From Acidimicrobiia bacterium (GTDB lineage Bacteria; Actinomycetota; Acidimicrobiia; Spongiisociales; ZC4RG35), in NCBI GenBank assembly GCA_025922945.1, contig JAICGW010000009.1:1-46049 (forward strand): a stretch of 46,049 nt of DNA. Direction: 5' to 3'. The translations under genes were made by a program, and so were the position numbers. The notes beneath the pieces are model-generated. The model was not told the origin of the DNA. It did no database searches and was given only the letters and a program-made list of their open reading frames with translations. This document shows positions 1 to 46,049 of this stretch, in pieces (within the stretch, counting starts at the first letter, position 1; each line of letters starts with the position of its first letter).

Positions 1-1577
1 AACGCCGAGCCCTGCTTCCGCTTAGCCTCCTCGCGCAGGCCGAGGATCACCCTTTCTCCCACCTTGTAAGCGATGGCCTGCCCCGGCCACCCGAGGTAGC
101 GCTTGGCTTCCGACTCGGACACGTCGCGGGGCTGGCCGGCCACCTCGTGAAGAATCTCGACCGCCGAGGCGTAGTCCCAAGAACCGCCGGGATTGACCAG
201 CGAGTCGTCGGGCAATTCGAGCCCGAGATGGCACCCGATGTCGATCACGACCCGACACGCCCGTAATTGCTGGGCGCTGTAGTGGCCCAGCCGGTACTCG
301 GGCTTTTCGAAGTAACCAAGCTCGTCCATCAGCCGCTCCGTATAAAGAGCCCAGCCCTCGCCGTAACCCGAATACCAGATCAACAGCCGATGAGCCCGGG
401 TGAGATTCTCCTGCTGGGCCATCGAGGTACCCACTTGCAGATGATGGCCGGGAAACCCCTCGTGATAAGCGGTGGACACTTCGCCCCAGAGTGGAATCTG
501 CTGACGCTCGCCGAAGGAATACCAGATCCCCCCGGGGCGGCTGAAGTCCTCGCTCGGCTGCAAGTAGTAGGCCCCGAGCGCGGCTCCCGGGGGAACCAGA
601 TTCACGGTGACCTGCTTGATCTGGTCGGGCACCACGAAGTGCGCTCCGTCGAGGTGGCGTAAGGCCTGGTCCTGGCGCTCTTGGATGAACTCGGCGAACT
701 CCGCCTGACTAGAAGCGGCGTAGGAGGCGTCGGTCTCGAGCATCTCGATTACGTCGTGGAGACTCTTGGATGGGTCGAGTTCCACCGCCACTTCGGTCAT
801 CGCCTGGTGAAGGCGGCGCACCTCGCTCCAACCCCATTCGTATGTTTCCAGCGGATCGATTCGCAAGCCGAGAAATCGATCGGCCGAGCTCAGGTATCTC
901 TCACGTCCGACGCCGTCGTCCTCACCGGCATGAGGCAAGTAGTCCCGCTCGACATAGTCGGCGAACTCCGCCGCCGCCCGCCGGCCCTCATCGACCGCCT
1001 CCGATACCCGTTCGGCGAGGGCCGGGGCCTCCTCCACGGCATCCCTCGCCAACCCCAGCCACTTCGAGTCGGGGCCGGCGAGATGACGGAATTGCTCGAG
1101 CGCTGATTCCGCCTGGCGGCGTGAGACGACGAGACCGCGCGCCTTACCTTCGTCGAGGGTCGACCGCCATCCCGTCAGGGGTTGTCCTGCGGTCTCCAGC
1201 CGGGCGGCGATGTTCGCCCATGCCTCGTCTGAGGACGTGTCCATGAGATCGAATACGTCGCGCACATCGTCTTGGATACCCGCCGTGTGACGCAGTTCGA
1301 AGTACCGATCGCATTCGTCGTACTCGGACTGCTTCTTCATCAGGAATCCATCGAGCACCCGCGCTCCGTGTCGCTCCCACGTATCCGAGCCCTCGAGGTA
1401 CGGCGCGATCAGCTTCCGATACCGGTTGATGACCTCGGCGTAAGCCGACGAACCTTCGGGGCTGGTATCGGGCCATAGGTGGTCGTAGCCGTGCACCCCG
1501 ATTTGGGTTGCGATATCAGGACGGTGAGCGGCTACTTCGTCGACAAACTGGGAGGCAATTGAAAAGAGGTCGGACAC
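1..1577 (-). CDS. DUF885 family protein (predicted zinc-peptidase-like), 3' end truncated by window edge
   Basis: Manual minus-strand translation from GTG at 1577 (VSDLFSIASQFVDEVAAHRPDIATQIG...) stays open to position 1 and contains AYHEGFPGHHLQV, typical of DUF885. The ORF track shows only shadow ORFs here. Confidence 0.88.
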   Translation of the reverse strand, partial: MSDLFSIASQFVDEVAAHRPDIATQIGVHGYDHLWPDTSPEGSSAYAEVINRYRKLIAPYLEGSDTWERHGARVLDGFLMKKQSEYDECDRYFELRHTAGIQDDVRDVFDLMDTSSDEAWANIAARLETAGQPLTGWRSTLDEGKARGLVVSRRQAESALEQFRHLAGPDSKWLGLARDAVEEAPALAERVSEAVDEGRRAAAEFADYVERDYLPHAGEDDGVGRERYLSSADRFLGLRIDPLETYEWGWSEVRRLHQAMTEVAVELDPSKSLHDVIEMLETDASYAASSQAEFAEFIQERQDQALRHLDGAHFVVPDQIKQVTVNLVPPGAALGAYYLQPSEDFSRPGGIWYSFGERQQIPLWGEVSTAYHEGFPGHHLQVGTSMAQQENLTRAHRLLIWYSGYGEGWALYTERLMDELGYFEKPEYRLGHYSAQQLRACRVVIDIGCHLGLELPDDSLVNPGGSWDYASAVEILHEVAGQPRDVSESEAKRYLGWPGQAIAYKVGERVILGLREEAKRKQGSA

Positions 1578-1606
1578 GTTTCGACGTTAGGGGTGCTCGC
1601 AGGCAA

Positions 1607-2686
1607 ATGATGATGCGATTCTGGAAAGATGGGCTCGTGTCATCCGCCAGCGACCTGATCGATATCCGACCGGAAGAGGCATTTGACGTTCAACGCGTGG
1701 CCGACTTCCTCCAGGGACAAGTTCCCGGGGCCGAAGGCGTTCCCACGGTTCGTCAATTCTCGGGCGGGCACGCCAATCTCACCTACCTCCTCCGATACCC
1801 CGAGATCGACCTGGTCCTGCGCCGGCCGCCACTCGGTCCAGTGGCACCCGGGTCGCACGACATGAGCCGTGAATTCACCGTCCTCTCGCGTCTCTATCGC
1901 GCCTTCCCGCCCGCGCCCCGCGCATTCGTTTTCTGCGAGGACCCGACCCTCATCGGCTCCCCCTTTTTCGTCATGGAGAGGCGAGACGGCGTGGTTGTCC
2001 GAGGTGAAGTGCCGGAGCGGTTCGGTGGTGGCTCGGATCCGGTCATCAATCGCCGACTTTCCGAAGTCGTCATCGACACCCTGGCTCGGTTTCACCGGGT
2101 CGATCCCGCTGCCTGCGGGCTTGATCAGGTCGGTCATCCGGAGGGCTTTTTGCGCAGGCAGGTAGAGGGCTGGCTCCAGCGCTGGGAAGGTGCCCGTCAT
2201 GAGACGAACGCAACCGCGGATCGGGTCGCCTCCTGGGTGGCTGAGCGAATCCCGTCATCGCAGCCACCAACGCTCCTCCACAACGACTGGCGCCTCGACA
2301 ACATGGCTGTCTCCGAGGACGACCCCGGAACCTGCACGGCCGTTTACGACTGGGACATGTGCACCAGAGGCGACCCCCTCGCCGACCTTGGCACATTGCT
2401 GGCGGTTTGGTACGAGAGCGACGAGGTGCCCGCCAATCTCAATCCGATGCCGACGACCGTGCCGGGCTTCATGAACCGGGCCGAGGCCGTTGAGCGCTAC
2501 CAATCCCTGACTGGTTTTCGGGTCGACGACTTTGATTGGTACCTGGTGTTCGGCACCTGGAAGCTGGGCGTGGTTCTCCAACAGATATTCATCCGCTGGC
2601 ACCGGGGACAGACACATGACGAACGCTTTGCCGCTATGGGGGACGGGGCCAAGCGCCTATTCGAACTGGCCGCCGCCCGGATTTAG
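1607..2686 (+). CDS. Phosphotransferase family protein (APH/choline-kinase-like fold)
   Basis: ORF 1508..2686; likely start ATG 1607 or GTG 1637. Motifs LLHNDWRLDNM (catalytic loop) and VYDWDMCTRGDPLADLG. Confidence 0.88.
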   Translation: MMMRFWKDGLVSSASDLIDIRPEEAFDVQRVADFLQGQVPGAEGVPTVRQFSGGHANLTYLLRYPEIDLVLRRPPLGPVAPGSHDMSREFTVLSRLYRAFPPAPRAFVFCEDPTLIGSPFFVMERRDGVVVRGEVPERFGGGSDPVINRRLSEVVIDTLARFHRVDPAACGLDQVGHPEGFLRRQVEGWLQRWEGARHETNATADRVASWVAERIPSSQPPTLLHNDWRLDNMAVSEDDPGTCTAVYDWDMCTRGDPLADLGTLLAVWYESDEVPANLNPMPTTVPGFMNRAEAVERYQSLTGFRVDDFDWYLVFGTWKLGVVLQQIFIRWHRGQTHDERFAAMGDGAKRLFELAAARI

Positions 2687-3621
2687 GCGAGCTCTCGCAG
2701 AGTTCGGGTTCCCATTTCGTCACCAGCGGTAACCGGCACCAGCATCACCTGCGCCCCCGTCTCTTCAAAAGCTTCGATCGCTGCCGACGTTGCGGCCGCC
2801 GATCCCACAGCTGCGATCGCCGAGATCATCTCGACCGTGATCTGTTCGGCCACGTCCTTCGGACGGGCTCCCTCGCGCACTTTGTCCACCAGGTCAACGA
2901 ATCCGGCTTCTCTCAAGGATTCCCGGTAGCCGGGTGCTCCGAGATAGAGCGAAAGTTGGCGACGTATTTGGTCGATGGCCGAAGGCGAGGGATCGACCGC
3001 GGCAACGACCCAGACCGCAATAGGGAGACCAGCTTGCTCAGCGGCTCGTCGGGCTCGCTCAGGAGTGACCAGGTTGAGGACAATCCGATCGGCCGAGCGC
3101 GACGCGGCAGCCATCATCCGGGCACCAGCCGCCGCCACTGTTATGTGATCGGTCATCTTCCCCACACCCGAACGAAATCCGACCGAGTGAAAGTGAGCCC
3201 CGCGGTGATCGGTCCTCTCCCCCGCCAGAACGGATCGAATCAGCCCAATCGCTTCCTCGATCCTCTCCGCCTCTCCGCCGTGGGGTCGTCCATGCCATCC
3301 CTCGACCAGCGCTCGACTCGATGCCCCGATCGCCAGCCGCGCCGGTCGTCTTCCTATGGTCTCGACCGAGCCCACCCCCATCGCCAGCGACACCGGGTCT
3401 CGCAGCCCCAGCGCCAACGGCCCGACCGTGACCGTGATCTGGTTGGTCGACTGAGCGATGGCCCCCGCCAGGGCGAAGGCATCGAAGTGCAGCATCTCCC
3501 CCACCCAGAACTCGCCATAGCCGAGTCTTTCCGCCGCGGCCGCCAGGCCTAGGGCTTCTTCGCCGGGACGATCGAGCCAGAACGGTGCGACTACCCCGCG
3601 ACCGGCGCTCCGCTCGTTCAC
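2683..3621 (-). CDS. LLM class (luciferase-like, likely F420-dependent) oxidoreductase
   Basis: 312 aa; AAAAERLGYGEFWVGEMLHFDAFALAGAIAQSTNQITVTVGPLALGLRDPVSLAMG is typical of the LLM fold. Confidence 0.85.
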   Translation of the reverse strand: MNERSAGRGVVAPFWLDRPGEEALGLAAAAERLGYGEFWVGEMLHFDAFALAGAIAQSTNQITVTVGPLALGLRDPVSLAMGVGSVETIGRRPARLAIGASSRALVEGWHGRPHGGEAERIEEAIGLIRSVLAGERTDHRGAHFHSVGFRSGVGKMTDHITVAAAGARMMAAASRSADRIVLNLVTPERARRAAEQAGLPIAVWVVAAVDPSPSAIDQIRRQLSLYLGAPGYRESLREAGFVDLVDKVREGARPKDVAEQITVEMISAIAAVGSAAATSAAIEAFEETGAQVMLVPVTAGDEMGTRTLRELA

Positions 3622-3641
3622 AAAACGACCTTACGAGGGCG

Positions 3642-4751
3642 TCAGAGACCGATGGGGTCGGAGTCGAGTCCCAGCAGCACCCGACCTGTGAGCTCCCAGG
3701 TGGGCTGGGCGATCATCATGTGCTGGCTGACGGTGTGGATGTCGCGCAAATAACGCTGGAGGGGCGAGCCGGAGTAGATCGAGCTCCCCCCCGCCAGGGT
3801 GTAGATGCTGTCGACGGCAAATCGGCTCGCCTCCACCGCCGCGGTGGCCGCGAGGCGGAGGCGAACCTTCTCGGCCAGGGTGGCCGTCGCCGCCGCCCCC
3901 GAGGCGACATGAGCTAGGTAGTGCCAAGCCGAATCGAGTCCGGCCTCGGCTCTCGCCACTGCCTCCTGGAATGCAGGTCGATCGGCTAGGCGACGTTTGG
4001 ACCCAGTGGGCGTCTTCCCGCCCGCCAGCTCGATTCCCTCGGCAAGCGCCGACGCGGCCAGGCCGATCGCAACCGCAGCGATGCCAGCAGCCAGTAGTCC
4101 ATAAACCGGGAAACGGGCCACGGCTTCGGTTGTGTGGGGAGGCTGGTCGAGATAGGAAGCCAGTCGCTCGGGCACGAGCGCGGTATCGACTTGGAGATCG
4201 TGACTCGCCGATGCCCGCAGGCCGACGACATCCCAGGTATCGACAACCGTGACCAGGTCTCGAGGCACATAGAAGAGGCCGGTTCGGGTGGGTTCCTGGT
4301 CGATGACCGCCCCCAATCCAATCCAGTCAGCATCCGCCGCCCCGGAACCAAACGCCCAGCGACCGCTGAGCCGAAAGCCGTCAGAGGTCGTCGTCGCTTG
4401 TCCGCGAGGCGCCACCACCCCGGCGAGCAGGGTGTCAGATCCCTTCTGAAAAACCTCCGGCAATCCTGCAGGCGGAATCCAGTGGGCCGCGGCCGCCGAG
4501 GTCACATAGATCATGGTCACCCAACCCGCCGAGGCATCGCCTTGAGCCACTTTCTTGACCACCTCGAGAAGATCCGCGATTGCGGGATTGCTGCCACCCA
4601 CTGACTCCGGGGCGGCGGCTACTCCGAGGCCGCGATGCCGAAGCAATTTGATGAGCTCGGGGGCGACGCGACGCTCGCGTTCGGCCCCCGCGGCCGTGTC
4701 GCGCGAGATAGCGGCGAGCTCGTTCACGAAAGTTGGGTCAAAGAGGTTCAT
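3642..4751 (-). CDS. Acyl-CoA dehydrogenase-fold flavin monooxygenase/hydroxylase-like protein (HsaA-like)
   Basis: 369 aa; GVAAAPESVGGSNPAIADLLEVVKKVAQGDASAGWV, RWAFGSGAADADWIGLGAV and C-terminal QRYLRDIHTVSQHMMI. Confidence 0.83.
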   Translation of the reverse strand: MNLFDPTFVNELAAISRDTAAGAERERRVAPELIKLLRHRGLGVAAAPESVGGSNPAIADLLEVVKKVAQGDASAGWVTMIYVTSAAAAHWIPPAGLPEVFQKGSDTLLAGVVAPRGQATTTSDGFRLSGRWAFGSGAADADWIGLGAVIDQEPTRTGLFYVPRDLVTVVDTWDVVGLRASASHDLQVDTALVPERLASYLDQPPHTTEAVARFPVYGLLAAGIAAVAIGLAASALAEGIELAGGKTPTGSKRRLADRPAFQEAVARAEAGLDSAWHYLAHVASGAAATATLAEKVRLRLAATAAVEASRFAVDSIYTLAGGSSIYSGSPLQRYLRDIHTVSQHMMIAQPTWELTGRVLLGLDSDPIGL

Positions 4752-4803
4752 AAAGCCCGAATTCAGATTCTAGTGCGATAATCAGAGAGATACTCCAATT
4801 CAA

Positions 4804-5223
4804 GTGGCGGCCGACGCGCCGCTGGCAATACTCGTGGAGGTGGGCTTTCTCGGTTTTCATCACGTCCAACTGGCGATGCCCATGGAGGGGGAGAGGCGGG
4901 CGATCGCCTTTTACGAGGGCGTGCTGGGAATCCCCAAAGTTGAAAAGCCTCGTCATCTGGAACCCCGTGGCGGGTGCTGGTTCGAAACCGATCGCGTTCG
5001 AGTTCATCTCGGAGTCGATAAGGATTTCGCTCCGGCGCGCAAAGCCCATCCCGCGTTCTACGTCAAGGATCTCCAAGATTTCCGTCGTCGGTTGGTCGAC
5101 AGTGGAGTACAGGTTATCGATGACGAGCCACTCGCTGGCTTCGAGAGGTTTTATGCCTCCGACCCCTTCGGAAACCGACTCGAATTCCTCGAGGCAATCC
5201 CCTCTTCGGAACATACCATTTAG
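4804..5223 (+). CDS. VOC family (glyoxalase/bleomycin-resistance-like) protein
   Basis: FHHVQLAMPMEGERRAIAFYEGVLGIPKVEKP ... FYASDPFGNRLEFLEAI. The true start may be the downstream GTG near 4834. Confidence 0.85.
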   Translation: MAADAPLAILVEVGFLGFHHVQLAMPMEGERRAIAFYEGVLGIPKVEKPRHLEPRGGCWFETDRVRVHLGVDKDFAPARKAHPAFYVKDLQDFRRRLVDSGVQVIDDEPLAGFERFYASDPFGNRLEFLEAIPSSEHTI

Positions 5224-5262
5224 GCCGGAAGGGCCAGGGGTAGGTCGTTTATCGTCACCGCC

Positions 5263-5856
5263 GTGCCGACCCTGCCGGTAACGAGAAAAACCCGCGCCAC
5301 TTATGGCGACTTGGTCACGGCAGCCCGCGAATCGGTACGGCGCAGCGGGATCCTCTCTCCCGAAGCCGTGGCCGAGATGGCCGGCTTTTCACCCGCCACG
5401 CTGTACTCATACTTCGGATCGAAGGATTCGCTGCTGGCCGCGGCCTTCGATGCCGCCCTGGCCGATATCGCCATGGCGGTGGAGCCGATCCTGGGCATGG
5501 AACGGTTGCTCGAACGGGGCTGGGAACCGACCGCGCGGGCGTTGGTTCGTGTTGTCGTCCGGGGCTTTTCTCACGACGGAAAGCTGGTCCGCCTGGCGCT
5601 GAGCCGGCTCGGAGAATCGGAGGAGGTCCTCACGGTCTACCGCCGTCGCAATCAGGAAGAGATCGACCTCCTCACCCGGTTTATCCGTCTTGGGACCGCA
5701 GCGGGACAGCTTCGCCAGGGCGAGCCCTCCGTACTGGCCCGCACGGCGGTGCTCATGCTGCAGGCACTGCAAAACCCACTCGCCCTCGGCCCTGGCTCGG
5801 GACCGGTGATCGACGAGGTCAGCCGGGCGCTCTACCGGTTGCTCGCTCCCGATTAG
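5263..5856 (+). CDS. TetR/AcrR family transcriptional regulator
   Basis: N-terminal HTH: ILSPEAVAEMAGFSPATLYSYFGSKDSLLAAAFDAAL. Confidence 0.9.
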   Translation: MPTLPVTRKTRATYGDLVTAARESVRRSGILSPEAVAEMAGFSPATLYSYFGSKDSLLAAAFDAALADIAMAVEPILGMERLLERGWEPTARALVRVVVRGFSHDGKLVRLALSRLGESEEVLTVYRRRNQEEIDLLTRFIRLGTAAGQLRQGEPSVLARTAVLMLQALQNPLALGPGSGPVIDEVSRALYRLLAPD

Positions 5857-6932
5857 TCGCGGGGCAAACCCAGGATCGATTCGCCGATGATGTTGGCCAG
5901 CACCTGACTGGTACCGCCACCGATGGTGAGGGCGGGTGAAAACAGAAAACCCCAACTTTCTTCGTCGCCGTCGAGGAGCCCATCGGCACCAGCGGCGTCA
6001 CGCAGAAACCGCATGGCCCTTTGACCATGCCGATCAGCCATCATTTTCTTGATGGCTGCTTCGGGACCCGGCGAACGTCCGGCCATCTGCGCGCTGAGGA
6101 TCCGCATGCCCATGAACCTCATGACCTCGGCCTCGATATGGAGTGCGACCGCCTCTTGGGCGCGCAGGGAGTCGAGCGGGCGAGCGGCCGCGGCGAGGAC
6201 TTCTTTTGTGGTCGGTCCCATTCCCCAAAGCACTCCGCCCGAGGAGAGCGACACCCGCTCGTTGCCCAGGGTGAGCTTCGCCAGCGGCCAGCCCTCGTTT
6301 TCTTGACCCAGGAGGTGACCGGTGGGGACGCGGGCGTCGTCGAAGAAGACCTCTGTGAAATGGGCGCGCCCGGTCATCTCCTTTATCGGCCGCACCGTGA
6401 TCCCGGGTTGGCGCATCGGGCAAAGAAGATAAGAGATCCCCTTCTGCCGGGGTCCGCCGGTTCGAGCCAGGAGGATTCCATAGTCGGCCTCTCCGGCCCA
6501 GGTGTTCCAGACCTTTTGGCCGTTGACCACGTAAACATCGCCGTCACGTTCGGCACGGGTAGTCAAACTCGCCAAATCGGAGCCGGCCCCGGGCTCGGAG
6601 AAGAGCTGGCACCAGATCTCTTCCCCTCGAAGGAGAGGAGGGAGGAAGCGGGCCTTCTGCTCCTCGTTTCCTCCGATGAGGATCGTGGGCCCCGCCCAAC
6701 CGATTCCAATCGGGTTGTGACCCTGCTGATCGATGCCGGCAGCAGAAAGCTCCTCGGAGATGATCAGCTGGCCCTCGGCGTCAAAGTCGAGCCCCCACGG
6801 GCGGGGCCAACCGGGTGCGACATAGCCCGCCTCTGCCAGATCTGCTGGGCTCGGATCGGGATGACTTGTGATCCACTCCCTCACGGCTAGCCGCCGCGGG
6901 TCGTCCTGGGCGGGGAGGGCGAAGTCCATCAC
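5853..6932 (-). CDS. Acyl-CoA dehydrogenase
   Basis: 359 aa; CQLFSEPGAGSDLASLTTRAERDGDVYVVNGQKVWNTWAGEADYGILLARTG and C-terminal IGGGTSQVLANIIGESILGLPRD. Confidence 0.93.
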   Translation of the reverse strand: MMDFALPAQDDPRRLAVREWITSHPDPSPADLAEAGYVAPGWPRPWGLDFDAEGQLIISEELSAAGIDQQGHNPIGIGWAGPTILIGGNEEQKARFLPPLLRGEEIWCQLFSEPGAGSDLASLTTRAERDGDVYVVNGQKVWNTWAGEADYGILLARTGGPRQKGISYLLCPMRQPGITVRPIKEMTGRAHFTEVFFDDARVPTGHLLGQENEGWPLAKLTLGNERVSLSSGGVLWGMGPTTKEVLAAAARPLDSLRAQEAVALHIEAEVMRFMGMRILSAQMAGRSPGPEAAIKKMMADRHGQRAMRFLRDAAGADGLLDGDEESWGFLFSPALTIGGGTSQVLANIIGESILGLPRD

Positions 6933-6949
6933 TTCATTCTTGCGTAAGA

Positions 6950-8332
6950 ATGGCCCCAGTGAACAACGACGACTTTCGACGCCACGCCCACGACATAGTC
7001 GATTGGATTGCCGATTACTTCGAGGAGCTTCCCAAGCAATCCGTGCTCCCGGACGTGGCTCCCGGTGACATCCGCAAATCGCTGCCGGTGACGGCTCCCG
7101 AACAAGGCGAGCCGTTTGCCTCGATCATGTCGGATTTCGAGCGGATCATCATGCCGGGTATCACCGGTTGGCAGCACCCGGGATGGTTCGCTTACTTCCC
7201 GGCCAACTCGTCGCCACCCTCGGTGCTGGCGGAGATGATTACCGCCGCCCTTGGCCAGCAGGGAATGATGTGGATTACCAGCCCCGCAGCCACCGAGCTC
7301 GAGATGGTCACTCTCGACTGGCTGGTCGACCTTCTGGGACTTCCCCCTGAGTGGAAGATGGCCGGCCCGGGAGGCGGCTCCATCCAGGTCAGCGCCTCGG
7401 ACGCCTCCCACCTCGCCCTGGTGATTGCCCGTCAACGGCAATCGGCCCCGACCGACCAATTAGTCGCCTATGCCAGTGCTCAGGCTCATTCGTCGCTCGA
7501 GAAGGGCGCCCGGGTGGCCGGTTACCGGCACTTCCGCTCGGTCGCGGTTGGCTCCGACTGGGCGATGAGTCCCAGCGCTCTCGCCGATGCAGTTGGTGAG
7601 GACTGCGGCCGCGGCCTGGTGCCAGCTTTCGTCTGTTCGACGGTGGGCACCACTGGCACCACCGCTATCGATCCCATTCCTGCCATCTCGGAGGTCGCCC
7701 GGGCCGAAGGGATCTGGCACCACGTCGATGCCGCCTTCGCCGGCAATGCCATGATCTGTCCAGAGTTCCGCCGGTACCAGCCCGGGCTCGACGAGGTCGA
7801 TAGCTACGTGTTCAACCCGCACAAGTGGCTGCTCACCAACTTCGACTGCTCGGTCTTCTATGTCGCCGATCGCAAGCCTCTGCTCGAGGCGTTGCAGATC
7901 ACACCGCCATATCTGCGCAATGCTCAGTCATCTTCGGGCGAAGTCGTCGACTATCGAGATTGGCAGGTTCCCCTCGGCAGGCGGTTCCGGGCGCTGAAAC
8001 TGTGGTGGGTGATCCGCAGCTACGGGGCCGAGGGGCTGCGGGAGATGATTCGCTCCCACATCGCCTTGGCCCAGGACCTCGTCGCCCGCATCCAGGCCTC
8101 GCCCCAACTCGAAGTCGTCGCCCCGACGCCGTTTTCCTTGGTGTCATTCCGTCACGTCGATGGCGACGAGGCCACCGATGCAATTGCGGCCCGCATCAAC
8201 CATTCAGGCCATTCGTACGTGACGCCATCGGTGATCGACGGTCACCGCTTCATACGTGTCTCAATTGGTGGGGCCAACACCACCGCTGCCGACGTAGATC
8301 GGCTTTGGGAGGTGGTCTCCGCCTCCAATTAG
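6950..8332 (+). CDS. PLP-dependent group II decarboxylase (aromatic L-amino acid decarboxylase family)
   Basis: 460 aa; WQHPGWFAYFPANSSPPSVLAEMI, HVDAAFAGNAMICPEFR and PLP lysine motif SYVFNPHKWLLTNFDCS. Confidence 0.94.
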   Translation: MAPVNNDDFRRHAHDIVDWIADYFEELPKQSVLPDVAPGDIRKSLPVTAPEQGEPFASIMSDFERIIMPGITGWQHPGWFAYFPANSSPPSVLAEMITAALGQQGMMWITSPAATELEMVTLDWLVDLLGLPPEWKMAGPGGGSIQVSASDASHLALVIARQRQSAPTDQLVAYASAQAHSSLEKGARVAGYRHFRSVAVGSDWAMSPSALADAVGEDCGRGLVPAFVCSTVGTTGTTAIDPIPAISEVARAEGIWHHVDAAFAGNAMICPEFRRYQPGLDEVDSYVFNPHKWLLTNFDCSVFYVADRKPLLEALQITPPYLRNAQSSSGEVVDYRDWQVPLGRRFRALKLWWVIRSYGAEGLREMIRSHIALAQDLVARIQASPQLEVVAPTPFSLVSFRHVDGDEATDAIAARINHSGHSYVTPSVIDGHRFIRVSIGGANTTAADVDRLWEVVSASN

Positions 8333-9507
8333 GCGGGTGGAGCGCTTCCGAGGACGACCTTGATACTGAGAGGCTCACCGTCGCGCCGAATGTCGAGGGT
8401 GACCTCATCGCCGGGCAAATAGCTGCGGATTCGCGCCGCTAAGTCGCCGATCGAGCGCACTGCCAGACCGTCGACAGCGGTGACCACATCTCCAACCTCG
8501 AGTCCGGCTCCGGCTGCGGCCCCGTCCGCCGTCAGTTCCGTGATGACGGCACCACTGACGTCGCCGGTGGCCTCCTCCCCGGTTACACCCAGGAAGGCGG
8601 TCTCGATGGGATCGCCCGCGACGATGGCGGACGCGAATTCGTAGGCGTTGTCTATCGGCACGGCGAAACCGACACCGGTGTTGGCGCCGGTGGTGGTAAA
8701 GATCTGGATGTTGACACCGATGACCTCGCCCTCACGATTGGCGAGGGCACCTCCGCTGTTTCCAGGATTGATCGAGGCGTCGGTTTGGATCAGGACTTGG
8801 GCGGTGAGCGGACTTGCCACCGGACGGCTCACCGCCGATACCACCCCCGAGGTAACGGTCTGCTCGAGTCCCCAGGGGCTGCCCAGGGCGACCGCCAATT
8901 GACCCACTTCCAACTCCTCGTCGAGGGCCAAAGTCGCGGCAGGAGCACCGTCGGTGTCGACGTCGATGACGGCGATGTCGTGGGGAGCATCGGATCCGAC
9001 CACCTCGCCCTCTCGCAAGCTGCCGTCGGCGAATCGAACCTGTACCGCCTCGACTCCGTCGACCACATGGGCGGCGGTGAGCACATGACCATCTTCATAC
9101 ACGAAGCCCGACCCGAGTCCTGCCTGATGCTCAATCTGGACCATGGAAGGAAGTAGGGCGGCCGCCACCGCCGCCACCGGCTCCTCCGTGGGATCGATGG
9201 TGGGCGTTTGCTCGGAGGCCGGAGACGACTGGTCGATGGCGATTGCCGGCTCGACGCGGTCGTCGTTACCGATCCACCAGCCCACGCCAACCCCTCCCGC
9301 CATTACCAACAGGGCTAGCAGCAGGGCGGGAATGAACGTGATCCCCGGGCGGGATACCCCCCTCGCCGGCTGCGCCGGCACTCCCCCCCGGCTGGGGGGA
9401 GAAACGGGAAAACCCCTCGCCGGCTGCGCCGGCCCTTCCTCCGGGCTGGGGGGAGCAACGGGTTCGGTCGGTTCGGTCACAGTGTCGGTAATCCTGTCAT
9501 CAATCAT
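8329..9507 (-). CDS. Membrane-anchored S1C trypsin-like serine protease with PDZ domain (HtrA/DegP/PepD-like)
   Basis: Single TM near the N-terminus; triad motifs TAAHVVDG, HDIAVIDVD and INPGNSGGAL; C-terminal PDZ (GAAAGAGLEVGDVVTAVDGLAV). Confidence 0.93.
   Translation of the reverse strand: MIDDRITDTVTEPTEPVAPPSPEEGPAQPARGFPVSPPSRGGVPAQPARGVSRPGITFIPALLLALLVMAGGVGVGWWIGNDDRVEPAIAIDQSSPASEQTPTIDPTEEPVAAVAAALLPSMVQIEHQAGLGSGFVYEDGHVLTAAHVVDGVEAVQVRFADGSLREGEVVGSDAPHDIAVIDVDTDGAPAATLALDEELEVGQLAVALGSPWGLEQTVTSGVVSAVSRPVASPLTAQVLIQTDASINPGNSGGALANREGEVIGVNIQIFTTTGANTGVGFAVPIDNAYEFASAIVAGDPIETAFLGVTGEEATGDVSGAVITELTADGAAAGAGLEVGDVVTAVDGLAVRSIGDLAARIRSYLPGDEVTLDIRRDGEPLSIKVVLGSAPPA
9356..9462. 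repeat. Imperfect tandem direct repeat (about 52 bp x 2), each unit carrying two GC-rich hairpins, inside the HtrA gene
   Basis: Copy 1: ACCCCCCTCGCCGGCTGCGCCGGCACTCCCCCCCGGCTGGGGGGAGAAACGGG. Copy 2: ACCCCTCGCCGGCTGCGCCGGCCCTTCCTCCGGGCTGGGGGGAGCAACGGG. Confidence 0.85.
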
Positions 9508-9584
9508 TTCCTACCTCCGGAGCCCCAAACTAAGAAGCCAGCGCTAAACCGCTCCTAAACGAAAGCTGGGAAAAACCTGAGCGC

Positions 9585-10766
9585 TCAGTGGTTGGAGGCG
9601 GTTTCGATGCGACCGGTGCGGTGACGAAGAGGATCGTGCTGGGGTGCATCGCCATTGGTTCCGATCGGCAGCCAGACGATGGTTGTCGCTCCCTGGCCGG
9701 GCTCGGAGTAGATCTGAAATGATCCCCCGTGCATCTGGGCGACGTGTTCGACGATCCCCAAACCGAAACCGGAAGTGACAAAGGATGACTCGAACCCCGG
9801 TCCCTCGTCGGACACGGCCAGATAGGCCCAATTGCCAGATCGGCCCGATCCCACCTCGACCTTGGCCCCCGGAGTGGAAGCCTTGAGGGAGTTGTCGACG
9901 AGGTTGCTCAGGGCCCGGCTTAAAGACACCAGATCCCCGTGTACCTCCGCCTCCCCGGCGATCTCGGTTAGCCCCACTCCGAGGTCGTTGGCCGCGGCCC
10001 GATAGTCCTCCACCGCGGTCCGGACGAGCGCCGAAAGGTCGACTTGGACCATGGTCGCCTGCCCGGCCTGGAAGCGCGCCGCCGCCAGCAGACCCTCGAT
10101 CATGGCGCTCATCCGTTCGGCGTTACGGGCGATGATCTCGCCCGTGGCCTTCCACTCCTCGAGTGAGGAATCGGGATCGTCGAGAGTGACTTCGACATTG
10201 GAACGGATAACAGAAAGCGGGGTACGAAGGTCATGCGACGTGTCGGCCAGAAAGCTCCGTTGGGCCCTGAAGGCACCCTCGAGCCGATCGAGCATCGAGT
10301 CGAAAGTGCTTCCCAGCCGGGTCAGCTCGTCGTTCGGACCTACGAGGCCGATACGGCGAGAAAGATCGGAGGCCTCGATCTCCCTGGCTACCTGGGTGAT
10401 TCGATCCACTGGGGCGAGGGCCCGGCCGGCCAGCACCCACCCCACCCCAAGAGAGATCAGAAAAAGGAATCCGAGGCCGATCAGCGTGTAGAGGGCCAGC
10501 CTTTCCACCACGTACTGGTTGAAGATGCTCTCGAGCGTGCGCACTTCGGCCTCTTCGAAACGGGGGTCGAGGACCAGGCGGTACTGGCCGAGCTGCATCT
10601 GCCGACCGCGCAGGATGAGCCGGGTTTCGGTTTGCGTCGTGAGCTGCCAACGAATGGCGACATAGATAAGCGCCAATACCAGACCCCCGAGACCGAAGAC
10701 CACCGCCGAATAGAGAAGGGAGAGACGAAAGCGGATCGAGCGAAAGAACTGGCGACGTTGGCTCAT
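9585..10766 (-). CDS. HAMP-domain sensor histidine kinase
   Basis: Two TM segments, HAMP, H-box SFLADTSHDLRTPLSVIRSN, N-box NLVDNSLKAS, DEGPGF. Confidence 0.95.
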   Translation of the reverse strand: MSQRRQFFRSIRFRLSLLYSAVVFGLGGLVLALIYVAIRWQLTTQTETRLILRGRQMQLGQYRLVLDPRFEEAEVRTLESIFNQYVVERLALYTLIGLGFLFLISLGVGWVLAGRALAPVDRITQVAREIEASDLSRRIGLVGPNDELTRLGSTFDSMLDRLEGAFRAQRSFLADTSHDLRTPLSVIRSNVEVTLDDPDSSLEEWKATGEIIARNAERMSAMIEGLLAAARFQAGQATMVQVDLSALVRTAVEDYRAAANDLGVGLTEIAGEAEVHGDLVSLSRALSNLVDNSLKASTPGAKVEVGSGRSGNWAYLAVSDEGPGFESSFVTSGFGLGIVEHVAQMHGGSFQIYSEPGQGATTIVWLPIGTNGDAPQHDPLRHRTGRIETASNH

Positions 10767-11437
10767 GAGCGCAGGACGTACCCGCGACCTGGCACGGTTT
10801 CGATCGGATTTGGCTCACCGAGTTTCTTTCGCAGATTGGAGACCGTGACCCGAACGGTATTGGTGAATGGATCTGCCATCTCATCCCAGACGTGTTCGAG
10901 CAGGGTCTCCTGCGGCATCACCTCGTCGACATGCGCCATCAGGAATTCGAGCAGCGAGAACTCCTTGGCGGTGAGAGCGAGAGAGGCACCTCCGCGGGTG
11001 GCAATAAACCGAGCTGGATCGAGGGAAAGACTTCCCACGCGGAGAACCGGGGACGCGCCTTCGTCTCGTCGGAGAAGCGCTCGAGTCCGGGCCGCCAGCT
11101 CGGCCAAGGCAAACGGCTTCACCAGATAGTCGTCGGCGCCGGCATCGAGTCCGGCGACTCGATCATCAATGTCGTCGCGAGCTGTCAGCATCAGCACCCG
11201 GGGGCGGCGCGACTCGAAGGTGGGAAGGTCTCCGTCGACCAGGCGACGGCAGAGCTCCAGGCCCGATCCGTCGCCCAGATTCCAATCAAGAATCGCCAGG
11301 TCGTAGCCGTTGCCACGGAGCTTTTCCTCCGCCTTCATCGCTCCCCCGGCCACGTCCACCGCATATCCGTGGCGACGCAAACCGCGGGCAATGGCATCGG
11401 CCAGATCGGCTTCGTCCTCGACGACCAGAAGGCGCAT
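10763..11437 (-). CDS. OmpR-family response regulator
   Basis: MRLLVVEDEADLADAIARGL...LDWNLGDGSG...LVKPFALAELAAR plus C-terminal winged helix. Start set at ATG 11437; the ORF-track extension to 11737 is unlikely. Confidence 0.95.
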   Translation of the reverse strand: MRLLVVEDEADLADAIARGLRRHGYAVDVAGGAMKAEEKLRGNGYDLAILDWNLGDGSGLELCRRLVDGDLPTFESRRPRVLMLTARDDIDDRVAGLDAGADDYLVKPFALAELAARTRALLRRDEGASPVLRVGSLSLDPARFIATRGGASLALTAKEFSLLEFLMAHVDEVMPQETLLEHVWDEMADPFTNTVRVTVSNLRKKLGEPNPIETVPGRGYVLRS

Positions 11438-11551
11438 GCCCGAAACGCTACCGAGCGGAAATAAGTAGGCGCTAAACGTCCGTCGTTGAAGCGGAGCGGG
11501 GACTGAACCGAATGCCAAGAGAATTTTCGCCGCCTGGAGTAGCTTCAGGAG

Positions 11552-12268
11552 ATGGTCGACTGGAAGCTCTATCAAGCGGTTCTCTTCGACCTCGACGGAG
11601 TGCTCACGGACACCGCACGAGTCCACGCCAAGGCCTGGAAAGAAACCTTCGACGAATTCCTGGGGGCGAACGATCAGCCTCCGTTCACGATCGAGGGCGA
11701 CTATCGGACGTTTGTGGATGGCCGTCCTCGATACCAAGGCGTGGCTACGTTCTTGGCCTCCCGCGGCATTGCCCTGCCTTGGGGCGAGCCGAGCGACGGC
11801 CCTGACGAAGAAACCATATGTGGGGTCGGCAATCGCAAGAATGAGCTAGTGAATCAGCTGATCGCCACCAATGGAGTGGCCGTGTACCCGGGCTCTCTGC
11901 GTTTGATCGAGTACCTGGCGGACAGGAATCTGAAAATGGGAGTGGTGACGTCCTCGGCCAACGCGCGGACGGTCCTGGCGGGAGCGAATCTGGAAAGGTT
12001 TTTTGAGGTGCGGGTCGACGGCGAATTAGCGGCCAAGCTGGGCCTGGCGGGAAAGCCTCATCCCGACCCTTTCCTCACGGCGGCCGAACTTCTTGCGGTC
12101 GATCCCAGCGACACAGTGGTTTTGGAGGACGCCACGAGCGGGGTCGCCGCGGGAAAGGCGGGCGGGTTCGGATTGGTGGTCGGGGTCAATCGCCATGATG
12201 ATGCTCAAGCCCTGCGGGAGGCCGGTGCGGACGTCGTTGTCGAAGATCTCGGAGCCTTGGTCGGCTGA
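11552..12268 (+). CDS. Beta-phosphoglucomutase family HAD hydrolase
   Basis: LFDLDGVLTDTARVHAKAWKETFDEFL; KPHPDPFLTAAELL; VLEDATSGVAAGKAGGFGLVVGV. Confidence 0.92.
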   Translation: MVDWKLYQAVLFDLDGVLTDTARVHAKAWKETFDEFLGANDQPPFTIEGDYRTFVDGRPRYQGVATFLASRGIALPWGEPSDGPDEETICGVGNRKNELVNQLIATNGVAVYPGSLRLIEYLADRNLKMGVVTSSANARTVLAGANLERFFEVRVDGELAAKLGLAGKPHPDPFLTAAELLAVDPSDTVVLEDATSGVAAGKAGGFGLVVGVNRHDDAQALREAGADVVVEDLGALVG

Positions 12269-12270
12269 CG

Positions 12271-14511
12271 GTGATCATCCAATCGGCCTTTGGCGAGGAC
12301 GTCTGGTCACTTACTTGGTCGGGGCTGCGAGAGGTCGCCGCTCTCGAGTCGATCTTCTCCTTGGCAAACGGCTTTCTTGGTGTGAGGGCCAGTTTCGAAC
12401 AGGGTCCGCCCGCCCATCAACCGGGCTCGCTGATCAACGGCTTTCACGAGGTTTGGCTCATCACGTATGCCGAACCGGGGTACGGATACGCCAACGTCGG
12501 GCAGACCATTCTGTATGTGCCGGACGCTATCGAGTTGGCCTACCTCGAGGACGAATACCCTCGCCCGCTCGACGATGCCGAGGTGGAGCGGCGCCTCGAT
12601 CTGCGGCGAGGAACCGTCAGCACCGTGGTGCGATGGGCCGACCTCGAGCTTCGCTGGGAGCGACTGGTTTCGCTGGTTCATCCGGGGGTGCTGGCGATCA
12701 GGGTCGAGGGAGGTGGGCCGGAATCGCAATTCGCCTCGGGATGGCGCTACCGGCACGACATCGACGATGCCGACACAGTTGAACTGGTCTTCGATCCCCG
12801 CAGCGCTCGCACCCTTCCAACCCGCGCTCTCAGCGCCGGGGATCTGATCACCGCCGACGGAATCCCCCAGACAGTCTTTCGCACCCTGGCCTCCGATCTA
12901 TCCCTGTCGGTCGCTACCGACCACAAGGCCGACGTTGTCAAGATCAGCCGCTTCGAGGTAGACGAGCTCGACGTTCTGACTCAAGGCCCCACGGTGGAAA
13001 AGCGAGTCGCCTATGTGAGGGGAGCTGCTCTGGGCGCCGCCGCGACCGTTCTCAACGGGGTTCCCGACTTCGCCGGCCTGGCCATCGAGCAAGAGGATCA
13101 CCTCGCTGCCTTTTGGGAAACAGCGGCGGTGAAGATCGGGGCCGGACCGCGCCTCCAACAAGCAATCAACTGGAACATCTTCCAACTCCACCAGTCCTCA
13201 GCTCATCTCGCCAATACCGGCGTCCCGGCCAAAGGCCTCTCCGGGCGCGGATACGAAGGTCACTATTTCTGGGACAGCGAGATCTTCGTTCTGCCATTTA
13301 TCGCCCATATCGATCCTCCGGCCGCCGCCCGTCTCATCGCCTTCCGGCATTCGATCTTGCCGGCTGCCCGCGAGCGAGCGGCGATCCTGAACCAGAACGG
13401 GGCTTTGTTCCCCTGGCGCACCATCTCCGGGGAAGAAGCATCCTCCTACTACGAAGCAGGAACCGCTCAATACCACATCAACGCCGACATCGTCTATGGG
13501 ATCGAGTCATATCTCCTCGCCACCAACGATCACCAGATCCTGATCGATTACGGGGTCGAGATCGCCGTCGAGACTGCCCGCTTGTGGGCCGACCTCGGAC
13601 ACTTCGAAGGCGACTCTTTCCACTTCTCAACCGTCACCGGCCCGGATGAATACTCAGCTTTGGTTGATGACAATGCCTATACCAACTTGATGGCTCGCTT
13701 CAACCTGGAGCGAGCCGTGGAATGGACAAGGTGGATGGAGGCGCAGCATCCAGATGAGTTCGCCCGTCTCGCCGAAGTTCTCGAACTCGAGGCTGGCGAG
13801 GTCGACTCATGGCAGCAGATCTCGACCGCCGTGTTCATACCGCACGATGCCGAGCGCAACCTCACCCCTCAAGATGCACGCTTCTTCTATCGCAAACCTT
13901 GGGACTGGAGCGTCCCCCGTTCTCAGCATCCCCTCTTGTTGTTCTTTCACCCTCTGGTGATCTATCGCCACCAGGTACTCAAACAGGCCGACGTGGTGAT
14001 GGCGATGTACCTATTGCCCGGACTTTTTTCGCCCGAGTTGACCAGAAGCAACTTCGACTTCTACGACCCCTTGACCACCCGAGACTCTTCCCTCTCGGCT
14101 CCGATCCAGGCTGCGGTCGCCGCCCGGGTTGGGTACCTGAAACCAGCGCTCTCCTATTTCGAAGAAGCGGCCGTGCTTGACTTGGAAAACCGAGCCGGCA
14201 ACACCGCCGATGGACTTCATCTCGCCACCGCCGGTGGCACCTGGCAGGCGCTGATCTACGGGTTCGGGGGGTTCACCCACGACCCCTCCGGAGCCCGCTT
14301 TGACCCCCGCCTGCCGCCATCCTGGAGCGAACTCGAGTTCAACGTGCGCATCAAGGGGTCGCTGGTCCACGTTGCTTTGAGGGAAGAGACGCTGACACTG
14401 GCGTTGCTGTCCGGCGAGCCAGTGAAAGTGAGGGTTCGCGACGAGGAGGTGAGCGTCACCTCGGAGGGCCAGGACTACCCGGTTCCCAGCAGATGGATTG
14501 AATCGGGTTGA
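12271..14511 (+). CDS. Glycoside hydrolase family 65 protein (disaccharide phosphorylase)
   Basis: 746 aa; LANGFLGVRASFEQG, GLSGRGYEGHYFWDSEIFVLPF, VTGPDEYSALVDDNAYTN. Starts 2 bp after the beta-PGM stop. Confidence 0.93.
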   Translation: MIIQSAFGEDVWSLTWSGLREVAALESIFSLANGFLGVRASFEQGPPAHQPGSLINGFHEVWLITYAEPGYGYANVGQTILYVPDAIELAYLEDEYPRPLDDAEVERRLDLRRGTVSTVVRWADLELRWERLVSLVHPGVLAIRVEGGGPESQFASGWRYRHDIDDADTVELVFDPRSARTLPTRALSAGDLITADGIPQTVFRTLASDLSLSVATDHKADVVKISRFEVDELDVLTQGPTVEKRVAYVRGAALGAAATVLNGVPDFAGLAIEQEDHLAAFWETAAVKIGAGPRLQQAINWNIFQLHQSSAHLANTGVPAKGLSGRGYEGHYFWDSEIFVLPFIAHIDPPAAARLIAFRHSILPAARERAAILNQNGALFPWRTISGEEASSYYEAGTAQYHINADIVYGIESYLLATNDHQILIDYGVEIAVETARLWADLGHFEGDSFHFSTVTGPDEYSALVDDNAYTNLMARFNLERAVEWTRWMEAQHPDEFARLAEVLELEAGEVDSWQQISTAVFIPHDAERNLTPQDARFFYRKPWDWSVPRSQHPLLLFFHPLVIYRHQVLKQADVVMAMYLLPGLFSPELTRSNFDFYDPLTTRDSSLSAPIQAAVAARVGYLKPALSYFEEAAVLDLENRAGNTADGLHLATAGGTWQALIYGFGGFTHDPSGARFDPRLPPSWSELEFNVRIKGSLVHVALREETLTLALLSGEPVKVRVRDEEVSVTSEGQDYPVPSRWIESG

Positions 14512-14538
14512 CTCAACTTCGGCTTGGATCTGGCTTGA

Positions 14539-15243
14539 TTAACGGCTGAGGCTGCGGCCGCCGCCGATCGTGATCACCTCGCCAGTGATGTAGGTAGCGG
14601 AAGCGAGATAGGAAACGAGCGCCGCTACTTCTTCGGGTGCGCCCATCCTCTGCATGGGAATAGCAGCCACCATCTTCTCGCGGACTTCGGCCGGAATGGA
14701 TTTGGTCATCTCGGTTCCGATCAGCCCGGGGGCGATGGCATTGACCCGGATCCGCGGCGCCAGGCGCAGGGCATAGGCACGGGTCAGGCCCACGAGCCCA
14801 CCCTTCGACATCGAGTAGTTGTACTGGCCGAAGTTGCCCAGGTAGGCGCGCGAGCTGATGTTGACGATGGCCCCGGCTTCCATCAGCGGATGGAGCCTTT
14901 CGACCAGGCGGAGCGGGGCGCCGAGGTTCACGTCCATGACCAAGTCGAAATTCTCCTCCGAGAGGTTCGTCAGCCGGGCATCGCGGGTGATACCGGCGTT
15001 GTTCACGACCAATTCCAGCGAACCGAGCTCCAGGACTTCGGCATGCACCGCCCGGATCCCCCCCTCGGTCGTGAGATCGGCTTGGACCGCTCGAACCATC
15101 GTCGAGGTCTCGAGATCGGCCGCCACCTTGGCCAGGGCCGGCGCCATGTCGACCAGGATCAGCCGCCGACCCTCCTCAGCCAGACGGTGGCTGATCGCGG
15201 TTCCGATCCCTCCCGCCGCGCCGGTGACCACCGCCCAGCTCAC
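14539..15243 (-). CDS. SDR family oxidoreductase (FabG-like ketoreductase)
   Basis: VTGAAGGIGTAISHRLAEEG, NNAGI, YNYSMSKGGLVGLTRAYA. GTG start at 15243. Confidence 0.92.
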   Translation of the reverse strand: MSWAVVTGAAGGIGTAISHRLAEEGRRLILVDMAPALAKVAADLETSTMVRAVQADLTTEGGIRAVHAEVLELGSLELVVNNAGITRDARLTNLSEENFDLVMDVNLGAPLRLVERLHPLMEAGAIVNISSRAYLGNFGQYNYSMSKGGLVGLTRAYALRLAPRIRVNAIAPGLIGTEMTKSIPAEVREKMVAAIPMQRMGAPEEVAALVSYLASATYITGEVITIGGGRSLSR

Positions 15244-15662
15244 GGCAGTGCCTTTCCGAGATGACTACCACCCAAGTGCACCAACTCGCCCCGGGGACCG
15301 CCCGCCAGCAGGTGTCGGACCCAGGTGGAGATTGATTCGAGGCTCGATTCCCTCTCCATCGCCAGGGTGTTGACCGTGCTTTCCCTCAATTCGAGACTGG
15401 CGGTGCGGGCACCCGAGAGCAGGGCCGTGGCCACAATCGCCGCTCCGATCCCGTCGCGACCGAGCAGGTCGTCACCGCGGACGACATAAACGATCGGCTC
15501 TCCGCGGATCGCCGCCGCCTTCGTCATCGAAAACGCCTCGGCGAGCTCTTCACGGATGTCGTCCCAGCTATCGGCGACGTCGGGATCGGCAACGAAGACC
15601 AAGCCCGGCCCATCGGAGTCGAGCGCGGCTGCCAGCGATTGGTCGCGGCAGCGGACGTTCAA
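15240..15662 (-). CDS. Small protein resembling a degenerate SDR/flavodoxin-like N-terminal domain of FabG4-type reductases
   Basis: 140 aa from TTG 15662 (TTGA overlap with upstream stop). VYVVRGDDLLGRDGIGAAIVATALLSGARTASLELRESTVNTLAME is SDR-like but lacks the YxxxK motif. Confidence 0.6.
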   Translation of the reverse strand: MNVRCRDQSLAAALDSDGPGLVFVADPDVADSWDDIREELAEAFSMTKAAAIRGEPIVYVVRGDDLLGRDGIGAAIVATALLSGARTASLELRESTVNTLAMERESSLESISTWVRHLLAGGPRGELVHLGGSHLGKALP

Positions 15663-16867
15663 GGCTCGCTCCCATCGAGGGCCACACCCGCCGCGACTAG
15701 CTCGCTCACGTCCGGATCGGACCAACCGAGGTCGCGGAGGACGGCGACGGTGTGTTGACCCAACATCGGGGGAGCGACCTGCGATCGGGCGGAGACGCCG
15801 TTGAGACGGAGGGGCGAGCCTTGCATGCGAAACGTGCCGATCCGCGGATGAGACATGTCCACCACCATCTCGTTCACGATCACCTGCTGGTCGGCGAAAA
15901 CCTCCTCCATACCGAGGATTTGTCCAGCGGGAACCCCGGCCTCATCGAGCAGTTTCAGCCAGTGGCTCGTCGTCTCGCCTGCGAAGACCTCCTGGAGGAT
16001 GGCCGCAAGTTCGTCACGGTGGCGGACTCGCAGCTCGTTGGTGGCGAACCGCGCATCGGTGTCGACGTGTTCGAGGCGGAGCGCTCGACACGTGTCGACG
16101 AAATGCCGATCCGACACCACTGCCAGATTGACGTAGCCGTCGGCGGTACGGAAGCTCTGATTGGGCCCGGTTACCGGCGAGGCGGTGCCTGTCCGCTCCG
16201 GTTGTCTCTGGCTGGTGAAGTAGAGGGCGTTCCAGGTGGCTTGGGCGGCGATGATTCCGTCTCGCAGCGATATCTCGACCAGGGCGCCCTGGCCTCCATG
16301 CCGGCCGCCGCCACCGGCGAGAGCCGCCGTGATTGCCAATGCGGCGTTGGTGCCGGCGAGGAAGTCGCCGATGGTGGTGGCGGTCTTGTGCGGCCCCTCG
16401 CCTGGATCGCCGGTGATCGACATCATTCCCGACTCGCCCTGGAATATGAGGTCGATCCCGGGACGGTGGGAGGCGGGGCCATTGCTTCCGAAGGCGCTTA
16501 TGACCGCCACCACCAGGTGGGGCGCCATCGTCTGTAGTGCTTCGGCACCCAGGCCCATCCGCTCCATGGCCCCTAGGCGCAGATTGCTGAGGACCACGTC
16601 CGACTGCTGACACAGCTGCGCCAACAACGCTTTCACTCTCTCGTCCTTGGGGTCGACGGCCAGGCTGAGCTTGCCGCGGTTGACCCCGAGAAAGAAGGCG
16701 CTCTCAACACCGTAGAAAGGCCCGATCGCGCGGGCGAGATCTCCGGACAAGGGCTCGACCTTGATTACCTCGGCCCCCAGGTCAGCGAGGAGCATCCCGC
16801 AGTAGGGAGCCGCCACCAGATTTCCGAATTCGATTACGCGCACGCCTGCGAGAGGGGCGCCGATCAC
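15659..16867 (-). CDS. CaiB/BaiF CoA-transferase family protein
   Basis: [49 protein letters not shown] start 16867 overlaps the thiolase stop (GTGA). Confidence 0.94.
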   Translation of the reverse strand: MIGAPLAGVRVIEFGNLVAAPYCGMLLADLGAEVIKVEPLSGDLARAIGPFYGVESAFFLGVNRGKLSLAVDPKDERVKALLAQLCQQSDVVLSNLRLGAMERMGLGAEALQTMAPHLVVAVISAFGSNGPASHRPGIDLIFQGESGMMSITGDPGEGPHKTATTIGDFLAGTNAALAITAALAGGGGRHGGQGALVEISLRDGIIAAQATWNALYFTSQRQPERTGTASPVTGPNQSFRTADGYVNLAVVSDRHFVDTCRALRLEHVDTDARFATNELRVRHRDELAAILQEVFAGETTSHWLKLLDEAGVPAGQILGMEEVFADQQVIVNEMVVDMSHPRIGTFRMQGSPLRLNGVSARSQVAPPMLGQHTVAVLRDLGWSDPDVSELVAAGVALDGSEP

Positions 16868-18075
16868 ACCCTTTCCACCACGACCGCGCTGCCCTGACCC
16901 ACTCCCACACACATAGTCGCCAGCCCGAACCGACCTTCCCGCTTCTTCAATTCGTGAACCAGGGTCGTGATGATCCGCGCGCCCGAGGCGCCGAGAGGAT
17001 GCCCGAGGGCGATCGCCCCACCGTTGACATTGACGCGCTCGGGATCGAGATCGAGGAGCCGCATGGTCGCCACCGCCTGGGAGGCAAAAGCCTCGTTGAC
17101 TTCGATCAGATCGAGATCGCCAGCCTCGAGCTCGGCACGTTGCAAGGCCTTTTCGCTGGCGGGGACCGTTCCGATTCCCATTACATCAGGATGAACCCCG
17201 GCCGCCGCCCCGGCGACGATCCGGGCAGCCGGTGCGAGTCCGTGCCGTTCGAGCCCCGCCTCCGTGGCCAAGAGCAGGGCCGCCGCCCCATCGTTCATCG
17301 GCGAAGAATTCCCTGCCGTGACCGTGCCTTCTGACCTGAACACCGATGGCAGCCGGCCCAGAACATCGAGGGTGGTGTCCGCGCGCGGCCCCTCGTCACA
17401 AACGATCAAAGTCACCGAACGTCGGCGATGGTCCACGGGTACCTCGAGTGGCTCGATCTCCTCTTTGAATCGATCGCTCCGCTGGGCCGCCACTGCCTTT
17501 TCGTGACTGGTCAGGGCGAATTGGTCTTGAGCTTCCCGTGAGATCCCGTATTTTTCGGCGACCACCTCGGCGGTCATGCCCAGCGTGATAGGTGGGTACA
17601 ACTCTTCCATCAACGGGTTGGTAAGGCGCCATCCAAGAACGGTGTCGACCATCCCCGGCGCCCCAACCTGGAAGCCGATTTCGGGTTTCGGAGTCACGTA
17701 TGGTGCCCGGCTCATCGACTCAGAGCCGCCGGCCACCATCACCTCGCCCCACCCCGCTCCCAGGGCATGGGTTGCAGAGATCACTGCCTGCATGCCGGAT
17801 GCACAAAGCCGGTTGACGGTCGCTCCGGGAACCTCGACTGGGAGTCCGGCGAGCAGGGCGGCCATGCGGGCGACGTTGCGATTGTCCTCACCGGCCTGAT
17901 TGGCGGCTCCCCAGACCACGTCCTCAATGGCGGAGGGGTCGAGATCGGGCTGGCGAGCGAGAAGACGGCTGATGGCGTGGGCAGCCAAATCATCTGGTCG
18001 AACCAGTGCGAGTTGTCCGCCGAGCTTTCCCATCGGCGTACGGCAGGCATCGACGATGAAAACCTCAGTCACCAT
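16864..18075 (-). CDS. Thiolase (acetyl-CoA C-acyltransferase family)
   Basis: Catalytic motifs [31 protein letters not shown] and [13 protein letters not shown]. Confidence 0.95.
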
Positions 18076-18089
18076 ACGAAAGTTAGTTG

Positions 18090-18941
18090 CTAGCCCGTGG
18101 GAGCAAGGACGACCGAGAGCAACGCCTTGCCGCCGAGAACGCCAGATCGAAGCCGGTACGTGATCGGGCCGACCGTGGTTTCCCCATCGAGACCAGCCGT
18201 CAGCGGTCGATCGGGGTCAACTCCCAGCTCTTCCAGCACCTGGCGCCGCCCCAGACCATCGAGTTCCGGGTTGACCGTGGCGATCAGAATCCCCCAGCTC
18301 GCCAGAACCGCGTCGCCATCTTCGGACTCCGACGTGGGGGCGGCCGCGATCATCATCGATCGCACGACTCCCGTAGCTGGCGATTCGGTGGCGTAGATCA
18401 CCAGGCCGGGCCGGAGGTTCATCTGCAGCCGGTTGGGACCCGGCTGCTCGAGGAGAAAGAGCTCGAGATTGAGCGTGCTCGCCGCTTCGTTCCAGCGAGC
18501 GGTGACTTCGTCAACGCCACCGGCGAAGACAGCCGGCATCGCCGGCAGTGTCGTGGGGACCGCACTGAGCAGGCCGGGTGTGGGTTGATCTCGCGCCACC
18601 GCGGCGCTGACGACGATGGCGGCGACGATCAACCCCATGCCAGCGACTACCCATTTGGCTATGCCGTCGTTCGACTCAACTTTGGTTGCGGCTTGAAGAG
18701 GCGACCATCGCCGGGCGATCTCGCTTTGAAGGACGCCCGGTTGATCGGTAGTAAATAGAGCCTCGTCGCCGTCGATGGCGAGCCGAAAATCATTGCCCTG
18801 CGGAATTATCCGACAGTCGGTCAGCGGCCAAGTCCCGATCGGCTCGGCATCGGCGATGATCGTCACCCCGTCGTCGGCTAAGCGGAGCGTTGCCTCAAGC
18901 GGAGGCTGGTCATCGAGTCGCAACGCCCCGATGTAATCCAT
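18090..18941 (-). CDS. Hypothetical single-pass membrane protein
   Basis: 283 aa with one TM (WVVAGMGLIVAAIVVSAAVA) between two soluble domains; long uninterrupted ORF. Confidence 0.7.
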   Translation of the reverse strand: MDYIGALRLDDQPPLEATLRLADDGVTIIADAEPIGTWPLTDCRIIPQGNDFRLAIDGDEALFTTDQPGVLQSEIARRWSPLQAATKVESNDGIAKWVVAGMGLIVAAIVVSAAVARDQPTPGLLSAVPTTLPAMPAVFAGGVDEVTARWNEAASTLNLELFLLEQPGPNRLQMNLRPGLVIYATESPATGVVRSMMIAAAPTSESEDGDAVLASWGILIATVNPELDGLGRRQVLEELGVDPDRPLTAGLDGETTVGPITYRLRSGVLGGKALLSVVLAPTG

Positions 18942-18993
18942 GGACCAATTATCGACTGAGCGACCACCCCAATAAAGGATCGCCGGAACTCAG

Positions 18994-19605
18994 CTACCAG
19001 CAGCCGGCGCTGGCGGCCCAAGGCGACCAGCCCTCCGTGTAGACCAGATATGCCGCTGCGGCGACGTTGGCGACGGGGTCGAAGATCGAGGCGCCGGGCA
19101 ATCCCACCAGGGCCGCCCGTTCGGGCCAATACCTGGGGATGTGTTGAAAAAGCCCGGCCGCCCCCGACGATGGGTTCTGGGCGTTGGGATCGCCCCCCGA
19201 TTCACAGGAAATGACCCGAAGAGCCTTGTCGACGTCGGTGGGGGCGAAGTACGAGCTCACCAGACTTCGCCACTCCTCTACTGGTCTCGGTGCCGGCGCA
19301 GGCGCGGGGATGCGGGGCGCTGGCGGGCTGGCAACGGTCGGCTTGGTCGTAGTGGTGGTGGTCGTCGTGGTCGTTGTCGTGGTCGGCCTGGTCGGAACGG
19401 GATCGGCGATGGGGTCCGCACAGGGACTAGCGCAGTAATCCTCGGGCCAGGGCATCAGCAGCGGAGGCTCGGAAGCCGGATTCGCTCTCAGCTCGAGATA
19501 CTTGGGCTCTAGGCCGGCGCCGTCGACGGTCGGGGCCATCGCGGTTCCGACCGCGAAGAGCATGAAGATGATCGATAATGAAAGGGCCGGGCGCCAGCGA
19601 CGCAC
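18994..19605 (-). CDS. Secreted lysozyme-like/SLT transglycosylase-type protein with poly-Thr/Pro linker
   Basis: Signal peptide MRRWRPALSLSIIFMLFAVGTAMA, 13-Thr tract, C-terminal VISCESGGDPNAQNPSSGAAGLFQHIPRYWPERA. Confidence 0.85.
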   Translation of the reverse strand: MRRWRPALSLSIIFMLFAVGTAMAPTVDGAGLEPKYLELRANPASEPPLLMPWPEDYCASPCADPIADPVPTRPTTTTTTTTTTTTTKPTVASPPAPRIPAPAPAPRPVEEWRSLVSSYFAPTDVDKALRVISCESGGDPNAQNPSSGAAGLFQHIPRYWPERAALVGLPGASIFDPVANVAAAAYLVYTEGWSPWAASAGCW

Positions 19606-19736
19606 AAAGTCTCCTTGTCAGGCATAACCAAGGGCGTGCCAGGACGAATCGAAAACCAGATCCGCGCCCGGAGTTCCGCCCAACTCCGCCGGCCACGCTA
19701 GGCCGGGATGGAAAACTGTGGCAAGCTGGCCGAACC

Positions 19737-20108
19737 ATGGGAGGACCGCTCCGGCCGGAGATGGTGGGCGTGCTGATCCACACCAGTGAGGTGGGATTCC
19801 CGGAAATGAGGCGGTTTTATGCCGAAATTCTGGGCCTACGCCCTCGTTCGGATCGCGCCGGGTTCGTCAATTTCGAGTGGGGTCGCCTTCGCCTCACCCT
19901 CCACCTCCACGACAGGGTTAGGGGAGCTGCGGCCGACCCAGATCGAGTTCTCCTCAACTTCGCGGTCGACGATCTCGCCGCCTGGCACCTGCATCTCCAG
20001 GCCGTGGGGACTCCATGTCTGCGGACACCGGCCACCGAGCCCTGGGGCGGGGAGGTTGCCACCTATTCCGATCCCGACGGCAACCTGCTCCAACTCATCC
20101 AGTTCTAG
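19737..20108 (+). CDS. VOC family protein
   Basis: VGVLIHTSEVGFPEMRRFYAEILGLRPRSDRAGFVNFEWG ... ATYSDPDGNLLQLIQF. Start at 19737 or 19761. Confidence 0.85.
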   Translation: MGGPLRPEMVGVLIHTSEVGFPEMRRFYAEILGLRPRSDRAGFVNFEWGRLRLTLHLHDRVRGAAADPDRVLLNFAVDDLAAWHLHLQAVGTPCLRTPATEPWGGEVATYSDPDGNLLQLIQF

Positions 20109-20536
20109 AGCAAGTTCGCCTCAACTGTGATCTCGACGTTGCCTTTCAGCGCGTTCGACACCGGGCATCCGTCTTTGGCGCCATTGGCGGCGTCGACAAA
20201 AGCCGCTTGGTCGATGTCGGGGATGTCGCCGATGGTCTTGAGAGCCATGCGGACAAGCCTCCACCCTGGTTCGACCTTCTCAAAGCTGGCAGTGGCCGTG
20301 GTCTCAAGCGTGGTGGCGGTAAAGCCGGCCCGCGCCAGCCCCGCCGCCAGAGCCATGTTGAAGCAGGCCGCGTGCGCAGCCGCGATCAACTCTTCAGGGC
20401 TCGTCTTCCCTTGAGGGGACTCGGTGCGGCTCGGCCAACTCACCGGCAGCGGACCTCCGAGACCGGTGCCCAGGGTCACCTCACCCGATCCCTCGGCCAA
20501 ATTTCCCTGCCAGACCGACTGCGCGCGACTATCCAT
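20105..20536 (-). CDS. OsmC family peroxiredoxin
   Basis: TSPEELIAAAHAACFNMALAAGLARAGF and GCPVSNALKGNVEITVEA. Confidence 0.92.
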   Translation of the reverse strand: MDSRAQSVWQGNLAEGSGEVTLGTGLGGPLPVSWPSRTESPQGKTSPEELIAAAHAACFNMALAAGLARAGFTATTLETTATASFEKVEPGWRLVRMALKTIGDIPDIDQAAFVDAANGAKDGCPVSNALKGNVEITVEANLL

Positions 20537-20595
20537 CCACGCCTCCTTGCTTTGAGAACCCGTCCGGATGCCGGCCGATGGTAAGCCGGATCGAA

Positions 20596-20623
20596 TCTCA
20601 GGAAGCTCTCAGCCAATTCTCGG
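20596..20623 (+). promoter_or_regulatory. Triple 11-bp-period direct repeat TCTCAG-N5-TCTCAG-N5-TCTCGG upstream of the response regulator
   Basis: TCTCAGGAAGCTCTCAGCCAATTCTCGG, ending 22 bp before the ATG at 20646. Confidence 0.75.
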
Positions 20624-20645
20624 GGTTCTGGGCTTACATGCAGGG

Positions 20646-21344
20646 ATGCCAGAAGCGGCTGCCCAGCTCCTGGTCGTTGATGACGAAGACAGCCTGGCCG
20701 ACATGGTCGCCACCGCGCTTCGCTTCGCCGGCTACCGGGTGGCGGTGGCGGCGGGAGGAATCGATGCCCTCAAGGCGGTGCGGACGGCACCGCCGGACCT
20801 CGTGGTTCTCGACGTCAACCTTCCCGATCTCGACGGTTTCGAGGTCTGTCGTCGTTTGCGTCGCGACGGGCATGAGATGCCGGTTATTTTCCTCACCGCC
20901 CGAGACGGTCTCGACGACCTCCGTACCGGTTTTCGCCAGGGAGGCGACGACTACCTGACGAAGCCGTTCAGTCTTGAAGAGCTCGGGCTTCGCATCGAAG
21001 CCCTCCTCCGCCGCAGCCGGGGTGACGCATACGAGCCCCGTCGCATCACCACCGGCGAACTCGTGATCGACGAAGATGCCCACCAGGTCTGGGTAGGCGA
21101 CGAGCAGGTGATGCTGTCCCCCACCGAATATCGCCTCCTGCGCTACCTGACCCTGAATCGAGATCGGGTGCTCTCGAAGGATCAGATTCTTGACTACGTC
21201 TGGCAGTACGACTTCGGTGGCAACCCCGGAATAGTTGAGACATACATCGGTTACCTGCGCCGCAAGCTCGGTGGTCCCGTTGCGAATCGGATCGAAACCG
21301 TGCGCGGGTTCGGCTACGTGCTGCGCAGTCCTTCCCGAGCCTGA
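20646..21344 (+). CDS. OmpR-family response regulator
   Basis: MPEAAAQLLVVDDEDSLADMVATALRFAGYRV...LDVNLPDLDG...YLTKPFSLEELGLR plus winged helix (GNPGIVETYIGYLRRKLG). Confidence 0.95.
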   Translation: MPEAAAQLLVVDDEDSLADMVATALRFAGYRVAVAAGGIDALKAVRTAPPDLVVLDVNLPDLDGFEVCRRLRRDGHEMPVIFLTARDGLDDLRTGFRQGGDDYLTKPFSLEELGLRIEALLRRSRGDAYEPRRITTGELVIDEDAHQVWVGDEQVMLSPTEYRLLRYLTLNRDRVLSKDQILDYVWQYDFGGNPGIVETYIGYLRRKLGGPVANRIETVRGFGYVLRSPSRA

Positions 21345-21346
21345 GG

Positions 21347-22711
21347 ATGACCCTCCGCGCCCGCCTCGTCCTGGCCGTCACCGCCCTCCTCGTCGGAGTG
21401 ATTGTGACATTCGGCTACGTGGCCGCGCAAAGCCATCGTCGAGTGTTGCTCGCCCAGATTGACCAGCGCCTCGAATCCGCTCTCGCCCAGGCGGCTCGCT
21501 TGCGACCCGGTGGTGGAGGAGCTGGAGGCGATCGGATCTTCGCCGAGCTGATCCTCGATCCAAGCGGTGACGTCGTTGCCAGTTCACCGTCGGGCATTCG
21601 TGGCGCTCTCGATCCACTTCCCGATATCAGCCGCCTCCCCGCTCTCCAACCCGGTGACAGACGGGTGCTAACCCTCCCGGCAGCCGGCGCGAATTTCGCC
21701 TTTCGGGCCGGGGTTCTCCGATCCCAACGAGGCTTCACTCTCATCGTGGCGCAGCCGTTGCGAGATGTGACGGCGGCCGGTGGGGCCTTGCAGCGACGAC
21801 TCTTCGCGGCTGGAGTCGTGATCCTCATCGGCGGCGGTGCCGTGTTCTGGTTGACGCTCCGTAGGGGATTACGGCCAGTGGACGACATGATCGCTACGGC
21901 CGCGGCGATCGCCGATGGCGATCTCTCGCGCCGCGTTCCGGAGGCCGATTCCGAAACCGAGCTCGGAAAGTTAGGTAACGCCCTGAATCACATGCTGGCA
22001 AACATCGAGCAGGCCTTCGACGCAGAAACCAGAGCGAAGCTCCGTTTGAAGCAATTCGTCGCCGATGCCTCTCACGAGCTGCGTACCCCTATCGCCACCA
22101 TCTCTGGGTACACCGAACTTCATCGCAAAGGCGCTCTCGACCCCGACCCCGGGACAGATCACGCCATGAGCCGTATCGAATCCGAGAGCAGGCGCATGAA
22201 ACACCTGGTCGAGGATCTTCTTCTCCTCGCCCGCCTCGATCTTGACCAACCTCTCGAACGACAGCCGGTCGACCTTTCACGGATAGTGCATGACGCGGCG
22301 GCAGACAGCCGAGCGATCGATCCCCAAAGGCCAGTCGAGGAAGTGATAGGGGACGGTCTGCTGGTAGCGGGCGATCCAGAACGACTAACCCAGGTGGTAG
22401 CCAATCTGCTCCAGAATGCCCGCTCCCACACCCCGCCGGCTACTCCCATCCGAATCGAAGTGGGCAGGAGCAATGGGAACATCGAACTGGCCGTGAGCGA
22501 TCGCGGGCCCGGCTTCCCCCCCGCCGCGTTGGCGTCAGTGTTCGATCGCTTCTTTCGCGCTGACGACTCTCGCTCCCGCAAGAGCGGCGGCTCGGGATTG
22601 GGCCTTGCCATCGTCGAGGCGATCGCCCGTGCCCATGGCGGAAGCGCCCACGCTGAGAATCTGCCAGAAGCCGGTGCCCGGGTGGTCGTCCGCCTCCCAG
22701 CTCTCGGCTGA
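21347..22711 (+). CDS. HAMP-domain sensor histidine kinase
   Basis: FVADASHELRTPIATISGYTELHR; NLLQNARSHTP; SDRGPGFPPAALASVFDRFFRADDSRSRKSGGSGLGLAIVEAI. Confidence 0.96.
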   Translation: MTLRARLVLAVTALLVGVIVTFGYVAAQSHRRVLLAQIDQRLESALAQAARLRPGGGGAGGDRIFAELILDPSGDVVASSPSGIRGALDPLPDISRLPALQPGDRRVLTLPAAGANFAFRAGVLRSQRGFTLIVAQPLRDVTAAGGALQRRLFAAGVVILIGGGAVFWLTLRRGLRPVDDMIATAAAIADGDLSRRVPEADSETELGKLGNALNHMLANIEQAFDAETRAKLRLKQFVADASHELRTPIATISGYTELHRKGALDPDPGTDHAMSRIESESRRMKHLVEDLLLLARLDLDQPLERQPVDLSRIVHDAAADSRAIDPQRPVEEVIGDGLLVAGDPERLTQVVANLLQNARSHTPPATPIRIEVGRSNGNIELAVSDRGPGFPPAALASVFDRFFRADDSRSRKSGGSGLGLAIVEAIARAHGGSAHAENLPEAGARVVVRLPALG

Positions 22712-22780
22712 TTCCCAGGCCGTCGTCGGCCACCTCCCAGTTTGGCAACGCAGGCTTTGACCAGACGAAAGGAGTTGGAA

Positions 22781-23365
22781 ATGCCAACCAGCACGAGGCT
22801 GCGCTCGACCGTGATGATCGGAGCGATCGCCGCCATCTTGGGACTGCTACTCGGGGCCACCATCCTCGGACCGGGCACGGCGGGTGCCCAGGAGACACCT
22901 GGCCCGACCGCCCCGGACCCGAGCGCCGAACCGCCTGCCCGCAAGACGGAATGGATCCGGGGCGCCCTCGAGGCGCTAGTGACGGACGGAACCATCTCGG
23001 AGGAACAAGCCGACGCGGTGGCCGCCCACCTGGCGAATCAATGGGACTTCTCTGGTCGTCGGCTCCGTCGCTTCCATGCCGGGCTGGATGTGGCTGCTGT
23101 CACCATTGGGATCACGGAGGCAAACCTGGTGGAGGCTCTGCGAGACGGACAAACCGTGGCTGAGGTAGCCGAGGCGAACGGTGTCGATGCTCAGGCGGTC
23201 ATCGATGACCTTGTCGCCGAAGTGAACGCCCGGGTTGACGAAGCTGTCGACGATGGCCATCTCGACCCCGAACGAGCGGCCGAGATCAAGGCCAACGCGG
23301 TCGGGCGGATCACCGATTTCGTAGAGATTCGCTTTCCGAGGCACAGGCCGGCTCCCGCTGCCTGA
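22781..23365 (+). CDS. Secreted hypothetical protein with short helical repeat segments
   Basis: Signal peptide MPTSTRLRSTVMIGAIAAILGLLLGATILGPGTAGAQ; GTISEEQADAVAAHL and LRDGQTVAEVAEANGVDAQAVIDDLVAE. Confidence 0.75.
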   Translation: MPTSTRLRSTVMIGAIAAILGLLLGATILGPGTAGAQETPGPTAPDPSAEPPARKTEWIRGALEALVTDGTISEEQADAVAAHLANQWDFSGRRLRRFHAGLDVAAVTIGITEANLVEALRDGQTVAEVAEANGVDAQAVIDDLVAEVNARVDEAVDDGHLDPERAAEIKANAVGRITDFVEIRFPRHRPAPAA

Positions 23366-23379
23366 CCGGCTCTCGTGAA

Positions 23380-23432
23380 CCCCCCTGCGGCGCGCCGAGA
23401 GCGCTTGGGGGAGGCGCGCCCCGGGAGGGGGG
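23380..23432. terminator. GC-rich nested inverted repeat between convergent genes, possible bidirectional terminator or palindromic repeat
   Basis: Outer CCCCCC (23380-23385)/GGGGGG (23427-23432), inner GGCGCGCC (23389-23396)/GGCGCGCC (23413-23420). Confidence 0.5.
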
Positions 23433-23444
23433 CAGGAGAGGCAC

Positions 23445-24968
23445 TTAGTCAGACCAGGACCCGATCAACTCCTGCTTGAGCCGGGCGAGGCGTGGCGATA
23501 GCGATACGTGATAGACGTGGGGGTTGACCAACCGGCGCACACCGGGGTCGAGCCGTTCCAGGTCGGCGAGCCGCCGGGCTTGCGCAGCCAGGATCTCCTC
23601 ATGGGGCGTTGGACGCCCCTCGAGCTGCACCGGCTCCCCCAGCTCCTCTAGCTCGCTGACCCGCTCGGCCCCCAACCGTCGCTTGGTGCCCGCTTGGCTG
23701 GGATGGTGAAGTTCCAAGGGCGGCGAGGGATTCTCGTCCGCCAGGGCCAGGAGATCCGCCGTTGCCAGGCCCCGCTCGTCATAGATCCGCCAGGCTCTTT
23801 TGGCACCGGGGGTGAGAACCTTGGCCGGGGTGTCCGAGAGCTTGATGGCCGGGACCCACTCCCCCCGATCCTCGATCGCCGCCAACTTGTAGACCCCGTC
23901 GAGATAGGGATCTCCCTGCGAAGTCGCCAGCCGCGACCCGACCCCGTAAACCAGACGTCGAACGATTGCATCGCCATCGGTCCCCAGCCGGTGGGACTCG
24001 TCGAGTATCTGCTCGATGATCTGGCGGATCGTGATCTCGTCGAGCTCACTTGACAGCACGATGACTGTGTCGCCGAACCCGGCCGCGTCCAACATGGCCG
24101 CGGAGCGCACCGCCAGATAGGCGAGGTCGCCCGAATCGAGGCGGATTCCCAGGGGCTTGTGTCCCCCGGCCGCCAGCTTTTCGAAAACGGCGATGGCGTT
24201 GGGCACACCTGACTCGAGGGTGTCGATGGTGTCGACCAGCAACAAGCAGTCGTCGGGGTAGACGTCGGCGTAGGCGGAAAAAGCACCGAGCTCGCCCATG
24301 CCGAGGGCCATAAAGGCCTGCACCATCGAATGAGCATGGGTACCTCGCGGCAGAAAGCCCAGCTCGTAGGAACGGCCCACCAAAGACGAGCCCGAGGCGC
24401 CCCCGATCAGTGCCGCCCTGACGACAGAGTGCGCTCCCGAGCCCTGGGCCCGGCGAGCACCGAACTCGAGCACGTTCCCACCCCGGGCCGCTTCCCAGAG
24501 ACGCGAGGCCTTGGTAGCGATGAGCGTTTCGAAGTTGAGGTGGTTGAGCAGGGCGGTCTCGACGAGCTGGCAGAGGATCAGGGGACCCTCGACCACCGTC
24601 AGCGGCACGCCCGGGTGGACGACCCTTCCTTCGGGGATCGCCGTCAGCCGCAGCGCGGAGAAATCGGCGTGCTCTCCGAGCCAGTCGAGAAAGTCGGGCG
24701 AGAACATCTTGTCGCCGGTAGTCGTCGGGTGACCAGCGATGGGATCGATTTCGAAAGGATCGAAGTGGGCGCCTTTCAGCCAATCGAGGAACGTGCGGAG
24801 CCCGGCGGTGACCGCATATCCGGCCTGATGGGCTCCGTAGTCGGGATAGCTGCGAAAAAAGTGCTCGAAGCGAGCCGGACGTTCATGAAGGCCGGCCCGG
24901 AAATACACCTGGGCCATCGTCAACTGGTACTGATCGGTGAGCAGAACGTCAGAGGCCAAATCACGCAT
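23445..24968 (-). CDS. pncB: Nicotinate phosphoribosyltransferase
   Basis: [82 protein letters not shown]. Confidence 0.92.
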
Positions 24969-24988
24969 GCGCTATCTAACCTCGTTCC

Positions 24989-25579
24989 GTGCCTCACTAC
25001 CTCTTCCAAGAGAACCAAGCCCTCGTCATCGTGGATTGCCAAAACGACTTCGCCGATCCCAACGGGAGTCTCTATGTCAAGGGCGGGGAGGAGATCGCGG
25101 TGGCCATCAACGAAATTGTGATCGAGGCGGGACGCAGAGGGGTGCCGGTGTTCTACACCCAGGACTGGCACCCCGACTCCACTCCCCATTTCGAAAAGGA
25201 CGGAGGTATCTGGCCCGTGCATTGCGTCATGGGAACGTGGGGAGCTGAGATCCACCCCGCACTGGCGGTAGAAGGGCCGGTGGTCCGCAAGGGCGCCAAT
25301 GGCGAGGATGGATATTCGGGCTTCACGATGCGGGATCCAGAGAGCGGTGAGGAGCAGCCAACTGAGCTGGCAGCCCTGCTCACCAAGGCAAGTCCGTCCG
25401 AGTTGGTCGTGTGCGGGCTGGCTCTCGACTATTGCGTGAAGGCCACTGCCCTGGACGGGTTGCGCCTCGGCTGGAAAGTATCGGTGCCTTTGGCCCTCAC
25501 GGCTGCTGTCGGCCTCAACCCCGGTGACGGCGACAGGTCAATCACCGAGCTGAATGCCGCAGGAGCCAACGTCGTTTAG
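24989..25579 (+). CDS. pncA: Isochorismatase-family nicotinamidase
   Basis: ALVIVDCQNDFADPNGSL, TQDWHPDSTPHF, VHCVMGTWGAEIHP, VCGLALDYCVKATALDG. Confidence 0.92.
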   Translation: MPHYLFQENQALVIVDCQNDFADPNGSLYVKGGEEIAVAINEIVIEAGRRGVPVFYTQDWHPDSTPHFEKDGGIWPVHCVMGTWGAEIHPALAVEGPVVRKGANGEDGYSGFTMRDPESGEEQPTELAALLTKASPSELVVCGLALDYCVKATALDGLRLGWKVSVPLALTAAVGLNPGDGDRSITELNAAGANVV

Positions 25580-25611
25580 CGGACCGCTGATCCACCCGGC
25601 CTCGTAAGATC

Positions 25612-25701
25612 GCGTGGCCGGTCGACACGGAACTCACGATCGACCGGCCACGCTGGCCGACAAGCTCCGGCGGGCGTTGGGGACCGTCCCGGCCCGCCGG
25701 A
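25612..25701. terminator. Two consecutive perfect hairpins between convergent pncA and SBP genes
   Basis: GCGTGGCCGGTCGA (25612-25625)/TCGACCGGCCACGC (25640-25653), then TCCGGCGGGC (25666-25675)/GCCCGCCGGA (25692-25701). Confidence 0.65.
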
Positions 25702-25716
25702 ACTCTGGCGTTCTTG

Positions 25717-27597
25717 TTACTTGACACTCCTCACCAATGACTGCATCCCCTCCAGGTTCTGGATTCCGGAGAGTGTCTCGAGAAACGGATAGTCGACGGA
25801 GCTTTCTCGATAGACCTCGAAGATTCCCGAGTCGAAAAGAATCACGTAGGGCTTCTCGGCGGCGATGACTTCCTCCATGCTCCATAGGAGGTCGTAGGCC
25901 TCGGCCGCATCGCGGGTGGAGTTGTAGCGATCAAGCAACCGCTCGAAATTTGCGTCATTGAAGCCGGTGGCGTTGTTGCCTCCGGTGGTGATGGTGTCAT
26001 GTCGCGCCGACCAGAAGGCTTCGTGGTGAGTGGGCCAGGCCGGGCTTCCCAGCGTCCAGCCGAGGATGAACATGTCGAAGTCGAGTTCCCCCTCTGAGTT
26101 GGGGACGTACACGCGAGAGATCAGGGTGTCGAAGTCAGTCGGGTTGGCCTCGGCTTGGAAACCGAGTTGCTCGAGCCACGTTTCCATCCAGACTGCGTAG
26201 GTGGCACGCAACGGGTCGTAACCGGGACCGGGGGCGAGGATTTCGAGGGTGGGCACAGCTCGACCCTCGTAAGAAATCCCCGAGCCCGGTAAGACGCCGT
26301 GGCCCTCGGCGTCCATCATTGGCTCTACCTTCCATGTGAATCCCGCCGACTCCAAGAGGTGGAGAGCCTGGGCCAGCCTTTCTTCGGTGGTCTTGCCGAC
26401 ATATGCGGACGCAATCTCGTCCGCCACGTCCTGGTTGAACCACCTCTGGTTCCCCCTCGGAATCGATGCATACATGGGAATGGCCGCTCCCTGGAGGACG
26501 CTCTCCGCCATGAACTCCTTGTCGATCATGAGCGCCAAGGCGTCGCGAAACTCCGGAATGCTCATCGGAAAACGTCTCAGGTTGAACGCCAGGTACCGGA
26601 AGCCATTGGTCCCATTGGTGATTGCGGCCAGGTTGGGGTCGCGGGCGAGTTCTCCCGCAAGACCGCGCGGCAATCCCAGCGGATTCAAGATGTAGTCGAT
26701 CTCACCGGCCCGCAGGGCCAGCGCGGCAGCCGCTTGGCTTTGATAGATGCTGAAGAAGGTGTCGCTGACGAAGGGGCCGTTGTCAAAGGCGAGCCCTCCC
26801 GATTCGACGCCCTTCGATCTTCCGTAATACGAGAGGTTGGCGATCGAGTGGGCGAAGGCCCCAGCTTCTAATTCATCGAAGATCATCGGTCCACCCGAGG
26901 GATCTCCCCTGCCGGAAGTCTGGTAGAGAGCGGCGACTGGGTCGCGGGTGGCCGAAGCGCTGACAACTGCTGCCTCCCAGAAGTGGGCGGGCATGATCGG
27001 AGCTACCCCAACACTGTGGGGCCAGACGGCGAGGCCCGGTGCCCGATTGAAATCGAACCGGACGGCGTGATCACCGATAGCTTCGACGTTGGTGAGACCG
27101 ATCTGATCGGGGTCGCCGGGGTCGGGAAGCGGATAGCCCTGAAGCCAATTACCCCCCAGCCCGAGGTCGCGCACCGTCTCGAAGGTAAAGACGACATCGG
27201 CCGACGTGATCGGCGCCCCGTCGCTCCAAGTGGCGTCCCTTCGCATCGGTACTGTCACTGCCCAGCCCGACGGACTCTCGATCGCTCTGGGGATGGCGGT
27301 CGTGGCGGCTAGGTCCGATTCCAATTCGACCCCCGGATAGTTCACGGTGAAGAGCGCCGGCTTCGTCGGAGCCAGGACATAGGTGTTCCACACGCTGGCG
27401 TCGGTGTCCTGGGCAGCCCAGAAATTGTCGGTGGTGGTCTCGCCCAGTAAGCCGATCTTGTAGCTCGAGAGCGGGTCGTCGACCTCAGGTGGGCTGAATT
27501 CTCCCAACCCCGGTGTCGCCTCGTAGATCGTCCGCTGACAGCCCGCGCCCAAGAGCAGGAAGACGATGGCTGCGAGCAGGAATCGGGATGTCGTCAT
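25717..27597 (-). CDS. ABC transporter substrate-binding lipoprotein (SBP_bac_5 peptide/oligopeptide family)
   Basis: Lipobox LLLGAGC; MRRDATWSDGAPITSADVVFTFE; FRYLAFNLRRFPMSIPEFRDALALMIDKE. Confidence 0.9.
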   Translation of the reverse strand: MTTSRFLLAAIVFLLLGAGCQRTIYEATPGLGEFSPPEVDDPLSSYKIGLLGETTTDNFWAAQDTDASVWNTYVLAPTKPALFTVNYPGVELESDLAATTAIPRAIESPSGWAVTVPMRRDATWSDGAPITSADVVFTFETVRDLGLGGNWLQGYPLPDPGDPDQIGLTNVEAIGDHAVRFDFNRAPGLAVWPHSVGVAPIMPAHFWEAAVVSASATRDPVAALYQTSGRGDPSGGPMIFDELEAGAFAHSIANLSYYGRSKGVESGGLAFDNGPFVSDTFFSIYQSQAAAALALRAGEIDYILNPLGLPRGLAGELARDPNLAAITNGTNGFRYLAFNLRRFPMSIPEFRDALALMIDKEFMAESVLQGAAIPMYASIPRGNQRWFNQDVADEIASAYVGKTTEERLAQALHLLESAGFTWKVEPMMDAEGHGVLPGSGISYEGRAVPTLEILAPGPGYDPLRATYAVWMETWLEQLGFQAEANPTDFDTLISRVYVPNSEGELDFDMFILGWTLGSPAWPTHHEAFWSARHDTITTGGNNATGFNDANFERLLDRYNSTRDAAEAYDLLWSMEEVIAAEKPYVILFDSGIFEVYRESSVDYPFLETLSGIQNLEGMQSLVRSVK

Positions 27598-27679
27598 CAG
27601 TCTCCAAGAACTCGGGGAGACGCTGGTCCCGGTGCGCTCGGCCTTTTATGCCTCCGAGTGGCCGTTGCATTTCATGGGA

Positions 27680-28582
27680 TTACATAGCCACCAATGGCTG
27701 CACCCAGGCGGTGCCACTTGGATCCACTACTCGCGCCCTTAACGAAGAGGCGCTCCTCAATCGGCAGAAGCCGATCTCCCCTTCGACCCGTTCGACCACT
27801 TCGCCGTCGGCGATGAACTCGATAAGCGAGGCGCCGTAGGTGACGATTCGAAGGCTCTCTCCCGATCGAACTTCGATCTGAGACAGCTCTGGACCATTGG
27901 AGGCATAGAAACGACCGGCGGCCAGGGAGGCGGTCAAAGCCGCCGAGGTTTTTTCCTCGGCTTCTACCACCACCCACCCCCGGCCGGGATTCGAGAACTC
28001 CGTGCCCCACTCCTGGAAGTAGTGGGCGTCATCGACCGCCAGCCCAAACACGCGTTGGCCTTGCAGGAGCAACAGGTCCCAGACGGTGTCCATCGACGGC
28101 AGGTCGTCGGTGCCATCGTTGTAGGAGAGAGGGTGGCCGTTATAGACCTCGAAAAACTGCAGTTGGCGGAGGGCAGCGAGATCCTTCCATCCCACCGATG
28201 ACCAGAAGTTGGGGTGGTTGACCGAGGCCATCCCGCCGTTTTCGACGATCCGATCGACCAAGCCCTGGAGGACGCCTGGGACCGATTCCCCTCCCACGTC
28301 TCCGAGCGACGAGCTGGTTCCATAGCCATTGACGTGGAGGGCATATGTGCGCTCGTCGTCTTGCCACCAGCTCGTCAACTCCTCCCCTGGAATGAGGTGA
28401 AGGCGTCGTCCCTCGTCCAAAAGCTCGGACTGCAGAAAGACCGGATCGAAGCGGACGTTGTGGTCGGAAATGCAGAGGAAGTCGTAGCCGGCGTCGTCGT
28501 ACCACCGCGCCACTACCCCCGGGGGACTATCCCCATCGGAGAGCGAGGTGTGGGTGTGCAAGTTGCCCTTGAACCAAGGCAT
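27680..28582 (-). CDS. PHP-domain metallohydrolase (CehA/McbA-like)
   Basis: WFKGNLHTHTSLSDGDSPPGVVARWYDDAGYDFLCISDHN. Start set at the internal ATG 28582 of ORF 27680..28636. Confidence 0.85.
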   Translation of the reverse strand: MPWFKGNLHTHTSLSDGDSPPGVVARWYDDAGYDFLCISDHNVRFDPVFLQSELLDEGRRLHLIPGEELTSWWQDDERTYALHVNGYGTSSSLGDVGGESVPGVLQGLVDRIVENGGMASVNHPNFWSSVGWKDLAALRQLQFFEVYNGHPLSYNDGTDDLPSMDTVWDLLLLQGQRVFGLAVDDAHYFQEWGTEFSNPGRGWVVVEAEEKTSAALTASLAAGRFYASNGPELSQIEVRSGESLRIVTYGASLIEFIADGEVVERVEGEIGFCRLRSASSLRARVVDPSGTAWVQPLVAM

Positions 28583-28667
28583 CCGGACCGATTCTCGCGG
28601 GCCTGTGAGCTTCGTCCCCGCCCTGGGTAATCTCAATTGGGGCGAGAATCCCGTTAGGAACTATGAA

Positions 28668-28826
28668 ATGATCTTTGCATACATTGATCCCGGAACCGGG
28701 AGCTTGCTGCTCCAGGCCATCCTCGGCGGAATCGCCGGACTGGCCGTGTTCTTCAAGACCACAGGTCGGCGACTGTTTCGTCGCCACAAGAACACACCGG
28801 TCGAAGCGGAAACCACCGACGCCTAA
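28668..28826 (+). CDS. Small (52 aa) one-TM protein with YIDPGTGS motif
   Basis: MIFAYIDPGTGSLLLQAILGGIAGLAVFFKTTGRRLFRRHKNTPVEAETTDA. Stop lies 2 bp before the next GTG start. Confidence 0.72.
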   Translation: MIFAYIDPGTGSLLLQAILGGIAGLAVFFKTTGRRLFRRHKNTPVEAETTDA

Positions 28827-28828
28827 GG

Positions 28829-30190
28829 GTGGACAAGCCCGGTTCGGGTGACGCCTGGTTTGATACGGGCTCCTTTCGTGACCCCGCCAGTCGTGTGCGT
28901 TGGCGGGGAGACCAAGTCGAGCGCGTCCTCAGTCCCCAGGGCCTCGCCGATTGGAAGGCGCTTTCGGAAAGCGGGCTTTTAGAGGCGGAGCACGGGCGCC
29001 TGATTCTCACGGAGCCCGACGTCGACGATGCCTTGCTCCGGCACGAGCGGATTCCCATCTGGACCTATCCGTATGAGTGGAGCTTCGGCATGCTCAAGGC
29101 CGCAGCTCTACTGCAACTCGAGCTAATCGAGTCCGCTCTCGATCGCGGACTCACTTTGAAAGACGCCACTCCCTACAACATCCAGTTCCGGGGGGTAGAC
29201 CCGGTGTTTGTCGACATCGGCTCGTTTCGGCCCTACGAGCAGGGAGAGCCCTGGCTCGGCTACGGGCAGTTCTGCAGGCTCTTCCTCTATCCGCTCATGG
29301 TGCAGGCCCACGCCGGGATACCGTTCCGTCCGCTCCTGCGCGGGTCCCTCGATGGCATCGATCCCGATGTCGCCCGGGCGATGCTGCGCGGCCATCGCTT
29401 CAAATCGGGTGTATTGCTCGATGTGGTGATGCAGGCTCGCGCCCAGCGAAAGACGGCGGGAAGAGACGTCCGCCAGGAGCTCTCGGAGGCCGGCTTCCGG
29501 CCGGAGATGATCAAGGCCAACCTGACTCGCCTCCATCGCATCGTCGCCGGTCTCGATTGGGACCCAGTCGGGAGCACCTGGTCCGATTACAGCGAGTGCG
29601 CTCACGTCGGTACCCAACGAGAACCCAAGGCCGACTTCGTCCGCCAGATTGCAGGCCAGAAGCAAAGAAGTGTCACCTGGGACCTGGGGGCCAATGACGG
29701 ATATTTCTCTCGGCTCGCGGCCCCCCATAGCTCTTGGGTCGTGGCCGCCGACGCCGATGAGCTCGTCATCGATCGGCTATTCCGAGGTCTGCTGAGATCG
29801 GAGACGAAGAATGTGCTCCCAATGGTCTTCGACCTCTCCGACCCTTCTCCGGGGCTGGGATGGCGGGGAAGAGAACGCAAACGGCTCGACGAACGGGGTC
29901 GACCTGATCTCGTGCTCCTGTTGGCTGTCGTCCATCACCTGGTCGTCAGCGGCAACCTCCCGCTGACCGAAGTCATCGATTGGCTGCGATCACTGTCGTC
30001 GGAAGTGGTCTTCGAGTGGGTGCCGCCCACCGATCCCATGGCTCGAAAGCTGGCCCTCAACAAGCGAGCCGGCGAGATCCACGTCGACTATGACGAGTCG
30101 ACCTTGCGCCGAGCAATCGACCAACGCTTCGACATCGCCACAGAATCAGCGCTCGAAGGGCGCATCCTTTTTCATCTCGTCCCGCGGTGA
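28829..30190 (+). CDS. Class I SAM-dependent methyltransferase (NoeA-like) with kinase-like N-terminal region
   Basis: SAM motif TWDLGANDGYFSRLA; upstream LKDATPYNIQFRGVDPVFVDIGSF resembles DxxxxN...D(I/F)G kinase-fold motifs. Confidence 0.82.
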   Translation: MDKPGSGDAWFDTGSFRDPASRVRWRGDQVERVLSPQGLADWKALSESGLLEAEHGRLILTEPDVDDALLRHERIPIWTYPYEWSFGMLKAAALLQLELIESALDRGLTLKDATPYNIQFRGVDPVFVDIGSFRPYEQGEPWLGYGQFCRLFLYPLMVQAHAGIPFRPLLRGSLDGIDPDVARAMLRGHRFKSGVLLDVVMQARAQRKTAGRDVRQELSEAGFRPEMIKANLTRLHRIVAGLDWDPVGSTWSDYSECAHVGTQREPKADFVRQIAGQKQRSVTWDLGANDGYFSRLAAPHSSWVVAADADELVIDRLFRGLLRSETKNVLPMVFDLSDPSPGLGWRGRERKRLDERGRPDLVLLLAVVHHLVVSGNLPLTEVIDWLRSLSSEVVFEWVPPTDPMARKLALNKRAGEIHVDYDESTLRRAIDQRFDIATESALEGRILFHLVPR

Positions 30191-32202
30191 CGAACCGACT
30201 CACCCGCACATCTGCGCTCATCACCCTGGCGACGATGGGAGTGGCGTGGCCGGTGCTCGACATCCTCGGCCGCAACGCCGAATTTTTCGTCGCCCGCGGC
30301 TCGGGACGGCTTGAAATCGTGTTGCTGGTACTCGCCATCGGATTCGGAGTCGCCGCCGTAGCCGCCCTGCCGGGGCTGATTCCATCCCGGGCCGGAACCG
30401 CAATTTCGACCGCCGAGGGCGTTGTTCTTGCCACCGTGCTTGGCTATCTCCTTTTTCGCCGGCTCGGGCTCGCTCCCGGAGTGGAGGAAACTCTGGCGGT
30501 TGGGTTCGGGGCGGGAGCTGTGGCGGCTGTTCACCGCAGCGCAGCCGCCCAAAGCCTGGTCCGGCTGCTCGCCTTCAGTCCCTTGATAGTCATTCCCTAC
30601 TTCTTGCTCGCTACTCCCTCGGGCGGCATCGTGACCGATCGGGGGGTGCCGATCGCCTCGGCGGTCGAACCGCAACGGCGGCCTCCGATCGTCTTTCTCA
30701 TCTTCGACGAGTTTCCCCTCGCCTCCCTGATCGACCCCGAAGGCAACCTCCGTCGCGATCGCTACCCGAACTTCGCCGCGCTGGCCGACGACGGCACTTG
30801 GTTTCGCAATGCCATGACCGTTCAGCAGCAGACGGAGCATTCGGTTCCGGCGATTCTCACCGGGATCAACCCCGACACCAGCCTCAATCCGTACGCCGGC
30901 CAATATCCCGGCAGCCTCTTCACCGCTCTTTCCTCGGCCTATCGAATGGAAATACAGGAGACGATGACCCGACTTTGTCCGGTCACCGTGTGCGAACGAG
31001 TACCAGACCTCGAGTCGCGCGGCGTCGAGCCGCTGATCCGCGATGTCGGAGTAATCGCCGGACACACCCTGCTCCCTCCATGGGCCACCACCCGGCTTCC
31101 CCTCATCGACCGCAACTGGGGCAACTTTGGCCAAGCCACCGAGGACTTCAACGCCATCGAAGCCTTCAACGACGCTCGCCGTGACGATCCCCGCGACACG
31201 ATCGAACAACTGATTACCGACATCGAGGAAAACTCTTCAGCGCGGCCGACCTTCTTCTTCGCTCATGAACTTCTCCCCCACAATCCGTGGCAATTCCTAC
31301 CCACCGGGCAGAGGTATCTCCTCGACTCGGAACGATTGCCGGGGAGCGCCTCGACGGGGTGGGGACCCAACGACTGGCTCTCTGCTCAGGCTTTGCAGCG
31401 TCATCTATTGCAGGTGCAATACGTCGACCGTGCCGTCGGAGAAATCATGAATGCCATGCGGGAATCCGGCATCTACGAGGAGAGCCTCCTGGTGGTGGTG
31501 GCCGATCACGGGATCGCGTTGCGGCCCAACATCGAGCACTGGCGCAAGATCACTCCGGAGACGATCGGGGAGGTGGCGGCGGTGCCGCTATTCATCAAGC
31601 CCCCGGCAGACTCGGCGGCCGCCGCGCAGGCCGGCCAAATCGACGACCGACGCGCCCACACCACCGACATCGCTCCCACCGTGGCCGATTTGCTGGGCTT
31701 CGCTCTGCCCTGGACTGCCGATGGCGTATCCCTCTTTGGCCCCGATCCCCACCGAACCGAGACCACGACGACGGGCCCGAGTTCGTCCGCCACGTTCGGA
31801 GTCGGAGGAGACGAGGTGTTGGCGGTGGCCGCGCGAAACGCCGCGTGGTTCCCTAGCGGCGATCCTTACGAATTAAGGCCCCCTGAATCCCCCGACCTGG
31901 TCGGAGATCCCATCTCCGAATTGACCCCTACCAACGACCAGATCCGGATCAGCATTGATCGCCGCCAGGCCTACGAGGACGTCGATCCCGACGGCGACCG
32001 GGTGCCGGCGCGGATCACCGGTCGAGTTTTGGGGTTGCCCGAGGGAGAGGAGACGCTCGTGGCTGTGGCGATCAATGGTGTGATCGAAGCGGTGGTTCGC
32101 TCCTATCACGATCGGGGACGGAGCGGCTTCCAGGCGATGGTCCCTCCCGACCGGTTCCGCCCCGGGGACAACACCGTCGAAGCGATGGCCTTCGATCCCT
32201 AA
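30187..32202 (+). CDS. Membrane-anchored sulfatase-like / alkaline-phosphatase-superfamily enzyme
   Basis: N-terminal TMs, then IVFLIFDEFPLASL, HELLPHNPWQF, VVVADHGIALRP. GTGA overlap with the methyltransferase. Confidence 0.85.
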   Translation: MTNRLTRTSALITLATMGVAWPVLDILGRNAEFFVARGSGRLEIVLLVLAIGFGVAAVAALPGLIPSRAGTAISTAEGVVLATVLGYLLFRRLGLAPGVEETLAVGFGAGAVAAVHRSAAAQSLVRLLAFSPLIVIPYFLLATPSGGIVTDRGVPIASAVEPQRRPPIVFLIFDEFPLASLIDPEGNLRRDRYPNFAALADDGTWFRNAMTVQQQTEHSVPAILTGINPDTSLNPYAGQYPGSLFTALSSAYRMEIQETMTRLCPVTVCERVPDLESRGVEPLIRDVGVIAGHTLLPPWATTRLPLIDRNWGNFGQATEDFNAIEAFNDARRDDPRDTIEQLITDIEENSSARPTFFFAHELLPHNPWQFLPTGQRYLLDSERLPGSASTGWGPNDWLSAQALQRHLLQVQYVDRAVGEIMNAMRESGIYEESLLVVVADHGIALRPNIEHWRKITPETIGEVAAVPLFIKPPADSAAAAQAGQIDDRRAHTTDIAPTVADLLGFALPWTADGVSLFGPDPHRTETTTTGPSSSATFGVGGDEVLAVAARNAAWFPSGDPYELRPPESPDLVGDPISELTPTNDQIRISIDRRQAYEDVDPDGDRVPARITGRVLGLPEGEETLVAVAINGVIEAVVRSYHDRGRSGFQAMVPPDRFRPGDNTVEAMAFDP

Positions 32203-32245
32203 ATGTGCGAGGGTGGCCCTGCCGATAGGTGGGAGCTGCAGAGAA

Positions 32246-33136
32246 TCAAATCAGGGACTGCAGTGCCGGCTCGAGGTCCGGCTGTTTGAACTCATAGCCG
32301 GAGGCATGCACAGCCGCCGGGATCATGTGGCGTGACTCGAGTAATTCTCCAGAGAAGCCGCCCAGCACCGCTCGGACCGCGAACGCCGGAGCCGGAAAAA
32401 ACCCGGGGCGATGGAGAACCCGAGCCAGGGTCTTCGCCCAATCGCTTTGGCGACGGGCATCGGGTGCGGAGAGGTTGAAAGGGCCGCTCAACTCGTTTTC
32501 GAGGGCATAAATCATGAAGGCGATGACGTCGTCGAGGTGGATCCAGGACCACCACTGACGACCGCCAGCAACTGGTCCGAGAATTCCCAAATTGCCCACA
32601 AGCAGGAGGCGCTTCCAAGCGGGACCATGGGGGCCGAGGACGATCCCGCCCCGTGTGCGGGAGACTTTCATCCCGAGCCGCTCCGCGCCCATGGCGGCTA
32701 CCTCCCAGTCGCGAATGATCGCCGGGATGAATCCCTCACCGGCCACAGCATCCTCGGTAAGAGTCTCGTCGCCCCGGTCGCCGTAGTAGCCGCTCGTGCT
32801 CATCGAGACCATCACTCGTGGTGGCGCCTCGAGCTCTGACATCCCCTCGACCAGGCGATTGGTGAGGCCCACCCGCGATTCGCGCAGGCGACGTTTCTTG
32901 GCCTCCGTCCACCGCCCGTTGGCAGGCTCGCCCGCAAGGTTGACGACCGCGTCGACTCCTTCCCAGGCCTCTCGTGGCGGGGGACCAGCGCGGGGATCCC
33001 ATTCCAGGCTTGCCGCCGACGTCGGCCGGCGACCGCCGGGGCGACTGAGGATCACCGGCGCATGGCCGTGATCCTGGAGCGACCTGACCAGGGCCGATCC
33101 GATGAACCCGGTTCCCCCGGTGACGAGAACCCTCAC
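32246..33136 (-). CDS. TIGR01777 family NAD(P)-dependent epimerase/oxidoreductase
   Basis: MRVLVTGGTGFIGSALVRSLQDHGH; VVNLAGEPANGRWTEAKKRRLRESRVGLTNRLV; STSGYYGDRGDETLTE. Confidence 0.93.
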   Translation of the reverse strand: MRVLVTGGTGFIGSALVRSLQDHGHAPVILSRPGGRRPTSAASLEWDPRAGPPPREAWEGVDAVVNLAGEPANGRWTEAKKRRLRESRVGLTNRLVEGMSELEAPPRVMVSMSTSGYYGDRGDETLTEDAVAGEGFIPAIIRDWEVAAMGAERLGMKVSRTRGGIVLGPHGPAWKRLLLVGNLGILGPVAGGRQWWSWIHLDDVIAFMIYALENELSGPFNLSAPDARRQSDWAKTLARVLHRPGFFPAPAFAVRAVLGGFSGELLESRHMIPAAVHASGYEFKQPDLEPALQSLI

Positions 33137-33215
33137 GGCCGAATCATTCCTACGTAAAAACCCCCGGCCAAATCATCCAATCTTGGAGGGCGCGATCCTA
33201 AGCAAGAATGGTCAG

Positions 33216-34367
33216 GTGCGAGCCAGGTTCGGATTCGGGGCGATCCTGGCCGTGGTCATGGGGGTGGCGACGTTCGCCCTCACGGTATTCGGCGTCCTCA
33301 CCAGTCAGCTCATAACTGAGTTCGGCATCGCCCGATGGCAGGTCGGGGCGTTGGTGACCGCATCATCCGCCGCCGGGGCGATCCTCTCCCCGACCATCGG
33401 TCGCCTCACCGACCGTTTCGGGGCTCGACGCTCGACGCTCGCCAATCTCGGCCTGGGCACACTCGCCCTCGCCGCCCTGGCCGTTGCTCCCACCTTTGCG
33501 CTCCTTGTCGTTGCCGCCCTCGTTACGGGAGTAGCCCAGGGCATGGCAAACCCCGCCACTAACAAACTGATCTCGCTTCACGTGCCCGCCGGGAGCCGCG
33601 GTCTTATCACCGGGATCAAGCAGTCGGGCGTCCAGGTGGGAACGGTGGTCGGGGGCTTGGCTCTTCCGCTCTTTGCCCTCGCCTGGGGTTGGCGATGGGC
33701 GGTGGCGATCTTTGCCGGCTTGGCCGCGATTGGGCTGCTCGCGGCATTCGTGATCGTCCCTCGTGATCCCGGGAGAGGGACGCACGAAGTCGTTGACCAG
33801 AGGGGGGTCCCGACCGGGATTATCCGCCTCGCCGCCTATGGCTTCTTGCTCGGGGCCGGCGGATCAGCCCTCTTCACCTACACCGCCCTCTACGGACAGG
33901 AGACCCTCGGCTACTCGCCCGCCGCCGCCGGAGCGGCCGTCGCCCTCATGGGCGTGGTCGGGGTGGTGTCGCGCATCGCCTGGAGCCACGCCGCCGAACG
34001 CGGGCATCGGTACAGAGGATCTCTGGTCTGGTTGGCGGCGCTCTCCGCCGTCGCTGCCTTGCTCATGGCGGCGTCAGTGGCTTTTCCCCCCCTGGTTTGG
34101 TTAGCGGCCGCGACCACCGGGCTCTCGGCCAGTGCTTGGAACTCCGTAGGAATGCTGGCGATCATCTTCATGGTCCCGGCCGCCACTGCCGGCCGGGCGT
34201 CGGGAGTGGTGCTTTTCGGGTTTCTGGCCGGCTTGGGGTTGGGGGCGCCGATCTTCGGATGGTCTGTCGACGCCCTCGGCACCTATCTGCCCGGTTGGTT
34301 GGCAGCGGCGGCGCTGTTCGCCATCGGCTGGTTCGTTGCGCTTTCGCTACCGCGCGCCAACACCTAG
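33216..34367 (+). CDS. MFS transporter
   Basis: About 12 hydrophobic segments; LTDRFGARRSTLANLGLGTLALAALAV between TM2 and TM3. Start GTG 33216 or TTG 33183. Confidence 0.9.
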   Translation: MRARFGFGAILAVVMGVATFALTVFGVLTSQLITEFGIARWQVGALVTASSAAGAILSPTIGRLTDRFGARRSTLANLGLGTLALAALAVAPTFALLVVAALVTGVAQGMANPATNKLISLHVPAGSRGLITGIKQSGVQVGTVVGGLALPLFALAWGWRWAVAIFAGLAAIGLLAAFVIVPRDPGRGTHEVVDQRGVPTGIIRLAAYGFLLGAGGSALFTYTALYGQETLGYSPAAAGAAVALMGVVGVVSRIAWSHAAERGHRYRGSLVWLAALSAVAALLMAASVAFPPLVWLAAATTGLSASAWNSVGMLAIIFMVPAATAGRASGVVLFGFLAGLGLGAPIFGWSVDALGTYLPGWLAAAALFAIGWFVALSLPRANT

Positions 34368-35404
34368 CGCAGTGCCTGCCGCACCCGGGGTGCGACCTCC
34401 TTGCCGAAGAGCTCGATCGAGCTCAAGACCAGATCATGGGGCATGGTCCCGACACTGATGTGGAGCATGAAGCGAACGATGCCCAGCACCTTCGCCCAGC
34501 GAACGATTTTCTCGGCCACCGTCTCCGGGTCTCCAATCACCAGGGAACCGGCCGGACCCCGCATCCCTTCGAACTGAATGCGGGTCATCGGCGACCATCC
34601 ACGTTCCCGCCCTAGCTGCGTCATCACCCCGGCGTATGGGGGATAGAACTCCTCGGCAGCCTGTTCGCTGGTGGCAGCGACATAACCGTGGGCGTGAACG
34701 GCCAGTGGCACCGTCGCGGGATCAAAGCCGGCTTCGCTCAGTGCCCGGCGGTGTATGTCCCCGAGAACCGAAAAGCGGTCCGGGATCCCACCGATGATGG
34801 CCAGGGCCACGGGCAGGCCCCGGAGCCCGGCCCGCACCATCGATTCCGGGCTGCCACCGACTCCCACCCAGATCGGCAATGGGTCCTGCTGGGGACGGGG
34901 GTAGATGGCCTGATCGGTCAGGGGCGGCCGAAACTTTCCCGACCAGGTCACCCGCTCGTTGTCGCGTACGGCTATGAGTAAGTCGAGTTTCTCGGCAAAC
35001 AGCTCGTCGTAATCGGCCAGGTCGTAGCCGAACAAGGGAAAGGATTCGATGAAGGAACCACGCCCGACCAGCAACTCGGCCCTCCCCGCTGACAGGAGGT
35101 CGAGCGTGGCGAATTGCTGGAAGACCCGCACCGGATCGTCGGAGGAAAGAATGACGACCGCCGGAGCCAGCCGGATTCGCTCGGTTCGGGCGGCGATCGC
35201 GGCCAGCACCACCGCCGGGACCGAGGAGGCAAAGTCGGGTCGGTGGTGCTCGCCGACGCCAAAGACATCGAGTCCCACTGCTTCGCACAGCTCGGCTTCC
35301 GCGACGACCTGACGTAGTCGTTCCCCATGGCTGCGAACCTCTCCCGTAACCGGATCCGGCGTGGTCTCGGCAAATGTGGTGATCCCTAGTTCCATCCCCC
35401 ACAC
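34364..35404 (-). CDS. LLM class flavin-dependent oxidoreductase
   Basis: ELGITTFAETTPDP...GLDVFGVGEHHRPDFASSVPAVVLAAIAARTERIRLAPAVVILSSDDPVRVFQQFATLDLLS. Start may be ATG 35395. Confidence 0.93.
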   Translation of the reverse strand: MWGMELGITTFAETTPDPVTGEVRSHGERLRQVVAEAELCEAVGLDVFGVGEHHRPDFASSVPAVVLAAIAARTERIRLAPAVVILSSDDPVRVFQQFATLDLLSAGRAELLVGRGSFIESFPLFGYDLADYDELFAEKLDLLIAVRDNERVTWSGKFRPPLTDQAIYPRPQQDPLPIWVGVGGSPESMVRAGLRGLPVALAIIGGIPDRFSVLGDIHRRALSEAGFDPATVPLAVHAHGYVAATSEQAAEEFYPPYAGVMTQLGRERGWSPMTRIQFEGMRGPAGSLVIGDPETVAEKIVRWAKVLGIVRFMLHISVGTMPHDLVLSSIELFGKEVAPRVRQALR

Positions 35405-35467
35405 TTACCCGCAATATGGGACCGACACAAACTGCGGTCGACGTTCGTATGCGGACTGAGCGGGAAC

Positions 35468-35605
35468 CTAGTTGTAGAGGCCCCCGTCTGAATCAGAGCC
35501 CTGATTGCTTCCCGGATCTTCATCAGAGGGACCCGGATTGTCACCGCAAGCGCCCAACCCCACAACCAGCAAGAGAACCGTTATCCAATGCTTTGCCTTC
35601 TTCAC
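35468..35605 (-). CDS. Small (45 aa) putative lipoprotein
   Basis: Absent from ORF track; manual minus-strand translation from GTG 35605: VKKAKHWITVLLLVVGLGACGDNPGPSDEDPGSNQGSDSDGGLYN*, with a lipobox-like LGAC. Confidence 0.6.
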   Translation of the reverse strand: MKKAKHWITVLLLVVGLGACGDNPGPSDEDPGSNQGSDSDGGLYN

Positions 35606-35679
35606 GAGCTCGCCTCCTCAATCGGCGATAGGTCTCCAACACCTCGTACCCCCGGTCCATACGGGGAAAACGGGTCGCC

Positions 35680-35829
35680 TCAGGCGATGAATTCCGCCGG
35701 GTTCTCCTGGAACGTACGAAGGCATCCCGCTGCACAGAAAAAGTAGGTCACGCCGTTGTATTCCGTCTTGAAACGGGCCGTCTCGACATCAACGGTCATC
35801 TCGCAAACCGGATCGATCGCTTCCTTCAT
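35680..35829 (-). CDS. YHS domain small protein
   Basis: MKEAIDPVCEMTVDVETARFKTEYNGVTYFFCAAGCLRTFQENPAEFIA, with DPVCxM and FCxxxC. Confidence 0.87.
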   Translation of the reverse strand: MKEAIDPVCEMTVDVETARFKTEYNGVTYFFCAAGCLRTFQENPAEFIA

Positions 35830-35937
35830 CCGCTTACCTCCACTCGTATCTGTCGACAATCCTGTCCAGTATGGCAATCGCCCGGCCTTGGCGGTCGTCC
35901 GTTCGACAGCCGGGTCTGGAACGATGATGATGCGACG

Positions 35938-36330
35938 ATGAGTCGGTTCTTTCCTTACGACTTCGACCGGAGGTTCCGCCTGGTCTGGCGTTTGTTCGGA
36001 GTCGATCCCGAAGTCGATGGCGTCACCCTCACCGACGACGGCCGCCTCGGCGCCACCTTCGGACGCTTTCGGGTTGACACCCCATTGGCCAATATCGCCG
36101 ATGTCACCAACACCGGGCCTTATCGCTGGTGGAAGTCCGTCGGGCTCCGGGGATCGGGCGCCGACACCGGGATCACTTTCGGCACCACGAATCGAGTGGG
36201 TGCGTGCATCCTGTTCAAAGAGCCGATCCCTCAGGTCGTGCCGCCGAGACCCAGTCATGCCGGGCTCACGGTCACTGTCGCCGAACCTGACGCGTTGGTC
36301 AACGCGGTGAAGGGCACCAAAGATGCCTGA
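35938..36330 (+). CDS. Hypothetical protein
   Basis: 130-aa ORF immediately upstream of and 8 bp overlapping xyl[38 protein letters not shown]... Confidence 0.65.
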
Positions 36331-37642
36331 GTTCTTCGACGTCGGCGACGTTGGGTTTGGCGAGGATGGCGACCTCTCCTATCGGGTCTATGAACCGGAT
36401 CGCTTGGTGCTCGGCAAGCGGATGGAGGATCAACTGCGGATCGCCGTCTGCTACTGGCATTCGTTCAACTGGCCTGGAAGCGACGTCTTCGGCATGGGGA
36501 CCTTCGACCGGCCGTGGCTCGAGCCAACAGCAACCGATCCGATGGCCGCAGCCCGCCAAAAGATGGACGCCGCCTTCGAATTCTTCAGCAAACTCGGCGT
36601 TCCCTTCTTCTGCTTCCACGACGTGGACATCGCCCCGGCGGGAGCAACCTTTTCAGATTCGGCTCGGAACCTGGACGACATGGTCACCTACGCCGAGAAG
36701 AAAATGGCAGAGACGGGCAAGAGGGTCCTTTGGGGCACCGCCAACCTCTTCTCGCATCCCCGCTACGCCGCCGGCGCCGCCACCAATCCCGACCCCGACG
36801 TCTTCGCCTACGCCGCCGCTCAGGTGAAACACGCCCTAGAGGCGACCCATCGCCTCGGCGGCGCCAACTATGTCCTCTGGGGGGGCCGCGAGGGTTACGA
36901 GACCCTGCTCAACACCGACCTTCGACGCGAGGCACAGCAGCTGGCCCGGTTCCTTCACCTGGTGGCCGAGCACAAGCACAAGATCGGCTTCGAGGGCACG
37001 CTCCTCATTGAGCCCAAGCCCGCCGAACCGACCAAGCATCAGTACGACTACGACTGCCAGTCCGTCCACGGATTCCTCGAGCGGTTCGACCTGGTCGACG
37101 AGTACCGGGTCAACATCGAAGCCAATCACGCCACCCTGGCGGGCCACAGCTTCCACCACGAAGTGGCCTATTCGGTGTCGAACGGCATCTTCGGCTCGAT
37201 CGATGCCAACCGGGGCGATTATCAGAACGGATGGGACACCGATCAGTTCCCCAATTCCGTCGACGAGCTCTGCCTGGTTCTCTACGAGATACTCCGCGGG
37301 GGCGGGTTCACAACCGGCGGGTTTAACTTCGACACCAAGTTGCGCCGGCAATCGCTGGACCGCAATGATCTCTTTCACGGCCATGTCGGTGGAATCGACA
37401 CGCTGGCGCGGGCTTTGCTGGTGGCAGCGGAGCTTGTCGAACGTGAGACCATCGCCGTTCCCCTCAACCGGCGTTATGCCGGCTGGGAGAACGGGGTCGG
37501 TGCCGGCATCCTCTCGGGCGCGGAGACCCTCGACTCACTCGAGGCGCGGGTCATGGCAGGTGAGATCGATCCGCGCCCGGTCTCGGGCCGTCAGGAGCTA
37601 CTGGAGAACCGGGTCAACCGGGTCATTTGGTCGAGTCGCTGA
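36323..37642 (+). CDS. xylA: Xylose isomerase
   Basis: [74 protein letters not shown]. Confidence 0.96.
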
Positions 37643-38418
37643 CCCTGGGGCCGTACCGGTTGGCGGCTGCGACCGAGTTCGGCCCCCGAGTCACCAGCCT
37701 GCGCCGGCATGATTCGCCCGATTTCTTCGTTCGCCTCGACCCCGCGGTGGCGCTGAGACAACCTGATGGACAGGTCTATCGGCTGCGGGGTGGTCATCGC
37801 CTCTGGGTGGGTCCGGAGATCCCCGAAGTGACCTACTCCCCCGACGACCACGGATGCGAGGTCGTTGCCACCGGGGACTCAGTGAGGATCTCAGCGCCAG
37901 CGGACGGTGCCGGCCTTGAGAAATCGATAAACCTGAGGCTCGACGAGGAGCGGCTGGCGGTCGACCATCGGCTGACGAATGCAGGGCACACGTCGATCGA
38001 GGTCGCCCCATGGGCCATAACCCAGCTCCCCCTCGGGGGAATCGCGACCTTGCCCTTGGAACAATCGGAATCGGGATTGCAGGCGGATCGCAGCCTGGTC
38101 TTGTGGCCTTACAGCCGACCCGATGACGCCCGAATCAAGTTTGGTGCCGACAGCGTCGAGATTCGGGGAGAGGCGGGGTCAGAGTTGAAACTCGGGTCCG
38201 GCCCGAGAGCCGGTTGGCTTCAATATCAGATGGAGGGATGGCTCTTCCGCAAGCGAGCAACTCGAACACCGGATGGGGCCATTCCCGACCGGGGAGCCAC
38301 CTGCCAGGTCTACGTCAAAGACGCGTTTGTCGAATTGGAAACCCTCGGGCCGCTCACCCTCCTCGAGCCGGGGGCTTACGTCGAACACCATGAGGTCTGG
38401 GAGATCCTTCCCGCCTAA
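37627..38418 (+). CDS. Aldose-1-epimerase-like / DUF4380-like protein (putative mutarotase)
   Basis: Beta-rich protein: [21 protein letters not shown]...[13 protein letters not shown]...[36 protein letters not shown]. Overlaps the xylA end by 16 bp. Confidence 0.68.
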
Positions 38419-38427
38419 GGAAGGTAC

Positions 38428-39210
38428 CTAGGTGTGGAGCTCCTCTAGCTCTGACTTGCTGATTTGGCCGGGGAGCTTGCCCATGATGATCATTCCCAGA
38501 ACATCGTCTTTGGTGACTTCTTCCTTGTTCACCGTTCCCACGAGCTTTCCGGTCAGCATGACGCTGATCCGATCGGAGAGATCAAAAACATCGTGGATGT
38601 CATGGCTGATCAAGAAGATCCCCAGGCCTTCTTCCTTGAGCTGGCGGATGAGACCGCCGACCTGAGCGGTTTCTGCTGGACCCAGTGCCGCGGTGGGCTC
38701 GTCCATGATCAGGATGCGGGCGTTGAAGTGGACTGCCCGGCCGATGGCCACCGACTGCCGTTGACCGCCCGAGAGCGATCTCACCGCCGCCTTGAAGTTT
38801 CGAAACTTGGGATTCAGTCGAGCCATCACCTTGCGCGTGGCGGCCTCCATGGCCGAATCGTCAAGTGACCCAAATCGTGTTCTCAGCTCCCGCCCCAGGA
38901 AGACATTGCCGGGAGCATCGATGTTGTCCGCCAAGGCAAGCGTCTGGTAGATCGTCTCGATACCCAAGCGCTTGGCATCGATTGGAGAGGTAATCGTGAC
39001 CGGGTTGCCATCGACGAATATCTCTCCCGAGTCGGCCGGGTGGGCACCCGAGAGAGTTTTGATCAGGGTCGACTTGCCGGCACCGTTGCCGCCCACGAGC
39101 GCCACGACCTCACCGGGGAAGAGATCGACTGTCACCCCATCGACGGCATGGACACCACCAAAGGCAACTCGGATGTCTCTCAACTCCACGAGCGGTGTCC
39201 GCTCGGTCAT
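38428..39210 (-). CDS. Sugar ABC transporter ATP-binding protein (single NBD)
   Basis: Walker [10 protein letters not shown], signature [15 protein letters not shown], Walker [13 protein letters not shown]. Confidence 0.95.
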
Positions 39211-40514
39211 CGGGTCACCCTTCTCCGATAGAAGGTATCGATCCCTACCGCGATCACCAGGACCACTCCCACCACGATGTCCTGGAGCGGAGCGTCGACA
39301 CCCATCAGCACCATGCCCGACTGCAGGGATTGCATCACCAATGCCCCGAGAACAGCTCCGGAGATCGTCCCGATCCCGCCCGCCAGCGAAGTTCCCCCAA
39401 TGACGGCGGCGGCAATCACGTAGAGCTCGGTGAGCGTCCCCAGGCCACTAGTGGCAGCGTTCAAACGGGCGGTTTGCACGGCGGCCCCGATTGCCACTAG
39501 CACTCCCATGAGGACGTAGGTCTTGAGGACCGTCCACCGGGTCTTGATCCCGCCCAGCTCGGCCGCCTCCGGGTTGCCACCGATAGCGAATACGTAACGA
39601 CCGAATCTTCGTTGTGTGGCGATGACCGTCATCACCAACGCCACTCCGATCGCGATCAGGACCGGGTTGGCAATGCCGAGGGCGATACCACCGGGAGGAA
39701 CCGCGATCCCCCTTTCCGCCGCGTACTGCTCGGCGAGCGCCGGGGGCATCGGATAACTGTTGATGACTGCGACTGCGCCTAAAACCAATAGAGAGCCGAC
39801 CACGGCCAGGGTGACCTCCGCCCACACCGGACGAAGACGAAAACCAAACTTTCGTCTTTGCCGGCGGCCGCTCAGCAGGAAAAAGATGATTCCCAGGCAG
39901 GCGACAACCCCCACTGCCCAGCTCGCCGGTCCACCGATTCTCCCCCTCGACCCGCCGCCCAGAAGCTGGAAATTCGAGTCCATCGGCGCAATCGTTCGAC
40001 CGCTCGCCAGGGCCCAGGCCACCCCCCGCCATACCAGGAGGCCGCCCAGGGTGACGATGAAGGAAGGCACTCCCACGTAGGAGATGATGAAGCCCTGGAA
40101 GCCACCGATCAGGGCACCGAGGATCAAACCCGCCACCAGGGTGATGATCCACGTGGCCCAATGGTCAAAACCGATCAGGCCGGGGAGGATCTCGGCCTGC
40201 AGGAGACCCATAGCCATCCCCAGCGTGGCGAGCACCGATCCCACCGATAGGTCGATGTTGCGGGAGACGATGATCAGCACCATCCCCGTGGCCATGATGG
40301 CGACGGCGGCGGTCTGGACCGACAGGTTCCACAAGTTGCGGGCGCTGAGGAACGTTCCTCCGGAAAGAATGTGGAATCCGATCCAGATCACGATCAAGGC
40401 CGCAATCATCCCGAGCAGGCGGGTGTCGATCTCGAGAGCGCCCAAAACGGAGCCGATGGAGCGCTTCGGCGGCGTGGTTGTTTGTTCTGGAGAACTGACG
40501 ACGACGTCAGTCAT
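39207..40514 (-). CDS. Sugar ABC transporter permease (XylH/RbsC family)
   Basis: 435 aa, multi-[76 protein letters not shown]. Confidence 0.93.
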
Positions 40515-40544
40515 CGAAGAATCACCTCCCGCTAAAGACTAAGC

Positions 40545-40572
40545 GCCGCGCCCACCCGAAGGTGAGCGCGGC
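40545..40572 (-). promoter_or_regulatory. Intercistronic RNA hairpin with cUUCGg tetraloop between SBP and permease genes
   Basis: Minus-strand RNA GCCGCGCUCACC-UUCG-GGUGGGCGCGGC: 12-bp stem with one G-U pair and a UUCG loop closed by C-G. Confidence 0.75.
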
Positions 40573-40600
40573 ACTTGAGTATCTAGGTTGGTTCTACTGC

Positions 40601-41749
40601 CTAGGGGCAGACCGCCACTGCTCCGGCGGTAACGCCCTGGCAGAGTTGGTCGACAGTGATCCACTCTGCGTCAACCACCACGTCGAGGTTTTCCTGAGTG
40701 ATGGCGATGGGCGTGAGAAGGATCGAAGTCATCGAGTTGCCGCCCGGAGAGTCGAACTGCACGACTCCGGCGACGTCTTCGATGGCCGCTCCCTGCGCCA
40801 ACTGAATCGCAGCCTCACCAGCAGCCCTTCCCAGCTCACGGGCGTCTTTCCATACCGACACCGACTGGGTGCCGAGGGCAACCCGGTTCAGAGCGGCCAG
40901 ATCACCGTCCTGGCCCGAAACCGGCACGGTGCCGGCCAGACCCTGAGCCTCGAGGGCCGCCACCACTCCACCAGCCATACCGTCGTTCTCGGAGAGAACG
41001 GCGTCAATGGCGTTGTTCTCCTGGGTCAGGCACTGCTCCATATTGGTCTGGGCGATGGCCGGGTCCCAGTTGTCGGTGTACGTCTCGCAGGCGACATTGA
41101 TCGCACCCGAAGACTCGGCATCGCCGATTACCTGCGTATAACCCTCACGCAAGAAGTCGGCATTGGCATCCGCCTGATTGCCCTTGATGATGGCGTAGTT
41201 GCCTTCCGGCACCAGCTCGTAGATGACCTCAGCCTGGAGCCGTCCGACGCCAACGTTGTCGAAGGTGATGTAGAGAGCTCCCGGGTTCTCGATCAAGCGG
41301 TCGTATGCGATCACCGGCACTCCCTGTTCGAGGGCACTGGCTACGGCCGGCAAGATCGCCTCTCCGTCCTGGGCGAGGATGATCAACACGTCCGCTCCCT
41401 GGGCCATCAGGTTCTCGACGTCAGCGAGTTGCTGCTCAGCCGACGACCCGGCGTCGGCAGAGATGTAGGTCGCCCCCGCCTCTTCGAGAGCGGCAACGAT
41501 GTTCGGCTCGTCCGACTTGGCCCAACGCTCCTCGTTGTAGTTGTTCCAGGAGACCCCCACGATGATCTCGTCGTCGTCACCCGGGGGTGAGGTTGTGGCC
41601 GCCCCGCCCGCGTCTGCGGTGGTCTCCGTTGGGGCCGCGGTGGTTGCTGCCGGCTCTTCGCCGGCGGTGGTGGCGGATGTACCTCCTCCACAGGCGGCGA
41701 TCAACATGGCGAGAATCGCCAGGATCGCCAGGTGGTGGCGTTTAGACAT
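40601..41749 (-). CDS. Sugar (xylose-type) ABC transporter substrate-binding lipoprotein
   Basis: Lipobox MLIAACGGG; IIVGVSWNNYNEERWAKSDEPNIVAALEEAGATYISADAGSSAEQQLADVENLMAQGADVLIILAQDG; PVIAYDRLI. Confidence 0.92.
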   Translation of the reverse strand: MSKRHHLAILAILAMLIAACGGGTSATTAGEEPAATTAAPTETTADAGGAATTSPPGDDDEIIVGVSWNNYNEERWAKSDEPNIVAALEEAGATYISADAGSSAEQQLADVENLMAQGADVLIILAQDGEAILPAVASALEQGVPVIAYDRLIENPGALYITFDNVGVGRLQAEVIYELVPEGNYAIIKGNQADANADFLREGYTQVIGDAESSGAINVACETYTDNWDPAIAQTNMEQCLTQENNAIDAVLSENDGMAGGVVAALEAQGLAGTVPVSGQDGDLAALNRVALGTQSVSVWKDARELGRAAGEAAIQLAQGAAIEDVAGVVQFDSPGGNSMTSILLTPIAITQENLDVVVDAEWITVDQLCQGVTAGAVAVCP

Positions 41750-41794
41750 TGATTTGCTCCTCCGTCTCAGGTCCCGGTCCGGGACCGGCGAACA

Positions 41795-42790
41795 CTAGCG
41801 AGAGGCGTCGTCGACGATGCGTTCGAGAACCTCGAGATTTCTCACCGCGTCGATCGGGTCGGTCGGGACAGGCCCGCCGCTGCGGACCGCTGCCGCGAAG
41901 GCATCGGCCTGGACGCCGTATTGATCGCTGGTAGGAATCTCGACCACCTTCACTCCTGGATCCACCGGTGGCCTCCCCCCGGCGAAGATGGCGATGCGGT
42001 TTGGTCGATCGGGAGGGATGTTGAAGGGAATCTCGATCCGGAGACGTCCCTCGGATCCGACCAGATCAACCCGCTGATGGGGCTCGAGCATGGTGGACAC
42101 GGTGAAAGTGGCGTGGCGGCTTCCGAAGTCGAGCAACGCCGACGTAATGACGTCGGTCCCGAAGTCGGGGTGGCGGCGAATCAGAGCCTTGACCTCCCCG
42201 GGTTCGGACCCGAAGAGCATCCGGGCGGCATTGACTGGATAACAACCGATATCAAGCAAGGCGCCTCCGCCGGTAGTCACTTGGTTCCGAATGTCTGTGG
42301 GATCGAGGTTGCGGTAGCTGAAGAAAGATTGGAATGCCACCAATTCTCCAATGGTCCCTGCCCCGATCAGGCGGCGAACCTCCTGCCACAACGGATGGAG
42401 TCGGTACATGAAAGCCTCCATCAGGAGCACACCTGCCTGGTTGCTGGCATCGATCATGCGGCGAGCGTCGGTGCTGCTCAGCGCCAGCGGCTTCTCGCAC
42501 AAGACGTGCTTGCCGGCCGCCGCGGCGGCCAGGGTCCACTCAAGGTGGAGGTGATTGGGGAGAGGGATGTAGACCGCCTCGATGGTGGGATCGGCAAGCA
42601 AAGCCTCGTAGGACCCGTATGCCTTGGGGATCCCAAGTTCTTCCGCGGCGGCGGCCGCCTTCGACTGGGTTCGGGAAGCGATAGCCTCGACCAGGCTCAT
42701 GACAGATCCCTTCATGGCCGGAATCACCTTGCGCACCGCGATATCGGCGACCCCGAGCACACCCCAACGCACCGGTGAAGGACTGGCCAA
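41795..42790 (-). CDS. Gfo/Idh/MocA family oxidoreductase
   Basis: WGVLGVADIAVRKVIPAMKGSVMSLVEAIASR; AVYIPLPNHLHLEWTLAAAAAGKHVLCEKPLA. Confidence 0.93.
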   Translation of the reverse strand: MASPSPVRWGVLGVADIAVRKVIPAMKGSVMSLVEAIASRTQSKAAAAAEELGIPKAYGSYEALLADPTIEAVYIPLPNHLHLEWTLAAAAAGKHVLCEKPLALSSTDARRMIDASNQAGVLLMEAFMYRLHPLWQEVRRLIGAGTIGELVAFQSFFSYRNLDPTDIRNQVTTGGGALLDIGCYPVNAARMLFGSEPGEVKALIRRHPDFGTDVITSALLDFGSRHATFTVSTMLEPHQRVDLVGSEGRLRIEIPFNIPPDRPNRIAIFAGGRPPVDPGVKVVEIPTSDQYGVQADAFAAAVRSGGPVPTDPIDAVRNLEVLERIVDDASR

Positions 42791-44423
42791 GAGGCGTGAG
42801 GATAGAGAGCGGGGGGCGGGCCCCCTCTGGCTGGCAGCAGGCGTTGCCGTGGGGGCGGTGGTTGCGGCCGGTCTGCTCTGGGCAGCGATGCAAGTGCTCG
42901 CCCCTCCGGTCCCGGCTGATTCCTTGCCCCCGCCCCGGTTCCTCGAGGAGGCTGCTGGTGTTGCTCACCGCTACGACGGTGGGTTCAACTTCTTCGTCGG
43001 GGGCGGAGTGGCGGTCTTCGATTGCGACCAGGACCAAGTGCCGGATCTATTTTTCGCCGGGGGCACCAACCAGGCGGCGATGTTTCGAAATCAGAGCGTC
43101 AAAGGCGGCCCGCTCAGTTTTTCCCCGGTGGAGGACGACCCGGATGTGGTGATGACGAACGTCACTGGCGCCTATCCCCTCGACGTCGACGGTGATGCGC
43201 TCGTGGACCTGGCCGTTCTTCGGTACGGCGAGAACGTCATGTTGCGCGGGCTCGGGAACTGTCATTTTGCACGCGCCAACGAGACTTGGAGTGTCGACGG
43301 CGGCAACGAGTGGACTGCCGCTTTCAGTGCCAAGTGGGACGAAGGTTCTTCGATGCCAACCATGGCATTCGGCAACTACCTGGCGCCAGAAGGTCAGCAA
43401 AGCGGCGAGTGCTCAGATCACTATCTCTTCCGGCCGGAAGCGAATGCCTACGGCGCCCCGGTTGTGCTCCGACCTGGCTTGTGCACGCTGTCCATCCTCT
43501 TCAGCGACTGGGGCCGTTCGGGGCGAGCTGACTTGAGGATGACCAACGACCGTCATTACTACCGAGAAGGCCAGGATCAGTTATGGCGGGTAGAAGACGG
43601 GGAAACCCCACGGCTCTACGACGCCAACGACGGTTGGCAACGAATGCAGATCTGGGGCATGGGGATCGCCAGCCAAGATCTGACCGGTGATGGCCTTCCC
43701 GAGGTTTTCCTGACCAGCCAGGGAGACAACAAGCTCCAGACCTTGATGGGCGATCAATCATCTCCCACCTACGGCGACATCGCTTTCGAACTGGGCGCTA
43801 CCGCCCACCGTCCCTATACCGGTGGCGATGCCTTGCCCTCCACCGCCTGGCACGCCGAATTCGAGGACATCAACAACGACTCGCTGATGGACCTGTATAT
43901 CGCTAAGGGCAACGTGGAAGCGCAAGAGGGCTATGCCGCCCGCGATCCGAGCAACCTGCTGGTTCGCAGTCGAGATGGAACCTTCACCGAAGGGGCGCCG
44001 GAAGCCGGCTTGGTGAACTTCGCCCGCGCCCGCGGTGGGGCGGTGGTCGACCTGAATATGGACGGGATGCCTGACCTGGTTGAGGTCAACCGTCGAGAGA
44101 ACGTCGAGTTGTGGCGGAACCTGGGGTCGCCGGGAAATTGGCTCGAAGTAAAGATTGGCCAACGAGATGCGAATCGCGATGCCATCGGATCGTGGGTGGA
44201 GCTGGACTTGGGGGGCCGAATCACGAGTCGGGAGTTGACGGTGGGCGGCGGACACGCAGGCGGGCAACTGGGATGGGTGCATTTCGGTCTCGGCGACCTC
44301 ACCTCGGCCCGGTTGCGGGTTATCTGGCCCGATGGTGAAACCAGCCGTTGGTGGAGGGTTGGGGCCAACCAGTTCCTGATCGTGGACAGAGAGCACCCTC
44401 GACCAGTGCGCTGGGAGGCCTGA
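42781..44423 (+). CDS. CRTAC1 family protein (FG-GAP/VCBS-like repeats plus ASPIC/UnbV C-terminus)
   Basis: N-terminal TM (LWLAAGVAVGAVVAAGLLWAAM), repeats DCDQDQVPDLFFAGG, DVDGDALVDLAVLRYG and DLNMDGMPDLVEVNRR, C-terminal WLEVKIGQRDANRDAIGSWVELDLGG. Exact start uncertain. Confidence 0.85.
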
Positions 44424-44424
44424 G

Positions 44425-45798
44425 GTGACCGTCGCCGCTCATCTCAGCCCGGTCGACCTTCCCGACTTTGGAATGCCCTCGCAAGCGCCAGAGTTACCGG
44501 CGGAGTTGTACGCCTCGAGGTTGCACCGTCTGGACGGCCTGGCCGCCGAGAGGGGATTCGACCGGGTGGTGGTGTATGCCGACCGAGAGCACAGCGCCAA
44601 TCTTTCTTATCTGACCGGATTCGACCCTCGCTTCGAAGAGGCGATGGGGATCTTCGGCCCCGAGGGGCCGGCGATTCTGGTGGGCAACGAGTGCTACGGA
44701 ATGGCCGGAGCGGCCCCGGTGACGATGCGACGCCATTACTTCCAGGACTTCAGCCTGCCCTCCCAACCTCGCGATCGATCGCAATCCTTGGCGGAAATCC
44801 TCCGTTCAGAAGGAATCGAGCGGGGGTCGAGTGTGGGGTTGATCGGATGGAAGGACTATGGCGATCCGACCGCGATCGACCTTCCCTCCTACATCGTCGA
44901 CCAGATCAGAAGCGTGACCGGGCCGAGCGGCGTCGTAGCGAACGCCACCAATTTGCTGATCAATCCCGCCGACGGGCTCCGGGTGATCAATGAGGTCGAG
45001 CAACTGGCGGCCTTTGAATACGCGGCCTGCCAGACCTCAGCTGGTGTGCGCCGGCTGCTTTTCGAACTCAAGCCCGACATGACCGAACAAGAAGCGGTGC
45101 GCCTGCTCGGCTGGAATGGAATGCCGCTTTCGTGTCATCTCATGCTCACCGCCGGACCCCGAGCGAACCTGGGCCTCCTCAGCCCCGGCCATCGTCGCAT
45201 CGCGCGCGGCGATCCGCTGACCGTCGCCTTCGGTGTCTGGGGCGCCCTCAATTGCCGAGCTGGTTTCGTGGTCGAGTCCGCCCACGAATTGCCGGCCGGG
45301 ATTTCCGACTATGTCGAACGCCTCGTGGCCCCCTACTTTTCGGCCGTGGCCGAGTGGTATCGGGCGCTCCGGATTGGCCAAGTGGGTGGAGTCCTCCAGG
45401 AGATCATCGATCGGCGACTCGGCGACCCCTTCTTCGGTATCTTCCTCAATCCGGGGCACCAGCTGCACCTTGACGAGTGGGTCAACTCCCCGGTATGGCC
45501 TGATTCACCGGTTGAGCTTCGCTCGGGGATGGCGTTCCAAACCGACATCATCCCGGCAACCGGCACTCCCTATTTCACAACCAATATCGAAGACGGAATC
45601 GCCCTCGCCGACACCGACCTCCGCCACCTCTTCGCCACTTCCTACCCCGAGGCCTGGCAGCGCATCGTCAGGCGACGAGAGTTCATGAGGGAGTCGCTCG
45701 GTATCGACCTCCATCCGGACGTGCTGCCCTTCTCGAACATCCCCGCCTACCTCCCGCCCTTCCTCCTGAGCCCACAGCAGGCGATGTCCCTCGTCTAA
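44425..45798 (+). CDS. M24 (pita-bread fold, aminopeptidase P-like) family protein with altered metal site
   Basis: N-terminal YASRLHRLDGLAAERGFDRVVVYADREHSANLSYLTGFDPRFEE; C-terminal pita-bread-like LNPGHQLHLDE...SGMAFQTDIIPA...NIEDGIALAD. Confidence 0.82.
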   Translation: MTVAAHLSPVDLPDFGMPSQAPELPAELYASRLHRLDGLAAERGFDRVVVYADREHSANLSYLTGFDPRFEEAMGIFGPEGPAILVGNECYGMAGAAPVTMRRHYFQDFSLPSQPRDRSQSLAEILRSEGIERGSSVGLIGWKDYGDPTAIDLPSYIVDQIRSVTGPSGVVANATNLLINPADGLRVINEVEQLAAFEYAACQTSAGVRRLLFELKPDMTEQEAVRLLGWNGMPLSCHLMLTAGPRANLGLLSPGHRRIARGDPLTVAFGVWGALNCRAGFVVESAHELPAGISDYVERLVAPYFSAVAEWYRALRIGQVGGVLQEIIDRRLGDPFFGIFLNPGHQLHLDEWVNSPVWPDSPVELRSGMAFQTDIIPATGTPYFTTNIEDGIALADTDLRHLFATSYPEAWQRIVRRREFMRESLGIDLHPDVLPFSNIPAYLPPFLLSPQQAMSLV

Positions 45799-45830
45799 TT
45801 GCGAACCCTGGGTTCGTAGGGCGCCCCTGC

Positions 45831-46049
45831 CTACCTGTCAGCCCATAGAACCGGAACTTTGGTCCAGCCACCCCCGGCGCGGCTCGACTCGATCGCCGCC
45901 TCGACGAACGCCAGACCGATGGCACCATCTTCGGCGGTGGGAAACGTCATCGCCAGCGGGTCGGCATCCCTGCCGGTGCGGCGAGCGACGATCGCCTCCG
46001 CGGCATCCGAATAGATGTTGGCGAAGGCCTCGTGAAACCCCTCCGGATG
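45831..46049 (-). CDS. Gfo/Idh/MocA family oxidoreductase, C-terminal fragment (5' end beyond window)
   Basis: Manual minus translation: [72 protein letters not shown]. Confidence 0.85.

Follow-up and report, generated by a model that had tools for sequence, protein, structure and literature searches.

A YxDPGTGS membrane micro-protein family encoded beside NoeA-type kinase-like methyltransferases and membrane AlkP-superfamily enzymes

Gene organization of the locus

The window, i.e., the whole 46,049-nt stretch that was analysed, carries three closely spaced genes in tandem on the + strand. The three open reading frames of 52, 453 and 671 aa given in the original prediction proved exact on re-checking, as did the 2-bp gap between the micro-gene stop and the start of the 453-aa frame and the GTGA by which the 453-aa and 671-aa frames overlap. 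The features of the locus are as follows.

28656-28659, + strand: AGGA, probable ribosome-binding site of the micro-gene (from the sequence), 8 bases 5' of ATG 28668
28668-28826, + strand: gene of the 52-aa micro-protein, with one membrane span (ATG 28668, TAA 28824-28826)
28829-30190, + strand: gene of the 453-aa NoeA-type kinase-like and class I methyltransferase protein (GTG 28829, TGA 30190)
30187-32202, + strand: gene of the 671-aa membrane AlkP-superfamily enzyme, NoeB-like by position and fold (GTG 30187, TAA 32202)
30196-30636, + strand: N-terminal membrane helices of the AlkP protein, residues ~4-150 (AlphaFold model, hydropathy)
30688-31740, + strand: AlkP catalytic domain, residues ~168-518 (D174, T216, H360, H365, D440, H441)

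The DNA encoding the micro-protein motif occurs once in the 2.56-Mb genome. Over 40 codons shared with the micro-gene of a congener (L032), 21 codons carry synonymous and 5 non-synonymous changes, and 22 of the 29 base differences fall at third positions; this mostly synonymous third-position drift indicates that the micro-ORF is a real gene. The neighbours in the window encode a CehA/McbA-type PHP hydrolase, an oligopeptide-binding protein and, named by sequence appearance only, epimerase-like and transporter-like proteins. No glycan genes are found among these neighbours, which counts against a glycan-decoration unit.

The two enzymes

For the 453-aa protein, Pfam returned only methyltransferase matches below threshold, and tblastn against annotated plasmids aligned it with Sinorhizobium NoeA at 32% identity over 95% of the length (E 2e-52). 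Homologues were also aligned in sets A1 and A5. The kinase-like residues R32, D112, N117 and D129, together with D285, G287 and N289 of the SAM motif D285-x-G-x-N289, are identical in 46/46 aligned homologues. A Foldseek search of the PDB with the AlphaFold model (pLDDT 91.8) retrieved methyltransferases including NodS (3ofk), the matches being dominated by the methyltransferase domain. Searched against BFVD, the full model matched a giant-virus protein over most of its length (TMq 0.61) and, with weaker scores, several viral Ser/Thr kinases. In the model, the C-terminal part has a class I methyltransferase fold, and the N-terminal half is termed kinase-like on the basis of the BFVD matches, its pattern of residues and a model published for a relative.

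That relative belongs to the Lani_1194/NoeA family, which spanned ~1,200 species in a 2022 survey and combines a class I methyltransferase with a kinase-like domain that has Arg in place of the usual Lys and in which no ion-pair Glu was identified in the published account (PMC9758233). R32 of the window protein would correspond to the published R38. Because Arg replaces Lys and no ion-pair Glu was identified, kinase activity of the NoeA-type protein is uncertain. The plain methyltransferase label first given to this gene thus holds for one part of the product, which NoeA homology refines to a NoeA-type fusion of kinase-like and methyltransferase domains.

The 671-aa protein matches Pfam Sulfatase (7.9e-21), and its AlphaFold model (pLDDT 87.5) shows an AlkP domain preceded by membrane helices at the N-terminus. 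Foldseek retrieved phosphonate monoester hydrolases, sulfatases and, as a full-length fold, the membrane protein PbgA (6v8q). By profile, the closest solved relatives are phosphonate monoester hydrolases (E 1.3e-28), with further matches to LTA primase (3.3e-16) and LtaS structures (E 3.8e-14). In formylglycine sulfatases, the Cys (or Ser) of C-x-P-S-R is converted to formylglycine. When T216-E-H-S-V-P-A-I-L-T-G was matched by eye to the sulfatase motif C-x-P-S-R-x-x-x-x-T-G, the motif spacing placed T216 putatively at the nucleophile position; the automatic profile alignment set the phosphonate hydrolase Cys a few residues off T216, in a loop of different length. Among 32 AlkP homologues, position 216 is Thr in 30, Ser in 2 and Cys in none, while H360, H365 and D440 are each invariant (32/32). 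Since this position holds Thr or Ser and never Cys, sulfate chemistry is disfavoured and a formylglycine-sulfatase function, which was considered and rejected, appears unlikely; the residues and general knowledge of the AlkP superfamily favour a phosphate- or phosphonate-type transfer or hydrolysis. Of the "phospho/sulfo-transferase" initially proposed, the AlkP type and the phospho part are therefore retained, and the sulfo part is not.

The micro-protein family

The window micro-protein, MIFAYIDPGTGSLLLQAILGGIAGLAVFFKTTGRRLFRRHKNTPVEAETTDA (52 aa), was found by the HMM of family A2 with E 2.7e-21. It consists of the motif Y5-I-D7-P-G-T-G-S, a span at about residues 11-29 and a basic C-terminal tail, and this order of motif, one hydrophobic span and basic tail is the architecture of the family, supporting the small one-span membrane protein originally described. 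The family motif is Y-[LI]-D-[PA]-G-[TS]-G-S. In 153 unique micro-proteins, the Tyr is conserved in 150, the Asp in 151, the Thr/Ser in 149, the second Gly in 138 and the following Ser in 139. The C-terminal flank of the span is more positive than the N-terminal flank in 127/153 (means +2.7 vs -1.0).

A hydrophobic N-terminal segment precedes the motif in 53 micro-proteins, and 48 of these have a small-x-small site of the signal-peptidase type directly before the Tyr, compared with 21 of the 100 micro-proteins that lack such a segment; the commonest sites are AHA and AYA. As these sites end right before the Tyr, the sequences suggest that the Tyr lies at or near the mature N-terminus, outside the cell. 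The window micro-protein belongs to those without the segment, with four residues preceding its Tyr.

Database searches linked the micro-protein to no named family. Pfam yielded no credible match in 38 members, NCBIfam beta-lactamase matches lay far below the cut-off and were judged to be chance, a PDB search returned chance membrane spans only, and literature searches with the motif strings found no paper. Pairwise searching misses the family, because tblastn of the 52-aa protein found no match on plasmids although these carry family members. No natural fusion of the micro-protein to the kinase-methyltransferase or the AlkP protein was found in the family set, which counts against the adaptor reading proposed below.

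Linkage of the three genes

Profile searches of 198 Acidimicrobiia genomes found the kinase-methyltransferase in 38 and the micro-protein in 42, with both in 36, the kinase-methyltransferase alone in 2, the micro-protein alone in 6 and neither in 154 (Fisher p 8e-31). In 35/36 genomes with both, the micro-gene immediately precedes the kinase-methyltransferase gene and shares its strand, the exception being G149, in which the two genes are on different contigs. About 23 Acidimicrobiia loci seemed to be devoid of a micro-gene under the strict motif Y-x-D-P-G, and a relaxed motif recovered Y-L-[DE]-[PAG] in nearly all of them. A phylum-wide search found the methyltransferase in 43/397 genomes, mostly with the micro-gene upstream. 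Across 148 loci, a motif scan placed a micro-gene beside the kinase-methyltransferase gene in 128, and an AlkP gene is adjacent in 96.

Scanning genome contigs with the window methyltransferase as a single protein gave no match, but an alignment query succeeded, retrieving at least 578 kinase-methyltransferase relatives from the collection. The analysis took the best 80 of these (L100-L179), as ordered by their similarity to a single query. By their record labels, these 80 derive from deltaproteobacterial, Chloroflexota, Krumholzibacteriota, Zixibacteria, Gammaproteobacteria, Armatimonadota, cyanobacterial, Firmicutes, Bacteroidota, Planctomycetota-type, Aminicenantes, Dependentiae and candidate-phylum genomes, including many metagenome bins. 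Within these best 80 of at least 578, an HMM trained on micro-proteins encoded next to the methyltransferase gene detected the micro-protein in 77 loci, in 74 of them within 600 bp, and two of the three loci without it begin at a contig edge. A broad AlkP HMM found its target within 1 kb in 55 of the same 80. When 49 of these genomes were searched whole, the micro-gene was present in 49/49 and always inside the retrieved locus. In most loci, the micro-gene overlaps or nearly touches the kinase-methyltransferase gene. The three-gene unit foreseen at the outset is thus conserved far beyond close relatives, as the 35/36 Acidimicrobiia genomes and 77/80 cross-phylum loci (best 80 of at least 578) attest; the neighbourhood searches that could have confined it to near kin, or found the micro-protein unconserved, did neither. 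Counting against a three-part unit, many Chloroflexota loci have the micro-gene and kinase-methyltransferase gene beside topA and are devoid of an adjacent AlkP gene.

The micro-gene is also found away from its usual partner. In five Acidimicrobiia loci (L184, L187, L188, L189, L192), it lies beside or near AlkP genes with no kinase-methyltransferase near, and in L199 and L200, likewise with no kinase-methyltransferase nearby, it precedes an AlkP gene. Five Chloroflexota genomes (L194-L198) have two micro-genes, the first accompanying the kinase-methyltransferase, in several cases beside topA, and the second, with the motif MYIDP[NG][TS]GG, preceding a Phosphodiest-type AlkP gene. Other micro-genes lie downstream of the kinase-methyltransferase gene (L095, L100, L110, L142, L163) or on the opposite strand. 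Six further Acidimicrobiia copies (L183, L185, L186, L190, L191, L193) have neither enzyme adjoining within the stretch examined. That the micro-protein pairs with both enzymes is the chief reason to regard it as an adaptor or shared subunit.

Functional contexts

The genes noeA and noeB of Sinorhizobium were reportedly described as host-range nodulation genes by Ardourel in 1995. On pSymA, nodL is followed by an unnamed 71-codon gene and then by noeA and noeB. The product of the 71-codon gene, which reads ...PAHAYLDPGTGSMLVQ..., contains the micro-protein motif YLDPGTGS. The products of noeA and noeB are thought to modify Nod factors, an action that the literature examined still presents as hypothetical (PMC9048898, PMC9758233), and a natural truncation of noeA accompanies poor nodulation in one strain (PMC4053727).

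In Novosphingobium, the three genes stand beside polysaccharide export and GDP-mannose genes. The micro- and AlkP genes of L187 and L188 occur with genes for a PEP mutase-cytidylyltransferase, a TPP-decarboxylase-type protein and an Fe-alcohol dehydrogenase, i.e., in a phosphonate synthesis context, and the L187 locus also has a NeuB gene. The polysaccharide, nodL-noeA-noeB and phosphonate/NeuB contexts all agree with the glycan or lipid target that had been proposed. Three IMG/VR viral contigs carry the micro-gene, the kinase-methyltransferase gene and the AlkP gene consecutively; upstream of the unit lies a gene for a Zot-like/filamentous-phage morphogenesis ATPase in two of them and tail-fibre genes in the third. 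Because no kinase-methyltransferase was found in annotated phage genomes, the phage link rests on these three contigs.

Comparison with known systems

WbdD is a kinase-methyltransferase that caps the E. coli O9a O-antigen. The window kinase-methyltransferase resembles it in combining kinase-like and methyltransferase parts, and a profile search weakly matched the WbdD methyltransferase domain (E 0.002); however, this domain is N-terminal in WbdD (matched residues 53-102) and C-terminal in the window protein, and we know of no micro-protein or AlkP partner of WbdD. The AlkP protein shares with LtaS, the phosphoethanolamine transferases and PbgA the order of N-terminal membrane helices and AlkP domain and, with LtaS/EptA-type transferases, the putatively equivalent Thr at the nucleophile position and the metal ligands, whereas its sequence is closest to phosphonate monoester hydrolases. 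To our knowledge, none of these enzymes needs a YxDPGTGS micro-protein.

The NoeA-NoeB system of Sinorhizobium meliloti, encoded in the nodL-noeA-noeB operon of nod box n5, has a homologous kinase-methyltransferase, an adjoining AlkP gene and the YLDPGTGS micro-gene directly upstream of noeA. In contrast, the window has no nodL, nod genes or known symbiosis, and its AlkP protein is distant in sequence from NoeB (16% in the alignment) and has an extra C-terminal beta region. The Sinorhizobium micro-protein has a signal-peptide-like N-terminus, which the window micro-protein lacks.

Legionella Lani_1194 shares NoeA homology and the same residue pattern (Arg for Lys, then D/N/D). Possible effector roles in Legionella have been discussed for it (PMC9758233), whereas the loci examined here are mostly from environmental lineages. 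The AlkP protein Lani_1195 is a neighbour in 38% of 816 neighbourhoods of the Lani_1194 family, and Lani_1193, a neighbour left unspecified in the main text, in 65% (PMC9758233). The pairing of kinase-methyltransferase and AlkP is thus already published there. The main text does not describe the micro-protein, which Lani_1193 may be; if so, part of the linkage reported here was already counted in that survey (PMC9758233).

A proposed role and its alternatives

From the observed linkage, residues and one-span architecture, we give about an even chance to the reading in which the three genes form a trans-membrane unit that chemically decorates exported glycans or glycolipids produced at the cytoplasmic membrane, the micro-protein serving as membrane adaptor. 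On the cytoplasmic side, the NoeA-type protein would transfer phosphoryl and methyl groups onto a precursor; on the outer side, the AlkP protein would transfer or remove a phosphate-type group through Thr216. The micro-protein would span the membrane so that its Y-x-D-P-G-[TS]-G-S end faces outward and its basic tail inward, an orientation for which the flank charges and the signal-peptidase-type sites speak, and would join the two enzymes to one another or to a lipid-linked substrate that both use. Its occurrence with AlkP genes lacking the kinase-methyltransferase fits a part that serves both enzymes. A bolder version, which we consider less likely than not, is that this near-universal, hitherto unnoticed family forms the membrane core of a trans-envelope modification machine that, in over a dozen phyla, couples cytoplasmic kinase-methyltransferases with AlkP transferases on the extracytoplasmic side, and is both the missing third part of NoeA-NoeB and carried by phages, probably altering the host surface.

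The micro-protein could instead be the acceptor, its exposed Tyr, Thr/Ser or Ser taking up what the AlkP enzyme transfers, or the kinase-methyltransferase acting on its tail, to give a modified membrane peptide. These hydroxyl residues rank with the best-conserved positions of the family and fall at, or close to, what is probably the mature N-terminus, and the micro-protein accompanies either enzyme; however, the Asp and Gly of the motif are conserved to the same degree, as would also fit a structural role, and the settings in the Nod operon and beside phosphonate and exopolysaccharide genes point to small molecules or glycans as products, so that we consider this unlikely. A similarly low probability is assigned to the AlkP protein being a trimming or recycling hydrolase, or a non-catalytic regulator like YejM/PbgA, in a unit that removes or senses envelope groups. 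The profile relationship to phosphonate monoester hydrolases and the full-length fold match to PbgA/YejM point that way, whereas the retained metal-site and nucleophile residues argue against a purely non-catalytic role, and a kinase-like methyltransferase partner fits building more naturally.

That the micro-ORF merely serves the gene after it, as a leader peptide or a means of translational coupling, as its overlap or near-contact with the kinase-methyltransferase gene in most loci might suggest, is very improbable: its amino acids are strongly conserved under third-position drift, and copies lie downstream, on the other strand or beside AlkP genes alone, so that the sequences largely refute it.

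Significance

Beyond the published enzyme pairing, what appears to be new is the micro-protein family itself, the near-obligatory inclusion of its gene in the unit, its occurrence in the noeA-noeB operon, the cases in which it pairs separately with AlkP genes, and its viral copies. The family would provide a sequence marker for AlkP-type surface enzymes whose substrates are unknown, among them the phosphonate-adjacent and viral copies. Because the micro-gene adjoins such genes across many phyla and in the nodulation operon of the alfalfa symbiont, noeA-noeB, a classic unexplained host-range pair, probably has an overlooked third partner, and the 71-codon gene between nodL and noeA makes the unit directly testable in Sinorhizobium.

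Genomic contexts of the micro-protein

On pSymA of S. meliloti (CP140953.1, L099), the micro-protein is encoded by a 71-codon gene (5751-5966) located between nodL and noeA; this gene is annotated only as a hypothetical protein and, per the annotation, overlaps noeA by 23 bases. In the window, a CehA/McbA-type PHP metallohydrolase gene (27680-28636, - strand) lies divergent to the three genes, and a homologue occupies the equivalent place in a congeneric genome (L032).

Topoisomerase I was the upstream neighbour in 10 cases in the cross-phylum set (the best 80 of at least 578 kinase-methyltransferase relatives). At L111, L154 and other Anaerolineae loci, topA is directly followed by the micro-protein and kinase-methyltransferase genes, without an adjoining AlkP gene. 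A second micro-protein subtype, MYIDP[NG][TS]GG, was found in five Chloroflexota genomes (L194-L198) immediately 5' of a Phosphodiest-type AlkP gene (~605 aa), with a sulfotransferase-like gene, and often also a TAT-type AlkP gene, in the vicinity.

Two same-class loci carry micro-protein and AlkP genes with neighbours of a probable phosphonate pathway:

L187, 3735-8983
L188, 5635-14041

These neighbours encode a PEP mutase-cytidylyltransferase, a TPP decarboxylase and an Fe-alcohol dehydrogenase, a set that probably represents a phosphonate pathway, possibly one for hydroxyethylphosphonate, coupled to an AlkP surface enzyme.

Viral occurrences

The AlphaFold model of the kinase-methyltransferase was matched over most of its length in BFVD by A0A481Z196, a 409-aa giant-virus 'methyltransferase domain protein' from Mimivirus LCMiAC01 (TMq 0.61, E 3.6e-16). 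The micro-protein, kinase-methyltransferase and AlkP genes are also consecutive on three IMG/VR viral contigs:

L180, 1-5827
L181, 1-8221
L182, 1-13353

A Zot-like/M13 pI-like ATPase is encoded upstream of the three genes in L180 and L181, and tail-fibre genes immediately upstream in L182. This arrangement suggests phage-borne modification of the host surface.
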